The notes below the pieces were generated by a model. That model saw only the letters and a list, made by a program, of their open reading frames with translations, had not been told where the DNA came from and made no database searches. A DNA stretch of 64,000 nt from Bacillota bacterium (GTDB lineage Bacteria; Bacillota; Bacilli; Alicyclobacillales; SLC66), in contig JAKADA010000003.1 of NCBI GenBank assembly GCA_021820975.1, positions 1-64,000 of the forward strand, written 5' to 3'. Of the stretch, positions 1 to 64,000 are shown piece after piece; position 1 is the first letter of the stretch, and every line of letters begins with the position of its first letter. The position numbers and the translations under genes were made by a program.

Positions 1-126
1 TTACACGTTGTCCTTCTCTATACGATGTTTAGTTTTCAAGGATCCACCGGGCTTTCTTGCTCGCCCGTGTCGCCCGTCTCTCGCGGCGACAGGTATCAAT
101 ATACCATCCTAGAAATCGAAAGTCAA
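1..126 (-). promoter_or_regulatory. rRNA operon promoter and leader, reading out of the window
   Basis: On the minus strand there is a -35 TTGACT (121-126), a 17-bp spacer and a -10 TATATT (98-103). The transcript then has two short GC hairpins: GTCGCC/GGCGAC, and CGGGC/GCCCG around positions 48-67. Next comes CCTTGAAAACTAAACA, the boxA-like stretch typical of Bacillus-type rRNA leaders and spacers. No rRNA sequence is inside the window; a 16S gene just beyond position 1 is inferred. Confidence 0.75.
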
Positions 127-451
127 CCTAATATGGATAAGGAAGTTTGTACCATTTTGAATCGGCACGAATAAGCTAGATTTGGGTGCATAAGTGTCGC
201 ATTTGGAGTAGATTCGAGGTCGGTGAAAAGCTGCGATCATGCTTTATCGTGGCTTGTTCGGTAATCCAAGCTCACTCAGTCTATGACAGTAGTCATGAAA
301 CGTAAGCCAGTTTTAATGGCTTATCCCGTTCAAGCGCCCATTTGCAACCCAAAGGAATTTCTAATGAAATTTGTATTATGTGCCATGCATATACCCTAAA
401 ATTCCACAAAAATCTGCACATAGTATTCCTCGTCATGTAACCTAGGACATT
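127..451. other. Noncoding gap between rRNA promoter and acyltransferase
   Basis: No credible ORF is seen on either strand. The only structure noted is an imperfect hairpin around 228-256 (AAGC-TG-CGAT pairing with ATCG-TG-GCTT). Its role is unknown. Confidence 0.4.
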
Positions 452-480
452 TTGTCATCGTCATAAGAGTAATCTAGAAC
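452..480 (+). promoter_or_regulatory. Candidate sigma-A promoter of the acyltransferase gene
   Basis: TTGTCA at 452-457, a 17-bp spacer, then TAGAAC at 475-480 (4 of 6 matches to TATAAT). It sits about 30 bases upstream of the start codon at 513 and so gives a short leader containing AAAGGAG at 496-502. Confidence 0.45.
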
Positions 481-512
481 ATGATTCGCCGTGGCAAAGG
501 AGCCATCACACT

Positions 513-2480
513 ATGAACCCCTCATCACTTTTACAACTCTCTCGCACATGGCGATTCGCTTACGCAATTCCTAGAAAAATTCGATCAATGCATCAATCGC
601 AGATACCTTTAGAAGCTGAATCTAGAAGCATGCCATTGCCGGCTATAGCCTCACAAAGAAGTTATATGCCCGCTTTAGATGGTCTTCGGGCATTATCTGT
701 CATAGCAGTGGTTGCCTATCACCTAAACTTCAGTTTTGCTCAAGGTGGGTTAATGGGTGTTAACGTATTTTTTGTGCTATCAGGGTTCTTAATCACAGAT
801 ATTTTACTTCACGAATGGCAAGAGTACGGTAAAATTAATCTAAGACAGTTTTGGTTACATCGCATGCGGCGACTGCTGCCTGCGTTATTTACAATGTTGC
901 TTCTCGTAGTTGGCTTTATGGCAATCACGCAACCTACTTATCTTGAGCAGTTTTACGGAGATATTCTGTCTGCCATCTTTTATGTAAGCAATTGGTGGTA
1001 TATCTTTCACCATGTATCTTATTTTTCCCAATATGGTGTACAATCTCCATTTTTACACCTATGGTCACTTGCTGTAGAGGAACAATTTTATTTGGTATGG
1101 CCTATTCTCTTACTCTTTGGACTAAGGTTTTTACGAACGCGAGGCTGGTTGTTTTTGCTCATCATCCTTGGCTCGATTGCATCCGCTTTAGCAATGGCTT
1201 TCTTGTACCAACCCTTTATGGATCCAAGTCGCGTATACTACGGAACGGATACTCGAGCCTTTTCCTTGCTCATCGGAGCAGCCTTGGCGCTCCTGATGAT
1301 TCGTCAAAAACCAGTACAAAAATCAACGAAAAAGATTTCTTGGAGTTTTGATGCAGTTGGTATCCTATCTCTTTTGATTCTTCTATTGGTAATGGTTTTT
1401 AGTAATGAATATCAGCCAACACTTTACCAAGGTGGAATGGTTTTTCTATCGCTAGTCACCGCCGCTTTAATCGCAGTACTGGCCCATCCGGGCAGTCGAC
1501 TTGGTGCGGTGTTTAGTTTTCGACCTTTACGTTACCTTGGACAGCGCTCTTACGGGATCTACCTATGGCACTACCCGATTATCGTATTGACGACACCTAT
1601 CATCAATGCATCGGGAACAAATTGTTTGCTGATCATAAGCCAAATTACAGCAAGCCTCATCATGGCGGACTTATCCTGGCGCTTTATTGAAACGCCGATT
1701 CGTCATGGGAAACTTCCTTTTTCCCATCGCCATCGAAAAAAGCAGGAGCTTAGTGCAAAAAATAGTTCCACCAAATTTTATAGAAGTACCCTCATGGTGA
1801 TAACTTGTTTTTCCTTTTTGATTCTCGGTGTTGGCTATGCAGAATTACACAAAATGTCGAAAAGTGACACGGTTTCAGCCAAGATCATTGCATCCAGGCA
1901 TACACAACTAAAGCCAGGATATACACAAACAAAGCCGGTGGTAACGCAGAAACCCAAGCCTTCTTGGCATAAGAACTTACCCGCAAAGGTACAAGTACAG
2001 CAAGTAACACGTGTAGTAGGCCAAGAGGTAACAGCTATCGGTGATTCCATTATGATCGATATAAAACCATACTTACAAAGAGATTTACCGGGCATTTGGG
2101 TGGATGGTATGGTAGGAAGGCAGATGTATCAATTAGAAAACACACTTACACAATTACGCGCAAACAGGCATTTACGCGCAAATCTCATTATTGAATTAGG
2201 AACAAACGGCTCCTTCAATGAGACATCGATTGCTACGTTATTACGTAGCCTCCATGAGAAAAGGATTGTCATCGTGAATACGCGGGTGCCGCGATCTTGG
2301 CAAGAATCTGTAAATGAAAGCCTTGCACAGCTCGTGGCACAAGTACCCCATGCGCTACTTGTCAATTGGTACAAAGCAAGCGCCAATCACAATACCTATT
2401 TTTCTCCTGATGGGGTACACCTTGATCCGCAAGGGGCAGCTACTTTAGCACAACTCGTGACAATCTCATTGAAATCCTAG
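513..2480 (+). CDS. OatA-type membrane acyltransferase with SGNH domain
   Basis: A 655-residue integral membrane protein. Residues about 50-400 form an acyltransferase-3 domain with many hydrophobic helices and the family start motif YMPALDGLRALSV followed by a His (AYH). After a last membrane helix (about 425-445) and a linker, the C-terminal part is an SGNH/GDSL-like extracellular domain with GDS (AIGDSIM), GTNG and PDGVHLDPQG carrying the Asp and His. This architecture matches peptidoglycan or cell-surface O-acetyltransferases (OatA family), in which the membrane part delivers acyl groups to the outside domain. The exact acceptor cannot be read from sequence. ATG start with AAAGGAG ten bases upstream; Met26 is a possible alternative. 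Monocistronic and convergent with trmD. Confidence 0.85.
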   Translation: MNPSSLLQLSRTWRFAYAIPRKIRSMHQSQIPLEAESRSMPLPAIASQRSYMPALDGLRALSVIAVVAYHLNFSFAQGGLMGVNVFFVLSGFLITDILLHEWQEYGKINLRQFWLHRMRRLLPALFTMLLLVVGFMAITQPTYLEQFYGDILSAIFYVSNWWYIFHHVSYFSQYGVQSPFLHLWSLAVEEQFYLVWPILLLFGLRFLRTRGWLFLLIILGSIASALAMAFLYQPFMDPSRVYYGTDTRAFSLLIGAALALLMIRQKPVQKSTKKISWSFDAVGILSLLILLLVMVFSNEYQPTLYQGGMVFLSLVTAALIAVLAHPGSRLGAVFSFRPLRYLGQRSYGIYLWHYPIIVLTTPIINASGTNCLLIISQITASLIMADLSWRFIETPIRHGKLPFSHRHRKKQELSAKNSSTKFYRSTLMVITCFSFLILGVGYAELHKMSKSDTVSAKIIASRHTQLKPGYTQTKPVVTQKPKPSWHKNLPAKVQVQQVTRVVGQEVTAIGDSIMIDIKPYLQRDLPGIWVDGMVGRQMYQLENTLTQLRANRHLRANLIIELGTNGSFNETSIATLLRSLHEKRIVIVNTRVPRSWQESVNESLAQLVAQVPHALLVNWYKASANHNTYFSPDGVHLDPQGAATLAQLVTISLKS

Positions 2481-2565
2481 TGAAATTGGTGCACAGAAGG
2501 AAAACACAAAGCATACAGTGAGGTGAACTCATCGATAAGCCAACCAAGGGATACAGTGAACTGGC

Positions 2566-3339
2566 TCAATCGGTGGGTTCCGAATCATTATCCTTCCAAC
2601 CAAAAGTTTCTAAGAAAACTTTATCCTGACGATCTAATGGCACGAATTGCAACAGTTCTGGTCGCTTGCGCCATGTCACAAGTAAAGACTGTTGTCTTCG
2701 CCACGTTGCAATGTTCGCGTGATGGCCAGAAAGCAAAACATCCGGTACTTTAAAGCCGCGAAACTCTGATGGCTTCGTATACTGAGGAAATTCGAGCAAA
2801 CCTTGTGAAAAAGAATCATCCACAGCACTTTGCTCATTGCCCAATACACCAGGCAGGAGACGAGCTACAGCATCGATAACCACGAGTGCAGGTAGTTCCC
2901 CACCTGTCAGCACATAATCTCCGATAGATAATTCATCATCGACGAGGTGCTCACGAATCCGCTCATCAAACCCCTCGTAGTGCCCACTAATAAAAATAAT
3001 ATGATCCATAGAAGCTAGTTCTTCAGCGACACGTTGCGAAAAGACACGCCCCTGTGGAGAAAGCAGAATCACTTTAGGAGATACTGTTGAAGTAAGAGAA
3101 GAAGTCATCTTGGCACGTAACGACTCAACCGCCAAGAAAATAGGCTCTGGCTTTAACACCATGCCTGCTCCGCCGCCAAATGGCGTATCATCCACCGTCT
3201 TATGCCGATTCATTGCAAAATCACGATAATTGACGATACCAACATCAAGGTACCCTTGCTTGATCGCTCGACCAACGATACTTGATTTTAGCGGAGCCTC
3301 AAACATCTCAGGAAATAACGTCAAAACATCAATTCGCAT
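2566..3339 (-). CDS. trmD: tRNA (guanine37-N1)-methyltransferase TrmD
   Basis: A 257-residue SPOUT methyltransferase that uses S-adenosylmethionine to make m1G37 in tRNAs and so prevents frameshifting. Visible hallmarks are the N-terminal [13 protein letters not shown], the [10 protein letters not shown] loop, the knotted SAM site around [13 protein letters not shown], and the [12 protein letters not shown] segment. ATG at 3339 is preferred to the TTG one codon upstream because it gives the family N-terminus. The gene begins four bases after the rimM stop. In many Bacilli rplS follows trmD; here an unrelated convergent acyltransferase follows. Confidence 0.96.
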
Positions 3340-3343
3340 CAAA

Positions 3344-3853
3344 TCAATCTAACAACCCCGGCATGACATAAACAACCATTCGTTTTTGGGCAATGTCCAC
3401 GTGACGTATGCAATCAGGGATCGCAGGTAAAAGCAACTCTATCCCAGAACTATTTTTAACCACATAAACATCATTTGCACCTGGTGAAAGTACATCCACC
3501 AATGTCCCCAAAATCGTACCATCCTCAATCGAAACGACTGTACATCCGAGTAAATCCCGGACAAAATAATGACCTTCTGAAAGATCAGGTAGTTGTTCAC
3601 GCGAGACGAATAAGTCCATACCTCGGCATTTTTCCGCTTCATCAATCGTGTTAATCTCTTCAAAGCTCACAACATATATATTTTTTTGCAATCGGCCCGA
3701 CAGTACGTGCACCACTTGTGCTGCACGGTGATTACCTTGCATCGTCAGAATAGACCCTTTTGCAAATCGCAGGTGAGGGAAATCTGTTCGCGAGAGCACG
3801 CGCACCTCGCCTTTTAGCCCATGCGTACCAACAATAGAACCTACCGTGAACAT
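3344..3853 (-). CDS. rimM: 16S rRNA processing protein RimM
   Basis: A 169-residue ribosome maturation factor that helps mature the 30S head and binds S19. The N-terminal RimM barrel begins [18 protein letters not shown]. The C-terminal PRC-barrel is visible as [12 protein letters not shown] and [10 protein letters not shown], ending with [10 protein letters not shown]. Length is typical. It sits between ylqD and trmD, the usual Bacilli order, and its stop almost abuts the trmD start, so the two are likely co-transcribed. Confidence 0.96.
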
Positions 3854-3894
3854 CTCAGCGTCCAGAAAACCTCACCCACCCAATTTTTCCTATT

Positions 3895-4317
3895 TTAGTT
3901 CGCCGCGTCACCATTTTGACGAATTTCTACGACGATACCATCTTTCACGATAATTTCAGCACCTAATAAAATCTTTTCCCATGACGCGCCCACTTCAACA
4001 TCCACAGAGGTTTCAACTTGGCCATTGGGTACTTCGGATCCAATATCCATTTGTTGAATTTGTGATAACTGTTGAATCATTTGTTCGCGACGTTCTTCGC
4101 GTTGTGCTCGTTCCGCTTCAATGCGTTCCTGTGCTTGCGCTACAGCTACTTCGCCTTGCTTTTCAGCGTCACGAATCCATTGTTTACCACGGAATTCCAA
4201 CTCTTCAAGCTCGGCAATTGTCGCATTAATCAAGCGACGCAATTCGGCGAGCCACGCTTGTTTCGTTTCCTCGGTCAATATGTACTTAACGGCAACTGGC
4301 TGGCGAATCGTTAACAA
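3895..4317 (-). CDS. ylqD: YlqD family protein
   Basis: A 140-residue protein of the YlqD family, whose function is not established. It starts with a short beta segment (LTIRQPVAVKYILTE), continues as a long charged coiled coil (about residues 20-95, rich in Glu, Arg and Gln), and ends in a small domain with VEVGASWEKIL and IIVKDGIVVEIR. The TTG at 4317 is chosen because AAGGAGG lies eight bases upstream and the N-terminus then resembles the B. subtilis protein; a longer in-frame reading to 4374 lacks such support. It lies between khpA and rimM as in Bacillus. Confidence 0.85.
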   Translation of the reverse strand: MLTIRQPVAVKYILTEETKQAWLAELRRLINATIAELEELEFRGKQWIRDAEKQGEVAVAQAQERIEAERAQREERREQMIQQLSQIQQMDIGSEVPNGQVETSVDVEVGASWEKILLGAEIIVKDGIVVEIRQNGDAAN

Positions 4318-4393
4318 AGGGATTTCCTCCTTATGTCTATCCAAATAAACCTCAAACCACAAGGGCCCAGACAATTTGTCTCGACCCTTGTCA

Positions 4394-4621
4394 TCAATTC
4401 ACTTCGATGTGAACACGCCGGTTTTCTTGCAAAGCTGCAGCAGAAACTACAGTACGCATCGACTTGATGATACGTCCACCTTTTCCGATGATCTTTCCCA
4501 CGTCACTCGGTGCAACAGACAACTCATAGGTCGTGGCACGCTCACCCTGCACTTCGCGTACTTGAACATCATCTGGGTTATCAACGAGGTTACGCGCAAT
4601 CAATTCAACGAGTTCTTTCAC
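4394..4621 (-). CDS. khpA: KH-domain RNA-binding protein KhpA (YlqC)
   Basis: A 75-residue single KH domain with the RNA-gripping loop GKIIGKGGRIIKSMR (GxxG = GKGG). Relatives bind RNA, often with a KhpB/EloR partner, and affect cell division and cell length in Firmicutes. The partner is not in this window. GTG start preceded by AAGGCGGG. It lies between rpsP and ylqD, the standard Bacilli arrangement. Confidence 0.93.
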   Translation of the reverse strand: MKELVELIARNLVDNPDDVQVREVQGERATTYELSVAPSDVGKIIGKGGRIIKSMRTVVSAAALQENRRVHIEVN

Positions 4622-4669
4622 GGTGATCCCGCCTTCGACTGGTCCGTGCTAACGATCAAAGCTAATAAT

Positions 4670-4942
4670 TTATTTGCTAAGACGTTGTTCATGTGCCTTT
4701 TTCATAATTCCAGAAACACTCAACAAATTACGTGCTGAGTCTGAAGGTTGTGCGCCTGTTCCCAACCAATATAACGCACGTTCTTCTTTGATATTGATTT
4801 GTGCTGGATTCGTTAAAGGATTGTAAGTACCAATCTCTTCGATAAAGCGACCATCACGGGGTGATCTTGAATCCGAAACCACCACACGATAAAACGGAGC
4901 TTTTTTAGCACCCATACGTTTTAGACGAATTTTCACTGCCAT
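4670..4942 (-). CDS. rpsP: 30S ribosomal protein S16
   Basis: A 90-residue S16 starting [19 protein letters not shown] and containing the [18 protein letters not shown] signature. Assembles early into the 30S subunit body. The ATG at 4942 is chosen over an upstream in-frame start because a perfect AAGGAGG (4951-4957) lies just before it. Immediately downstream of ffh, so it is probably transcribed in the ffh operon. Confidence 0.97.
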
Positions 4943-4973
4943 CGTTTTCACCTCCTTGACGAAGTATCAAAAT

Positions 4974-6380
4974 TTATTTACGACGTTTGCCACCATGTGA
5001 AAATGGCATTCCACCTTTTTTCCCCATAGAACCCATCGCACCTGCTAAACTTCCAAGACCCTTCTTACCGCCCTTGGCCAAGGAAGAAAATTGTTTCATC
5101 ATTTTACGCATCTCTTCAAACTGGCGTAAAAGCTGATTGACATCTTTGACCTGCGTACCGCTACCTTTGGCAATCCGGATACGTCGACTAGAGCTTTTCG
5201 TTACGAGTTCCGGTTTGACACGTTCTGCCTTTGACATCGAAAGGATAATGGCTTCAACCTTACTCATCTGAGAACCATCCACGGCGCCTGCAGGCAATTG
5301 CTTTAACTTACCCATGCCAGGAAGCATACCTAGTAGTTGGTCGAGCGGGCCCAACTTACGAACTTGTTGTAATTGCGCTAAAAAATCATCCAACGTAAAC
5401 TCATTTTTCAGAAGCTTTGCTTCCAGTTCCTTCGCTTGCTTTTCATCAATCGTTTCTTGTGCCTTTTCAATTAACGATAAAACATCGCCCATTCCTAAGA
5501 TCCGTGACGCCATACGATCAGGATAGAAAGGCTCGAGGGCATCCGTCTTTTCACCAGTACCAACAAACTTGACAGGGCACCCCGTTACATGACGAACGGT
5601 TAGTGCCGCACCACCACGTGTATCACCATCGAGTTTTGTCAAAACAATTCCCGTGACGGACAATTGACTATGAAAGTGCTCAGCAACCGTAATCGCATCT
5701 TGCCCTGTCATAGCATCAATGACAAGCAAAATCTCATGCGGTTGTGCAATGTCTTTCATCACAGATAACTCTTGCATCAATGTCTCATCAATATGCAACC
5801 GACCAGCTGTATCAATAATGACATAATCATTGCCCGCTTTACGGGCCTCTTCCATAGCCTCACGTACAATTTCCGGAGGCGAAATGTGATTACCCGGTGC
5901 ATAGATCGACACATCAATTTGTTTTGCTAAGATGCGTAACTGATCAATAGCCGCAGGACGATAGATATCAGCTGCCACCAAAAGCGGACGTCTATGTTCC
6001 TTCAATACAAGGTGCCGCGCAAGTTTTGCTGCAGCAGTAGTTTTTCCTGCACCTTGCAATCCAACTAACATCACGACAGTTGGTGGTTTGGCAGCCCTTG
6101 CGATCCGCTCTTGTTCACCGCCCATGAGCGATACTAACTCGTCATGAACAATTTTCACGACGTGCTGAGAAGCGGATAAACTCTGCAAAATCTCTTGTCC
6201 TACCGCTTTTTCACGGACTCGTTCTGTAAACTCTTTGGCGACAGCGTGATGTACGTCAGCTTCCAAGAGAGCCCTACGAATCTCACGCATCGCATCTTTG
6301 ACATCATCTTCTGTCAATCGCCCTTTACTGCGCAATTTTTGAAAGGCCCCTTGCAAACGTTCAGAAAGCGCATCAAACAT
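4974..6380 (-). CDS. ffh: Signal recognition particle protein Ffh (SRP54)
   Basis: A 468-residue GTPase that binds signal sequences of nascent membrane proteins and works with FtsY, also encoded here. N domain (about 1-85), G domain with GLQGAGKTT (P loop near residue 105), DTAGR and TKLDGDTRGG, then a Met-rich M domain (about 300-468) ending in a glycine-lysine-rich tail with MGKKGGMPF. ATG start with AGGTGGTGA upstream. The ylxM gene precedes it, as in most Bacilli. Confidence 0.97.
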   Translation of the reverse strand: MFDALSERLQGAFQKLRSKGRLTEDDVKDAMREIRRALLEADVHHAVAKEFTERVREKAVGQEILQSLSASQHVVKIVHDELVSLMGGEQERIARAAKPPTVVMLVGLQGAGKTTAAAKLARHLVLKEHRRPLLVAADIYRPAAIDQLRILAKQIDVSIYAPGNHISPPEIVREAMEEARKAGNDYVIIDTAGRLHIDETLMQELSVMKDIAQPHEILLVIDAMTGQDAITVAEHFHSQLSVTGIVLTKLDGDTRGGAALTVRHVTGCPVKFVGTGEKTDALEPFYPDRMASRILGMGDVLSLIEKAQETIDEKQAKELEAKLLKNEFTLDDFLAQLQQVRKLGPLDQLLGMLPGMGKLKQLPAGAVDGSQMSKVEAIILSMSKAERVKPELVTKSSSRRIRIAKGSGTQVKDVNQLLRQFEEMRKMMKQFSSLAKGGKKGLGSLAGAMGSMGKKGGMPFSHGGKRRK

Positions 6381-6409
6381 GACGTAGTCACCACCTATCG
6401 TCGATCTCT

Positions 6410-6730
6410 TTACAATAACTCGTTCATTAACTGGTTTATGGGATCATCATGAATACCTAAGTAGGTAAGTCGAGCTTGAAGTTTTTGCAAGGTATCATGT
6501 CGTTTCAATAAACTGTCTAAAAGATGTAGCTTATCTTCAAAATCTGTAAGTTGAGAAACAGTACGGTGCACGATATCATGAACAGCTTGCCGCGAAATAG
6601 ATAAACGATCTGCAATCTCCGCAAGCGAAAAGTCTTCGAAATAGTGCAGTTCAAACGTTTCTCGCTGGCGTTCTGTCAACATCGAACTATAACAGTCATA
6701 AAGAAGATGAGCCTGAACCGCTTTATCCAA
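6410..6730 (-). CDS. ylxM: YlxM helix-turn-helix protein, SRP-associated
   Basis: A 106-residue YlxM/p13-like protein. It resembles region 4 of sigma factors: LTERQRETFELHYFEDFSLAEIADRL followed by SISRQAVHDIVHR, a helix-turn-helix, then a coiled segment. Family members are always next to ffh/ftsY and in streptococci stimulate the SRP pathway. The TTG at 6730 is chosen because AAGGTGA lies eight bases upstream and the product then begins like B. subtilis YlxM; a GTG at 6742 would overlap that Shine-Dalgarno sequence. Confidence 0.9.
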   Translation of the reverse strand: MDKAVQAHLLYDCYSSMLTERQRETFELHYFEDFSLAEIADRLSISRQAVHDIVHRTVSQLTDFEDKLHLLDSLLKRHDTLQKLQARLTYLGIHDDPINQLMNELL

Positions 6731-6801
6731 CTGACCGATCACCTTTCAAGACATTGCCTATCGTACTAAATAACTCATTGCCTGTCAAGTAGTTATACTT
6801 G

Positions 6802-7740
6802 TCAGGCGTTATCCCCAACTATCCAAGTTGCTCCACTAAATAACGCTTGCGCATAGCCTGCTGCGGAGAACGGTTGAAGATCATCAATGCTTTCACCAAG
6901 TCCTATCCATTTGACAGGAATACGCAATGCCTGTTTGATACCAATGACTACTCCGCCTTTTGCCGTACCATCGAGTTTCGTCAATACAATACCTGTCACT
7001 TTTGCCACATCACTAAATAGCTTCGCCTGCGTGATCGCATTTTGCCCTGTCGTCGCGTCAAGCACCAAGAGAACTTCATGCGGTGCTCCGGGTAACTCTC
7101 GAGCAATAATGCGGTACACCTTTTCTAACTCTTCCATGAGATTCGCCTTGTTTTGCAAACGTCCAGCTGTATCGCACAGAAGAATATCGGCTTTACGCGC
7201 CTTAGCCGCATTGATCGCATCGAATATCACAGCAGCTGGATCAGACCCCGTCGTTTGTCGAATGACATCTACGGATGCTCGTTCGCCCCAAATAACCAAC
7301 TGCTCGATCGCCGCTGCGCGAAACGTATCACCTGCTGCGAGTACCACTTTTTTACCCTCATCACTCCATTTTTTTGCCAGCTTACCAATCGTGGTCGTTT
7401 TACCAACACCATTGACGCCGACAAACAGCACCACCGTAGGGCCTGGTATCGCGAAAGTAAGAGGTTCTGGATCCTCACCAAGGATCTCCAAGATCGCTTC
7501 TTGCAGGACAGGAACCAATTGGTCAGCCGTTTCCAATTTCTTGCGACGAGCTTCTTTTTGCATACGATTAAGTAGGAACTGAGTAGTTTCAAAGCCGATG
7601 TCGGCAGCCAGCAATGTTTCCTCAAGTTCGTCAAAAAGTTCCTCGTCAATACGCCTTCTATGTAAAATCGTTTCGACACGTTCTGTAAATGCTTGCCTCG
7701 TTTTCGTCAAACTTGCTTTCAAACGATCAAATATACCCAT
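6802..7740 (-). CDS. ftsY: Signal recognition particle receptor FtsY
   Basis: A 312-residue SRP receptor GTPase at the membrane. It has a short basic N-terminus and no long acidic A domain, as in other Firmicutes. The NG domain shows GVNGVGKTTTIGKLA (P loop near residue 110), DTAGR, TKLDGTAKGG and GLGESIDDLQPF. It docks with Ffh so that both hydrolyse GTP and hand the ribosome to SecYEG. ATG at 7740 is preferred to a TTG two codons upstream. Lies between smc and ylxM. Confidence 0.97.
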   Translation of the reverse strand: MGIFDRLKASLTKTRQAFTERVETILHRRRIDEELFDELEETLLAADIGFETTQFLLNRMQKEARRKKLETADQLVPVLQEAILEILGEDPEPLTFAIPGPTVVLFVGVNGVGKTTTIGKLAKKWSDEGKKVVLAAGDTFRAAAIEQLVIWGERASVDVIRQTTGSDPAAVIFDAINAAKARKADILLCDTAGRLQNKANLMEELEKVYRIIARELPGAPHEVLLVLDATTGQNAITQAKLFSDVAKVTGIVLTKLDGTAKGGVVIGIKQALRIPVKWIGLGESIDDLQPFSAAGYAQALFSGATWIVGDNA

Positions 7741-7772
7741 CTTCAAGGCCTTCTTTCCCTAGAAATGCATCA

Positions 7773-10700
7773 TTAGGCCGACTCAATGGAATCTTCCTCT
7801 TCATCGGTGACCCGCACTGATACCAGTTTCGAAACTCCTGACTCTTGCATCGTAACACCATACAATACATCAGCCGCTTCCATCGTACCTCTGCGGTGTG
7901 TAATAACGATGAACTGCGTCTGCGTTGAAAATTCTCGCAAATAGGAAGCGAATCGAGCAACATTCGCCTCATCCAGTGCAGCCTCTACTTCGTCGAGAAC
8001 ACAAAATGGCACAGGACGCACCCGCAAAATGGCGAATAGCAAAGCAAGCGCCGTCAATGCCCTTTCCCCACCGCTAAGCAAGGATAATGATTGCATTTTC
8101 TTGCCTGGTGGCTCAGCAACAATTTCAATACCTGAACCAAGTGGGTCTTGTTCATCAAGCAAAAACACATCTGCCTTTCCGCCGTCAAAAAGGGAAGAAA
8201 ACACATAGCGAAACTGCTCTCTAACCTGAGAGAATACGTTCATAAAGCGATGCGCCATTTCTTCATCAATTTTCTCAATCAATTGTTCAAGTTGCGCTTG
8301 CGCTTGAAGCAAATCCTGCTCTTGCGATTGTAAAAATGTATAACGTTCTTCAAGGCGTTCTAACTCTTCAATGGCACCCAAACGAACGTCAGAAAAAGCT
8401 TCTAAGGCACGTCGCAAGGATTGCACCTTTGGACGCAAATCATAAGGTTGTTCTATTACAGGATATTTCTCTTTAGCAAGTTCCAAACCAAGCCCATACT
8501 CATCTCGCAACAATTCTAGTTTTCCTTCAAGTTCCGCCTCCATGCGGCTAACATTCAAATCATGACTATGCATCTCTTCTTGAAGTTGATGTAATGTTGC
8601 AAGTAGGTCATTGCGTTTACTTTCACCTTCTTCAAGTGCACGAATGCGTACTTCGCGAAACGTTCGCATCGCACTTAAGTCGCGTTGGACACCATCACGG
8701 ATTTCTTCGGCACCTTTACCTTCTTGATCAAAGGCTAAAAGCTCTTGACGCAACTGGCTCAAGCGCTCTTGCGTTTTAGCAGTTTCCGTTGCGACACGAT
8801 CCGACTCTTCCTCAAGGTGAATCTTGCGTTTTTTTAGCTGATCCATCGCCAACTGCATGCCCCGAATCATTTCTTGACGTTGTCCAACTTCCACTTTAAG
8901 GGCCGTAATGCGATCCTTTTGATCAGATTGTGCATCTTCCAGCGCAGACAACGTTTGCTCGAGCTGAGCAATCTGCTGTTCCGTCTGTAAAACAGCTTCA
9001 TGAGCCTGTGTTAGCCTATTTTGGAAAAACACAACTTTATTCTTTGCTTCTTCCCAATCTTTACCTATACGTTCATACTCGGCTTCACGAGCCGTATCCT
9101 GATCTTGTAACGCCTGCAATTGCACATCAAGACGCATTTGATTTGCCTGATATTCGCGAACTGCACGATCACAAGTGACAATACCCTCTTGCCACAAAGC
9201 AATTTCACGCTTATCTTGCTGCACTTGTTGTATAAGTGACTCGCGTTCCTGAATCCGACCCCGTAAATTCTCTTCAAGTTCCGTTTCACGCCTTACCAAA
9301 TCATCAATCTCACGAGATCGGCTTAAGAGTCCGACACCATTTTTTGCCACACTCCCGCCTGACATCGAACCGCCAGGATTGACCACGTCACCCTCTAACG
9401 TCACCACACGAACCCTATGTTGTAATACTCGTGCAATCGTGTTAGCTTGTGCTAACCCTGTGGCTACAATCGTATTGCCAAGAAGCCAATCAACAACCTG
9501 CCGATAGACGGTATCTGCCTTAACAAGTTCCGAGGCAACACCGATAAAGCCACTTGCTGAGCGAACCATTTGTAAGTCATGCAAAGGAATTTTACGCCCT
9601 TTAATCGTTTCGAGGGGTAAAAATGTTGCACGTCCAAGTTGCCGCTTCTTCAAATAATCGATCGCTTTTCTAGCATCCGCCTCTGTGGCCATGATAATAT
9701 GTTGCATAGCTCCACTTAGCGCCGTTTCAATCGCACGTTCATGTTCTTGTTCGACTTTAAAAAGATCTGCTACAGCCCCGTGCACACCAGTGAGTTTATG
9801 ATCATCTAAAGCTAACAAGATCGCCTTCGGCCCGCCTGCAAATCCATCTCGATCATGTTGCAATTCTTGAAGCGTCTTTAACCGACTTTGTATTGCAAAA
9901 AGCGTCCTTTCCAACTCATGCTCGGCCACAGAACGTTTCTTTATCTCGTCATCAAGTTGTTGAATAAGCTTATTTTTAGCATCAATTTTTTGCAGATAAT
10001 CTTTAGCTTTTGCGGTTTCATCTTGTAGTACTATAGAGCACGTTTGCTGTTGTTCTTGCAGTCGCAAAATGTCCGTGTCTAAAGAGATTGTCTGCGCCAA
10101 AAGACGCTCCTTTTGATTTTCAAGTTGCTCGACAAGATTCGTAGCATTAGTCACTTCATTACGTTCCGAGGCTTGCGTACGCATCGCTTCAAATAAATTT
10201 GTGCGCGCCGTTGACAATTGATTACGCAAAGCCTGAACTGTTACTGACTCAGCTATCTTTTGCTCTTCTTGTCGTAATGCCTCTTCATGATGCATCAATT
10301 CCTCTTGCACAAGCTGCAATTGACGATGAGCCTCAGCTTGTTCACGATCAGCTGATTCACCTTCGGCACTTAACCGGTCCGCCGCGAGGCGCAATTCATC
10401 CAAGGTGGCAATCGCATGTTCTTGTCGTTCAAAAGCTACGCGTCGATTGGCCTCACTTTGCTCAACTTTTTGCGTCGTATCAAGAAGTCTTGCCTGAGCC
10501 AGTTGCATATCTTGATCAAACTGATCAGCCTGCATGCGTAGCGCGTTGACTTGTTGATCCGCCCCGGCAACATCCATAGTTAGCATGTCGTGGCGCAATG
10601 TGAATTGCTGCAGCAAAGCTTGCCCCTGCACTCGTTTTGCAAGCAATTGTTCTATTTCAGCAACAAGCAACGAAACCTGAGTTGTGGCTAATTGACTTTG

Positions 10701-11354
10701 CAGTAAGCGATATTCCTTTTCTTCTTGTGCGGCCACTTGCATTGGAGTAAGCTGCGATGCAAGTTCAGCAAGCAAGTCCTGCACACGTACCATATTGCTG
10801 TCGGCATCAGCCATTTTCTTTTGTGCTTCTCGTTTTCTAGCCTTATATTTTACAATACCTGCAGCCTCTTCAAAAATCCCGCGGCGATCTTCCCCTTTGG
10901 TAGACAGGATCTCTTCGATCCTTCCTTGTCCAATGATCGAATACGCCTCTTTGCCAAGTCCAGAATCCATGAACAGTTCCGCAATCTCTTTAAGACGACA
11001 CGGACGTAGATTAAGCAAATATTCACTCTCACCGCTTCGATAAACACGACGAGTGATGGCCACCTCCGCAAAATCAACAGGGAGGTAACCATCACTATTG
11101 TCCAACGATAGCGTAACTTGCGCAAAATTAACGGACTTGCGTGTTGCACTACCTGCAAATATAATATCTTCCATTTTTGAACCGCGAAGTGTGCGAGCAC
11201 TTTGTTCCCCAAGTACCCAACGAATAGCATCAGCAATATTGCTCTTTCCACTTCCGTTTGGTCCTACGAATGCACTAACTCCAGGCACAAATTCCATGTC
11301 CAAACGATCAGCAAAAGACTTAAAACCTAGTACCTCGAGGCGTTTGAGCCGCAT
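7773..11354 (-). CDS. smc: Chromosome segregation protein SMC
   Basis: A 1193-residue condensin ATPase that organises and separates chromosomes together with ScpA and ScpB (not in the window). N-terminal Walker A GPNGSGKSNIADAIRW near residue 32, long coiled coils (about 165-500 and 670-1010), a hinge around 510-670 with glycine-rich NPGGSMSGGSV, and a C-terminal head with LSGGERALTALALLFAI and Walker B VLDEVEAALDEANV. Length is typical. ATG with AAGGGG upstream; downstream of rnc and upstream of ftsY, as in B. subtilis. Confidence 0.98.
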   Translation of the reverse strand: MRLKRLEVLGFKSFADRLDMEFVPGVSAFVGPNGSGKSNIADAIRWVLGEQSARTLRGSKMEDIIFAGSATRKSVNFAQVTLSLDNSDGYLPVDFAEVAITRRVYRSGESEYLLNLRPCRLKEIAELFMDSGLGKEAYSIIGQGRIEEILSTKGEDRRGIFEEAAGIVKYKARKREAQKKMADADSNMVRVQDLLAELASQLTPMQVAAQEEKEYRLLQSQLATTQVSLLVAEIEQLLAKRVQGQALLQQFTLRHDMLTMDVAGADQQVNALRMQADQFDQDMQLAQARLLDTTQKVEQSEANRRVAFERQEHAIATLDELRLAADRLSAEGESADREQAEAHRQLQLVQEELMHHEEALRQEEQKIAESVTVQALRNQLSTARTNLFEAMRTQASERNEVTNATNLVEQLENQKERLLAQTISLDTDILRLQEQQQTCSIVLQDETAKAKDYLQKIDAKNKLIQQLDDEIKKRSVAEHELERTLFAIQSRLKTLQELQHDRDGFAGGPKAILLALDDHKLTGVHGAVADLFKVEQEHERAIETALSGAMQHIIMATEADARKAIDYLKKRQLGRATFLPLETIKGRKIPLHDLQMVRSASGFIGVASELVKADTVYRQVVDWLLGNTIVATGLAQANTIARVLQHRVRVVTLEGDVVNPGGSMSGGSVAKNGVGLLSRSREIDDLVRRETELEENLRGRIQERESLIQQVQQDKREIALWQEGIVTCDRAVREYQANQMRLDVQLQALQDQDTAREAEYERIGKDWEEAKNKVVFFQNRLTQAHEAVLQTEQQIAQLEQTLSALEDAQSDQKDRITALKVEVGQRQEMIRGMQLAMDQLKKRKIHLEEESDRVATETAKTQERLSQLRQELLAFDQEGKGAEEIRDGVQRDLSAMRTFREVRIRALEEGESKRNDLLATLHQLQEEMHSHDLNVSRMEAELEGKLELLRDEYGLGLELAKEKYPVIEQPYDLRPKVQSLRRALEAFSDVRLGAIEELERLEERYTFLQSQEQDLLQAQAQLEQLIEKIDEEMAHRFMNVFSQVREQFRYVFSSLFDGGKADVFLLDEQDPLGSGIEIVAEPPGKKMQSLSLLSGGERALTALALLFAILRVRPVPFCVLDEVEAALDEANVARFASYLREFSTQTQFIVITHRRGTMEAADVLYGVTMQESGVSKLVSVRVTDEEEDSIESA

Positions 11355-11369
11355 GGCAAATACCCCTTA

Positions 11370-12065
11370 TCATCTTTCCTCAAAACTGCGCATCGCTTCT
11401 TGAGCCGCTTGTTGTTCAGCTTCCTTTTTCGAACGTCCTACACCTTCTGCGATGGCCACACCAGCAATTTGTACGCGGACGCGAAACTGTCTTTCATGAG
11501 CCGGGCCTTTTTCCTCCACCGTATCATACAAAAGATCGCCAAGATTGCGATGTTGTACATACTCTTGTAAGACGGTTTTGAAGTCTTTGCGTGAGGATCC
11601 CTCCATCCGATCAAAAGCCGGAAATAAGTAATCCGCTAAAAAGCGTTCGGCTCCAGGCAATCCTTGGTCCAAAAAGAGCCCTCCCACAAAAGCTTCAAAA
11701 GCATCTGCCAAAAGACTCGCACGCTCTCTTCCCCCCGTCTGCTCTTCCCCTTTACCAAGTCGTAGATAGTAGGAGAATCCGAGTTGTTTAGCCAGATCAG
11801 CCAAGGAAGATTCGCAAACTACCGCCGCGCGCATACGAGTCATCTCTCCCTCAGGAGCGTGTGGATAATGCGTATAAAGGTATCGACTCACACAAAGACT
11901 AAGAACAGCATCGCCGAGAAACTCCAATCGCTCATTGTCAGGTGTCATGTCATTACGATGTTCATTTTTATACGACGAATGTGTAAATGCTGTTTTTAGT
12001 AAATTGCGGTCGGAAAATTCCAGTTGCAAACCATGACACAACGAATCTAAGCGGTGTTTCACCAT
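11370..12065 (-). CDS. rnc: Ribonuclease III
   Basis: A 231-residue double-strand-specific endoribonuclease that processes rRNA precursors and, in Bacillus, small cytoplasmic RNA. The catalytic signature NERLEFLGDAVLSL is near residue 40, with the second acidic residues in LLADAFEAFVGGLFLD. The dsRNA-binding domain begins about residue 155 (DFKTVLQEYVQ) and ends KKEAEQQAAQEAM. ATG at 12065 is chosen because AGGTGGTGA lies close upstream; a GTG at 12077 is inside that site. Confidence 0.97.
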   Translation of the reverse strand: MVKHRLDSLCHGLQLEFSDRNLLKTAFTHSSYKNEHRNDMTPDNERLEFLGDAVLSLCVSRYLYTHYPHAPEGEMTRMRAAVVCESSLADLAKQLGFSYYLRLGKGEEQTGGRERASLLADAFEAFVGGLFLDQGLPGAERFLADYLFPAFDRMEGSSRKDFKTVLQEYVQHRNLGDLLYDTVEEKGPAHERQFRVRVQIAGVAIAEGVGRSKKEAEQQAAQEAMRSFEER

Positions 12066-12082
12066 AGGTTTCACCACCTATC

Positions 12083-13318
12083 TCATGCAAACCGTTTGAA
12101 AATGACACAAGCATTATGTCCACCAAAACCGAAAGAGTTGGACATAGCGAACAACAATTCTCGTTTGCGAGCTGTATTGGGAACATAATCCAAGTTGCAC
12201 TCCGAGTCTGGCATCTCTTGGTTAATGGTAGGTGGTAACATGCTATGACGAATCGCCTCAATCGTCGCAATCGCTTCGATACCACCGGCTGCGCCAAGCA
12301 AATGACCTGTCATCGATTTTGTCGAACTTATAGCAACATGTGTTGCTGCTTCACCAAAGACCGCCTTGATAGCATTACTCTCCATGGCATCCCCAATTTG
12401 TGTCGATGTACCATGCGCATTGATATAGCCTATATCCATCGGTGATACCCCTGCTTCGTCAATGGCGGCGCGCATAGCTCGTGCAGCGCCTGAGCCATTG
12501 GGATCGGGTTGCACCAGATGATAAGCATCTCCGCTCATCCCATAACCAACAATCTCAGCTAAAATGGTTGCGCCCCGCGCCTGTGCGAATTCGAGTTCTT
12601 CAAGGATGAGAATACCCGATCCTTCTCCCATGACAAAACCATCACGTTGTGCATCAAAAGGTCGACTAGCCCGTGTCGGATCATCATTTCGCTCAGAAAG
12701 TGCTTTAGCAGAACAAAAGCCAGCTAACGCTAGGGGTGTAATGGTAGCTTCAGCTCCGCCACAAATCATGGCATCAGCTGCCCCACGGCGAATGATTTCA
12801 TATGCATCACCAATCGCATTGGATCCTGTAGCGCATGCCGAAACGGGTGCACTATTTGGCCCTTGTGCACCAAAGAGAATCGAAACTTGTCCCGATGCCA
12901 TATCTCCAATAATCATAGGAACAAAGAAAGGACTCACCCGCTTCGGCCCACGTTCCAACAGCGTACGATGCTGTTCCTCTAATGTCGTTAAACCACCTAT
13001 GCCCGATCCGATATAAACGCCGACGCGAGGAGCGATATCTTTCGTAATCGCAAGTTTTGATTGAGCTAAAGCCGAAGAAGTCGCCGCAACAGCATACTGA
13101 ACGAAACGGTCCATACGCCGCGCATCTTTACGATCCATATAATTCTCTGGCAAAAAATCATCAACTGTAGCTGCAATCTTCGTAGAATAATCAGTAACAT
13201 CAAAACGATCAATATGGTGCACGCCTGACTTTCCATCAAGGAGTGCGTTAAAAAACCCATCGACCGTGTTGCCTAAAGGTGTGATGACACCCGTACCAGT
13301 TACGACAACTCGCCTCAT
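12083..13318 (-). CDS. fabF: 3-oxoacyl-ACP synthase II FabF
   Basis: A 411-residue condensing enzyme that elongates acyl-ACP with malonyl-ACP. The active-site Cys is in [14 protein letters not shown] near residue 163. The two catalytic His residues are in [11 protein letters not shown] and in [13 protein letters not shown], and GFGGHNAC closes the protein. ATG with GGGAGGGG upstream. Last gene of the fapR-plsX-fabD-fabG-acpP-fabF cluster; a hairpin separates it from acpP and may lower its expression relative to ACP. Confidence 0.97.
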
Positions 13319-13367
13319 GCAAACCCCTCCCTACTATAAAGACAGTAATTCATCTATACAATACACG

Positions 13368-13393
13368 AAAGCCCCGCGCATCGCACGGGGTTT
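13368..13393 (-). terminator. Hairpin between acpP and fabF (possible partial terminator)
   Basis: CCCCG (13372-13376) pairs with CGGGG (13386-13390); flanking A and T residues extend the stem. On the minus strand it is followed by CTTTCGTGT, a weak U tract. This would let some transcripts end after acpP while others read on into fabF. Confidence 0.5.
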
Positions 13394-13444
13394 GTGCTAC
13401 TAAGAACTGTTCATGACAAAAAGCATCACAAGTAGTTTACAAAC

Positions 13445-13678
13445 TCATTCGTGAGCTTCGATATACTTAACAACGTCTCCAACAGTAGCGATCTTTTCCG
13501 CATCCTCATCGGAAATCTCGAGATCAAATTCATCTTCAAGTTCCATCACGAGCTCAACGACATCGAGAGAGTCAGCACCCAGATCATCTTTGAATGAGGC
13601 CTCCATCGCAACCTGGCCTTCTTCAACGCCGAGGCGATCGACGATAATACGCTTTACGCGATCATACACATCTGACAT
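13445..13678 (-). CDS. acpP: Acyl carrier protein
   Basis: A 77-residue acidic carrier of acyl chains. The phosphopantetheine attachment Ser is in [15 protein letters not shown] near residue 37. ATG with a perfect AAGGAGGTGA upstream, the strongest ribosome binding site in this cluster, which fits a protein needed in high amounts. Lies between fabG and fabF. Confidence 0.98.
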
Positions 13679-13703
13679 GCTATCACCTCCTTTAGAGAGT
13701 ATA

Positions 13704-14453
13704 CTACATGGACAAACCGCCGTCGACTTGCAGAACTTGACCTGTTATGTACGCGGCTTGATCACTAGCTAAGAAACGGACGAGATACGCAATTTCGCTA
13801 GGCAAGCCTAAGCGTTTTAAAGGCACATCGCGTAAGAGCTTGTCCTTATCGTCTTCTGTAAGTACAGCAGTCATCGCCGTGGCAATAAAACCAGGTGCCA
13901 ATGCATTCACGGTGACTTTACGTCCCGCAAACTCGAGCGCTAAGGTCTTGGTCAACCCGATCATGCCAGCTTTTGCTGCAGCGTAGTTAGCTTGTCCTAT
14001 ATTTCCAGCCAAACCCACCACAGACGTGATGTTAATCACGCGGCCAAAAGCGGAACGCAACAAATAGCGTGAAGCTGCCGACGTACACAGATAAACGGAT
14101 TTGAGGTTCGTATTGATCACAGCATCCCAATCTGCCTCTTTCATCCTTAAAAATAAGCTGTCTCGTGTAATTCCAGCATTATTGACAAGAATATCGAGGC
14201 CGCCAAAATGTTGAATGGCTGCTTGCACGAGCTTATTAGCACCATCAGCAGTTGAGATGTCAGCTTGCACGATTTGCGCTCGGCCACCCGCTTTTACAAG
14301 TGTTTCGGCGAGCTCTTGTGCTTGCTCTTTGTGCGCACCATAGCCAATGATAACAGCAGCACCTGCAAAAGATAATTCACTTGCGATGGCTGCACCAATA
14401 CCACCAGATCCACCTGTCACCACAGCTGTTCGACCGATGAGCGAATCGTTCAC
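13704..14453 (-). CDS. fabG: 3-oxoacyl-ACP reductase FabG
   Basis: A 249-residue short-chain dehydrogenase that reduces 3-oxoacyl-ACP with NADPH. Visible are [12 protein letters not shown] (cofactor loop), [14 protein letters not shown], the catalytic Ser in NITSVVG, YAAAKAG with Tyr and Lys, and the C-terminal [17 protein letters not shown] start overlaps the fabD stop as GTGA, so translation is probably coupled. Confidence 0.96.
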
Positions 14454-15406
14454 GCTGTACCTCCCTCCTGTCGAAGTGCCATCACCGTCTCTAGTAAACT
14501 AGACTGGTTTTCGACATGCATTGTCTGTAAGGTGCGATCTATCTTGCGCACCAATCCTGACAGCACTGTTCCTGGACCACATTCAATAAATGTATGAATA
14601 CCGTGATCAATCATTTGATGAACCGACGCTTCCCATAGTACTGGAGAAGCCACCTGCTGCGCAAGAGTTTTCTTAATCTCTTGCGGGTCTGTTAATGGTT
14701 GCACATTCACATTGGATACAATGGGATAAGAAGGTCTCGTAATCACCTGTTTTTCTAGAAGACTTTGCAACTGAGAAACAGCCTTACTCATCAAGGATGA
14801 ATGAAACGGTCCACTCACATCAAGCAACACTGCACGTCTTGCGCCGGTCGTTTTTGCACGGTCGATCAATAACTGAACAGCATTTTTTGTCCCGGATACA
14901 ACTACCTGCCCCGGACAATTCACATTGGCCATATCAACAGGTTCATGAATTTCTTGTGTGATCGATTGACAAAGCATTTCTAAGGCATTTAAGTCGGCAC
15001 CAAGCACCGCCGCCATGGCACCTAGACCCGCCTTATAAGAATCATCCATATATTTGCCACGTTCATATACTAGCTTGACTGCATCAGCAAAAGGTATAGC
15101 ATCTGCCGCAACAAGTGCTGAATATTCGCCAAGACTGTGACCTGCTCCCATCATGGGCAATACGTTTATCTCTTGACTGAGCACACGAAAAGCAGCGATA
15201 CTCACGGTTAAAATGGCAGGTTGTGTGTAATATGTCAAACGCAGATCCTCTTCAGGTCCTGTAAAGATCATCTTCGTCAGCGAAAAACCCAAACTATCGT
15301 CTACTTCTTCAAATGTCTCTCTTGCTATGTTATGCGCATCAGCCAACTCTTTGCCCATGCCGACATACTGCGCGCCTTGCCCGGGAAACACAAGCCCGAT
15401 CGCCAC
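14450..15406 (-). CDS. fabD: Malonyl-CoA:ACP transacylase FabD
   Basis: A 318-residue enzyme that loads malonyl groups on ACP. FPGQGAQYVGMG at the N-terminus, the nucleophile in GAGHSLGEYSALVAA near residue 90, and the catalytic His in SGPFHSSLM. GTG at 15406 with AGGAGGGG upstream. Sits between plsX and fabG, overlapping fabG by four bases. Confidence 0.97.
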   Translation of the reverse strand: MAIGLVFPGQGAQYVGMGKELADAHNIARETFEEVDDSLGFSLTKMIFTGPEEDLRLTYYTQPAILTVSIAAFRVLSQEINVLPMMGAGHSLGEYSALVAADAIPFADAVKLVYERGKYMDDSYKAGLGAMAAVLGADLNALEMLCQSITQEIHEPVDMANVNCPGQVVVSGTKNAVQLLIDRAKTTGARRAVLLDVSGPFHSSLMSKAVSQLQSLLEKQVITRPSYPIVSNVNVQPLTDPQEIKKTLAQQVASPVLWEASVHQMIDHGIHTFIECGPGTVLSGLVRKIDRTLQTMHVENQSSLLETVMALRQEGGTA

Positions 15407-15421
15407 GCAAACCCCTCCTGA

Positions 15422-16405
15422 TTACACCTGCAAATCTTGTTCAAGCGCTTGTACAAGACCTGATGCATGCATCTTGTACACCTGGCGCAAAGCCATGTGA
15501 TAGGCCCTAGAATTAGATGCTCCATGCGCTTTCACCATGGCACCACGTACGCCAAGTAGTGGTGCTCCGCCGTATTCAGCATAGTCAAAGCGATTAAAAA
15601 ACTTGCGCAAACTACCTTTAAGTATCATTCCGGCCATTTTATTGAAGAAGCTCGTAACAAATAACTCTTTCAAAGATTTTTGCAAACCATATCCTAAGCC
15701 CTCATAAAATTTAATGATGACATTACCCACAAAGCCATCGCAAATAGCCACTTCACAATTACCTTGCAACAAGTCTCTGCCTTCAACATTTCCGATAAAC
15801 TCCGAACAAGAATCTTGTAAAAGAGCGTACGTTGCTTTTGTGAGTTCATCTCCTTTACCAGGTTCAGAGCCAATGTTCACAAGACCCACTCGTGCGTCTT
15901 CATGGCCTTCCGCTAAACGCATATAAGCCTGTCCCATGCGAGCAAACTGTACCAAGTGATTTGCGTTACAATCCGTATTCGCACCCGAGTCTAGCAACAA
16001 GACACCAGGTCCTTTAAATGCTGGCAGCATTGCCGCTAAAGCAGGCCGATCGATGCCAGGAATACGACCAACAATAAGCAATCCCGAGACCATAAATGCC
16101 CCGGTATTTCCAGCAGAGACAACCGCATCAGCAATTCTATCTCGTAACATCGTCGCACATACGACGAGTGAAGACTCTTTTTGCCTTCTTACGGAACGTA
16201 CAGGTTCCGCCGTTTGATCGATGACATCTTGTGCATGGAGAATGTGCACATTTTTAGGGGGTCCACTCATATGCTGCTTAATTTCCTCTTCTTTTCCCAC
16301 CAAGACAAACTCCGCATCTGGATATTCAGCAGCGGCAAGTAAGGTAGCTTCTACAGGCACACGAGGAGCATAGTCTCCCCCCATCGCATCAATCGCGATT
16401 TTCAC
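15422..16405 (-). CDS. plsX: Phosphate acyltransferase PlsX
   Basis: A 327-residue enzyme that converts acyl-ACP and phosphate to acyl-phosphate, the donor for PlsY in phosphatidic acid synthesis. It begins VKIAIDAMGGDYAPRV and contains AVVSAGNTGAFM, LLDSGANTDC and the NVEGRD and VGNVIIKFYEG segments. The GTG at 16405 is chosen since nearly all PlsX proteins begin with K-I-A-x-DAMGGD; longer readings to 16420 are possible. The gene overlaps the end of fapR, so the two are probably translationally coupled. Confidence 0.95.
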   Translation of the reverse strand: MKIAIDAMGGDYAPRVPVEATLLAAAEYPDAEFVLVGKEEEIKQHMSGPPKNVHILHAQDVIDQTAEPVRSVRRQKESSLVVCATMLRDRIADAVVSAGNTGAFMVSGLLIVGRIPGIDRPALAAMLPAFKGPGVLLLDSGANTDCNANHLVQFARMGQAYMRLAEGHEDARVGLVNIGSEPGKGDELTKATYALLQDSCSEFIGNVEGRDLLQGNCEVAICDGFVGNVIIKFYEGLGYGLQKSLKELFVTSFFNKMAGMILKGSLRKFFNRFDYAEYGGAPLLGVRGAMVKAHGASNSRAYHMALRQVYKMHASGLVQALEQDLQV

Positions 16406-17048
16406 CGTCGCCACCCCCAAGGGTTTGATTTGGTGCGCGCATAATCAAAAAAGATGCGGATAAAATGGCTTCGCCTTCCGCCTTTATTTGTACTTCGACG
16501 CGCACATAGCCATGACGTTGACCTACGACCCGAGCTTTAGCGACCAAAGCAACACCTGTTTTGGCAGAACGAAGAAAGCGAATGGTCGCTTTCGTCGTTA
16601 AGGCTCGGTCGGCATCTACAATAGCCACTGCCAGAGAATTTGCTTGCGCAAATAAGTAATGACCACGAATAATTGAGGAACGCAAAAATGCGTGTTGAGC
16701 CTCTCCTCGCCAAACCGAAATGCCAGACTGTCCCACTTCAATATCTACGATTTCTCCAAACACTTCAGAAGGGGAGAGGGCACGCATCGATTCCATTTTC
16801 GAAGAAGCTACCGCTTTGACTCTCTCTCGCAACTCAGGAATTCCCAATTGCAAACGATCAAGACGGATCGTCTGTACACTAACGGCCAAATGAGATGCTA
16901 ATTCGCCGTCGGATAAAAAAGGATCCTGAAAAAGCAAAGTACGCAATGAATCTTGGCGAGCCTGCCGTGATATCCGGGTCAACGATCGCCACCCCGACTT
17001 GTCTTTTCTAGATACCTGCTTATAAAAAAAGAGTGTCATTGGACGCAA
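16389..17048 (-). CDS. fapR: Transcription factor FapR (fatty acid and phospholipid regulator)
   Basis: About 219 residues. N-terminal helix-turn-helix (LSDGELASHLAVSVQTIRLDRLQLGIPELRERVK) and a C-terminal hot-dog domain that senses malonyl-CoA (GHYLFAQANSLAVAIVDADRALT). In Bacilli FapR represses fab and plsX genes until malonyl-CoA binds. The start is uncertain: TTG at 17048 is chosen because GAGGG lies 11 bases upstream, but ATG at 17039 has no site. Compared with B. subtilis FapR the N-terminus is longer by about 25 residues. No clear FapR operator was seen nearby. Confidence 0.93.
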   Translation of the reverse strand: MRPMTLFFYKQVSRKDKSGWRSLTRISRQARQDSLRTLLFQDPFLSDGELASHLAVSVQTIRLDRLQLGIPELRERVKAVASSKMESMRALSPSEVFGEIVDIEVGQSGISVWRGEAQHAFLRSSIIRGHYLFAQANSLAVAIVDADRALTTKATIRFLRSAKTGVALVAKARVVGQRHGYVRVEVQIKAEGEAILSASFLIMRAPNQTLGGGDGENRD

Positions 17049-17071
17049 GTACGCCAAGACCCTCTTTTCCC

Positions 17072-17248
17072 TTACGCTTGTTCAATCACTTGACGTCGAT
17101 TATAAGTTCCGCAATTAGGACAGACGCGATGAGACAACTTCATCTCATGGCATTGCGGGCACTCTACCATCCCTGGGATCGACAGCTTAAAATGTGTGCG
17201 ACGCAGTCTTTTTCTCGTCTTGGATGCACGGTGTTGAGGTACCGCCAT
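17072..17248 (-). CDS. rpmF: 50S ribosomal protein L32
   Basis: A 58-residue L32 read directly from the minus strand. It starts [19 protein letters not shown] and has a zinc ribbon of two Cys pairs (CPQC near residue 30 and CPNC near residue 43). ATG start at 17248 with GGGAGGTG upstream; ends in TAA at 17072. Located between yceD and fapR, the common order rpmF-fapR-plsX or rpmF-plsX. Cys-type (C+) L32 needs zinc. Confidence 0.97.
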
Positions 17249-17285
17249 GAATTACACCTCCCGGCACAAGTATATCCATCTTATA

Positions 17286-17801
17286 TTACCGGTTATCATG
17301 GTCATCGTCAAAAAATGATGATAACACACTAAGCCGGGGATCGATCGCGAAATCATCACATGTGCAAGGTGTGATATTGCGGTTATTACCACAAACAGGA
17401 CACAAGCCTGCACAATCAGACTTACACAGTGGTTGAATCTCTAGTGCCAAGATCAATTCTTGTTGCACCAAGGGTTGCAAATCGATCTCTTCTTGAGGAA
17501 CGTAAACAACTTCTTGCTCCTCTTGTTCCTTTGATAACGGGTGCTTCGAAAGCACGAAGGAAAAGGACGTATCAACGCTCTTTTTCACTTCTGTCAAACA
17601 CCGTACACACCGATAGGTGATGCTTGCCTGCAATGTACCACGTACTGTACAAAGTGATCCCTCAGCATGAGCTATTCCATCAACATGTACAGGCTGTAAG
17701 CATACCACATCATACCCTGAAACGGCTTGTAAAGGTATATTAACGATCAGTGAAAAGCTCTTACCTTCTGGTTTAGCTGCTTGCGCCCACGTCATGGTCA
17801 C
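17286..17801 (-). CDS. YceD/DUF177 family protein
   Basis: About 171 residues of the DUF177 (YceD, YlbN) family, which in many bacteria is co-transcribed with rpmF and is linked to 23S rRNA or ribosome assembly. The first Cys pair is CVRC, and the conserved C-terminal motif is CKSDCAGLCPVCGNN followed by CTC, as expected, with IDPRLSVL near the end. GTG at 17801 is chosen because GGAG lies about ten bases before it; ATG at 17795 is the alternative. Overlong upstream reading would run into ylbL. Confidence 0.88.
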   Translation of the reverse strand: MTMTWAQAAKPEGKSFSLIVNIPLQAVSGYDVVCLQPVHVDGIAHAEGSLCTVRGTLQASITYRCVRCLTEVKKSVDTSFSFVLSKHPLSKEQEEQEVVYVPQEEIDLQPLVQQELILALEIQPLCKSDCAGLCPVCGNNRNITPCTCDDFAIDPRLSVLSSFFDDDHDNR

Positions 17802-17856
17802 AACTGCAACACTCCGATCACAACAAAAGTTAGTATACCGACTCGCTACGATCCTG

Positions 17857-18927
17857 TCAAACACGCTTTTGCGGCAAATGCTGCAAAAAGGCTATTGCTT
17901 GCTTCAGCGTGTGTACGGGTACCACTTTCATCATCGTATGAATTCTCTTCGCCGCTTCCATAGCATGAACCTCATTGGTATCTCCTTTGCTTGTGTCCAT
18001 CGGAACAAAAAAGTAATTCGCATGAGCACGAGCAGCAGCTACAATCTTATGTTCCACACCACCGATCTGCCCGATAGTGCCATTTTCGGACATCGTTCCA
18101 GTCCCTGCTATACGATAGCCTTTGGTCAGGTCGCCATGGTTATACAACTGATTAATCACTTCAAGAGTAAACATCAAACCAGCAGATGGACCATTGATAT
18201 CACCGCTATTGATGCGAATACGAATCGGCGTTTTTACCGATAAAGCGATGCCAGCACTAATCCCTAAGCCTACTTCATGTTGCTTAGGGTTTGCAGCTAG
18301 GTTAACCAACGGAACCACGAGATGCAGTTTATGGCCACTTCGCAAAATGGATAGCGAAACCTTATCTCCTACGCCTGCATGCTGAAATATCTGAATAAGT
18401 CGAGACGGATCTTGTAAACTTTGACCTTGGATCGATGTAATAATATCGCCTGATTGCAATAATCCTACTGCTTTTGAAGTAGGATAAACGTAAATAATCT
18501 GTACGCCTAAAACATGTACATAGACAGGTTTTTTTAGGTACTGCAAAGCCGCAATTTCAGCAGATTGATGCGAAGAGGTCATCATATAATCTTCAATCTG
18601 GTTATATTGTTGATTAGTAAGGCCTGGATCCACTTGAGATACAGGAATCAACTGGTGATCTGGCAAGGACAACCCATATAGTAAATCGTACACATTTTTA
18701 GCATATACCACATAGACGGTCGTTAACATAAAGCTGCCCTTTTCCGTCTTATGTCCACCCGACACCTGAATCAAAGGCTGCAAACTTTCTGCATTCCCAG
18801 GTGAGTAAATATAATACGGAAGTGGGATGTAGGACAAGGCAATCAAAATTACACAAACAAGAATCACACTAATAAAAAACCATGGACGTTTTCTTCTGAC
18901 TACGTTAACTGGCATCATCGGATTCAC
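17857..18927 (-). CDS. YlbL-type membrane-anchored Lon-like protease with PDZ domain
   Basis: About 356 residues. One N-terminal membrane anchor (PWFFISVILVCVILIALSYI), an extracellular PDZ domain (about 120-205, with GLLQSGDIITSIQGQ) and a C-terminal Lon-type serine protease domain. The nucleophile Ser is in DINGPSAGLMFTLE, and the Lys of the dyad is in GGVEHKIVAAARA. B. subtilis YlbL and streptococcal SepM are relatives and cut secreted proteins or peptides. GTG at 18927 has AAAGGTG upstream; the gene overlaps the end of the patatin gene. Confidence 0.9.
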   Translation of the reverse strand: MNPMMPVNVVRRKRPWFFISVILVCVILIALSYIPLPYYIYSPGNAESLQPLIQVSGGHKTEKGSFMLTTVYVVYAKNVYDLLYGLSLPDHQLIPVSQVDPGLTNQQYNQIEDYMMTSSHQSAEIAALQYLKKPVYVHVLGVQIIYVYPTSKAVGLLQSGDIITSIQGQSLQDPSRLIQIFQHAGVGDKVSLSILRSGHKLHLVVPLVNLAANPKQHEVGLGISAGIALSVKTPIRIRINSGDINGPSAGLMFTLEVINQLYNHGDLTKGYRIAGTGTMSENGTIGQIGGVEHKIVAAARAHANYFFVPMDTSKGDTNEVHAMEAAKRIHTMMKVVPVHTLKQAIAFLQHLPQKRV

Positions 18928-19714
18928 GGGACAAAGCACCTTTCTTTGTAAGTAATGCGAGCAGATCAGGGATGAGTGCTTGCATTGCCTCACGCCCTGC
19001 CTCAATGGCACGATCAATGCCTGTGAATGAAGTAGAACTCATTAAATCCAATTTTGGACGAACTACAAAATCCGCATCCAAAATACGGTTGCGAAATACT
19101 TCTCGCTCCATAATGTCAATGGATTGAACAATCACATCAATAACATTTTTGACAGGTGGCAAACGATCAAACAAACCAACATCGACGGCCACTACAAAAT
19201 CGCATCCCAAATCTCGAGCTGCTGAAATCGGCACACGATCGATCACACCACCATCAACTAACATACGTCCATCGATACGATGGGGTACAAAAATACCAGG
19301 TATAGCAATACTAGCACGTACTGCTTCGTGAATAGGACCTGATTTAAACACGACCCGTTCACCCAATTCAAGATCTGTAGCCACAATGGCAAGCGGTATG
19401 ACCGTTTCAGCAAACGTGCGCTCTTTCGTTAAAAGACGTACCATATGATGCACGCGTTGACCAAGAACAAAACCCATACGAGGCATCGTAAAATCAACCC
19501 ATTGCGAGATAGGAAGATTCATCGCTAGTCGTTCCATCATCGTAATAGGAGCGCCTGTTGCATAAATTGCCCCAAGCAATGCACCCATACTCGAACCTGA
19601 TACACCAGAAATCGGAATATTATGTTCCTCTAGTACCTCTAATACGCCAATATGAGCAAATCCCCGAGCACCACCACTGCCTAATGCGATACCGATTTTG
19701 GGCCCGTTTTTCAT
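18905..19714 (-). CDS. Patatin-like phospholipase (YlbK/RssA-like)
   Basis: A 269-residue cytoplasmic patatin-fold hydrolase. The oxyanion loop is GSGGARGFAHIGVLE, the nucleophile is in GVSGSSMGALLGAIYATG (GxSxG) near residue 42, and the catalytic Asp is in MLVDGGVIDRVP. Likely substrate is a lipid ester, but the specificity is unknown; relatives include B. subtilis YlbK. ATG start. Between coaD and ylbL, as in B. subtilis except that ylbJ is absent. Confidence 0.9.
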   Translation of the reverse strand: MKNGPKIGIALGSGGARGFAHIGVLEVLEEHNIPISGVSGSSMGALLGAIYATGAPITMMERLAMNLPISQWVDFTMPRMGFVLGQRVHHMVRLLTKERTFAETVIPLAIVATDLELGERVVFKSGPIHEAVRASIAIPGIFVPHRIDGRMLVDGGVIDRVPISAARDLGCDFVVAVDVGLFDRLPPVKNVIDVIVQSIDIMEREVFRNRILDADFVVRPKLDLMSSTSFTGIDRAIEAGREAMQALIPDLLALLTKKGALSRESDDAS

Positions 19715-19741
19715 GCCTATACCCCCACGTCATAGAGCCAT

Positions 19742-20230
19742 TTACCGTTTAGAATCTGCGTATTTGACTGCAAAACCCTGCAAAACATTATTTGGTACAA
19801 ATCGACTTACATCACCACCAAGATGGGCAACTTCTTTGACTATACTTGAACTTAAATAAGAAAATTCATGATGTGTCGGAATAAAGATGGTTTCAACATC
19901 GGGCATCAGGTCCTTATTCATCGAAGCCATTTGCAATTCCGTCTCAAGATCACTAACAAAGCGTAAGCCTCGAATAATAAAGCGAGCTTGCCGTTCCTGT
20001 AAAAAATGTACTAAAAGGCCCGAAAAGTGATCGACACTCACATTACTCAAGTGTGAAACACTATCTGCAATAAATTTCATACGTTCTTCAACAGAAAATA
20101 AAGGTTCTTTTTTCAAATTGACCAAAACGGCAACGACAACATGATCAAAAATTTTAGCACTACGTTCCACAACGTATAAATGTCCCTTTGTGACAGGATC
20201 AAACGTTCCAGGATAAACGGCAATTCTCAT
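19742..20230 (-). CDS. coaD: Phosphopantetheine adenylyltransferase
   Basis: A 162-residue nucleotidyltransferase that makes dephospho-CoA from 4'-phosphopantetheine and ATP. The N-terminal AVYPGTFDPVTKGHLYVVERS contains the T/HxGH motif. RGLRFVSDLETELQMASMN and SYLSSSIVKEVAHLGGDV are also typical. Length matches the family. Next to rsmD, a near-universal pair in Bacilli. Confidence 0.97.
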   Translation of the reverse strand: MRIAVYPGTFDPVTKGHLYVVERSAKIFDHVVVAVLVNLKKEPLFSVEERMKFIADSVSHLSNVSVDHFSGLLVHFLQERQARFIIRGLRFVSDLETELQMASMNKDLMPDVETIFIPTHHEFSYLSSSIVKEVAHLGGDVSRFVPNNVLQGFAVKYADSKR

Positions 20231-20250
20231 TATATTTCCTCCAAAAACGC

Positions 20251-20796
20251 TTATGCAAAACGAAAAACAGCTATTTTTGTAATACCGTAGATCGCTTCTT
20301 TACTACATAAAAGGCCTGGTATGTCAGGTGTCGCGGATTCCGAATGCATCTCGGCGATAACAAGTGCTTGAGGGGCAAGCAACGTTAATTGCACCAGAGC
20401 ATCTAAACAAGAACTGAGAAGTAAAGCACTGTAAGGTGGATCAGCAAAGACTAGGTCAAACATAGCACCTTGTTCATGCAAGTGCATGAACGCCTGTTTA
20501 AAATTCATACGAAAAATTGTCACACGATCAGTTAACCTAAGATTACTCACGTTCTCATTGATAATAGCTACGCTCTCTTTATCGATGAATGTAGCATACT
20601 GAACACCGCGACTTAGTGCTTCAATTCCGAGAGCCCCTGAACCAGCAAAAACATCAAGGCAAGATTCTTGCGTAAAGTAAGGTCCAATCATAGAAAATAT
20701 CGCTTCTTTTACACGATCTCCTGTTGGTCTTGTTGAGCGGCCCTTAGGCGTCTTGAGGATTCTCCCCTTATAATCTCCTGCTATCACACGAAGCAA
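20251..20796 (-). CDS. rsmD: 16S rRNA (guanine966-N2)-methyltransferase RsmD
   Basis: A 181-residue SAM-dependent methyltransferase acting on 16S rRNA. It begins LRVIAGDYKGRILKTPKG, then has TRPTGDRVKEAIFSM, the SAM loop LDVFAGSGALGIEALSRG and the catalytic DPPY in VFADPPYSALL. TTG at 20796 is chosen because AGGTGA lies eight bases upstream and the N-terminus is then the family standard; the GTG at 20808 is inside the ribosome binding site. Confidence 0.94.
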   Translation of the reverse strand: MLRVIAGDYKGRILKTPKGRSTRPTGDRVKEAIFSMIGPYFTQESCLDVFAGSGALGIEALSRGVQYATFIDKESVAIINENVSNLRLTDRVTIFRMNFKQAFMHLHEQGAMFDLVFADPPYSALLLSSCLDALVQLTLLAPQALVIAEMHSESATPDIPGLLCSKEAIYGITKIAVFRFA

Positions 20797-20917
20797 AGAC
20801 GTGATCACCTCATTTCTTGACCTATAGCGTACTTCATCACATGCCTCATCGGCAACAAAACAGGAAAAATTCTCTTTACGATGTATAAGAAAAACGGCTG
20901 GCGATCACACTGTATAT

Positions 20918-21103
20918 AGCGACTAAACATCGCTAAGGCAACCAAAGAGAGTCGTTAAACACTCTCTTCCGGTTTCTCCTCTCCCAGTAGCTGAATTTGG
21001 ACATGCACAAAAAGCTTCTAGCTTTTGCAAATGTCCAAAAGAAGCAGAACCCCCTCGCGTACCCGGGCGAGGGGGATTTCTTTATGTATACAGGCAAATG
21101 TCC
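20918..21103 (+). ncRNA. Structured noncoding region upstream of the yjcZ pair
   Basis: Four hairpins in a row and no ORF: AGCGA/TCGCT (20918-20934), AAGAGAGT/ACTCTCTT (20945-20968), a long hairpin TTTGGACAT/ATGTCCAAA with inner AAAAGC/GCTTTT (20996-21039), and CCCCCTCGC/GCGAGGGGG (21050-21075) followed by ATTTCTTT. The ten bases GCAAATGTCC at 21027-21036 recur at 21094-21103, so the 5' arm of hairpin three could pair with either copy. Direction is not certain; the plus strand is favoured because the T-rich run follows the last hairpin and yjcZ lies downstream. It matches no RNA family I recognise. No convincing promoter is seen. Confidence 0.45.
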
Positions 21104-21173
21104 CTAACAACATGATCATTTGTTGCATTACTTAGAGTGTACCATCACCACTTGAAAGAGAGGAGTTACCTCA

Positions 21174-21293
21174 ATGGAAGGCGTATTTGGCGGATATACA
21201 CGTTGGGCTGTAGTATTCTTAATCATCTTCGTCTTGTTCTTCCTGCTCATCCCAGTTTATACGACACAGTGCACCACAGTTCCTGTGTACTAA
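21174..21293 (+). CDS. YjcZ-type small sporulation membrane protein (copy 1)
   Basis: A 39-residue peptide beginning MEGVFGGYTRWAVVF with one hydrophobic helix (about 12-28) and a short tail with one Cys. The GGYTRWAVVFLIIFVLFFLL core resembles the YjcZ family of tiny sporulation-associated membrane proteins, whose function is unknown. GAGAGGAG (21158-21165) lies upstream of the ATG. The next gene encodes a clear paralogue. Confidence 0.8.
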   Translation: MEGVFGGYTRWAVVFLIIFVLFFLLIPVYTTQCTTVPVY

Positions 21294-21342
21294 AACGGGA
21301 TCAATCCAATCCGGAATTTAATTACTAAGGAGGATGTCATTC

Positions 21343-21471
21343 ATGGGTACTTTCGGCGGATATACACGTTGGGCAGTTGTGTTTTTAATTATCTTCGTTC
21401 TCTTCTTCTTACTCGTTCCTGGTATCGGCTATGGTACAGGTACGACCGGTGCCGCAGTCGGCGCATACTAA
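21343..21471 (+). CDS. YjcZ-type small sporulation membrane protein (copy 2)
   Basis: A 42-residue peptide beginning MGTFGGYTRWAVVF, nearly identical to copy 1 through the membrane helix. The C-terminal tail differs: it is Gly/Thr-rich (YGTGTTGAAVGAY). AAGGAGG (21327-21333) lies upstream of the ATG. A terminator follows at 21485. The pair probably arose by tandem duplication with free divergence of the tail. Confidence 0.82.
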   Translation: MGTFGGYTRWAVVFLIIFVLFFLLVPGIGYGTGTTGAAVGAY

Positions 21472-21484
21472 GATAAAGAGCGTC

Positions 21485-21516
21485 GGCGAGACGGTACACT
21501 GTGCTGTCTCGCCTTT
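21485..21516. terminator. Terminator between yjcZ pair and psd
   Basis: GGCGAGAC (21485-21492) pairs with GTCTCGCC (21506-21513), then TTT. It lies between convergent yjcZ (plus) and psd (minus) and may stop both. Confidence 0.75.
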
Positions 21517-22303
21517 ACCATGTACCAATTTGTTGTAAAGCTTCAACACGCTGCCCCTTTTGTAGTGACAATGCGACCTGGCCTTTTTCAAATAACAAAA
21601 TGACTGTACTGCCAAATTCAAACCATCCTAATTCTTCCCCTCGCAACACGCCGATGTCTGGTTTTCCCTCAAATTTTTGCGAAAGTTTCACACTACCCAC
21701 AAGTGTCGAGCCAACTGCAATAAGCGAAAAACAATAAGTATCCTGTACCATCGAAAAAACCACGCGTTCATTTTTCGTATACAAGCTATCAATCGCATAC
21801 AATCCGAGGCGGTTAACAGGAAATAATGTCCCGCCGATACGCATCTGGTTGACGACCACCGACGTAAGCGGTGCATGAATTCGATGGTAATCCTGTGGAC
21901 TCAAGTACAAAATAACGTACATTCCGCCCTCAAAACCATCATCATACATCGCTTGATTCAACAACTCCTTGACAGTAAATTCAACGCCTTTTACTTGCAC
22001 GAGCAATCCCTCTTGTATGGTACCAATACTTGAAACAACACCATCCACCGGTGAAACAACAACTCGCTCATCGATTGGCATCACACGCAAAGATGGTTTA
22101 AGACGTCGTGAAAAAAAAGCCGTGAGGGATGTATAGTGACGATGCGGATATTGGGCTTGATCTAATGGGATTTTATAGAAATAAGCAAATAGTGGAATGC
22201 ATAAAGCGCTAGTACGCGTATGGCAGAACCAACCAACCAGAGCGGTGAGAGCGCGTTTTGGCATTAACCAAAGTATTCGTGAAACAAGAAATTTCCTTAC
22301 CAT
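21515..22303 (-). CDS. psd: Phosphatidylserine decarboxylase
   Basis: A 262-residue proenzyme that makes phosphatidylethanolamine from phosphatidylserine at the membrane. The self-cleavage motif appears as VGST (AVGSTLVGSV, near residue 196), where the new N-terminal pyruvoyl group forms from Ser. The conserved SPVDGVVSSIG and the His motif DYHRIHAPL are present. ATG with AGGGG upstream. It follows recG, 45 bases away, so may be in that operon. The pssA partner is not in the window. Confidence 0.9.
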   Translation of the reverse strand: MVRKFLVSRILWLMPKRALTALVGWFCHTRTSALCIPLFAYFYKIPLDQAQYPHRHYTSLTAFFSRRLKPSLRVMPIDERVVVSPVDGVVSSIGTIQEGLLVQVKGVEFTVKELLNQAMYDDGFEGGMYVILYLSPQDYHRIHAPLTSVVVNQMRIGGTLFPVNRLGLYAIDSLYTKNERVVFSMVQDTYCFSLIAVGSTLVGSVKLSQKFEGKPDIGVLRGEELGWFEFGSTVILLFEKGQVALSLQKGQRVEALQQIGTW

Positions 22304-22348
22304 TCCTTGACCCCTATTCCTTAACCGTTACCATGCTATCGTATGACA

Positions 22349-24406
22349 TCACGAATCAGCCAATGACTCGGTTTCACGCAGAGCATAACGAAGCAGTGGC
22401 GCATAAGCAGGTAACAACCACAGGTCACCAGATGACATCAGTGTTGCTACTTCATCTCTAGCCACTTCCATGATACGCAAGTCACGAATAGGATCCCCTA
22501 CCTGAAACGTCGGTAAGCCACTTTGGCGATCACCAAACACCTCGCCAGGTCCTCGCAATTGTAAATCTTTTCGTGCCAAAATAAAGCCATCTTCGGTTTG
22601 TTGCATCAATTGCAAACGCTCACGCGCAACATCCGTTGATGGATCGGCAAGCAAAATACAAACAGACGCATGGTTAGATCGCCCTACGCGGCCACGAAGT
22701 TGGTGCAAGGTAGCTAACCCAAATCGGTCTGCATCATAGATCATCATCACAGTAGCATTAGCAACACTAACGCCAACCTCGATAATCGATGTTGCTACCA
22801 AGACTTGCAAAGCACCTTGCACAAAAGCTTCCATCACTTCGATGCGACTACTTTCAGACATCGCTCCGTGGAGCAAGCCCACCGTCCAAAAGCCTAGTTG
22901 TTCTTTAAACTTCTCGTAGAGACCGATCGCACTTAATTCTTCTTGCTCAATTGACAATGATTCAATACGAGGTGCCACAATATAGGCTTGTCTACCTTTA
23001 GCTAATTCCTTTTGTAAACGTTGCAAAGCAAGTTGTTCTTTCCTTAATGAAAAGACAAGCGTTTCGATCGGTACGCGTAAAGGTGGTCTTTCACGCATTG
23101 TAGAAATCGCAATATCGCCATAAAGTGTCAAAGCAAGCGAGCGTGGAATTGGCGTGGCCGATAATTGCAAAACATCGACAGCAGCACCGCCCTTTTGACG
23201 CAACATTTTACGTGCCTGAACGCCAAAACGATGTTGCTCATCGATGACAGCAAGTCGCAGTGTGGAAAATTCCACACGTTCTTGTACAAGAGCATGCGTG
23301 CCAATAACGACATCAACATGCCTATCACGAATCATAGCCAGCGTCTTATGGCGATCTGGTGATGACCCTGTCAGCAAAACAACTTGGATACCTAAAGGCT
23401 TTAAAAATTGTTCCGCTTCAAGAAAATGTTGCCGTGCTAAAATCGAAGTAGGAGCCATGAGTGCTGACTGAAAGTTCATTTTAGCCAAAGCGACCATGAC
23501 AGCAAACGCCACCGCCGTTTTACCTGAGCCTACATCGCCTTGCAACATGCGATACATGGGTATACCACTTGCCATGTCTTGCAAAATTTCTGCAATTGCT
23601 TGTTTTTGTGCTTGGGTTATTGTAAAAGGCAATGTATCAAGGTATTTTATGACACCCTGCTGAAGAGAAAGAACATTTAAAGGCTGATGTGTTGTCTCAC
23701 GGTTGCGATAGCGTTGCATTGCAAGACGCAATTGAAACAGCAAGAATTCTTCAAACACTAACCGTCTATGAGCCTGACGAAGTTGTTCAGCATCCTGAGG
23801 GTTGTGCATAAACAGTACTGCATCTTGAATAGAAACCAACTTAAAACGATCACGTAATGTGGCAGGAAGTCGATCTTCAAGCTGAACGCCATGCGTCCTA
23901 AGCGCAGTTGTAATCATCTTTCGCAATGTCTTTACCGATAGATTTTCTGTCACACGATAAATCGGATTGCTCGGCGCGCTAACCTCATCCTTTAGAAACT
24001 CATACGAAGAAACTTGAACAGAGCTGTAACGGTTATTATAGCTCCCTGTAATGCGCAGAGTCTTTCCTATTGTCGCTTGATGTCTCACATAAGGTTGATT
24101 AAAAAAAACCGCTTTAAGCGCTTTATCATCACTTTGCACAGGCACCGTCACTGTTGAACGCGAGGCTCGAAATCGCACAGCAGGAGGTCCAGATACGGTC
24201 ACCACCAAAGATACTTTAGTGCCATCTTCTAGTGCGACAGAAGATGATGTCAATTCATCATACCGGAAAGGAAAGTAATACAAGAGATCATGCACACTAA
24301 ATATGCCCAATTTGTGTAAAAGTCCCGCGCGTTCCGGACCGATTCCCGGAACGAACAGGACATCCACCGACTGTAAAGAGTTTACTGCAGCCATTTCACT
24401 CGACAT
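22349..24406 (-). CDS. recG: ATP-dependent DNA helicase RecG
   Basis: A 685-residue helicase that remodels stalled forks and recombination junctions. An N-terminal wedge (OB) domain, then motif I GDVGSGKTAVAF near residue 290, motif Ia APTSILARQH, DEQH (motif II, VIDEQHRFG), SATPIPRSL, TSIIEVGVSVANATVM and QLRGRVGRS. ATG with AGAGGTG upstream. Follows fakA with 13 bases between, as in many Firmicutes. Confidence 0.97.
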   Translation of the reverse strand: MSSEMAAVNSLQSVDVLFVPGIGPERAGLLHKLGIFSVHDLLYYFPFRYDELTSSSVALEDGTKVSLVVTVSGPPAVRFRASRSTVTVPVQSDDKALKAVFFNQPYVRHQATIGKTLRITGSYNNRYSSVQVSSYEFLKDEVSAPSNPIYRVTENLSVKTLRKMITTALRTHGVQLEDRLPATLRDRFKLVSIQDAVLFMHNPQDAEQLRQAHRRLVFEEFLLFQLRLAMQRYRNRETTHQPLNVLSLQQGVIKYLDTLPFTITQAQKQAIAEILQDMASGIPMYRMLQGDVGSGKTAVAFAVMVALAKMNFQSALMAPTSILARQHFLEAEQFLKPLGIQVVLLTGSSPDRHKTLAMIRDRHVDVVIGTHALVQERVEFSTLRLAVIDEQHRFGVQARKMLRQKGGAAVDVLQLSATPIPRSLALTLYGDIAISTMRERPPLRVPIETLVFSLRKEQLALQRLQKELAKGRQAYIVAPRIESLSIEQEELSAIGLYEKFKEQLGFWTVGLLHGAMSESSRIEVMEAFVQGALQVLVATSIIEVGVSVANATVMMIYDADRFGLATLHQLRGRVGRSNHASVCILLADPSTDVARERLQLMQQTEDGFILARKDLQLRGPGEVFGDRQSGLPTFQVGDPIRDLRIMEVARDEVATLMSSGDLWLLPAYAPLLRYALRETESLADS

Positions 24407-24419
24407 ACTCTACACCTCT

Positions 24420-26105
24420 TTATTCCGATGCAAGTAAGTACTCATACACTGGCTGTCCACCATAACGCACCTCAAACTCAACGTCTGAATAACGCAGCGA
24501 AACGTTATCAACAACAGTTTGTGCCTCCACAGACAAAGCTTCTTGTGCATAAAAAACGGTACAAATTTCAGCACCTTCTTGGCAAAAATGCTCAAGCATA
24601 CTTTGTAACACAGTTTCTCGAATAGGATTAACAATAAGCAATTGTCCATCCGCTAGGCCCATGTATTCCCCTTGCTTTATAACATGATCATCCATGGTGC
24701 TATCCCGAACGGATGCTGTAATGGCTCCAGAGTGGATTTTCTCCACCGCATCTTGCATAGCTGCCTCATTATCTTTTGCACTTGCTGATTTATCAAAAGC
24801 TAACGCCGCAGCAAATCCCGCCCCGATCGATTCCGTTGGAAGCATTTTTGCTCGTCCATGAGTGACTTCTTCTACTTGTTGTGCAGCCATAAAGATATTG
24901 CTATTGTTCGGTAAAATAAATACGTCATGTGCTTGTACCTGTTCGACCGCCTGCAAAATCTCTTTTGTCGAAGGATTCATGGTTTGCCCGCCAGACACCA
25001 CCGCATCCACATGCAAGCTGTGAAAAATATCCGTTAACCCTTCCCCCGCCACCACGACGACAAGGCCGCATGGTTGAGGTACAGGATCAGCTTGCACAGC
25101 ATCCTGATGACTTTTCACAAGCAACGTTGCCTCTTGCGTGGTCAAAGCTTGGTACTGTTCGGTCATATTATCAATTTTTACGGTAAGCAGGCTCCCGTAA
25201 GCTAAACCCGCTTGCAACGCCAAACCAGGCGCAAGCGTATGCACATGCACTTTAACGATGCTAGACGTTGAAACAATAAGCAACGAATCACCTAGAGTCA
25301 GCAATTCCCTTTTGAGATTAGCCTCAACTTCTTGTAAATTGTGCTCTGACTCATCAACCTTCAATAGAAATTCCGTACAATATCCATATTCACCCTGACC
25401 ATGAACTTCGGCTGCAGCATAAGCTAGGGGTTCTTGGCGCATGGACCGCTCTGACGAAAGTAACTCCCAATCATCTTCCTGGATAAAATTACGCATAAAC
25501 CCTTTATAAATATGAACAAGGCCCTGACCACCTGAATCGACAACACCCGCTTGTGTAAGCGCCGGAAGCATTTCAGTCGTCTTTTGTAACGTCACTTCAC
25601 CTGCTCTAATGGCTGCCTCAAGCACGGCTACTAAGGTCGCCTGCGGTTTTTTGGCAACTTTAAGAGCGCTAGCTGCCGCTTCTCGAGCAACAGTCAAAAT
25701 CGTTCCTTCTACAGGCCGTGCTACAGCCTTATACGCAGTTTCTACACCTTTACTAAGTGCTCTCGCCAATAATTCGGGTGTAATCTCATCGCAACCCGAA
25801 CACACTAACTGAAATCCGCGAAATAGTTGCGACAAAATAACGCCTGAATTCCCTCGTGCACCCATCAAAAGACCAAGGGCAAGCGCTTCCACGATTTTTC
25901 CAAGTTCCGCATCAGATGAAAGTTTTTCCATCTCACGTATGCCTGAAGAAAAGGACAGGTACATATTGGTACCTGTATCACCATCGGGCACAGGGAAGAC
26001 ATTTAGTGCATTAACTTCCTCTTTCTTAGCTTGCAGTTCTTCATAGCCGTAGTGAATCATTCGCATAAACTGCGACGGGTTCATCCGCTCTTGATACTGC
26101 ACCAA
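24420..26105 (-). CDS. fakA: Fatty acid kinase subunit FakA (YloV, DAK2 domain)
   Basis: A 561-residue YloV protein. The N-terminal DhaL-type ATP domain has NVFPVPDGDTGTNM near residue 40, GARGNSGVILSQ and DSGGQGLVHIYKGF; a middle domain and a C-terminal DegV-like half follow. FakA phosphorylates exogenous fatty acids bound to FakB; no FakB gene is seen here. GGGGGG precedes the TTG at 26105 and the GTG at 26102, so either may be used. Downstream of yloU, the usual pairing. Confidence 0.92.
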   Translation of the reverse strand: MVQYQERMNPSQFMRMIHYGYEELQAKKEEVNALNVFPVPDGDTGTNMYLSFSSGIREMEKLSSDAELGKIVEALALGLLMGARGNSGVILSQLFRGFQLVCSGCDEITPELLARALSKGVETAYKAVARPVEGTILTVAREAAASALKVAKKPQATLVAVLEAAIRAGEVTLQKTTEMLPALTQAGVVDSGGQGLVHIYKGFMRNFIQEDDWELLSSERSMRQEPLAYAAAEVHGQGEYGYCTEFLLKVDESEHNLQEVEANLKRELLTLGDSLLIVSTSSIVKVHVHTLAPGLALQAGLAYGSLLTVKIDNMTEQYQALTTQEATLLVKSHQDAVQADPVPQPCGLVVVVAGEGLTDIFHSLHVDAVVSGGQTMNPSTKEILQAVEQVQAHDVFILPNNSNIFMAAQQVEEVTHGRAKMLPTESIGAGFAAALAFDKSASAKDNEAAMQDAVEKIHSGAITASVRDSTMDDHVIKQGEYMGLADGQLLIVNPIRETVLQSMLEHFCQEGAEICTVFYAQEALSVEAQTVVDNVSLRYSDVEFEVRYGGQPVYEYLLASE

Positions 26106-26116
26106 AACGTGCCCCC

Positions 26117-26482
26117 CTATTTCTCCCCGATCACTTTAACACCTTGCACATGAATGTTAATTCGATCGGCAACAATTCCAAAAGACTCTTGTAGTGTATA
26201 ACGCACCTTATCGCGTAAGTTAGCAGCTACTTCAGGTATCCGAGTACCATAGCTAACAATCACGAACAGATCAACTTCTAAGGAGTCAGATAATGCCTTA
26301 ACTTCTACGCCACGTCCAGGGTTCTCTCTACCTAAAAGTTCGGATAAACTATCGCGCATGCCTTTTCTCGCTGCCATGTCTGCCAATCCATAACAGTCTA
26401 ACGCCGCCATTCCGGTCGCTGTGGCAATCACTTCGTCGGCAATAAAAATCTTACCCAAGTCGTTTGTAACAACTGTTGGCAT
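26117..26482 (-). CDS. yloU: Asp23/Gls24 family envelope stress protein YloU
   Basis: A 121-residue Asp23-domain protein. The core is GKIFIADEVIATATGMAAL, then GLADMAARKG, VDLFVIVSYGTRIPEVAANLRDKV and a C-terminal INIHVQGVKV. In staphylococci the relative is a membrane-associated abundant protein; in Bacillus it pairs with yloV/fakA. ATG with GGTGGAGGG upstream. Divergent from rpmB across a 165-bp gap. Confidence 0.93.
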   Translation of the reverse strand: MPTVVTNDLGKIFIADEVIATATGMAALDCYGLADMAARKGMRDSLSELLGRENPGRGVEVKALSDSLEVDLFVIVSYGTRIPEVAANLRDKVRYTLQESFGIVADRINIHVQGVKVIGEK

Positions 26483-26581
26483 ATCGATCCCTCCACCTGA
26501 GAACTATCCCTTTAGTTTTTCTAAGTGTACTACACCAAACTCATCAAGAAAAGTGTGAAGAAACGCAAGGAGAATCGGTGA

Positions 26582-26610
26582 TTGTTATCAGCACACGAGT
26601 GTGCTATTAT
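26582..26610 (+). promoter_or_regulatory. rpmB promoter with palindrome in the spacer
   Basis: TTGTTA (26582-26587), a 17-bp spacer, TATTAT (26605-26610). The spacer carries AGCACAC-GA-GTGTGCT (26590-26605), a perfect 7-bp inverted repeat that ends on the first base of the -10. A repressor could bind there and block RNA polymerase. The leader to the start at 26648 is short. Confidence 0.7.
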
Positions 26611-26647
26611 AACAAAGTTAATGTCTTATCGAAGGGGGTGCATTGTC

Positions 26648-26839
26648 TTGGCGAAACGTTGTGAAGTATGCGGTAAAGGTCCTCAGGTTGGAAACGCCGT
26701 GAGCCACTCCCACATTTTAAACAAACGTCGTTGGCTTCCTAATCTTCAATCGGTACGCGCGAATGTCAACGGCTCCGTGAAACGCATTCGAGTTTGCACA
26801 CGCTGTCTCAAAGGCGGCAAAGTGAAACGCGCTATCTAA
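26648..26839 (+). CDS. rpmB: 50S ribosomal protein L28
   Basis: A 63-residue L28: [20 protein letters not shown], then [14 protein letters not shown] and a C-terminal Cys pair (CTRC). With the first pair (CEVC) these make a zinc-type (C+) L28. TTG at 26648 is chosen since GGGGGTG lies at 26635-26641 and the product then has the canonical N-terminus. Ends at a strong terminator. Confidence 0.97.
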
Positions 26840-26857
26840 AGTTGTCTAGTTTGATTA

Positions 26858-26886
26858 AAAAAAGCACCGCGCGGGGTGCTTTTTTC
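26858..26886. terminator. Bidirectional terminator between rpmB and spoVM
   Basis: GCACC (26865-26869) pairs with GGTGC (26876-26880). A run of A residues precedes and a run of T residues follows, so it works on both strands for convergent rpmB and spoVM. Confidence 0.88.
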
Positions 26887-26907
26887 ATTTTGTCTTCGCA
26901 TAACAAG

Positions 26908-26988
26908 TTAACTGCGGTTCTTCACACCGAGCAGGGCCTTGACGATACCCCCGAGAAATCGCGGCAATTTGATGGTATAGAATCGCAT
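26908..26988 (-). CDS. spoVM: Stage V sporulation protein M
   Basis: A 26-residue amphipathic peptide, too short for ordinary gene calling, with FYTIKLPRFLGGIV matching B. subtilis SpoVM almost residue by residue; the tail is KALLGVKNRS. SpoVM senses the convex forespore membrane and anchors SpoIVA at the start of coat assembly. ATG at 26988 preceded by GGGGGAG; TAA at 26908. It lies downstream of rpe and upstream of convergent rpmB, the location in Bacillus. Its presence argues strongly for an endospore former. Confidence 0.95.
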   Translation of the reverse strand: MRFYTIKLPRFLGGIVKALLGVKNRS

Positions 26989-27089
26989 TAAGACTCCCCC
27001 TTCTATCGCACCAGAATGAAACGAATTATAGCTATGTCAACAGCGAAACGCTATCACTTTACTATATTCGCCTAGGAGAGATTTTGTGC

Positions 27090-27743
27090 CTATTTCCCAC
27101 GCAAGCTTGAAATTGCCTGCGCCATAGTATTGGCACTAAACACATAGGACCCCGCTACAAGAATAGAAGCCCCAGCACTCATACAACTTGCAGCCGTACT
27201 GGGAGTAATTCCACCATCGACTTCGATCGGTACAAAACGTCGTCCGTGTTTTGCCAGGACTTCACGCACTCGTTTAATTTTTTCAATCATCGCAGGTAAA
27301 AAAACTTGCCCGCCAAATCCAGGATTGACCGTCATAACAAGTACAAGATCGACATCATCTACAATATAATCCAAGACTTGTTCTGATGTCGCGGGATTGA
27401 GGGCAACACCAGCCTGAGCACCAGATTCTCGGATCATCCCAAGTGTTCTTTGCAAATGGGTACACGCTTCAACATGCACGGTGATATGATCAGCACCTGC
27501 TTGACGATAAGCCAAAAGGGAATTTTCAGGACGTTCAATCATCAAATGAACATCAAATGGTAACTTTGTATACTTACGTAACGCAGCAATGATCGGCGGT
27601 CCCATGGTTAAATTGGGTACAAAATGCCCATCCATAACGTCAATATGAATAGCATCTGCACCTGCATTTTCCAGGGATTGAACAGCCTGTCGAAGTTCAG
27701 CAAAGTCAGCAGACAAAATAGACGGTGCGACTTGAACAAACAC
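27090..27743 (-). CDS. rpe: Ribulose-phosphate 3-epimerase
   Basis: A 217-residue TIM-barrel enzyme that interconverts ribulose 5-phosphate and xylulose 5-phosphate. It shows APSILSADFAEL, HIDVMDGHFVPNLTMGP with metal ligands, HLMIERPE, MTVNPGFGGQ and EVDGGI. GTG at 27743 is chosen because GAGG lies eight bases upstream and the start then overlaps the rsgA stop by one base, so translation is probably coupled. Confidence 0.95.
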   Translation of the reverse strand: MFVQVAPSILSADFAELRQAVQSLENAGADAIHIDVMDGHFVPNLTMGPPIIAALRKYTKLPFDVHLMIERPENSLLAYRQAGADHITVHVEACTHLQRTLGMIRESGAQAGVALNPATSEQVLDYIVDDVDLVLVMTVNPGFGGQVFLPAMIEKIKRVREVLAKHGRRFVPIEVDGGITPSTAASCMSAGASILVAGSYVFSANTMAQAISSLRGK

Positions 27744-28627
27744 TAGTAACGCCTCGCCTTCCATTCTTTAATAGCTCGCAACATCTGTACATAGCTGTCA
27801 TAACGCGATTGCGCGATACTTCCCTTGGCTACAGCATCAACAACAACGCAGCCATCCTCTTGTTCATGTAGACATCCACGATAGGTACACGATTGACCTA
27901 TGCGGCGAATCTCAAGAAATAACTTCTCGAGGTCTGCCGGGTCCTCAAGTAGCACATCATACTGAGAAAAACCAGGTGAATCAGCAATATAACCTTGTTC
28001 AAAAGGATACATTTCGACACTCGTTGTCGTGTGTTTGCCACGATGACTTGCATCACTAATATTTCCTGATACTGCACCACTTTCGGGGCTAAGTGTACGA
28101 AGAAGTGTGGATTTGCCTACCCCTGATTGCCCAGTAAGCACTGTAACAACCCCTCGTAACCCATCTCGTAGCGCAGAAAATCCGACTTGATGATGTATTT
28201 CAATGGGGTATATTACGTAACCAAGCGGTTCATAAATACGAGCTACCGTAGTAAGCACATTCATCGCACCGGGTAGATCCATTTTTGTAAGTGCGATGCG
28301 CGCAGTAAATCCATGTAATGTTGTCATCGCCAACATTTTGTCTATTTGATAAAAGGATAATGGAGGGTCAACCAAAGAAAAAACTAATAAAATCTGATCG
28401 ACATTTACGATCTTCGGTCGTGTTATCTCATTTTTTCTTGGCTTTACTTCATCAATGATACCTTCCATTGTTCCTTGTGGATCGATAACAACAAAATCAC
28501 CTACGCGTGGCGTGATCCCGCGTTTTTTAAAGACGCCACGCGCTTTACAAGCTAAAATCCCACGCTCCGTATGCACATAATAGAAACCCGCAATCGCTTT
28601 GATAATTCGACCTTCTAGTGGTCGCAA
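27743..28627 (-). CDS. rsgA: Ribosome small subunit-dependent GTPase RsgA
   Basis: About 294 residues of the circularly permuted GTPase that checks 30S maturation. An N-terminal OB fold, then G4 TKMD (residues about 115), G1 GQSGVGKST near 170, G3 DSPGF, and a C-terminal zinc site with the Cys/His cluster CTYRGCLHEQEDGC. TTG at 28627 is chosen because GGGAGG lies seven bases upstream; a GTG at 28645 overlaps the prkC stop. B. subtilis has the same prkC-rsgA-rpe order. Confidence 0.95.
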   Translation of the reverse strand: MRPLEGRIIKAIAGFYYVHTERGILACKARGVFKKRGITPRVGDFVVIDPQGTMEGIIDEVKPRKNEITRPKIVNVDQILLVFSLVDPPLSFYQIDKMLAMTTLHGFTARIALTKMDLPGAMNVLTTVARIYEPLGYVIYPIEIHHQVGFSALRDGLRGVVTVLTGQSGVGKSTLLRTLSPESGAVSGNISDASHRGKHTTTSVEMYPFEQGYIADSPGFSQYDVLLEDPADLEKLFLEIRRIGQSCTYRGCLHEQEDGCVVVDAVAKGSIAQSRYDSYVQMLRAIKEWKARRY

Positions 28628-28645
28628 ATCCAAGCCTCCCGACAC

Positions 28646-30922
28646 TTAGTGTGTGGACGGACCTGTCGTCCCTGTTGTCGTCCCTGTTGTCGTCCCTGTT
28701 GTCGTCCCTGTTGTCGTCCCTGTTGTCGTCCCTGTTGTCGTCCCTGTTGTGCCTCCAGGCGCCGCAGGTCCTGAAGGAGGTGTTTGCGTCGTTCCTGTCG
28801 TCCCTGTTGAGGAAGGTGACGATGGAGTCGTTGTGCCAGAACCAGAACCGCTGGTACTACTTGCTGTAGTTCCAGCAGGTATAATCGACGTCGTATCTAA
28901 CTGCCCATCGATATAGGCATCGATTTCCCCTGACTGGGTAGATGTCGTCGTAACCTTAACGGAGTACGTAGCTTGCGGATTAGATTGCGACGTATCAACC
29001 ACCGTATTGGTTCCCGTAGCATCAATCACAACGATTTTCACCGTTGCTGGCAATAATGTACCTGGCGGTAACGCAACTTGAACATCTTGCGTCGTTACTG
29101 CTGTTCCTGCCGGTTTGCCCGAACTAATCGTCAAATCAACCGTTGAACCTGAACTTGCCTGCTGCCCAGGTTGTGGGCTTTGACTGATAACTTCGTTAGC
29201 AGGAATGGTAAATGACGATTGTTTCGTCACAGTACCTGCTGTAAATCCATCAGCTGAAAGTGTGGATTGTGCCGCACTTTGCGTTTTACCAACGACATTG
29301 GGCACGGCAGCATATTGTGCCCCTGAACTGACAACTAACGTGACAGGAGCAGTATTCGTTGCAAAAGATGTACCTGAAGCTGGCGTTGTAGAAATCACTT
29401 CGTTAACCGGAACCGATGCGCTAGGTTGTTGAGTAACGGTGATATTGCCGCTTGGAACCCCCATATCCACCAATTGTGCCGAAGCAGCACTTTGTATCTC
29501 GCCAGCAAGATTTGGCATGACAGCCTGAGCACTCCCCGTTTTTACCTTCAAAAATACATCTTGATCCGGTAAAACACTACCAGGTCCTTGACTCTGACTT
29601 TCCACCTGCCCAATCTGAACACTGGAGGATGAGCTCGAGTCATACGTCTCATGGATCTTCGTTGGAGAAAAGCCAAGCGTGATTAATTCCTGATGTGCTT
29701 GATCATACGTCATTCCAATTAAACTAGGTACTTTAACAGCCTTAGTATGGCCAAAGGTAGAAATAATGTAAATCGCGGCGACAGCCGCCAAAGCTGTTAA
29801 TCCAAGTAAGCCGAAAAACCATGCGAAGAAAATTAAAAGACGCTTCCACCATGGTCTTTTGATTTCCTCTTCTTCGTCGTCCTCTTGCTCATCTTGCATA
29901 CTAGGTTCATCTTGTAAAATCGGTGAAGTATCATGTTGAATAGGTAACGGCCTTGTCGTTGCATGTAAAGAAAAATCAGTCACCGATGCCCCATTACCTG
30001 AACTGCCAGGTATCACGCCACCTTTAATAATCGGGATCTGAATGGTCGGATTGGCATCAGGGTATAATGCTGATTGCGAGGAAGAATACGCAGGCATGTC
30101 CGGCAAATACACTGCCCGTTCCAGATCATCAGCCATTTGCCGAATGCTTTGATAGCGTCTTTGCGGATCTTTCTCAAGTGCCTTTAACACGATTGTTTGC
30201 AGATTTAGGGGTATGCTTGGCGTCAAAATGCGTGGCTCAGTGATAGGCTCTTGTAAATGTTTTAGTGCGATACTAATCGGAGAATCCCCAGAAAAAGGAA
30301 CACGACCTGTCAACATTTCATAAAGTACAACACCGAGCGAGTATACATCTGACTTTGCATCTGCAACGGCTCCACGAGCTTGTTCGGGTGAAAAATAATG
30401 AACAGAACCAAGTACAGAAGAACTATGATGCGTGATCGTATTGGTCGATACGGCTCTAGCAATGCCAAAATCCGTGACTTTAACGCGTCCCGTTTTGCTA
30501 ATTAAAATATTATGAGGTTTAACATCTCGATGGACGATATTATGTTCGTGCGCATGGGAAAGTGCATCGCAAATTTGACGGACTATAGCCACTGTCTCAT
30601 CGATTGGTAACGGTGCACGCTCTTCGATTAACTGTTTGAGCGTCTTACCATCTACATATTCCATCACAATATAATTTGCTTCACCATCTTGACCCACATC
30701 ATAAATATTGACGACATTTGGATGAGACAAACTGGCAGCAGCCTGTGCCTCACGCTTAAATCGACGCAGAAAATCAGCATCTCCGACCAACTCGGGACGC
30801 AGCATCTTAATCGATACTGGGCGATGCAACAATACATCAAGCCCTCGGTACACGATGGCCATGCCACCGCCGCCGATACGCTCTAAAATTTGATAACGTC
30901 CACCTAGAATATTGCCCATCAT
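28646..30922 (-). CDS. prkC: PASTA-domain Ser/Thr protein kinase PrkC
   Basis: A 758-residue membrane kinase. Cytoplasmic kinase domain (about 10-275) with GGGGMAIVYRG, the catalytic HRDVKPHN and DFGIA. One membrane helix at about 355-388, then three PASTA repeats (about 395-610: VPSLIGMTYDQA, MPNLAGEIQSAA, VPNVVGKTQSAA) that in relatives bind muropeptides. A further beta-rich domain and a Ser/Thr/Gly tail follow. ATG at 30922 has GGAGG eight bases upstream, and begins just after the stp stop. In Bacillus PrkC controls stationary phase and germination. The tail is made of tandem TTGT units encoded by a 12-bp repeat. Confidence 0.94.
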   Translation of the reverse strand: MMGNILGGRYQILERIGGGGMAIVYRGLDVLLHRPVSIKMLRPELVGDADFLRRFKREAQAAASLSHPNVVNIYDVGQDGEANYIVMEYVDGKTLKQLIEERAPLPIDETVAIVRQICDALSHAHEHNIVHRDVKPHNILISKTGRVKVTDFGIARAVSTNTITHHSSSVLGSVHYFSPEQARGAVADAKSDVYSLGVVLYEMLTGRVPFSGDSPISIALKHLQEPITEPRILTPSIPLNLQTIVLKALEKDPQRRYQSIRQMADDLERAVYLPDMPAYSSSQSALYPDANPTIQIPIIKGGVIPGSSGNGASVTDFSLHATTRPLPIQHDTSPILQDEPSMQDEQEDDEEEEIKRPWWKRLLIFFAWFFGLLGLTALAAVAAIYIISTFGHTKAVKVPSLIGMTYDQAHQELITLGFSPTKIHETYDSSSSSSVQIGQVESQSQGPGSVLPDQDVFLKVKTGSAQAVMPNLAGEIQSAASAQLVDMGVPSGNITVTQQPSASVPVNEVISTTPASGTSFATNTAPVTLVVSSGAQYAAVPNVVGKTQSAAQSTLSADGFTAGTVTKQSSFTIPANEVISQSPQPGQQASSGSTVDLTISSGKPAGTAVTTQDVQVALPPGTLLPATVKIVVIDATGTNTVVDTSQSNPQATYSVKVTTTSTQSGEIDAYIDGQLDTTSIIPAGTTASSTSGSGSGTTTPSSPSSTGTTGTTQTPPSGPAAPGGTTGTTTGTTTGTTTGTTTGTTTGTTTGTTGPSTH
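28665..28748. repeat. Seven perfect 12-bp tandem repeats in the prkC tail
   Basis: The plus-strand unit GTCGTCCCTGTT occurs seven times without a mismatch, encoding Thr-Thr-Gly-Thr repeats on the minus strand. The unit is a multiple of three, so slippage would change the tail length without a frameshift. A degenerate copy lies near 28788-28807. Confidence 0.95.
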
Positions 30923-30924
30923 GG

Positions 30925-31668
30925 TCAATTCCTCCGTACTGTCTCGTCGTCCATGGCGACAGCCACGACGGTAATGTTGTCATTGCCGCCTTGATGAAGG
31001 GCATCATCAACCAAGGTGTCAACTTTCGCCTCTAAGGTGGCATCGGTTGAGAGAACAAACTCAATTCGTACATCATCAACATACCCGCTTAGGCCATCCG
31101 AGCATAAAAGCAGGATGTCCCCTGCTTGCCATGTATGTACAAGACACTCTGGACTGACATATTCCATGGTTCCTAATGCTTTCGTCAACATATGACGTTG
31201 CGGATGATGAGTAGCTTCAGAAGGCAAGATCTGACCACGCTTCACAAGTTCATTGACTAGTGAATGATCCTCTGTTAATTGCAATATGCCTGAAGATGAC
31301 GAATACAGATAAGCTCGACTATCTCCGACATGAGCGATAACGACACGTTCATGACTGGCGATGCAAGCCACAATCGTCGTCCCCATACCGGAATATTCAG
31401 GGTTTTGTATGGAGTTTTCATAAATCTGTTTATTGGCTAAAGCAATACCATCCACTAAAAGCTGTTCTGGATGATCAAGCTTTCCTCTAGACACCGTTTC
31501 TTCTAGCGATTGCAAAGCGATTGCACTCGCTACTTCTCCGGCCACATGCCCACCCATTCCGTCAGCTACACAGGCAATTACAATACCCGAATCTTTTTGC
31601 ACCGTCATATAACCGTCCTGGTTCACTTTGCGAACCAACCCGACATCCGATCTTGCAGCGAACCGCAT
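30925..31668 (-). CDS. stp: PP2C-type Ser/Thr phosphatase Stp (PrpC)
   Basis: A 247-residue metal-dependent phosphatase that reverses PrkC phosphorylation. Motifs are RSDVGLVRKVNQDGY, VADGMGGHVAGEVAS with the metal Asp, HVGDSRAYLY and CSDGLSGYVDD, with the last metal Asp in NDNITVV (GGNDNITVVAV). ATG at 31668 is chosen because GGGAG lies eight bases upstream; the stop ends two bases before prkC. Confidence 0.95.
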   Translation of the reverse strand: MRFAARSDVGLVRKVNQDGYMTVQKDSGIVIACVADGMGGHVAGEVASAIALQSLEETVSRGKLDHPEQLLVDGIALANKQIYENSIQNPEYSGMGTTIVACIASHERVVIAHVGDSRAYLYSSSSGILQLTEDHSLVNELVKRGQILPSEATHHPQRHMLTKALGTMEYVSPECLVHTWQAGDILLLCSDGLSGYVDDVRIEFVLSTDATLEAKVDTLVDDALHQGGNDNITVVAVAMDDETVRRN

Positions 31669-31680
31669 GCCACTCACTCC

Positions 31681-32727
31681 CTAAATTCTCTCCCTCGCCT
31701 GCTGCGCGCGTAATTGTCCACAAGCAGCCGCAATATCACTGCCCATTTCGCGCCGAACAGTCGCATTAATCGATAAACGCTCTAATTCATTAGCAAAAGC
31801 GCGTATTTGATCCTGCGGTGTACGTGTGAGATCGCGTTCTGGAACATAGTTCACCGGAATCAAATTCACATGACACGGCAAAGATTGCAAAAGTTTTGCT
31901 AACTTTTGAGCATCTTGTATTTTGTCATTGTGACCATTGATCAGCGCATATTCAAATGTAATACGCCGCCCTGTTTTTTCATAGTAATATCGACAAGCGT
32001 CTAACAAGGTTAGAATATCATACGCTTTGTTAACAGGCATCATTTTTGATCTTGTCTCATCATCAGCCGCATGAATCGACACAGCGAGCGTAATGCCTCG
32101 CATTTCATCAGCCAATCGGTAGATAGCTGGAACAAGGCCAACTGTGGAAATGGTAATATGCCTTTGGCCGATTTTTAATCCTTCTGGGTCTGTGACGATA
32201 TCAACAAAACCGATGGATGCATCATAATTGTCAAGTGGTTCGCCTGAACCCATAAGTACAACACTTGAAACGCGTTCATGCGTGCGATCGAGCAGACGTT
32301 GACATAAGACAACCTGTTCCACAATTTCACCAGCCGTGAGATTGCGAACCAATCCCCCAAGTGTCGATGCACAAAACTTACAACCCATTTTGCACCCGAC
32401 TTGGGTCGAAACACAGACGCTATTGCCATAGTCGTGGCGCATAATCACAGTCTCAATCGTTGCTCCATCGTGCAATTCAAGCAAAAATTTTATTGTCCCA
32501 TCTTGCGATTTTTGTGAAACGAGTTCTTTCATCGAACATAACAACGTTGTTTGTGCCAATGTGCTTCGTAAGTTCTTTGGCAAATCAGTCATTTCCTCAA
32601 CATCTTGCACGCGTTGTTGATATAACCAATGAAATATCTGCTTGGCGCGATAAGTTGGTTGGCCTTCTTGTCTAACGTACTCTTCAAGTTGCGGTAAGGT
32701 AAAACCGTATAGCGATGGTTTCAACAC
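31681..32727 (-). CDS. rlmN: 23S rRNA (adenine2503-C2)-methyltransferase RlmN
   Basis: A 348-residue radical SAM enzyme that makes m2A2503 in 23S rRNA and m2A37 in some tRNAs. The iron-sulfur cluster motif is CKMGCKFCAST near residue 117. Catalytic Cys is near the C-terminus (MGSDIAAACGQLR). GTG at 32727 with AAAGGAG upstream fits the family length better than a long in-frame extension to 32856. Located between rsmB and stp, the Bacillus order. Confidence 0.96.
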   Translation of the reverse strand: MLKPSLYGFTLPQLEEYVRQEGQPTYRAKQIFHWLYQQRVQDVEEMTDLPKNLRSTLAQTTLLCSMKELVSQKSQDGTIKFLLELHDGATIETVIMRHDYGNSVCVSTQVGCKMGCKFCASTLGGLVRNLTAGEIVEQVVLCQRLLDRTHERVSSVVLMGSGEPLDNYDASIGFVDIVTDPEGLKIGQRHITISTVGLVPAIYRLADEMRGITLAVSIHAADDETRSKMMPVNKAYDILTLLDACRYYYEKTGRRITFEYALINGHNDKIQDAQKLAKLLQSLPCHVNLIPVNYVPERDLTRTPQDQIRAFANELERLSINATVRREMGSDIAAACGQLRAQQARERI

Positions 32728-32731
32728 GCGT

Positions 32732-34078
32732 TCATCTCCTTTGCATACGCGCCACAAAAAATCCGTCACCAAAAAAATCTTGTGGTAGAATCCAGCCGAT
32801 ACCTTTCGCTTTTTCAGCATAGTGCAGATGAGCACGTTCGAACTCATCAAAATCAAGCATAGTAAATTCCGGGTGCTTTTCTAGGAAGTGCCCAATTTGA
32901 CGTTCATTTTCATACGCGGACATGGTACAAGTCGTGTAAAGTAAGACACCGCCACTTTTTACATGGGTGGCACAAGCATCAAGTAATTGTTCTTGTAGTA
33001 ACACTAACGCTTTTACTTTATCAGCGGTCATCGTCCATTTTAAGTCAGGTTTTCTCGCAATCGTCCCAATTCCTGAACAAGGGGCATCAAGCAAGATACG
33101 ATCAAATTGCCCAGTAACATGTCGCGCATCCATCGTCTCACAGTGAATCGATTGCAAGCCCAACCTTTGCGCCTGTTGCTGAATCATCGTTGTTCGGTGC
33201 TCATGCAAATCGATCGCTGTGATACAAGCAGCATCCTCTGTTAATTCAGCAATATGTGTCGTTTTGCCTCCTGGCGCGGCACATGCATCAAGAATATCCA
33301 TGTTAGGTTTTGCTCGCAAGAGTTTAGCCACAAGCATAGAGCTCTCACCTTGCAACGTATACAATCCACGATCATAGCCAATCAATTGTTGTGCTACGTG
33401 GCGATGAGTCGCATAAATGCCCTCGTCATTGATCGCAGAAGCGTGTACTTCAACACCTTGTTCCTGAAACAAAGTAAATAACTGATCGCGAGACAAACGT
33501 AGGCGGTTCACCCGAAACGCTCGCTGTGCTTTTTGATTCAATCCCCACATAACTTCGATGGCTGTTTCTTCGCCAAGGGTTTTAGCAAGATGGTGCGCCA
33601 TCCATTCTGCAAACGATAACCGTCTAGCAGCCTCGATAAGCGAGATTCCTTGCAGATCAGCAAAAGAGAGCAAGGGCTTTTCGTAAGTCTTTTGGCGCTG
33701 TGCACCGCGAAGTACGGCATTCACAAAACCTGCCGCTTTTGGTTGATGAATTTTCGAGAGATCAACAGCATCGGACAAAACAGCATAATCAGGGATTTTT
33801 TGTAAAAGTCGTAACTGATATAATCCCATACGCAAGATCGTTTTAACTTCGAGAGTCACCTTAGATCTGGAACTTTTCGTTAATGTCTTAATCCACTCAT
33901 CAAGCAATCTACGCCACAAAAGCACACCATGAACAAGTTCTGTACAAAGTGATGCATCATCCTTAGATAAGGATTGATCTTTTAATGCAGTATGTAACGC
34001 AAGATGAGAATAGGATTTTTTTGATTCAACATCGTATAATACAGAAAAAGCACAACGCCGTGCAGGTGCTACCGTCAT
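32732..34078 (-). CDS. rsmB: 16S rRNA (cytosine967-C5)-methyltransferase RsmB
   Basis: A 448-residue methyltransferase. An N-terminal NusB-like domain (about 1-140) is followed by the SAM domain with DACAAPGGKTTHIAEL, the DAPCSGIGTIARKPD loop and the catalytic Cys in YTTCTMSAYENE. Start overlaps the fmt stop by four bases. Confidence 0.96.
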   Translation of the reverse strand: MTVAPARRCAFSVLYDVESKKSYSHLALHTALKDQSLSKDDASLCTELVHGVLLWRRLLDEWIKTLTKSSRSKVTLEVKTILRMGLYQLRLLQKIPDYAVLSDAVDLSKIHQPKAAGFVNAVLRGAQRQKTYEKPLLSFADLQGISLIEAARRLSFAEWMAHHLAKTLGEETAIEVMWGLNQKAQRAFRVNRLRLSRDQLFTLFQEQGVEVHASAINDEGIYATHRHVAQQLIGYDRGLYTLQGESSMLVAKLLRAKPNMDILDACAAPGGKTTHIAELTEDAACITAIDLHEHRTTMIQQQAQRLGLQSIHCETMDARHVTGQFDRILLDAPCSGIGTIARKPDLKWTMTADKVKALVLLQEQLLDACATHVKSGGVLLYTTCTMSAYENERQIGHFLEKHPEFTMLDFDEFERAHLHYAEKAKGIGWILPQDFFGDGFFVARMQRR

Positions 34079-35037
34079 TTTGCACGCTCCCGTACGTTTT
34101 TCAACATCGATCCTACTAAGTTTCGGTTGCCACGCACAAACTCCGCACCAGATTGCATGGACTTTCCTTCAAGTTGTACTTTCGTTGCGATAATGGCTCC
34201 TGTACCACATGCGATAAGCGGCCCATCAGACGTAACAGCAACGATCTGCCCGGGATCTCCAGATCCTTCAAAGGACACATTAGCTGTAGCATACCAGATC
34301 TTCAAAAGTTTATCACCAAGATACGTAAAAGCCCCCGGAGAGGGAGATAAAGCACGAATCCGATTGAACACTTTCTGATATGATTGTGAGAAATCCAATT
34401 GTTCATCATCTCTTGTAAGAGTTGGTGCAAAAGAGACCTTTTCTGGATCTTGTTCAATTGGTTGTACCGTACCTGCTATAATTTTCGGTAACGTTTCCCT
34501 AAGAAGTTGCGAACCTTGATTCGCTAACTCATCGTGCAACTCCCCATACGTCATTACAGGGTCAATAGGTACCATTATTTGTGACCACATGGCTCCAGCA
34601 TCCATAGCTTTTACCATCGTCATTATGGTAACACCTGTTTCCGTTTCCCCTTGCAAGATTGCGTGTTGAATCGGTGCACCACCCCGGTACTTGGGCAAAA
34701 TCGATGCATGAACGTTGTAAGCTCCAAGTGTCATCATGTTCAGTAAGCTTACAGGTAAAATCTGCCCATACGCAGCCGTTACAATCATGTTGGGCTTTAA
34801 ATTTGCGATCGCTTCTAACGCTTGCTTCTCGCGAATTTTCTCAGGTTGCAAAACTGCAAGCCCAGCTTCTTTCGCCAACGTTTTCACAGGAGGTGACGTC
34901 AGTACCCGTTTTCTTCCTACGTAGCGATCTGGCTGAGTCACTACGCCGACTATCGTATAAGGCATCGTTAAAAGAGTCTGCAACATGGAAAAAGCAAATA
35001 CTGGCGTTCCCATAAAGATAATTCGTGGTTGATCCAT
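34075..35037 (-). CDS. fmt: Methionyl-tRNA formyltransferase
   Basis: A 320-residue enzyme that formylates initiator Met-tRNA. N-terminal RIIFMGTPVFAF, the formyl-folate binding SLLPKYRGGAPI near residue 112, and a C-terminal barrel with DGPLIACGTGAI. ATG start. In B. subtilis def lies between priA and fmt; here there are only 29 bases and no def gene. Confidence 0.97.
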   Translation of the reverse strand: MDQPRIIFMGTPVFAFSMLQTLLTMPYTIVGVVTQPDRYVGRKRVLTSPPVKTLAKEAGLAVLQPEKIREKQALEAIANLKPNMIVTAAYGQILPVSLLNMMTLGAYNVHASILPKYRGGAPIQHAILQGETETGVTIMTMVKAMDAGAMWSQIMVPIDPVMTYGELHDELANQGSQLLRETLPKIIAGTVQPIEQDPEKVSFAPTLTRDDEQLDFSQSYQKVFNRIRALSPSPGAFTYLGDKLLKIWYATANVSFEGSGDPGQIVAVTSDGPLIACGTGAIIATKVQLEGKSMQSGAEFVRGNRNLVGSMLKNVRERAK

Positions 35038-35066
35038 TGTTCTGCCACCTTTTTAAAACCGTCGCT

Positions 35067-37490
35067 TCAGATACTTTGCGCGTTAACATCAAGAACTACA
35101 TGCATTCCCAAAGGAGCTATAGCTAAATTTCCCTTATAGCAAGTTTCAAGGACTTTTTGCACACGAACAAATGCATGGTATTTTACAATCACTTGAAAAC
35201 GATACAAACCGCGCATTCGTGCTACAGCTGCGGGTGCTGCGGGAAATAGCCGCACGCCCTTCATACCCTGTAACCTTTGCGTCAAATCATCATGCAAAGC
35301 GATTGCAAATTCCCGTGCTATCACTTCGTCTCGATGCGTAATCCCAAAAACAGAAACCTCTGTATAAGGAGGATATTCCATATTTTTGCGAACACGCATC
35401 TCCGTTTCGTAAAAAAGTGTGTAATTTTGTGTTGCAGCTAACGATATAGCATAATGATCGGGGTTAAACGTCTGTACGATCATTTGCCCCGCAAGATCAT
35501 GGCGTCCTGCCCGCCCTGCCACTTGCACCAGAAGATCAAAAGTCCGTTCGCAAGCCCGATAATCCGGTAAATGAAGTGCCGTATCAGCAGCAATAACACC
35601 AACAAGAGACACGCGCTTAAAATCAAGTCCTTTGGCAATCATCTGCGTACCTAATAGAACATCAGCTTCACCTCGTTCGAACGCCTGTAGTAAACGTTCG
35701 TGTGAACCTTTTGTCGATGTGGTATCCACGTCCATGCGAATCACACGCAGGTCATCAAATTGGGCGAGAAGTTCTTGTTCCACACGCTGTGTCCCGGTGC
35801 CAAATGGTCTGACGCGTGTACTTGAACAATGTCGGCACGTTGGTTGCATGATCTCCTTATATCCACAAATATGGCACCGTAATACATTTCCCCCCTCCTT
35901 GTGTAACGTTAGGGAGATATCGCATGAAGGGCACGTGGCAACTTGTCCGCAATCCCTACATAAAACAAACGTCGAATAGCCTCTTCGATTAAGAAAAAGG
36001 ATAGCTTGCTCCTTACGCTTTAGCACATCCTGCAATGCTTCCTTAAGTGGCGGACTAAAAAGAGCACTTTGTCCGTGACGCATTTGTTCTCGCATATCCA
36101 CAATGTTTACGGTTGGTAATGCTCTTCCCTGTACACGATGAGGTAAAGATAGTAAATGATAAGCGCCTTTTTCAGCACGATACATCGCTTCAAGCGAGGG
36201 TGTGGCACTCCCTAAAAGCAACACAGCCAAAGCTTGTTTGCATCGATGTACCGCAACTTCTCGCACAAGATAGCGCGGTTCTTTGTCTTGTTTGTAAGAA
36301 CTCTCATGCTCTTCGTCGATAATAATCAGTGCAAGATCCTTTACTGGTGCAAATATCGCACTTCGTGCGCCAATCACAACAGGTGTCTTGCCTTCGTGGA
36401 TATTTTGCCATTGTTGATTTTTTTCGCGATCTGACAGACGGCTATGCAACACAGCCAGGCGATCACCAAAACGTTTTTTAAACCGAGCTGTCATTTGCGT
36501 TGTCAAAGCAATTTCCGGAACAAGCATGATAGCACTTTTGCCTTCGCAAAGTACTTTATCAATAGCTTGTAAATAGATCTCCGTTTTTCCGCTTCCTGTA
36601 ACCCCATGCAATAAAAAGACAGATTCTTTGCGTTCATCAAGCGCATCATTGACCTGTTGCATGACGTCTTCCTGTTCTTTTGTTAATGCAAAGGATGCTT
36701 CTAGAGAATTAGGTTGGTACACATCTTCGACATCTTCTTCCCAAATAGTAAGCAGATGCCGTTCTTCAAGAAGGTGCAATGTTGCTGTTGTTGCGCCTGT
36801 CTCGCGACGTAACTCGTCCCACGAAATTGGCCGTTGTTCTCGCCACATATAGTCTGCTATACGCTGCTGAACACGACCCAAAGAGGGTTTTTGCACACCT
36901 TGTTCACCACACCATTGAACCATTTTGATACGTTTAGGAGCCACGCGCAACGTGATCCTTCTATCCTCTTTCAGCCATCCTTGCACAATGAATTTACGGA
37001 TCTGTAGACTGGATATGCCAAAGCGTTTTTGCACGGATTCCTCAGGTACCGATCCATGTGCCTTCATATAGATAAATAGCTCATCATACCGATGGTCATT
37101 ACCTTGTGCAAAGGTTTCTACATTATCAGCAAGTGCCAAACGACGTGTCTCTTTTGTGCGTGTAGCAGGCGGTAAAACGGTTTGCAAAGCTGCACCCCAC
37201 GTGCAAACATAACGATCCCGTAAAAAATGTACGATCTTCACGAGATCCGGTCCTAAAATAGGATGAAACGGATCATCCATCAACCGGCTGATGAACTTTA
37301 GCTCGTGTACTTCATTATCACGATCTTCACTTGGCACAAGATCCATAATGTAGCCTTCTACTTTTCTTTTCCCAAATGGCACTTCTACACGGTGCCCCGC
37401 TGTAACCCACATATTTTGCGGGACAAGATAATCAAATAACTTATCAAGGCCACGTGCTCGTAAAATCACAGCTACTTTTGCAATCATCAT
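35067..37490 (-). CDS. priA: Primosomal protein N' (replication restart helicase PriA)
   Basis: An 807-residue 3'-5' helicase. N-terminal DNA-binding domain (RARGLDKLFDYLVP), motif I HGVTGSGKTEIYL near residue 295, DEEH (IIDEEHESSYKQ), SATPSLEA, a zinc region with CRDCGQVATCPSC and CHICGYK...CRHC, and VAGRAGR. It restarts collapsed replication forks. ATG start overlaps the coaBC stop by four bases. Confidence 0.97.
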   Translation of the reverse strand: MMIAKVAVILRARGLDKLFDYLVPQNMWVTAGHRVEVPFGKRKVEGYIMDLVPSEDRDNEVHELKFISRLMDDPFHPILGPDLVKIVHFLRDRYVCTWGAALQTVLPPATRTKETRRLALADNVETFAQGNDHRYDELFIYMKAHGSVPEESVQKRFGISSLQIRKFIVQGWLKEDRRITLRVAPKRIKMVQWCGEQGVQKPSLGRVQQRIADYMWREQRPISWDELRRETGATTATLHLLEERHLLTIWEEDVEDVYQPNSLEASFALTKEQEDVMQQVNDALDERKESVFLLHGVTGSGKTEIYLQAIDKVLCEGKSAIMLVPEIALTTQMTARFKKRFGDRLAVLHSRLSDREKNQQWQNIHEGKTPVVIGARSAIFAPVKDLALIIIDEEHESSYKQDKEPRYLVREVAVHRCKQALAVLLLGSATPSLEAMYRAEKGAYHLLSLPHRVQGRALPTVNIVDMREQMRHGQSALFSPPLKEALQDVLKRKEQAILFLNRRGYSTFVLCRDCGQVATCPSCDISLTLHKEGGNVLRCHICGYKEIMQPTCRHCSSTRVRPFGTGTQRVEQELLAQFDDLRVIRMDVDTTSTKGSHERLLQAFERGEADVLLGTQMIAKGLDFKRVSLVGVIAADTALHLPDYRACERTFDLLVQVAGRAGRHDLAGQMIVQTFNPDHYAISLAATQNYTLFYETEMRVRKNMEYPPYTEVSVFGITHRDEVIAREFAIALHDDLTQRLQGMKGVRLFPAAPAAVARMRGLYRFQVIVKYHAFVRVQKVLETCYKGNLAIAPLGMHVVLDVNAQSI

Positions 37491-38710
37491 GCCTGCATTC
37501 CTTCATCGTCAACCAAACCCATCCTGACTAACGCTTGTTGAAGAATCATGGTAGCTACATCCATTTTGGAGGCTAAAGGTAAAGCTGTCGTACGCCCATC
37601 TTGAAAATACAAATCGACACGGTTAGTACCCGTGCCAAAGCCCGCACCATATTCCAAGACATTATTTACGACGAGCAAATCAACACCTTTATCCACTAAC
37701 TTTTTGCGCGCATACCGATCAACATCATGCGTTTCAGCGGCAAATCCGATCACATATGCCCCCGGCTTGTATTTTCCTTTAAGTGAAACTAAAATGTCTG
37801 GATTACGAACCATCGTCCACGTAACCGTATCTACATCATCTGTCTTTTTCCATTTATAATCATACGTTGTTTGCGGTCGATAATCAGCAACAGCTGCCGT
37901 CATGATGAACATGTCAACCTCTGCAATGCGCTTTTCAACTTCCTCCTGCAAATGAATTGCACTACTCACGGATATAACATCTATGCCGATGCCTGGGAGG
38001 AGATTAACTGCTCCCGATAAAAGCGTGACATGAGCTCCCAATTTCCATGCGCAGCGAGCAAGTGCATAACCCATTGTGCCCGTTGAATCATTGGTTACAT
38101 AGCGAACAGGATCAATTCGTTCTTTGGTTGGACCTGCGGTGACAAGTATTTTTTTACCTTGAAGCGGTTTAGGTGACAAAGCAAATGAGAGTATCTCAGC
38201 AAGATCACTTGGTTCAAGTAACCTACCTTTACCCACATAGCCGCAAGCAAGCATGCCTTCATCTGGTTCCGCAATGATATAGCCTAACTCTCGTAACACG
38301 TGCAAATTTTTCTGTACTAAAGGGTGTTCGTACATGTGCACATTCATCGATGGCGCAACAATAACAGGGCAACGAGCCACAAGCAATATCGATGTCAACA
38401 TGTCATCAGCTAAGCCGTGTGCGATGCGCGCGATGACATCTGCGGTAGCTGGTGCAATGATGATCGCATCGGCCTGATCAGCCATAGCAACATGGGAAAT
38501 TCGTGTGGGATCTTGTTCGGCGAGCACATCGACGTATACAGGCTGTTTGGTTAATGCCTGCAACGTCAGTGGTGTGATAAATTCTGTAGCGGCTTTCGTC
38601 ATTACCGTTTGTACTTGGAAGCCTTGCTTTACCAAAAGGCTCGCCAATCCTGCTGCCTTATAAGCTGCAATACCACCGCTGATGCCAAGAACAATCGACT
38701 TTTGCACCAC
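37487..38710 (-). CDS. coaBC: Bifunctional CoaBC (PPC synthetase/decarboxylase)
   Basis: A 407-residue fusion. The N-terminal flavoprotein CoaC half has GISGGIAAYKAAGLAS and the active Cys in EGMLACGYVGKGRL near residue 160. The C-terminal CoaB half has VTAGPTKERIDPVRYVTNDSTG and AAVADYRP and KLVDKGVDLLVVN. Makes 4'-phosphopantetheine for CoaD, also encoded here. GTG at 38710 (AAGGCGG seven bases upstream) is chosen; GTG at 38707 is close behind. Confidence 0.95.
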   Translation of the reverse strand: MVQKSIVLGISGGIAAYKAAGLASLLVKQGFQVQTVMTKAATEFITPLTLQALTKQPVYVDVLAEQDPTRISHVAMADQADAIIIAPATADVIARIAHGLADDMLTSILLVARCPVIVAPSMNVHMYEHPLVQKNLHVLRELGYIIAEPDEGMLACGYVGKGRLLEPSDLAEILSFALSPKPLQGKKILVTAGPTKERIDPVRYVTNDSTGTMGYALARCAWKLGAHVTLLSGAVNLLPGIGIDVISVSSAIHLQEEVEKRIAEVDMFIMTAAVADYRPQTTYDYKWKKTDDVDTVTWTMVRNPDILVSLKGKYKPGAYVIGFAAETHDVDRYARKKLVDKGVDLLVVNNVLEYGAGFGTGTNRVDLYFQDGRTTALPLASKMDVATMILQQALVRMGLVDDEGMQA

Positions 38711-38738
38711 GTTGTCGCCGCCTTTTTCACAAGTCAAA

Positions 38739-38767
38739 CAATGGAACAACCACAGGCTGTTCCATTG
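38739..38767. other. Perfect 10-bp inverted repeat between rpoZ and coaBC
   Basis: CAATGGAACA (38739-38748) pairs with TGTTCCATTG (38758-38767) over a nine-base loop. On the minus strand it is followed by TTTGACTTG, too poor in T for a standard terminator. It may be an attenuator, RNA processing site or protein-binding site. Confidence 0.5.
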
Positions 38768-38800
38768 TAGGCATTTATCTATGACAAAATGAGCACATAC

Positions 38801-39010
38801 TTATTTTGTCGTTTCTTTCGTTTTTACGTACGTGATGATGCCTTGCTCAATTTCCTGTAATGCAACACTGACGAGTTTACCTGATCGAGCTATGGCGTGT
38901 GCAGGAGCGCCTTCTTGCAAACTTCTTGCCCGCCTCGATGCAGCTATAACCAACGTATACTTACTGTCTACTAATTCACCTAACTTATCGATGGATGGAT
39001 ACAAGATCAC
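38801..39010 (-). CDS. rpoZ: DNA-directed RNA polymerase omega subunit
   Basis: A 69-residue omega: PSIDKLGELVDSKYTLVIAASRRARSL and VSVALQEIEQGII. It helps assemble RNA polymerase around beta prime. GTG with GGAGGT nine bases upstream. It directly follows remA; gmk is missing between them. Confidence 0.93.
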   Translation of the reverse strand: MILYPSIDKLGELVDSKYTLVIAASRRARSLQEGAPAHAIARSGKLVSVALQEIEQGIITYVKTKETTK

Positions 39011-39040
39011 TGATGAATTACCTCCGCCTACAAACTTTTT

Positions 39041-39310
39041 TTATTCCTCATCTTCGTCATGCGACGTCTCTTTCAAACTCAAGCGATTGGCTACCGTTTC
39101 TGGTTGAACAGCAGCAAGGATTACGTGATCGCTATCGCAAATAATGACAGCTCGCGTTCGCCTTCCAAATGTCGCATCGATAAGGCGTTGGTTGTCTCTC
39201 GCCTCTTGAATCATCCGCTTAATGGGAGCTGATTCAGGGCTGATGATAGCAATGATTCGATTGGCTGCTACGATACTACCAAACCCGACATTAATGAGCC
39301 GTACGCTCAC
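39041..39310 (-). CDS. remA: Extracellular matrix regulator RemA
   Basis: An 89-residue DUF370/RemA protein, with [53 protein letters not shown] and AAVQPETV. In B. subtilis RemA is a DNA-binding ring that activates biofilm matrix and osmoprotectant genes. GTG at 39310 with GGGAGTGGG upstream is chosen. Lies between yicC and rpoZ. Confidence 0.95.
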
Positions 39311-39334
39311 TTTATCCCACTCCCACAAAGGATA

Positions 39335-40222
39335 TCACTCAACATTTTGGACTTGTTCGCGCATCTGCTCCAAAATGTGTTTTGCAGAAAGCACCGCTTC
39401 CACCATTGGCAAGTCATCACATTTTGCACCCATGGTGTTGACTTCTCTATTTATTTCCTGAAGTAAAAAGTCAAGGCGTCGTCCAACGACATTTGTCGAT
39501 GACAGCAACAAGTCCTCAAATTGTGCAACATGACTTGCAAAGCGATGTAACTCTTCTTCAATCGACGTGCGTTCGGCCACCATGGCAACTTCAAAGGCAA
39601 TGCGGTTTGCATCCAAGTCGTTATCCTTCACGACTTGTTTCAATTTTTTCATCAACTTTTCGCGATAGCGAGAAACGCTGTGATACGCAACATCACACAT
39701 GGTCTCGGATAATTGATGCAAATCAGCCAGTCGCTCTTGCAAATGTTGGAGTAAACTGCGTCCCTCTGCTTCACGCATGAAACACAATTGATCTAAACTT
39801 TTCCTTGCTGTATCCATAACCACTTCTGTAACTTCTTCTATCGATGGAGCAGAGTCACTGACCACAAACAATCCAGGAATCGATAACAAATCTCCCGTGC
39901 TTGGCGGTTCGAAATCGACATGGGCATCCGTCGACACTCGTTTTAAAAGTGAGATCGCCGATTCTAACAACGGCTCATCAACATAAACACTACGATCTCT
40001 GACCAAAACACCGTCTGACACGAAAAGATAGACTTCGATACGTCCACGAGAAACACGGTCAAGAATCAGCTTTCGCGCCTCATCTTCAAGCGCAAAAAAT
40101 TCGCGTGGAAAACGAGGAACCACCTCCACATAACGGTGGTTGACTGATTTCATCTCAACGACAACGGTTCCTCGAGGTAGTTTTGTCTGTGCTCGCCCAT
40201 AGCCTGTCATGCTTGTCAGCAG
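39335..40222 (-). CDS. yicC: YicC family endoribonuclease-like protein
   Basis: About 295 residues of the YicC/YloC family (E. coli YicC is an endoribonuclease). It has SMTGYGRAQT, MKSVNHRYVEVVPRFPREF, RGRIEVYLFV and a C-terminal ending GAKCDDLPMVEAVLSAKHILEQMREQVQNVE. A conventional start is unclear. GGAGG lies eight bases before CTG at 40222, giving the family start x-L-T-SMTGYG, while ATG at 40210 is 20 bases from it and the GTG at 40246 has no site. CTG is proposed here. Followed by remA. Confidence 0.9.
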   Translation of the reverse strand: MLTSMTGYGRAQTKLPRGTVVVEMKSVNHRYVEVVPRFPREFFALEDEARKLILDRVSRGRIEVYLFVSDGVLVRDRSVYVDEPLLESAISLLKRVSTDAHVDFEPPSTGDLLSIPGLFVVSDSAPSIEEVTEVVMDTARKSLDQLCFMREAEGRSLLQHLQERLADLHQLSETMCDVAYHSVSRYREKLMKKLKQVVKDNDLDANRIAFEVAMVAERTSIEEELHRFASHVAQFEDLLLSSTNVVGRRLDFLLQEINREVNTMGAKCDDLPMVEAVLSAKHILEQMREQVQNVE

Positions 40223-40292
40223 TTTCGATCCCTCCGAACCTCTCACAAGCGTATTCTAACCTATGATACAACGGGGAACAAGCAAAAACCGT

Positions 40293-42974
40293 TTAACGCA
40301 CTGCAAGCGACCGCATAATTCCCTTTTTTGCCGTTCGCCTTGCTTGCACAGCAAATGTTGGTATAGCGCCTGCGACGAGAATGATCCCCCATTCTAAGAA
40401 AGACAACACTGAAGTATGAAAGATCGGACGTAGCAGCGGAATATAAATCACGGCAAGCAACAGCAACAAGGAACTAAGTACAGCAAAAACAAGCCACAGA
40501 TTGCCAAAGATGCCTCTTTCGATGATGCCATAATACACCGAGCGGCAGTCAAAGACATGAATCAGTTGTGCCATCACAAGGGTCGCAAATGCCATTGTTT
40601 GTGCAGTTTCTAAGGGGGTTTTCAGCTGTAGTGCTCCATAAAATACAAAAAGTGTCATAAATCCGATCAAAAATCCCCTTGTAATAATCTTGCGTCCAAG
40701 GCCCCTAGCAAAAATTCCTTCACGAACATCACGCGGCGGCCTTTGCATGGTGTCCTCTTCCATGTCGTCCACACCGAGAGCAATTGCTGGTAACCCATCA
40801 GTCACCAGATTCACCCACAGAATTTGAATCGGCAATAAGGGTAAAGGCAAGCCAGCCACCATCGCAAGAAACATGGTGACAATTTCGCCTACATTAGAAG
40901 CCAGCAAGTAGCGAATAAACTTACGAATGTTATCGTAAATACCTCTTCCTTCTTCGATGGCGGCTACAATCGTAGCAAAATTGTCATCAGCGAGAATCAA
41001 AGCTGATGCATCTTTAGCAACATCAGTCCCTGTTTTGCCCATAGCAATACCAATATCCGCCGCTTTGATTGCCGGTGCATCATTAACTCCATCACCAGTC
41101 ATGGCTACTACATGTCCATTTTGCTGAAGCGCACGCACAATGCGAAGTTTGTGCAATGGGGAGACACGGGCAAATACATACACGTTATTTACACGATCTT
41201 GCAACATGCGATCCGTCATACCATCAAGCTCTGCTCCTGTGACGACCTCACCGTCACGAGGCAAAATTCCTAAGTCTCGTGCGATTGCTTCAGCCGTCCC
41301 TTTGTGATCACCTGTAATCATCACAGTTCTGATACCAGCGTTATAACATTGCGCAATTGCCTGTTTAACTTCAGGTCGCGGCGGGTCTGTGATACCCACA
41401 AGTCCCACAAAGATCAAATCTTTTTCGATGCGATCCGCCTCGCCGTCAGGTTGATTAACACGTTTATACGCAAATCCTAGCGTACGCAATGCCCTATCAG
41501 CCATATCCACAAGTTTTTTGAGGATAACGTCACGATGTGCCCTCGTCATCACCTCGATACGTCCATTCATCATCACGTGTGTGGAACGATCAAGAAGCAA
41601 ATCCGGGGCACCCTTTACCCATAATTGTAGACCATCCTCTTGCTTCACAACGACCGACATGCGTTTTCTTTCCGAATCAAAAGGTAATTCATACAGGCGT
41701 GTATCGGGTGGAAAATTCATCACTTTTCGGCCCAAAGTTAACAAAGCCGCTTCTGTTGGATCACCCAAGGCAGAAATCTGCCCGTGCTCCTCAGTCAAAG
41801 AAGCGTTATTGCATGAAACACCAATGCGCACCAAAAGAGACAACGCTGGATCGCTTTCTTTAACAGGAATGCCCCCTGCCAAAACACGGCCAAGAGGTTG
41901 GTATCCATCACCTTCGACAATCAAAGATCGTGAATCGATAAAAATTTCTTTTACCGTCATCTGGTTTTTTGTTAAAGTGCCTGTTTTATCCGAACAAATC
42001 ACAGTGGCACAGCCCAATGTTTCAACCGATGGCAATTTGCGCACAATCGCTTTGCGCTTGATCATCCGCTGTACACCAAGGGCTAAAGCAATCGTTACGA
42101 TGGCAGGTAATCCCTCTGGAATTGCCGCAACTGCTAAACTAACACCAGCAAGAAACATCTCATAAATTGCATGCCCATGAATAACACCAGCCACAACTAC
42201 AATAAATGTAATGATTAGCGATAGGTACACGAGAATTTGACCTAATTGCGTCAGCCGATCTTCTAGTGGTGTCGCTGAATCTTCACTTGCTTGGATAAGG
42301 TTTGCGATACGCCCCATCTCGGTATTCATCCCTGTAGCCACAACTACCGCTTCACCCACACCACGCGTCGTCATGGTTCCCATGTATAACATATTTACAC
42401 GATCACCAAGCGCTGCCGATGGGTCATTAACTGCTGCCACTTTTTTCACAGACGGAATCGATTCCCCTGTGAGTGCTGATTCTTCCACATGCAACTCACT
42501 AACTTCAAGCAATCGGCAATCAGCAGGCACGCGATCCCCCGCTGAAAGGCCGATCACATCACCTGGCACGAGTTCCTTAGCAGGGATCTCATGCCAGGTG
42601 TGATCGCGCAATGCGCGAGCAACAGGTGCTGTCAATTCACGCAACGATTGCAACGATCGTTCTGCTTTAACTTGTTGAAAAAACCCTAACAGAGCGTTTG
42701 CAAATACAATGATCAAAATGGTAACAGCATCGGTAAATTCACCAAGTAACCCGGAGATCAGCGTCGCAACAAGCAAAACAATGACCATAAAATTTCGAAA
42801 CTGCTCAAAAAACACGCTCAGGAAAGATATGCGATTTTGTTCAAGGAGACGATTTTCACCATGGGTCTGTTGCCGCAATACAACATCTTGCGACACCAAA
42901 CCATTTTTATCTGTACCCAATGCAGCAAGAACCTCATCTTTAGAAAGCGTATGCCATAAAAGTTCTTTTGCCAA
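40293..42974 (-). CDS. Cation-transporting P-type ATPase (YloB, Ca2+-type)
   Basis: An 893-residue P2A-type ATPase. TGES (ALTGESIP), PEGLP (AAIPEGLPAIVTIALALG) in the fourth membrane helix, the phosphorylation site DKTGTLTKN near residue 330, TGDH and GDGVNDAPAIK, and ten helices in all. The PEGLP motif and best relatives point to Ca2+ (or Mn2+) export. In B. subtilis yloB lies between yloA (rqcH) and yloC (yicC), which matches. TTG start at 42974 with GAAGGTG upstream. Divergent from the SDR gene. Confidence 0.92.
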   Translation of the reverse strand: MAKELLWHTLSKDEVLAALGTDKNGLVSQDVVLRQQTHGENRLLEQNRISFLSVFFEQFRNFMVIVLLVATLISGLLGEFTDAVTILIIVFANALLGFFQQVKAERSLQSLRELTAPVARALRDHTWHEIPAKELVPGDVIGLSAGDRVPADCRLLEVSELHVEESALTGESIPSVKKVAAVNDPSAALGDRVNMLYMGTMTTRGVGEAVVVATGMNTEMGRIANLIQASEDSATPLEDRLTQLGQILVYLSLIITFIVVVAGVIHGHAIYEMFLAGVSLAVAAIPEGLPAIVTIALALGVQRMIKRKAIVRKLPSVETLGCATVICSDKTGTLTKNQMTVKEIFIDSRSLIVEGDGYQPLGRVLAGGIPVKESDPALSLLVRIGVSCNNASLTEEHGQISALGDPTEAALLTLGRKVMNFPPDTRLYELPFDSERKRMSVVVKQEDGLQLWVKGAPDLLLDRSTHVMMNGRIEVMTRAHRDVILKKLVDMADRALRTLGFAYKRVNQPDGEADRIEKDLIFVGLVGITDPPRPEVKQAIAQCYNAGIRTVMITGDHKGTAEAIARDLGILPRDGEVVTGAELDGMTDRMLQDRVNNVYVFARVSPLHKLRIVRALQQNGHVVAMTGDGVNDAPAIKAADIGIAMGKTGTDVAKDASALILADDNFATIVAAIEEGRGIYDNIRKFIRYLLASNVGEIVTMFLAMVAGLPLPLLPIQILWVNLVTDGLPAIALGVDDMEEDTMQRPPRDVREGIFARGLGRKIITRGFLIGFMTLFVFYGALQLKTPLETAQTMAFATLVMAQLIHVFDCRSVYYGIIERGIFGNLWLVFAVLSSLLLLLAVIYIPLLRPIFHTSVLSFLEWGIILVAGAIPTFAVQARRTAKKGIMRSLAVR

Positions 42975-43063
42975 TCGTTACACCTTCCCCGCATCCATGA
43001 TCTTTGTACAGGCTATGCGTGAGAAAGGTCTTCTAGGACTTTGATTTTTTGTGGCCCTGCATT

Positions 43064-43072
43064 TGCTATACT
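43064..43072 (+). promoter_or_regulatory. Extended -10 promoter of the SDR-rqcH pair
   Basis: TG (43064-43065) one base before TATACT (43067-43072) makes an extended -10. The -35 region 17 bases upstream is poor, and TTGATT at 43041-43046 is too far away. Initiation would fall about 35 bases before the SDR start. Confidence 0.55.
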
Positions 43073-43108
43073 ATGAGTGAAACCTTTTTGAAAGGGAGTG
43101 AATCCTTG

Positions 43109-44053
43109 ATGCGTAAAGCTTTAATCACAGGCAGCGCAAGTGGATTAGCAGTTGCCTTTGCGCGCAAACTAGCAGCGCAAGGATTTACGATCATCCTGAA
43201 TTATCGAACTTCAAAAGCACGATGTGAAGCGTTAGCATCCCAATTGAGCGAAGAATTTTCTGTAACAGTTCACACCATCCAAGCTGATATGACCATTGCC
43301 CTTGATATTGACAATATGATGAATGAAATTGAACAACAATGCGGTGCTATTGACACCGTCGTACATAGTGCTGGACCGTTTGTTTTTCAACGCAAACGAT
43401 TAACAGAGTATACTGCCCTTGAATGGGATCATATGATAGCTGGAAACTTATCCTCTGCATTTCACCTTTTTAAACGAGCTATCCCTTTGATGCGTCCGCT
43501 TGGTTTTGGCCGTATCATCACAGTCGGCTTTGATCGCGTGGAGCAAGCCCCTGGTTGGGTCTATCGTTCTGCTTATGCCGCGGCCAAAGTAGGCCTTGCA
43601 TCATTAACTCGCACCATCGCACTTGAGGAGCAAGAAAATGGAATTACCGCGAATATGATTTGTCCAGGTGACATTAGGGGCAAAGATAAAGAAGCTGATT
43701 TTCGTGAAGATGATCTCATTTTACCTTTACGCATGCCGATTGGTGCTGATCTAGCTCATACGATTTCCTTTTTGGTTGATGAAAAATCACAATTTATCAC
43801 GGGTAACATTATTCGCGTCGCAGGAGAGACCGACGTGATCACCCACTTTGATCAAGGCAAACGCGATGTGATAGACCCTACGTTCTTGCAACCAGGCTCT
43901 AGTGTCATCGTACTTCCTTGGCGCAAGCGTGGTGTGATCGTTAACCGTCACGATCGTCATAATCGGCGTTCTATTTATACGGTACAAGTAAATGAAAAAA
44001 TCGAGCGTTTTACCGTAGATCAGTTGTTGGAGGTAGAAACAGATGACTTATGA
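43109..44053 (+). CDS. Degenerate SDR-family protein with KOW/SH3-like C-terminal domain
   Basis: A 314-residue protein. Residues 1-245 have the Rossmann fold of short-chain dehydrogenases: TGSASGLA (usual TGxxxGxG; last Gly replaced by Ala), NYRTSK, VVHSAGPF and YAAAKVG (Tyr156, Lys160). The catalytic Ser normally 13 residues before Tyr is Arg143 here. Residues about 258-310 make a small beta-rich domain (PGSSVIVLPWRKRGVIVN and TVQVNEKIERFTVDQLLEV) that looks like a KOW/SH3 domain of the kind at the end of MutS2. ATG with GGGAGTG upstream. The end overlaps rqcH by 11 bases, so the two are translationally coupled. Confidence 0.8.
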   Translation: MRKALITGSASGLAVAFARKLAAQGFTIILNYRTSKARCEALASQLSEEFSVTVHTIQADMTIALDIDNMMNEIEQQCGAIDTVVHSAGPFVFQRKRLTEYTALEWDHMIAGNLSSAFHLFKRAIPLMRPLGFGRIITVGFDRVEQAPGWVYRSAYAAAKVGLASLTRTIALEEQENGITANMICPGDIRGKDKEADFREDDLILPLRMPIGADLAHTISFLVDEKSQFITGNIIRVAGETDVITHFDQGKRDVIDPTFLQPGSSVIVLPWRKRGVIVNRHDRHNRRSIYTVQVNEKIERFTVDQLLEVETDDL

Positions 44054-45779
44054 TGGATTGGTTTTATCCGCAGTGACAAACGAAATGTCTGCGCTTTTGA
44101 CAGGCGCAAGAATCGATAAAATACAACAGCCAACCGATCATGACATGGTACTGACCTTGCGTAATGAACGGACAACCTACAAACTCTTGCTTTGCGCTAA
44201 CAAAGCTTATCCACGTGCCCATATCACGACGCGTTTTGCAACGCCAAACCCTGCTGTAGCGCCCATGTTTTGTATGTTGATGCGCAAACACCTTGAAGGT
44301 GCACGGATCGAACGCATAAGTCAGTTCAGCCGCGAAAGAATTCTATTTATTGATGTTGAAGGACGTGATGAACTTGGCGAGCCTGCCATGCGTCGTCTTG
44401 TTCTTGAAATCATGGGTAAACATAGCAATTTACTGCTCTTAAACACGGTTGATGGCATCATCATTGATGCTATCTCGCATGTCACATCGCGTGTAAATCG
44501 ATTTCGGGAAATCCTACCAGGACGACCGTATGTCTATCCACCTGTACAAGATAAAAGCGACCCTTTTTTAGAAACACAAGAAGGATTCCTTGAAAAACGT
44601 GCCCTCCAAAAGGCAACACCGATTGAAAAATTCCTCGTGCAAAACTACTTAGGTGTCAGCCCGTTTTTCGGTAAGGAAGTGGCTTATCGCCTACACGGCT
44701 TGGAAGAATGGACCGTGTTTTCACAGCTTCTTATGAAGTGTCAGCAAAGTCAAACTCCCACTGTGATGGTCGATCGAAATGGGGAAATGTCTGCATTTTA
44801 TTTGTTTGACGTACTGCACACTAAACTAGAAGCACAAATCATGCCTTCAGTCAATGATTGTATCGATCTTTACTACACGGCGCGTGCGTTACGCGATATT
44901 GCTCATGCCAAAGCAGGAGCTTATCTTCGCTTAATTCGTACAGAACGTGACAAAGTGGCATTGAAAATCGATAAGTTTGAACAATTATTAGCTTCTTCCA
45001 AGGACGCCGAGCAGTGGCGCATCTCAGGTGAATTACTAACCGCCTACCTGCACGTTGCGCAAAAAGGGCAAACAGAAGTAAGTCTACCCAATTTCTACGA
45101 TGAAGAAACACCACTTGGTATTGCGCTAAATCCAGCTTTAACGCCGCTTGAGAACGCCAATGCCTACTTTAAGCGTTATGCAAAATACAAAAAAGGAATT
45201 GGCATTACACAAGAACAGCTAGCACTAGCTAAAGAGGAATTGGTCTATCTTGATTCGGTACTTCATGAATTAGAAACAAGTCATGTTGAGGACCTTCCTG
45301 CTATTGAAGGTGAATTACGATTGGCAGGTTACCTGCGTAAACAAATGGATGTACCAAAAAAGAAAATAGTAACGGAAAAGAAATTTACACCAACACGGTA
45401 TGTGTCAAGTGATGAGATTTCGATTATGGTTGGTAAAAACAATCAAGAAAATGACATGATTTCGCTTAAAGTAGCACGTAAAACGGATACTTGGTTGCAC
45501 GTTAAAGACGCCCCAGGTTCACATGTCGTCATCGAACACCCTAATCCACCTGAATCGACGTTACTTGAAGCTGGAATGCTCGCGGCCTATTTTAGTCGCC
45601 AACGTGATTCATCCAAAATTGCCGTGGATTATGTACCCATTAAAAATCTATGGAAACCAAACAAAGCACGTCCAGGATTTATCCTTTTTACAGGTCAACA
45701 AACCATGCTGATTACAATCGCAAAAGACAAAATAAATACCTTACTGAAAACGCGCACCTCAACCAGCCGTCGGACATAA
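44043..45779 (+). CDS. rqcH: Ribosome quality control protein RqcH (NFACT family, YloA)
   Basis: A 578-residue NFACT protein. N-terminal MTYDGLVLSAVTNEM and GARIDKIQQPTDHD (NFACT-N), HhH segment near 170-240, coiled coil around 280-430, and the NFACT-R domain with RYVSSDEISIMVGKNNQENDMISLK, KDAPGSHVVI and the end near TGQQTMLIT. In B. subtilis RqcH recruits tRNA-Ala to stalled 50S subunits and adds Ala tails to mark the chain. GGAGGT lies 9 bases upstream of the ATG. Overlaps the SDR upstream and the minus-strand gene downstream. Confidence 0.95.
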   Translation: MTYDGLVLSAVTNEMSALLTGARIDKIQQPTDHDMVLTLRNERTTYKLLLCANKAYPRAHITTRFATPNPAVAPMFCMLMRKHLEGARIERISQFSRERILFIDVEGRDELGEPAMRRLVLEIMGKHSNLLLLNTVDGIIIDAISHVTSRVNRFREILPGRPYVYPPVQDKSDPFLETQEGFLEKRALQKATPIEKFLVQNYLGVSPFFGKEVAYRLHGLEEWTVFSQLLMKCQQSQTPTVMVDRNGEMSAFYLFDVLHTKLEAQIMPSVNDCIDLYYTARALRDIAHAKAGAYLRLIRTERDKVALKIDKFEQLLASSKDAEQWRISGELLTAYLHVAQKGQTEVSLPNFYDEETPLGIALNPALTPLENANAYFKRYAKYKKGIGITQEQLALAKEELVYLDSVLHELETSHVEDLPAIEGELRLAGYLRKQMDVPKKKIVTEKKFTPTRYVSSDEISIMVGKNNQENDMISLKVARKTDTWLHVKDAPGSHVVIEHPNPPESTLLEAGMLAAYFSRQRDSSKIAVDYVPIKNLWKPNKARPGFILFTGQQTMLITIAKDKINTLLKTRTSTSRRT

Positions 45780-47207
45780 AGCACGCCAATTGTCTAGGGT
45801 TTTTTCCAGTTGAACGGATACATCGATGTAATCAAACAACGGTTGCAACAAAGATTCGCGTAATAGCAGCATCTCTAGTGTTTCTGTTTGTAAGGCATAG
45901 TGCGTATGCAAAACGCGAAAAATGAATTGTTCTATATCTGTGCGCCCTGTATACGATGCAAGTGAAGCCAATAACATAACGACCAACATGAGCAATTCGC
46001 CCATCTCTTGCAAATGATCGCCAGCATTTTGTGCCTCTTTTAACCATAAAGTCACCGGCGCCAAATCTCGCAGATGGGCTTGCTCCATCATCATTTTAGC
46101 CAATGAAAGGTACTCTTCGATAAGCCTCCATGTTCCCTCTCGTCCCTTATCTTGATCATGACGCAGATGAGCTTGACACAAAGATCCAAAACGATCGGCT
46201 AAGATTGCTCGCCCCACGTAAGCGCAGCCCGCCGTTTCTCGCACGACAACTTCTTGACCAATGGCACAAATCGCGGCAAAGGTACGCTGTGCAAACAAGA
46301 TATGATCGGTATAATCTGTCGATCGATCAATCTCAAGCGCAGACTCCGCTAATCCATATAAGGACGCTACAGTCGCTTCGATAAAGTGAAATAACTGTTG
46401 GCCAATGAGTCCTGTACGAACGATGCGTTCTAACGCATGCACCACATCACGAGCATCCTGAATACGTCCTTGCGCTAAAGCGTCTTTGCCAAGTTCCTTC
46501 AAATTCGATAGCACAGCATTTAACATCCCAGCCTCTCGTTCCTTGGCGGCAATTGTAGCAATTTCAATAAATTGATTGGTGACCGAATTACGCGTTTCTT
46601 TCGTGCCTTTCGTGACGATGTCATGAAGTGTCTGCAAAGCGATCATTCCTGTAGTTGAATCAAGATCTACGGCTGCTCGCTTTGCAATATCACAAATCTG
46701 TTCGACTTTCGTCAGTGCATCTCGCTCATGGCCTTTTCGAATTGCAAACAAAAACTCCTGTTCAATGGCCGCAATGATGCGCTCAGGCTTTAACATTTGC
46801 ATAATCGAAATCATGTAAAGAATCAATATGCCAAAGCACATAATAACGAGGACAATATCGGCATTCATCTGTGGTTGTAAATAACTAGGTAAGGTTTGAT
46901 GAATCGGATCTGTAATGCGTGACAATAAAAATAAGCTTTGAATTATCGTGACAAGATAAAACAAAGCAAGTGAAATGTTATAAGGGAATTTAATAAACAA
47001 ATCGAGCACACGATGCGTATACCTTGTCGCCGTCAACTGAATAGCTACTAAGGTGATCGATATACTTAAAGCAAAAATCGTAGATAAACATGAAACAATA
47101 GTACTGAGATAATTTCGTGCAGAATCCGTATCTCCTGCAAACGCTTTGGGAGATGCTACAAAGACAAACAGCATTATGGCAATTGATACAACAGCATGCA
47201 AGATCAT
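45759..47207 (-). CDS. DUF2254-like membrane protein
   Basis: About 482 residues. Four membrane helices in the first third (at about 5-25, 35-60, 80-100, 120-145), then a soluble alpha-helical domain of about 330 residues. The LSISITLVAIQLTATRYTHRVL segment resembles the DUF2254 core; the identity of the rest is uncertain. Function is unknown. ATG at 47207 lacks a clear ribosome site; TTG at 47219 is a possible start. The 3' end overlaps the rqcH 3' end by 21 bases on the opposite strand. Confidence 0.6.
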   Translation of the reverse strand: MILHAVVSIAIMLFVFVASPKAFAGDTDSARNYLSTIVSCLSTIFALSISITLVAIQLTATRYTHRVLDLFIKFPYNISLALFYLVTIIQSLFLLSRITDPIHQTLPSYLQPQMNADIVLVIMCFGILILYMISIMQMLKPERIIAAIEQEFLFAIRKGHERDALTKVEQICDIAKRAAVDLDSTTGMIALQTLHDIVTKGTKETRNSVTNQFIEIATIAAKEREAGMLNAVLSNLKELGKDALAQGRIQDARDVVHALERIVRTGLIGQQLFHFIEATVASLYGLAESALEIDRSTDYTDHILFAQRTFAAICAIGQEVVVRETAGCAYVGRAILADRFGSLCQAHLRHDQDKGREGTWRLIEEYLSLAKMMMEQAHLRDLAPVTLWLKEAQNAGDHLQEMGELLMLVVMLLASLASYTGRTDIEQFIFRVLHTHYALQTETLEMLLLRESLLQPLFDYIDVSVQLEKTLDNWRALCPTAG

Positions 47208-47271
47208 CTTGCGAATCAAAAGGCATCATTCCCGCAGTAGTCTCCTGCGTAGTATTCCCAAAATTCTCCCC

Positions 47272-48531
47272 TTACAAACTTGCTGTTGTGTTACCACGGT
47301 GTGACACGATCGCTTTAGCCACGACGAAAAAGAAAAATAAGCCGCCGCCTGCGCGAAGTAAAGAAGATACGATCATTGCTGGATCCATGGAAATCCATGA
47401 TAACAAATTAACCCCAATCTCTGGTGCGATAAATCCCACAAAGCCCATCACGATATTAAAATGCGCAATATATGCCGTGCGGTGTTCTTGAGGCGCTACA
47501 TCCAAGAGATGATTAAATTGCAGCACGTTGACCCCTGCAACAAAAGTACCTGTCAATAAATTAATGATCACAAGATAAACCATGCCTGTTGAAAGCATCG
47601 TAAGTACAGGGGAAACAGCCATTCCAAAGCAGGCTATCGCTAACGTAATAGAGTTACCGAATTTCTCCGAGAGTTTCCCCCAATACATGTACGTCACGAT
47701 CTGTGATATTTGGTTGGCCACCGTAAAGGAACTGACCCAAATCGCAGTCGCACCAGCATATTTAATTTGAAAAATATTAAAAAGCGGCCATGCCATCTGC
47801 CACCCAACATTAAAAATAACAGCTCCTATAACAAACCTACGATACGTTGGACGACGCAAAAAAACGACAAACATCTTAGGATTTAAAATAACTGGTGATT
47901 TTCTGTCGGGTCTTTGATCAACATGCTCTTTATGGCGAATGAGGTAATAGATTTCCATCACAGAACATAGTGCGGCAACAAAAAAGAATGCTTGATAAGG
48001 CGGAACACTAGAAACTGGAAAAAATTGTAGTATAATACCTGGTAAGAGTGTGGCTAGCATCCCGACAAAAGTCGTTATGCGGTTGCGAACGCTAAAAAAA
48101 TGTGCCCGATGATCATCTGGCACTAGATCAGCAATTAAAGACTGCCATGACAAAGCGGTAAATGATTGTGGAAAATTCATAATAGCGATAAGCAACACAA
48201 CCACTAAAGCCAAAGCACTGCCATGCACGAAAAAAGGTACCGTAGCAAGTAAAATATAAAAGAATCGCGCTACAAAACTAGCGCGAACGCAGAATTTTTT
48301 TTTGCTTTGAACAGCAGACATCCATAACGCACCAAGCCATGTAGCAACGATCGCCATCAATGCTGGCAAAGAGTTAAGCAGAGCGACTTCTTGGGAAGTA
48401 GCGTGCAAAGCACGCAGAACAAACAACGGCGCAAAGTTACTGACGATGCTGATTCCAACCGTCGCATAGCTGCCATTGATAATACTAAATCGCTCGTTAG
48501 CGTTAACTTCTTGTTCGGAATACAAGGACAT
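47272..48531 (-). CDS. MFS transporter
   Basis: A 419-residue major facilitator protein with about twelve hydrophobic helices and the loop DDHRAHFFSVRNR. Substrate unknown. The ATG at 48531 has GGGAG seven bases upstream and is chosen over the ATG at 48537 just after it. Its own promoter lies at the end of pyrE (48568-48597), so it is not simply the last pyr gene. It is not a UraA/PyrP-type uracil permease. Confidence 0.88.
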   Translation of the reverse strand: MSLYSEQEVNANERFSIINGSYATVGISIVSNFAPLFVLRALHATSQEVALLNSLPALMAIVATWLGALWMSAVQSKKKFCVRASFVARFFYILLATVPFFVHGSALALVVVLLIAIMNFPQSFTALSWQSLIADLVPDDHRAHFFSVRNRITTFVGMLATLLPGIILQFFPVSSVPPYQAFFFVAALCSVMEIYYLIRHKEHVDQRPDRKSPVILNPKMFVVFLRRPTYRRFVIGAVIFNVGWQMAWPLFNIFQIKYAGATAIWVSSFTVANQISQIVTYMYWGKLSEKFGNSITLAIACFGMAVSPVLTMLSTGMVYLVIINLLTGTFVAGVNVLQFNHLLDVAPQEHRTAYIAHFNIVMGFVGFIAPEIGVNLLSWISMDPAMIVSSLLRAGGGLFFFFVVAKAIVSHRGNTTASL

Positions 48532-48567
48532 GGACATTCTCCCGTTTACTTCATACAATCCACTGAT

Positions 48568-48597
48568 ATTATAAGGTGGTATTCAGTAAACGGTCAA
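48568..48597 (-). promoter_or_regulatory. Sigma-A promoter of the MFS gene, flanked by inverted repeat
   Basis: On the minus strand TTGACC (48592-48597), 18-bp spacer, TATAAT (48568-48573). GTTTACT (48543-48549) and AGTAAAC (48585-48591) form a perfect inverted repeat around the -10, with CCAC/GTGG inside it. The arms span 48543-48591. Confidence 0.72.
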
Positions 48598-49250
48598 CGG
48601 GCTATCCCATAACTATGCGGGTCTTCACGAAAGCGTAATAAGGTTGAAACATCCTCATTTTGTAAGTATCCATGTTGTGCAGCAACATCGACTAATGTCC
48701 TAAAGTCGGTTACTGCAATGAGCGGAACTCCTGCCTGCAAAAAAGCTTGTTCTGTTTCTGCAAATCCATAGGTAAAGATGGCCAAGGCGAACGAAACGAT
48801 AGCCCCTTCCTCACGCAATCCGTTGATCGCACTAATCACACTGCCACCTGTCGATACCGTATCTTCTACTACAACAACTTGTTGATTCGGAAGTAGTCGT
48901 CCTTCCACAAGATTTTTCTTACCGTGATCTTTTGCACTACTACGCACATAAACCATGGGCAGACGTAGCCGATCTGCTGCTAATGCTGCATGAGCGATAC
49001 CAGCTGTTGCTGTACCTGCCACACACTCAATGTTAGCGCCATATTGATAGATACATTCTGTTAACCAATTGGCGATACGTGAGCGAAGTGGGGGATACGA
49101 CAACGTAAGACGATTATCACAATACATCGGCGACTTGATACCAGACGCCCATATATAAGGCTCTTGTGGGCGAAGCGTCACCGCACCAATCTGTAGTAAT
49201 GCAAGCGCTGCTTCTTTTGCAAAAGGGGATATGACTAACGATTCCATCAT
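48594..49250 (-). CDS. pyrE: Orotate phosphoribosyltransferase
   Basis: About 218 residues. The PRPP-binding loop is VVVVEDTVSTGGSVISAI and the catalytic Lys is in RSSAKDHGKKNLVEG. It converts orotate and PRPP to OMP. ATG at 49250 has AGGAG five bases upstream, with another ATG just after. Last gene of the pyr operon. Confidence 0.96.
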   Translation of the reverse strand: MMESLVISPFAKEAALALLQIGAVTLRPQEPYIWASGIKSPMYCDNRLTLSYPPLRSRIANWLTECIYQYGANIECVAGTATAGIAHAALAADRLRLPMVYVRSSAKDHGKKNLVEGRLLPNQQVVVVEDTVSTGGSVISAINGLREEGAIVSFALAIFTYGFAETEQAFLQAGVPLIAVTDFRTLVDVAAQHGYLQNEDVSTLLRFREDPHSYGIAR

Positions 49251-49259
49251 CGACACTCC

Positions 49260-50006
49260 TTATACTCTGTCTCTTAGTTCATCAAGAATACTTTGCAATA
49301 CTTGTTGCGGATTGGGTGCCTCAGTGATAGGACGACCTACTACCAAATAATCAGCACCACGTTGTTTTGCCTCTAACGGTGTTGCTGTACGAGCCTGATC
49401 CTGCTTTTGCATGCCCTGCGGGCGAATGCCTGGTACAAGCGCTTTAAGCTTCGGATACTTAATTTTGATCGCTGCAAGTTCCTCTGCTGAACATACCACA
49501 CCATGAGCATTGGCATCATTCGCTATGCTGGCTAATTCCAGGACCTGATCAAGAAAACTTTCCTGATGTTGCACAGACAATGGTAGAGTTTCTTGTGATA
49601 AGCTTGTTAGGTACGTAACCGCCAAAATTTTTGTCTCAACTTTGCGAAAAGATGCTTTACTTGCCTCGTCGACCGCCGCACAAAGCATAGGTAAACCACC
49701 TAAGGCGTGAACCGTAAGCATGGATACCCCCATGGAAACTCCCTCTTTGACAGCATGACGAACGGTGTTGGGGATATCCATGAACTTCAAATCAAGAAAT
49801 ACGGTTTTATCTTGAAGAAGTAATTTTTCCACAAACGAGTGGCCAAAAGCCATATACGCTTGTAGTCCAATTTTGTAATGTGTACCTAAGTCCCCTAATC
49901 TGGCAACGATATGTTGCGCCTCTTGCACAGATGAAGTATCTAGCGCAACGAACACAGGCGGTGTCTGTTGCTTTTGCGGATCATCTTGTAGTAACGTAAG
50001 ATTCAC
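49260..50006 (-). CDS. pyrF: Orotidine 5'-phosphate decarboxylase
   Basis: A 248-residue TIM-barrel enzyme making UMP. The catalytic DxKxxD is in FLDLKFMDIPNTV near residue 75. Ends with RGADYLVVGRPITEAPNP. The N-terminus is about 15 residues longer than in most relatives. GTG with GGATAGGA upstream. Lies between pyrD and pyrE. Confidence 0.96.
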   Translation of the reverse strand: MNLTLLQDDPQKQQTPPVFVALDTSSVQEAQHIVARLGDLGTHYKIGLQAYMAFGHSFVEKLLLQDKTVFLDLKFMDIPNTVRHAVKEGVSMGVSMLTVHALGGLPMLCAAVDEASKASFRKVETKILAVTYLTSLSQETLPLSVQHQESFLDQVLELASIANDANAHGVVCSAEELAAIKIKYPKLKALVPGIRPQGMQKQDQARTATPLEAKQRGADYLVVGRPITEAPNPQQVLQSILDELRDRV

Positions 50007-50008
50007 TC

Positions 50009-50944
50009 CTATCCTCGTGCTGCACCAATAAGATCAGTTACTTTCTTTACTCCATGCTGATCACACCATTGTGCGAGTTCATCAATGATTCTTGGACATG
50101 CCATAGGGTCGATAAAATTGGCCGTACCTACTTGGACAGCACTAGCCCCTGCCATCATAAATTCAATCACATCTTGGCCTGTCCGAATTCCACCAATTCC
50201 AAGAACAGGAATTTGCACCTGACTACTTACCTCATACACCATACGCACCGCGACAGGTTTAATCGCAGGGCCAGACAGACCACCAATGCCATTGGCAAGC
50301 AGAGGTCGTCTTTTTTCAATATCGATATGCATACCGATCAACGTATTGATCAGCGAGATCGCATCTGCTCCAGCCTCTTCAACGGCTAGGGCCATTTCTA
50401 CAATGTCCGTCACATTAGGGGACAGTTTTACGATTAAAGGAACCTTTGTGACGGATTTGATCGTATGTACCATGCCTGCCGCCATAGTAGGATCCGTACC
50501 AAATTGGATACCGCCGCATTTGACATTGGGACATGAGATATTCAATTCAATAGCCGATACATCAGGACTTTTATTAAGATTTTCCACAACTTCCACATAG
50601 TCTTCTACCGCTGTGCCAGCAACATTTACGATAACAGGCAAATTTGGGTATTTACGAAAACGAGGCAATTCTTCTTGAATAACTTGGATCACGCCTGGAT
50701 TTTGTAGACCGATAGAATTCAACATCCCTGCGGGTGTTTCCGCAAGACGGGGTGTTTTGTTGCCAGAGCGTTCTTCAAGCGTTGTCGCTTTGACAACGAC
50801 AGCGCCTAGAAGATCAAGATCATAAAAATTTTCCATCTCCTGCCCGAAAGAGAAACAGCCTGATGCGGGCATCACAGGATTCTTCAGCGTCAAAGAGAGA
50901 AACTTCACTTGCATATCGACTGAGTTAGGCGATTTATTCATCAA
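50009..50944 (-). CDS. pyrD: Dihydroorotate dehydrogenase B, catalytic subunit
   Basis: A 311-residue class 1B enzyme. NPVMPASGCFSFGQE, the catalytic Cys in ELNISCPNVKCGG and the FMN-phosphate site IPVLGIGGIRTGQDVIEFMMAGA. It oxidises dihydroorotate and passes electrons to PyrK, encoded just upstream, using NAD+. The start overlaps the pyrK stop by 11 bases. Confidence 0.97.
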   Translation of the reverse strand: MMNKSPNSVDMQVKFLSLTLKNPVMPASGCFSFGQEMENFYDLDLLGAVVVKATTLEERSGNKTPRLAETPAGMLNSIGLQNPGVIQVIQEELPRFRKYPNLPVIVNVAGTAVEDYVEVVENLNKSPDVSAIELNISCPNVKCGGIQFGTDPTMAAGMVHTIKSVTKVPLIVKLSPNVTDIVEMALAVEEAGADAISLINTLIGMHIDIEKRRPLLANGIGGLSGPAIKPVAVRMVYEVSSQVQIPVLGIGGIRTGQDVIEFMMAGASAVQVGTANFIDPMACPRIIDELAQWCDQHGVKKVTDLIGAARG

Positions 50945-51722
50945 AAATCACCTCCTCAGCTAAAAAGACTGGTCCTTCTTTACAAGTTTTTCGATTGACA
51001 ACCTTACCGTCTCTAGCAATTGGATGAACACAGCCCACGCAAATACCGATGCCGCAACCCATACGTTCTTCTAAGGATAAGTAACCCGCTATGTTGCGGT
51101 CACGCATCACTTGTTGTACAGCTTTTAACATGGACGTCGGTCCACATGCGTAGTACCGATCGATGCCCGCACAAAAATCCTCAGTCAAGAGTTGCGTTAC
51201 AAAACCATGTTGCCCGAGGCTGCCATCTTGTGTAGCAACGAAAAGGGATCCACAATCAGACAATTCATCAAGCAAAATGGCTTGTGCTTGCGTTGCAAAG
51301 CCAAGTGCAGAAACAACGCGAACCTGGCTTTCATGAAATTGCCTTGCAAGTTCTACGAGCGGCGGCACACCAATGCCGCCACCAATTAAAAGTACTTTTT
51401 TATCTCCTTGGTGAGTAAGAAAACCATGCCCCAAGGGGCCGAGTACATCCACCCGATCCCCTGCTTTAAGGCGCGTCAAGCGCTTAGTTCCCTCACCTTG
51501 CGCACGGTATACCACCGTAATTTGATTGTTTTGTACATCTGCAGCACATAAGGAAAGCGGCCTACGCAAAGTAAAATCAAACGAATCGGTCACGCGAAAA
51601 TGTAGAAATTGTCCAGGTTCAAACCCCTGTGATAAATCTGTTGGAGACTCAAATGTGAGCGAATAAACATCCGCTGTCAAGGCTTCTTGTGCAATTACTG
51701 AAACGTATCCCATAACACCCAC
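50934..51722 (-). CDS. pyrK: Dihydroorotate dehydrogenase B, electron transfer subunit
   Basis: A 262-residue ferredoxin-reductase-like subunit with FAD (RRPLSLC), a nucleotide loop LLIGGGIGVPPLVELAR and a [2Fe-2S] cluster formed by Cys in CGIGICVGC and the last Cys in NRKTCKEGPVF. Transfers electrons from PyrD to NAD+. Located between carB and pyrD. Confidence 0.96.
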   Translation of the reverse strand: MGVMGYVSVIAQEALTADVYSLTFESPTDLSQGFEPGQFLHFRVTDSFDFTLRRPLSLCAADVQNNQITVVYRAQGEGTKRLTRLKAGDRVDVLGPLGHGFLTHQGDKKVLLIGGGIGVPPLVELARQFHESQVRVVSALGFATQAQAILLDELSDCGSLFVATQDGSLGQHGFVTQLLTEDFCAGIDRYYACGPTSMLKAVQQVMRDRNIAGYLSLEERMGCGIGICVGCVHPIARDGKVVNRKTCKEGPVFLAEEVIFDE

Positions 51723-51724
51723 CT

Positions 51725-54700
51725 CTAATGGTTTGCAGCACGTAATGGTGTAGTTGAAAACCGTAATGCTGTTAACACATCAAACACCGCTTTCGCTGTA
51801 TCAAGGGATGTTAGACAGGGAATCGCATGTTCAACAGCCTCGCGTCGGATGCGAAATCCATCTCTTTCAGGCTTTCTACCGCGTGTCAATGTATTGATCA
51901 CCATCGAGGCTACCCCGCCGCGAATAAGATCAAGCAAGGAAGGTTCTCCAGAAGAGATTTTGTTGACAAGGTGAGCAACGATGCCATAACGTTCAAGAAA
52001 ACTTGCTGTGCCTTCTGTAGCATAGATCTGAAAACCAAGTGTTGCTAATCCGCGCAAAATGGGGAGTGCTTCTAACTTATCCTTATCGGCGATCGTTGCG
52101 ATGATCGCCCCGCGATCAGGAAAACGAAACCCCGCTGCCAGCATACCTTTATACAGTGCTTTAGAAAATGTGGTATCCGTCCCCATGACTTCACCAGTTG
52201 ATTTCATTTCAGGCCCTAAAAACACGTCGACTTCGCGTAATTTGGCAAAAGAGAACACAGGTACTTTGACCGATACTAAATCTGTTGCGGGAACTAGGCC
52301 TGTTTTATAACCTAATTCGTTAAGACGTTGCCCCATTACAGCTTTCATCGCTAGATCGACCATCTTTATACCGGTAACTTTGCTTAAAAATGGAATGGTG
52401 CGCGACGAACGAGGGTTGACTTCAAGCACATAAACATTGCCTGCATGAACAACAAATTGAATGTTAACCAAACCGATCACGTGCAGACCACGGGCGATTT
52501 GAATCGTGTCATCTACAATTTTCTGCTGAATCTCCGATGAGAGTGACTGCGCCGGATACACAGCAATCGAGTCACCGGAGTGAACACCGGCACGTTCCAC
52601 ATGCTCCATGATGCCTGGGATGATCACCGTCTCCCCATCGGATATTGCATCAACTTCCACTTCGGTTCCCGTAAGGTAACGATCAATTAAAACCGGATGT
52701 TCAGAAGAAGCCTGTACAGCCTCTTTCATATAATCCTGCAATTCATTTTGTGAATAGACAATCTGCATAGCCCGCCCGCCTAGAACATAGGAAGGACGTA
52801 CAAGGACAGGAAACTGTAAATCATTTGCTGCAATAATCGCTTCTTCTAAATTCGTAACAGCGTGACCTGCGGGACGTAGAATATCTAACTCCGTTAAGAG
52901 ATCATCAAATTTCTCACGATTTTCAGCACGATCAATATCTTGTACTGAGGTCCCGAGAATTTTAACGCCGCGGTTTGCCAATGGTTGAGCCAAATTAATC
53001 GCTGTCTGTCCACCAAATTGTACGATGACACCAAGTGGATTCTCTCGCTCAATTACATGCATTACATCTTCGACAAAAAGTGGTTCAAAGTAGAGTCGGC
53101 TTGACATGTTAAAGTCTGTCGATACCGTTTCTGGATTGTTATTAATGACGATCGACTCATAACCATAGTCGGTCAAAGCAAGTGAAGCATGTACAGAGCA
53201 ATAGTCAAATTCAATTCCTTGCCCGATGCGAATAGGACCTGATCCAAGGACAAGCACTTTTTGTTCAGAAGAATCCTTTACTTCATCTTCATGTTCGTAC
53301 GTGGAGTAATAGTAAGGAGTTTGTGCACTAAATTCAGCGGCACAAGTATCAACCATTTTGTATACAGGACGTAACGCTAACGCTTCGCGACGTTCTCGAA
53401 TTGCCATTTCTGATTGTCCTACAAGCCTTGCGATATAACGATCTGGAAATCCATTACGTTTGGCTTGATACAATACTTCATCTGTCAAACCTAGTTGCAC
53501 ATTTCTCGATAACTCGATAATGTGTTGTAACTTATATAAGAAAAACGGATCAATTCGAGTGATTTCGTATAATTCTTCGATGGTTGCATCACGTTCGAGC
53601 AACTCATAGACAACAAATATCCGTTCATCATCAGGCTTTTGCGCGCGTTGCCACAAAGTTTCTGTCGACAGTTCTTTGACCGATGGTAAAGTCAGCGAAT
53701 CAAGCCCTATCTCAAGGGATCTTACAGCTTTCATGAACGATTCTTCAAACGATCGTCCTAAAGCCATCACTTCACCCGTGGCTTTCATCTGTGTGCCTAG
53801 GTGTCGTTCAGCACTCGCAAACTTGTCAAATGGCCAACGTGGGATCTTCGTTACCACATAATCAAGAGCAGGTTCAAAGCAGGCATAGGTTTGTCCTGTA
53901 ATCGGATTGATGAGTTCATCCAAGGTATAGCCTAAAGCAATCTTCGATGCCATTTTGGCGATCGGATAACCAGTCGCTTTTGAAGCTAAAGCACTCGAAC
54001 GACTCACCCGAGGATTCACTTCGATAACGTAGTATTGTTTGGAAAATGGATCAAGCGCAAACTGAATGTTGCATCCGCCTTCGATGCCAAGAGCTCGAAT
54101 GATGCGCAAACTAGCGGCACGAAGCATCTGATATTCTTGATCGGTTAAGGTTTGACTTGGTGCCACAACAAGGCTATCTCCAGTATGAACACCAACAGGA
54201 TCAATATTTTCCATGTTGCAAATCACAATGCAATTATCTGCATGATCGCGCATCACTTCGTACTCGAGTTCTTTGCATCCTGCGATACTGCGTTCAACTA
54301 ACACTTGTGTGATGGGAGATAACGTCAAACCAAGTTCAACTAAAGCGAAATACTCATCTTGCGTCGTAGCAATTCCACCGCCTGTTCCACCCAAGGTGTA
54401 TGCAGGTCGAATGATGATAGGCAAACCAATGCGTTGTAGAAAATCACGAGCTTCCTCAAGCGACGTCACGATAGCACTGTCTGGAATTGGCTCCCCTAAC
54501 TGGTTCATCAAATCGCGAAATTTCTCTCTATCTTCCGCCATTTTTATCGATTCAAGGGATGTACCTAATAACCGCACGCCTTGTTCGTCAAGGACACCTG
54601 ATTCAGCCAATTCAACGGCCAAATTTAATCCTGTCTGACCACCTAGCGTAGCTAATAACCCATCTGGCCGTTCCTTTCGAATAATCTGGGACAGAAATTC

Positions 54701-54913
54701 TACATTTAAAGGTTCCACATAAACGCGATCAGCAATTTCAGGATCTGTCATGATCGTTGCTGGGTTGGAATTCACAAGAATAACACGAATTCCCTCATCT
54801 TTTAATGATTGGCAAGCTTGTGTACCTGCATAATCAAACTCGGCGGCTTGGCCGATAACAATTGGACCTGACCCGATCACAAGAATCGATGTAATATCAT
54901 CATGCTTTGGCAA
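51725..54913 (-). CDS. carB: Carbamoyl-phosphate synthase large subunit
   Basis: A 1062-residue enzyme with two ATP-grasp halves (about 1-545 and 546-930) and a C-terminal MGS-like domain (about 935-1062). Both halves show the repeat pattern: [19 protein letters not shown] near the start and [19 protein letters not shown] near 555. Makes carbamoyl phosphate for PyrB with CarA. TTG start at 54913 has GGAAGGGGG upstream and overlaps the carA stop by 14 bases. Confidence 0.98.
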
Positions 54914-55997
54914 CGTTTATGCCCCCTTCCCAAAATGCATCGATCATCATCAGAAAATCATCAAACAAATAGTCGCTATCATCAGGCCCTGGGCGAGCCT
55001 CTGGGTGGTACTGAACAGAAAAAGCGGATTTGAGTTTGTGCCTGATGCCTTCGACAGAGCCGTCATTTTGGTTGATATGAGTAAGCTCTAAGTCGGTATT
55101 GGCTAAAGAATCTGCACGTACCACAAAACCGTGGTTTTGCGATGTGATATACACGCGATTGGATTTTAGATCTTTGACTGGATGGTTGGCACCCCGATGA
55201 CCAAACTGCAATTTTTCGGTTGTCGCTCCACAAGCCAACGAAAGTAACTGGTGTCCCATGCAAATGCCAAAGATCGGCACATAACCTAGTAACTGCTTTA
55301 TCACAGAAACGACAGGTGCAAGATCTTCCGGGTCTCCTGGGCCATTGCTTAGCATAATGCCTTTTGGTCCCCATGCCATAATTTCTTTAACTGTAGAAAA
55401 AGCAGGTAGGACCACGATATCGCAGCCACGCTCACGAAGGGAACGTAGCGTTCCCATTTTCGTACCAAAATCCAAAAGCACAATCCGCAGACCATCCGCT
55501 GGGACTCGATATGCTGATTTCGTCGTCACTTGCGCCACTTGATCCTTTGGAAGCGTAAAATGCAACAACCGATCAAGCAGTTCAGCAACGGGTGTATCAA
55601 GCGTCGTAATCACACCACGCATCGTTCCATGTACACGCAACGTTCTTGTAAGTTGCCTTGTATCAATATCTGAAATGCCAATCACATTCTCTTGTTTCAG
55701 ATAGTCATCTAAACTCAATTGGCTGCGATAATGATTGGGATGTTGTGCCGCCTCACGAACAATAAAACCGCGTACGTGAGATTTTGTGCTTTCAATGTCA
55801 TCCATATTACATCCATAATTACCTATAAGAGGATACGTCATCGTTACAATTTGACCGTAGTAGGAAGGGTCTGTAAGTACCTCTTGGTAGCCGACCATGC
55901 CTGTATTAAAAACAACTTCACCAAAAGACTCACCAGTTGCCCCAAAGCTACTACCTGTAAAAAGTGATCCATCTTCAAGTAATAAACGTGCTTCCAT
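54900..55997 (-). CDS. carA: Carbamoyl-phosphate synthase small subunit
   Basis: A 365-residue glutaminase subunit. The N-terminal [17 protein letters not shown] and [20 protein letters not shown] segment precedes the class-I GATase domain with the nucleophile in [15 protein letters not shown] and the catalytic His-Glu in [10 protein letters not shown]. Sends ammonia to CarB. ATG start. Confidence 0.97.
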
Positions 55998-56015
55998 AGG
56001 TTGTTCCCTCCCTTT

Positions 56016-57293
56016 TTAAAAGATATCGTGAACTAAATGCCCAGCATGATAAGTTATAAGTGGCCATCCTACTAGTGACTTACCATGAAATGGTGTCGCT
56101 CTGCCTTTGGAGTGAAACAACCTTGGATTAACGACACGTGTCGTATATGGGTCAATCACAGTCAAATCGGCTTGACCTCCTTCTTGCAAACGACCACCAG
56201 GCAGGTTAAAAAGCTGTGCAGGAAGTGAAGACATACGCATAACAAGTTGCGCAAGGGTTAAAAGGCCGCTTTGTACGAACGTTGTGTAGAGTAATGGGAA
56301 ACTTATTTCAAGTCCCACAAAGCCATTAGACGCTTTATCGATGGTTTGTGCTTTTTCTTCTTGTGTATGTGGTGCATGATCCGTTGCGATTATATCCAGT
56401 GTACCGTCAAGAAATCCTTGTACGCAGGCTGTACGATCTGCTTCTGAGCGCAATGGAGGATTTACCTTGGCATGTGCGCCTAATGTTTTTACCGCCTGAT
56501 CTGTTAAGAGCAAATGATGTGGTGCGACTTCTGCAGTCACATGAATTCCTTGCCGTTTTGCCTCACGAATCGCATGTACGGCTGTTTCGGGACTCACATG
56601 ACAGATATGCACATGAGCTCCCGTCGCTTTAGCTAATAAAAGATCACGTGCGATCATAACGCTTTCCGCTTCCGTCGGGATACCTTGTACGCCAAGTGCA
56701 CGAGACACATCGCCTTCATGCATCACACCGTGACCAGACAACAGCTCATCCTCTGCATGGACGGCGATAGGAACACAGAGTGTTTTTGCCTGAAGTAAAG
56801 CTTCTTTCATCATGGCGGCTGATTGCACACCTCGTCCATCATCAGAAAAAGCAACTGCTCCTGCATCATGCAGAGCACGAAAGTTGGTCACTTGTTCTCC
56901 TTTGGATCCCTTGGTGACAGCAGCGATTGGATGTACTGTAGCATAACCATGCCGCTTTGCTTCCGTAACGATATAGCGCACGATTTCCGGGTCATCGGTA
57001 ACTGGTGACGTATTGGGCATACTGCATACGCGTGAAAATCCTCCAGCAGCCGCCGCATGCGTACCGGTTTCGATCGTTTCTTTGTTCGTAAATCCAGGTT
57101 CACGTAAATGGACATGCACATCGATCAACCCAGGTAGCACGTATAAGTCACGCAGATCTCGCACGGCATGCCCTGTGGTAGATAACGCATGCCCGATGCG
57201 CGAAATGACATTGCCTTCGATCAAAACATCAGCGATTTGCACCGTACCTTGTACGGGATCAACCACGTAGCCGCCTTGCAATAAAATGCCCAT
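56016..57293 (-). CDS. pyrC: Dihydroorotase
   Basis: A 425-residue class I amidohydrolase. The zinc His pair is in IDVHVHLREPGFTNKETI, with CHVSPETAV and the catalytic Asp in IATDHAPHTQEEK. Converts carbamoyl aspartate to dihydroorotate. Lies between pyrB and carA as in B. subtilis. Confidence 0.97.
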   Translation of the reverse strand: MGILLQGGYVVDPVQGTVQIADVLIEGNVISRIGHALSTTGHAVRDLRDLYVLPGLIDVHVHLREPGFTNKETIETGTHAAAAGGFSRVCSMPNTSPVTDDPEIVRYIVTEAKRHGYATVHPIAAVTKGSKGEQVTNFRALHDAGAVAFSDDGRGVQSAAMMKEALLQAKTLCVPIAVHAEDELLSGHGVMHEGDVSRALGVQGIPTEAESVMIARDLLLAKATGAHVHICHVSPETAVHAIREAKRQGIHVTAEVAPHHLLLTDQAVKTLGAHAKVNPPLRSEADRTACVQGFLDGTLDIIATDHAPHTQEEKAQTIDKASNGFVGLEISFPLLYTTFVQSGLLTLAQLVMRMSSLPAQLFNLPGGRLQEGGQADLTVIDPYTTRVVNPRLFHSKGRATPFHGKSLVGWPLITYHAGHLVHDIF

Positions 57294-57323
57294 TGCCTGA
57301 CCTCCTCTATCAAACCACTACGC

Positions 57324-58244
57324 CTACTCTTTCATGACCGCTTGTTTTAGTAATGCCATACGTACAGGTACACCATAATGCGTTTGTCGAAAATACGCAG
57401 CGCGCGGATCTTGGTCAACCACTTGCGTAATTTCTCCTAGCCTTGGTAAAGGATGCATGATGATCGAACGTTGCCCCATTAGCTCAAGGATCGACTCATC
57501 AATAATGTAAGCATCGCGACTCATCTCATATTGTTCTAACGTCTTAAAGCGTTCTTTCTGTACCCTTGTCTGATACAGTACATCAGCTTTTTTTGCAGCC
57601 ACATGCAAATCCTGTTCAAATTCTACGTGTACACCTCGTGACGTAGCATATTCAATGACATCAACTGGCATGGGTGTTGTTTGAGGAGCAGTGCAGATCA
57701 AACGGATACCAGGAAATTGGCTCAACATGTACACTAAAGAATGAACTGTACGTCCGTACATCAAATCTCCAATCATCGCGATCGTCAAATCTTCCGTGCG
57801 CCCAATTTCACGATAAATCGTGAAAAGATCGAGCAACGCCTGCGTAGGATGTTCGCCTGCCCCGTCACCTGCTGATAGTACAGGAACCTGACTTACCTGT
57901 GCCGCACGTGCAGCAGCTCCAATCTCATAATGGCGAAGAACAATTACATCTGCATAACCGCTCACCACACGAATCGTGTCTTCCAAAGTTTCCCCTTTGA
58001 TAGCCGAAGAAAATTCGCGGGCATTTTCGGTACTGATAACGTTGCCACCCAATCGATGCATAGCTGTTTCAAATGATAGACGGGTACGGGTTGACGGCTC
58101 AAAAAATAACGCTGCCATAATTTTTCCTTCTAGTACCCGGCTTGCGCCTTGTGTAAGCATGTTTTGCATGGTATTAGCCTCTTGCAAAAGCTTCTGCAAA
58201 TGATCCTTCGTGAACGCCTTAGCACTAATCACGTGATACATCAC
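57324..58244 (-). CDS. pyrB: Aspartate carbamoyltransferase catalytic subunit
   Basis: A 306-residue enzyme. The carbamoyl phosphate loop FFEPSTRTRLSFE is near residue 48, the aspartate site near HPLPRLGEI. No pyrI regulatory subunit is seen, as in Bacillus. First structural enzyme gene of the operon after pyrR, 35 bases downstream. No pyrP gene between. Confidence 0.97.
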   Translation of the reverse strand: MMYHVISAKAFTKDHLQKLLQEANTMQNMLTQGASRVLEGKIMAALFFEPSTRTRLSFETAMHRLGGNVISTENAREFSSAIKGETLEDTIRVVSGYADVIVLRHYEIGAAARAAQVSQVPVLSAGDGAGEHPTQALLDLFTIYREIGRTEDLTIAMIGDLMYGRTVHSLVYMLSQFPGIRLICTAPQTTPMPVDVIEYATSRGVHVEFEQDLHVAAKKADVLYQTRVQKERFKTLEQYEMSRDAYIIDESILELMGQRSIIMHPLPRLGEITQVVDQDPRAAYFRQTHYGVPVRMALLKQAVMKE

Positions 58245-58279
58245 AAAACCTCCTGGCCTACGTTGGCCGTAGCTATGCG

Positions 58280-58837
58280 TTACTTTTTTAAGTAAACCCC
58301 ATCATGTAAATCAATTTCATTGACAAGAACTTGTACACGTTCTGCCCGTGCTGTAGGAATATTTTTGCCTACATAATCGGGTCTGATCGGTAACTCTCTA
58401 TGCCCCCGATCAATCAGCACGGCTAACTGAATCAAATCAGGACGAGCCGTGCTCGTCAATGCATCCAATGCAGCGCGAACCGTTCTTCCTGTGAAAAGTA
58501 CATCATCGACAAGTACGATCGACTTGGCTTCAATCATAGGTACAAATTCATGACCAAGGGATGCGTTATGCTGTCTGATTCCCATTTGCTCATCAACAAG
58601 CAAACGATCATCACGATATCGCGAAATATCAATAGCGAAATATGGAATGGAGCAACCCTCCAATTCTTCGATTTTTTTCGCTAAACGATCAGCCAATATG
58701 GATCCACGTGTATGAATACCACATAAAACTAAACGGTCAAGGTCACTGATGCGCTCGACAATTTCATACGCGATTCGTGATAACGCTCTGCGCATACTGT
58801 CTGCATCGAGCAACGTAATTTCCCCAGGTACTTTCAC
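58280..58837 (-). CDS. pyrR: Bifunctional PyrR (pyr RNA attenuation regulator/UPRTase)
   Basis: A 185-residue protein of the PyrR family. It binds pyr mRNA with UMP or UTP to favour termination and has uracil phosphoribosyltransferase activity. The PRPP loop is IVLVDDVLFTGRTVRAALDAL near residue 105. GTG at 58837 is chosen because of GGGGGTG upstream and family length; longer in-frame readings run into the attenuator. Confidence 0.96.
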   Translation of the reverse strand: MKVPGEITLLDADSMRRALSRIAYEIVERISDLDRLVLCGIHTRGSILADRLAKKIEELEGCSIPYFAIDISRYRDDRLLVDEQMGIRQHNASLGHEFVPMIEAKSIVLVDDVLFTGRTVRAALDALTSTARPDLIQLAVLIDRGHRELPIRPDYVGKNIPTARAERVQVLVNEIDLHDGVYLKK

Positions 58838-58864
58838 TTTTCCTACACCCCCCAGAAACGAAAG

Positions 58865-58967
58865 ACAAAAAAGGCTACCTTCCAAGGAAAGTAGCCTTCA
58901 AGATACGCCAAAATTAATCCAACGCATATCATGTCGCCGTTTCCTTGCAAGTCTCTCTGTACTTGCT
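58865..58967 (-). promoter_or_regulatory. PyrR-dependent transcription attenuator
   Basis: On the minus strand the PyrR binding loop GCAAGT-ACAGAGAG-ACTTGC (58947-58966) matches 12 of 14 consensus positions. It overlaps AAGGAAA, which can pair with TTTCCTT in the terminator loop to make an antiterminator. The terminator stem is 58871-58878/58891-58898, followed by a U run. The three structures are mutually exclusive. Confidence 0.85.
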
Positions 58968-58989
58968 TAAAGGACCCATAATTTTTTTC

Positions 58990-59018
58990 ATTATAGCAAA
59001 ATGCTGATACAGGGTCAA
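58990..59018 (-). promoter_or_regulatory. pyr operon promoter
   Basis: Minus strand TTGACC (59013-59018), 17-bp spacer, TATAAT (58990-58995). The -35 overlaps the rluD stop, so the operon starts within the end of rluD. Spacing and -10 are consensus. Confidence 0.88.
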
Positions 59019-60001
59019 TCATCAGTTCGCCGTACTTCATCAAGTGCTTTTTGCAATACAGATGGCATTGGTGCTTGAAATAATAGACTCTCCTCTGTTC
59101 GCGGATGTACAAACCCAAGTGTTTTTGCATGCAAAAATTGTCCTGCTAGATGAAGTGGATCCTGCTTCGTATAGACCGGATCGCCCGCAACAGGATGACC
59201 TATGTAAGCCATATGTACACGAATCTGATGGGTCCTGCCTGTCTCCAAACGTAACTCCACCTGCGTGTAGGAAGTAAATCTTTGCAACACTTTAAAATGC
59301 GTTATCGCATCCTTACCCATATCGTCAGGAACCACGGCCATCTGCTGACGCTTTTTCGTATCTCTACCGATCGGTGCTTCAATAACCCCTGTCGCATGGT
59401 TGATCTGACCGTGAACAAGAGCCTCATAAACACGAACAACTGAGTGGTCACGCAATTGTAAAGCTAAGCTGTGATGAGCAAGGTCCGTTTTCGCTACGAC
59501 CAAAAGACCACTTGTATCTTTATCAATTCGATGAACGATACCTGGTCGTACGGCACCACCAATACCTGATAAATTATTGACATGAAAGAGCAACGCGGAT
59601 ACGAGCGTTCCTTTTGAATGCCCCGCACCCGGGTGCACAACCATACCTCTTGGCTTATTAACAACAACCAAATCCTCATCTTCAAACACGATATCGAGTT
59701 CAATATCTTCTGGCGTGACATCAATTCCGAAAGGCTCAGGGATGCGTAAAGTAACAACGTCATTTTCATATACTTTTTTACTGCTGTGTCGAACAAGTAT
59801 CGTACCAATCATGATATGCCCTTGGTCTAATAATGTTTGAACATAAGTCCGTGACAAATCTGAAACATCAGCTAGATACTTATCAATACGCATCCCAGAT
59901 TGCTTTTGTTGCACGCTAAACGTTACAACCTGCCCCTGCGCTGCCTCATCATCGAAATTGTCGAGAGAATCGAGATTATCATCAAGAGGTTTTTGATTCA
60001 T
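59015..60001 (-). CDS. RluD-type pseudouridine synthase
   Basis: A 328-residue pseudouridine synthase with an N-terminal S4 domain (RIDKYLADVSDLSRTYVQTLL) and the catalytic core HRIDKDTSGLLVVAK near residue 160. It probably isomerises uridines in 23S rRNA (YlyB in B. subtilis). ATG at 60001 is chosen because GGAGG lies eight bases upstream. It overlaps the end of lspA, so the two are likely coupled. Confidence 0.94.
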   Translation of the reverse strand: MNQKPLDDNLDSLDNFDDEAAQGQVVTFSVQQKQSGMRIDKYLADVSDLSRTYVQTLLDQGHIMIGTILVRHSSKKVYENDVVTLRIPEPFGIDVTPEDIELDIVFEDEDLVVVNKPRGMVVHPGAGHSKGTLVSALLFHVNNLSGIGGAVRPGIVHRIDKDTSGLLVVAKTDLAHHSLALQLRDHSVVRVYEALVHGQINHATGVIEAPIGRDTKKRQQMAVVPDDMGKDAITHFKVLQRFTSYTQVELRLETGRTHQIRVHMAYIGHPVAGDPVYTKQDPLHLAGQFLHAKTLGFVHPRTEESLLFQAPMPSVLQKALDEVRRTDD

Positions 60002-60467
60002 GATCATCGCCTCCTTTATTAAGAACCTCAGTTCCAGGGGTTTTCCACGAGCGAATGACAAGTAAAATCATCGCTACCACAATGGCGCTGTCCGCCAAAT
60101 TAAACACAGGAAAATGAATCGCTTGAACATACACATAGTCGATCACATAACCATGTACCACACGATCGAAAAGATTACCAACAGCACCACCGAGTAACAT
60201 GCCAAGTGGTATCTGTAAGGACAACTTTCCAATTGCAAATTTTCGATCGACAAAAATAACAATCATAACGACAATTACGGCGATAACAACCAGGATAATT
60301 CGCTGATTTGTCAGCAGACTGAACGCAGCTCCGGTGTTTCGTACGTAAAGAATTTCAAGAACCCCATGCAAAATAGGAAAACCTGTGTCTACCGCCACAT
60401 GGCTAGCAACGATCCATTTTATGACCTGATCAAGAACGAATACCACTAAACCGATGAGATACACCAA
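59982..60467 (-). CDS. lspA: Lipoprotein signal peptidase LspA
   Basis: About 161 residues with four membrane helices. The two active Asp are in GGAVGNLFDRV and in FNLADSAIVVAM. Cuts the signal peptide of prolipoproteins after lipidation. The start is uncertain: TTG at 60467 (AGGGGG upstream) gives the family N-terminus; an ATG at 60506 would add 13 hydrophilic residues. Located before rluD as in B. subtilis. Confidence 0.93.
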   Translation of the reverse strand: MVYLIGLVVFVLDQVIKWIVASHVAVDTGFPILHGVLEILYVRNTGAAFSLLTNQRIILVVIAVIVVMIVIFVDRKFAIGKLSLQIPLGMLLGGAVGNLFDRVVHGYVIDYVYVQAIHFPVFNLADSAIVVAMILLVIRSWKTPGTEVLNKGGDDHESKTS

Positions 60468-60540
60468 GTTTGATTCGCGCCCCCTCACCTTGCCACATGG
60501 TACCATGAGACAATCGTTAGGGACAAGTCACCCTAAGCAA

Positions 60541-61161
60541 TCAATCCGGTAATTGCGCTTTATATTGAACATTGGAGATTTGATCAAGTTCATCCACATA
60601 CCCTCCACCTTCAGCATACAATTCATCATCGATAGAAGATTCCGGATCTCCGTGGCGATTATTCATAGCAGCTACCGCCTGCCACGTATCTTCACCATCA
60701 AAGCCTGTTTGATCCGCAAAATCCAAATTTGTTCTCGCAAATGGTGGGTACAACACTTCTTCTTCAACTGGACGATCATGAGGTTGCGTCTTGTGATCCT
60801 TTTTTTCTTCACAACGAATGCAAAGAAGAGCGGCAGGTTCAGCGGACAAACGCAATCGTTCAATTGGTTGATGGCAACGATCACATATTCCATACGTAGC
60901 ATTTACAAAGTGTGATAGAGCCGTTTCTACTTGTTCAAGTCGTACGAGATCATGTTCACGTAAACTGATATCCTTTGACCGTTCGTACATCTCAGTGGCA
61001 ATATCAGCTGGATGTTGATCGTATCCTGACAATTCACCAATCGCATCATTCATGGCATGATCTAGACCATAAGATTCATTGTCTTGTAACTTGTTTTGTA
61101 AAAGATTACGTTCGTGAATTAATGCTTGACGTTCTTGTTCAAATCGATCCATACCATTCAT
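60541..61161 (-). CDS. TraR/DksA-type zinc-finger protein (YlyA-like)
   Basis: A 206-residue protein with an N-terminal helical region and a zinc finger of CDRCHQPI and CIRCEEKK (near residues 93-122), followed by an acidic C-terminal tail with VAAMNNRHGDPES. Relatives bind RNA polymerase in proteobacteria; the Bacillus YlyA homologue between ileS and lspA has an RNA polymerase-linked role in spores. ATG with GGGGG upstream. No acidic DxxDxA tip like DksA is evident, so the role may differ. Confidence 0.85.
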   Translation of the reverse strand: MNGMDRFEQERQALIHERNLLQNKLQDNESYGLDHAMNDAIGELSGYDQHPADIATEMYERSKDISLREHDLVRLEQVETALSHFVNATYGICDRCHQPIERLRLSAEPAALLCIRCEEKKDHKTQPHDRPVEEEVLYPPFARTNLDFADQTGFDGEDTWQAVAAMNNRHGDPESSIDDELYAEGGGYVDELDQISNVQYKAQLPD

Positions 61162-61273
61162 AATCAGTCCCCCTGACGATAAAGCTTACTCGTGTTTTTA
61201 CCATAATAGTGTCTCCTTACCGCATCACCGTATGCTTGTCAAAAGAAGTTCATAGCCTGCCGTCAAATGTAGG

Positions 61274-61302
61274 TTGTCAATAGTCCAAACGGGTGGGATA
61301 GT
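61274..61302 (+). promoter_or_regulatory. Promoter of the 58-residue membrane protein gene
   Basis: TTGTCA (61274-61279), 17-bp spacer, GATAGT (61297-61302). Good sigma-A match except for the first and fifth -10 bases. About 30 bases before the start at 61329. Confidence 0.65.
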
Positions 61303-61328
61303 AAGACATAACGGAAAGGGGTTTTTGT

Positions 61329-61505
61329 ATGGGACGACGCTGGATTCGATCGCTTGGTACCATGCTCATCTGGATTGCCGGTATTGAAGTGGTCAGCAGT
61401 TTCGCCGTCAAGTATCTCTACAATGATGTCTTAGGATTCACGTCGTATTTTGTGATCATTGGCTTAATCGGCCTTTTGTTTGTCCTTGCTACACAATTTA
61501 TCTAA
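61329..61505 (+). CDS. Small two-helix membrane protein of unknown function
   Basis: A 58-residue protein with a basic N-terminus (MGRRWIRSLG), two hydrophobic helices (about 11-27 and 40-57) and a short loop with KYLYNDVLG. GAAAGGGG lies eight bases upstream of the ATG, and a sigma-A promoter is present. It lies on the plus strand between minus-strand ileS and dksA/traR. No family recognised. Confidence 0.7.
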   Translation: MGRRWIRSLGTMLIWIAGIEVVSSFAVKYLYNDVLGFTSYFVIIGLIGLLFVLATQFI

Positions 61506-61510
61506 AAAGA

Positions 61511-61534
61511 GGGGAAGCATCAGCGAGCTTCCCC
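61511..61534. terminator. Terminator between ileS and the small membrane protein gene
   Basis: GGGGAAGC (61511-61518) pairs with GCTTCCCC (61527-61534). The minus strand reads TCTTTTT after it, so it terminates ileS; it also lies just after the plus-strand gene. Confidence 0.85.
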
Positions 61535-61550
61535 TAAACTTATCGCGTAC

Positions 61551-64000
61551 TTACAGTTGTTGCAAAATCTCCGCACATCGACCACAAACATCAGGGTGTT
61601 TCTTATCTACGCCAACGTCCTTCGTGATGTGCCAGCAACGAGCGCATTTTTCACCCTCTGCCGCACCTACGGTTATCGTGGCCACTTCGGTTTTCACAGC
61701 ATCTAGAGGTGCTGTTTCTACTTGATCATGTAAGTAAACCTCCGACACAATGAGCAAATCACGCAATTCATCTCGATAGCGTACGATGTGATCATAGTCA
61801 GTTACTTGGTACAAATCGACACGAGCAGCTAATGATTGACCGATAATTTTAGCTTGCCGTGCCCCTTCAAGAGCTTGTAAAACTGCATCTCGCAAGACCA
61901 GCAATCGATCCCATGCGTTTTTTAGTTCATCATCACAATATTCTTTGGGAAGTTTTTCCCACTCCGTCATTTGAATGCTCGGCACCGCTTTATCATGGCC
62001 ATAACTCCAAACTTCATCAGCCGTGAACGTTAAGATCGGCGCAATCAGTTCTGTCAAGACTCGCAAGCAGTCATCAAGTACGGTTTGTACAGAGCGACGT
62101 GAAAGCTCATCAGCTTTTTCTACATAAAGTGTATCTTTGGCCACATCAAGGTAGAAGCTTGACAAATCATTGGCACAGAAATTTTGTACAGCGTGATACA
62201 CCACGTGGAATTCATATTGCTCATAAGCTTGAAAACAGCGTTCTTGTACACGCGCCAATCGATCAAGAATATAACGATCCATCTCACGCAAATCTTGATA
62301 AGCAACTCGTTTAAAAGGTGTAAAATCAGCTAAATTCCCCAATAAGAATCTTAGGGTATTGCGAATCTTACGGTATACTTCAGACACTTGTTTTAAGATC
62401 GCATTAGAAATACGAACATCCGCTCGATAATCGACCGAAGACACCCAAAGTCGTAAAATATCCGCACCCATCTGATCGATAACTTTTAAAGGATCAATTC
62501 CATTGCCGAGACTTTTCGACATTTTGCGTCCTTCACCATCAAGCGTAAATCCATGTGACAATACTTGTCGATAGGGTGCTTGCCCCGTGACGGCCACGGA
62601 CGTCGATAAAGATGAATTAAACCAACCTCGATATTGATCAGACCCTTCAATATAGAGATCGGCCGGCCAAGAAAGTTCCCCACGTTGCCGTAAGACGGAC
62701 ATGTGACTCGATCCCGAATCAAACCATACATCCATGATATCTTGCTCTTTACGAAATATTGTACTGCCACATGAACAATGAAACCCTTCTGGCAACAATG
62801 CCGAAGCATCCAAGGCCCACCATGCTTGTGATCCTTGCTCATGAAACACCTGTGCAACGTGTTCAATGGTTTGTGATGTCAAGATGGACTGTCCACAATC
62901 CTCGCAATAAAAAGCGGGAATGGGGACGCCCCATGTCCGCTGTCTCGAAATACACCAGTCTGTACGATCCGCAACCATGTTATGTAAGCGAATTTTACCC
63001 CACGGGATCGCCCAATTGACCTGTTCAATTTGTTCAAGCATCGCTTCACGAAACTTTTCAATGGAAGCAAACCATTGTTCTGTAGCACGGTAAATCACGG
63101 GGTTTTTGCAACGCCAACAATGTGGATATTGGTGAGCCAACTTACCTTCACCAAGGAGTCTTCCACGTTTTTTTAAATCCTCTACGATAACAGGGTTAGC
63201 CTTTTCGTAAAATTGACCAGTGTAAGGCTGTGCCTGATCGGTAAACCGCGCTTTATGATCAAGCGGGGCAAGTACCGGTAAATTATATCGGAGGCCTACA
63301 AGGTAATCATCCATGCCGTGACCCGGTGCTGTATGAACCGCACCTGTACCAGCTTCGAGCGTTACATGCTCGCCTAAGATGACCACAGAATCTCGATCAT
63401 ACAAAGGATGCTTAGCAACCACATGTTCAAGCTGTTTACCAGTGAACTCAGCTAATTTCTTTACAGACGATTGAGATTGACCGATCTCCTTCAAAAAGGT
63501 GTCCAATAGTTTTTCTGCTACGACGAGCTTTCTGTCGTCGATTTCAATCAATACATAGGAAAAATCTGGACCAACGGCAATCGCCACATTGGCGGGAATC
63601 GTCCAAGGTGTTGTCGTCCAAATCACGATCTCTGCATCATTTGGCAAAATACCTTTGCCATCTTTCACTTCAAAAGCAACATAAATGGATGGCGAAACTT
63701 TGTTTTCATACTCAATTTCTGCCTCAGCTAAAGCCGTTTCACAACTCGGGCACCAATACACAGGTTTTAACCCTTTATAAATGTACCCATGTTCTGCCAT
63801 TGCACCAAACACGCGAATTTGCTCAGCTTCATACTCCTTATCCATCGTGACATAGGGATGGTCAAAATCGCCTCGAACACCAAAGCGCTCAAATTGTCCT
63901 TTTTGCAAGTCGACAAATTTACGTGCATACGCTGCACATGCTTCACGAAAGGAAAGAACACCAAGTTCATGACGGTTCAGTTTTTGGGACTTGATAATCG
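61551..64000 (-). CDS. ileS: Isoleucyl-tRNA synthetase (5' part outside window)
   Basis: At least 816 codons in this window; the reading frame stays open through 64000, so the N-terminus and HIGH motif lie beyond. The visible frame has the CP1 editing domain (WTTTPWTIPANVAIAVGP and GTGAVHTAPGHGMDDY), KMSKS in GRKMSKSLGNGIDPL near the middle, and a C-terminal zinc finger with CARCWHITKDVG and CGRCAEIL. It charges tRNA-Ile. First gene seen of the ileS-dksA-lspA-rluD group. Confidence 0.98.
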   Translation of the reverse strand, partial: IIKSQKLNRHELGVLSFREACAAYARKFVDLQKGQFERFGVRGDFDHPYVTMDKEYEAEQIRVFGAMAEHGYIYKGLKPVYWCPSCETALAEAEIEYENKVSPSIYVAFEVKDGKGILPNDAEIVIWTTTPWTIPANVAIAVGPDFSYVLIEIDDRKLVVAEKLLDTFLKEIGQSQSSVKKLAEFTGKQLEHVVAKHPLYDRDSVVILGEHVTLEAGTGAVHTAPGHGMDDYLVGLRYNLPVLAPLDHKARFTDQAQPYTGQFYEKANPVIVEDLKKRGRLLGEGKLAHQYPHCWRCKNPVIYRATEQWFASIEKFREAMLEQIEQVNWAIPWGKIRLHNMVADRTDWCISRQRTWGVPIPAFYCEDCGQSILTSQTIEHVAQVFHEQGSQAWWALDASALLPEGFHCSCGSTIFRKEQDIMDVWFDSGSSHMSVLRQRGELSWPADLYIEGSDQYRGWFNSSLSTSVAVTGQAPYRQVLSHGFTLDGEGRKMSKSLGNGIDPLKVIDQMGADILRLWVSSVDYRADVRISNAILKQVSEVYRKIRNTLRFLLGNLADFTPFKRVAYQDLREMDRYILDRLARVQERCFQAYEQYEFHVVYHAVQNFCANDLSSFYLDVAKDTLYVEKADELSRRSVQTVLDDCLRVLTELIAPILTFTADEVWSYGHDKAVPSIQMTEWEKLPKEYCDDELKNAWDRLLVLRDAVLQALEGARQAKIIGQSLAARVDLYQVTDYDHIVRYRDELRDLLIVSEVYLHDQVETAPLDAVKTEVATITVGAAEGEKCARCWHITKDVGVDKKHPDVCGRCAEILQQL

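Follow-up and report, generated by a model that had tools for sequence, protein, structure and literature searches.

The window, that is, the whole 64,000-nucleotide stretch of DNA that was analyzed, carries two overlapping genes on the forward strand at positions 43,109-45,779, the first encoding a short-chain dehydrogenase/reductase (SDR) with an additional C-terminal domain and the second encoding RqcH. The features of the locus are as follows.

43064..43072, forward strand: possible extended -10 promoter TGcTATACT, 36 nt 5' of the SDR start (seen by eye, weak)
43109..44053, forward strand: SDR gene (314 aa, P0001), a KOW-tailed putative folate/pterin reductase
43109..43858, forward strand: SDR (Rossmann) core, residues 1-250 (Pfam adh_short_C2 4e-39, residues 8-238), with the TGSASGLA loop, Asn113, Asp142-Arg143 replacing Ser, Tyr156-Lys160, and PGDIR (Arg190)
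43895..44038, forward strand: SH3/KOW-like barrel, residues 263-310 (AF2 models, MutS2 KOW fold match), with strands at residues 265-268, 273-283, 286-294, 297-301, and 306-308
44029..44033, forward strand: Shine-Dalgarno sequence of rqcH (GGAGG), within the SDR 3' end (read from the sequence)
44043..44053, forward strand: 11-nt overlap of the rqcH ATG (44043) with the SDR TGA (44051-44053)
44043..45779, forward strand: rqcH, 578 aa, NFACT family (Pfam NFACT_N 3e-130, NFACT-R_1 2e-12)
44334..44339, forward strand: RqcH Glu98-Arg99, at the site of the conserved 97DR98 motif

An earlier sequence-only reading had described a 314-residue SDR with a TGSASGLA loop whose stop overlaps the rqcH start, and the coordinates, the length, the Pfam match (SDR at residues 3-238, with no match across the tail), and the 11-nt overlap all bear this out. 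The promoter candidate was not called by a consensus promoter scan, and the output of the promoter and terminator scans was no better than chance. Convergent with rqcH, and overlapping its 3' end by 21 nt, lies a gene for a 486-aa membrane protein (45759-47219, reverse strand). This gene also adjoins rqcH in many genomes of f1, the family of the window's genome (named relatives Sulfoacidibacillus and Ferroacidibacillus), and of f2, another family of the same order.

Orthologs of the SDR occur in 55 of the 59 genomes of the order. A scan of genome contigs gave no matches with the single protein as query but succeeded with an alignment. The window's genome holds at least 12 further SDR-like matches, the best of which is 32% identical to this SDR. 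Both parts of the protein are under purifying selection, the core strictly (dN/dS 0.04-0.12) and the tail more loosely (0-0.34). In f1, the arrangement yloB (divergent)-SDR-rqcH is found in all 14 assembled loci holding the SDR (14 genomes, eight genera, 50-69% identity). SDR and rqcH overlap in ten of them; in the remaining four, 1 to about 70 nt lie between the genes. The placement of the rqcH Shine-Dalgarno sequence in the SDR 3' end is repeated in most. In f2, rqcH directly abuts yloB and the SDR is located elsewhere; no adjacency to rqcH was seen in any SDR locus read from f2, from the Bacillaceae (69 orthologs), or from two genomes outside the order (G090 and G131). The pairing, which the sequence-only reading had suggested surveying, is thus not random, yet it does not extend beyond the f1 lineage. 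Other conserved neighbors of the SDR (a methyltransferase and an aminotransferase V in f2, a pseudouridine synthase and PBP1 in f17/f30) gave no functional clue, nor did those in the Bacillaceae, and the literature on ytkK, 3I4F, or an SDR together with RqcH yielded nothing relevant.

The closest PDB relative of the SDR core is 3i4f (8e-65), a putative 3-oxoacyl-ACP reductase of Bacillus thuringiensis from the same SDR subfamily, with which the AF2 model aligns at a TMt of 0.87 and 46% identity in structural alignment. It is a structural genomics entry for which no characterization was found in the literature; it also lacks the Ser, but it is tail-less and has Phe at the catalytic Tyr. The cofactor loop of the window SDR departs from TGxxxGxG in its final Gly, replaced by Ala, a conservative substitution common to all f1, whereas the f2 loop mostly departs at the first Gly instead. 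From the catalytic Asn-Ser-Tyr-Lys set, Asn113, Tyr156, and Lys160 are retained and are invariant in f1 and f2; the Ser is missing, with none nearby.

Arg143 had been proposed to take the Ser position. The absence of Ser stands, but which residue replaces it depends on the end used as anchor, as the loop is two residues longer than that of FabG: from Tyr156 (-13) it is Arg143, with Asp142 one residue off, whereas a count from the preceding strand (GRII) leads to Phe141. Among 114 orthologs, the residue 13 positions before Tyr is Arg in 12/13 f1 sequences (Arg/His overall), Gly in 31/32 f2 sequences, and Arg in 65/69 Bacillaceae sequences (Arg/Lys), while residue 142 is Asp or Glu in 110. The loss of Ser is subfamily-wide. 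A FabI-like Tyr-x6-Lys arrangement using Tyr152 was also considered and rejected, as the interval is in fact x7 and f2 sequences do not conserve Tyr152. The Bacillaceae orthologs (L089-L157) and 3i4f keep Arg143 and carry Phe for the catalytic Tyr (66 of the 69 Bacillaceae sequences); this widespread Phe-type SDR, which has a solved structure, is probably inactive.

FabG, the 3-oxoacyl-ACP reductase, shares the classical SDR fold and the YxxxK motif but differs in having the Ser, and the FabG equivalog TIGR01830 (NCBIfam) scores 133 bits, where the cut-off is 297.75. The earlier suggestion that the protein does something other than fatty-acid reduction is thus reasonable. The top NCBIfam by score is TmpR (NF012208), an SDR-type dihydropteridine/dihydrofolate reductase, again below its cut-off (148 bits against 325).

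The distribution of folate genes in the order gives this resemblance a context. HPPK, which marks de novo folate synthesis, is present in 58 of the 59 genomes, whereas DHFR (PF00186) is absent from 17 of the 18 f1 genomes, the window's included. Because HPPK shows that f1 cells make dihydrofolate, they must reduce it. ThyX-like matches occur in 16 of the 18 f1 genomes and ThyA in none, so no dihydrofolate recycling is expected from thymidylate synthesis; the reduction step is still needed. In the window's genome, two weak ThyX (Thy1) matches stand in tandem within an open frame of 481 aa (G000:C81:5901-7244). The sole DHFR in f1 belongs to G048 (genus g4), a genome 83% complete in which no SDR was matched: it lies between yloB and rqcH (L245:857-1465, PF00186 E 4e-47), 30-odd nt ahead of rqcH. 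It is an in-place non-orthologous replacement of the SDR. Similarly, the only complete f2 genome lacking the SDR (G041) has DHFR and no ThyA. The picture in f2 is otherwise mixed, as SDR and DHFR occur together in 13-14 genomes. DHFR there mostly accompanies ThyA, so the type of thymidylate synthase confounds part of the SDR/DHFR pattern. Most f2 genomes (e.g., G001-G015) have neither ThyA nor ThyX by Pfam, which leaves either a thymidylate synthase hole or a very divergent ThyX.

A wider survey covered 362 Bacilli genomes outside the order, of which 55 had no DHFR above the cut-off and 307 had one. Two SDR copies were found in 23 of the 55 DHFR-less genomes and in 2 of the 307 others, so that 23 of the 25 two-copy genomes are DHFR-less (Fisher p 3e-19, a value that overstates the evidence since the genomes are related). 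The same split recurs within single families, comparing DHFR-less with DHFR-positive genomes: 9/9 against 1/10 in f17, 7/7 against 0/3 in f30, and 1/1 against 0/10 in f11. Wherever the sequence was read, the extra copies in DHFR-less genomes are of the type with Tyr156 and PGDIR (Arg190), whereas the SDR copies read in DHFR-positive Bacilli mostly have Phe and/or PGDI[VIT]; the exceptions, G302 and G362, combine DHFR with an Arg190-type SDR. Conversely, several DHFR-less genomes (G079, G110, G123, G116, and G267) yielded only an SDR that lacks Arg190, and some 20 DHFR-less Bacilli have no SDR of this family. In the tree, 14 copies from DHFR-less genomes of f17, f30, f31, f39, and f49 form one clade (98/94), and f1, f2, G090, and G131 fall into a group of their own (91/79). 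Thirteen changes of the DHFR label are needed, against 27.5 with shuffled labels. Relatedness inflates the survey figures; the switches inside single families, together with the two losses of the SDR, are firmer. The distribution is nonetheless complementary to that of DHFR, and it suggests, as far as genome content can, folate reduction rather than a ribosome factor.

We therefore give about an even chance to the reading that the gene encodes a folate/pterin reductase of the SDR type that substitutes for FolA, carries a KOW-like barrel, and is co-translated with rqcH. An NAD(P)H-dependent SDR would reduce dihydrofolate (or dihydropterins) in place of the missing FolA-type DHFR. Tyr156, Lys160, and Asn113 would serve hydride transfer and protonation, and the site would be fitted to a pterin instead of a ketoacyl group by Asp142/Arg143, the aromatic residue that follows AGP, and Arg190 of PGDIR; we infer both the substrate and the part played by each residue. 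The aromatic residue and the Asp are the ones to compare with PTR1/FolM, in which an acidic residue replaces the catalytic Ser; by the count from Tyr156, Asp142 lies one residue off that place. The FolM, PTR1, and TmpR pteridine and dihydrofolate reductases share the SDR fold and a replaced Ser, and under this proposal they would share the role. Unlike them, however, the window SDR has a catalytic loop longer by two residues as well as the KOW-like tail. It is only 21% identical to Escherichia coli FolM and has Gly where Arg is expected in TGX3RXG, the motif of FolM/PTR1 pteridine reductases (PMC1971073). By sequence motif, then, it is not a FolM/PTR1 enzyme.

The main rival is a generic SDR with a confounded distribution: an ordinary or moonlighting enzyme acting on another small carbonyl or enoyl substrate, with the DHFR anticorrelation arising secondarily from lineage and from the use of ThyX or ThyA. 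An SDR annotation cannot fix the substrate, no folate gene lies beside the SDR in the loci read (save the DHFR that replaces it in G048), and the many f2 genomes with both SDR and DHFR, the latter tracking ThyA, fit this explanation. It accounts poorly, on the other hand, for the parallel gain and loss with DHFR inside f17, f30, and f11 and for the in-place swap in G048, and the loss of Ser would be unusual for a carbonyl reductase. We consider it a serious though lesser possibility.

For the tail, the sequence-only reading had noted by eye a likeness to KOW/SH3 domains such as that of MutS2, and structure prediction and profile searches of the tail, run as it had proposed, uphold the likeness. 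AlphaFold2 predicts the SH3 layout, in which a short helical turn precedes the last of five strands, for the whole protein and, with confidence, for the tail alone (mean pLDDT 82). Among 350,542 PDB chains, the top two fold matches of the tail-only model are both MutS2 (9a5o_B and 8r55_z, the latter from a MutS2-collided disome, with an rmsd of 1.8 over 52 columns and a TMq of 0.70). These matches have a Foldseek E of 0.004-0.009, no PDB match of the tail reaches 0.001, and eS4 and Tudor barrels rank close behind. The consensus of 16 orthologous tails reads G..V.V.PW...A.V......N....Y.V........FT..QL. Pfam MSSS, the MutS2/Smr SH3 family, matches 5 of these 16 (best E 0.01, short of the gathering score) and reported no match for the window's own tail. 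The tail profile scores 24.4 by hhalign against the order's own MutS2 domains (maximum of 40 column shuffles 15.0) and 19.1 against L24 KOW, the control (shuffled maximum 13.0); the MSSS profile score is not independent, because MSSS was chosen after the Pfam hit. NusG-type KOW was discarded as the nearest relative, doing no better than chance (13.8 against 14.5 shuffled), and a sequence search of the tail against the PDB was uninformative. Weak tail-profile matches (E 0.003-0.008) to a two-SH3-barrel protein of other Bacilli (L175:949-1713, L180:931-1656) reflect an unrelated architecture. The tail is thus SH3/KOW-like and nearest to MutS2, without being a member of that family by the Pfam cut-off. 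It shares the five-strand barrel of the MutS2 KOW/MSSS domain (PF20297) but is fused to an SDR, with no ATPase or SMR domain; no prior description of an SDR-KOW fusion was found in the literature examined.

From the co-translation, a ribosome-linked role had been proposed. Spelled out, the protein would be a ribosome-associated (pseudo)enzyme whose barrel binds the ribosome, perhaps at uS10 as the MutS2 KOW does, and whose SDR part acts as a sensor of NAD(P)H or some metabolite, working with RqcH in nascent-chain quality control. Besides the fold match, this reading draws on the fact that the MutS2 KOW binds uS10 and that MutS2 acts upstream of RqcH (PMC10897456), and on the translational coupling kept in the 14 f1 loci. 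RqcH itself has changed in f1, the family that has the SDR-rqcH coupling: the conserved 97DR98 motif, which acts in tRNA-Ala recognition (PMC8373112), reads ER (RER) in 13/13 f1 loci, whereas 15 of the 17 f2 loci that were read keep DR. Several observations nonetheless count against such a role, and we regard it as unlikely. MutS2 itself is also present, and SH3 barrels bind many kinds of partner, with Tudor and eS4 barrels scoring nearly as well here. The tail is also older than the rqcH pairing, being present at a distance from rqcH in four f2 genera as well as in G090 and G131. Both of the latter are DHFR-less, and they are the only genomes outside the order in which a tailed SDR was found. 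Genus g4 (L020, L021) has lost the tail and kept the pairing and the overlap. Tail and pairing are therefore separable. As the coupling is lineage-bound and a DHFR fits the same slot in G048, what the slot apparently demands is a folate reductase rather than a ribosome-binding protein, and the SDR-rqcH link is regulatory or positional, not proof of a ribosome job.

Under the folate/pterin reductase reading, the SDR of f1 would have been placed in the yloB-rqcH gap, with rqcH coming to be translated from the SDR tail, and the MutS2-KOW-type barrel probably tethers the enzyme to a partner, either protein or RNA. A bolder version, which we hold to be improbable, combines both ideas: this non-FolM SDR family would provide many folA-less Bacilli with their main dihydrofolate reductase, and the branch with the KOW tail would dock on the ribosome or a translation factor. 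If true, folate reduction, and hence initiator-tRNA formylation, would be tied to translation or rescue. Least probable of all is a catalytically dead pseudoenzyme retained for structural or regulatory reasons, for although Ser is absent subfamily-wide and Phe replaces Tyr in the Bacillaceae and 3i4f, the invariant Tyr156, Lys160, and Asn113 of f1/f2 and the low dN/dS of the core speak against it.

Folate synthesis in bacteria that lack FolA is a standing puzzle ("Life without dihydrofolate reductase FolA," 2003, as cited in PMC5954106). The SDR locus offers a concrete candidate for the replacement of FolA in a whole order and in several other Bacilli families, supported by the natural swap in G048, and it illustrates that tight coupling to rqcH need not imply a function in ribosome rescue.
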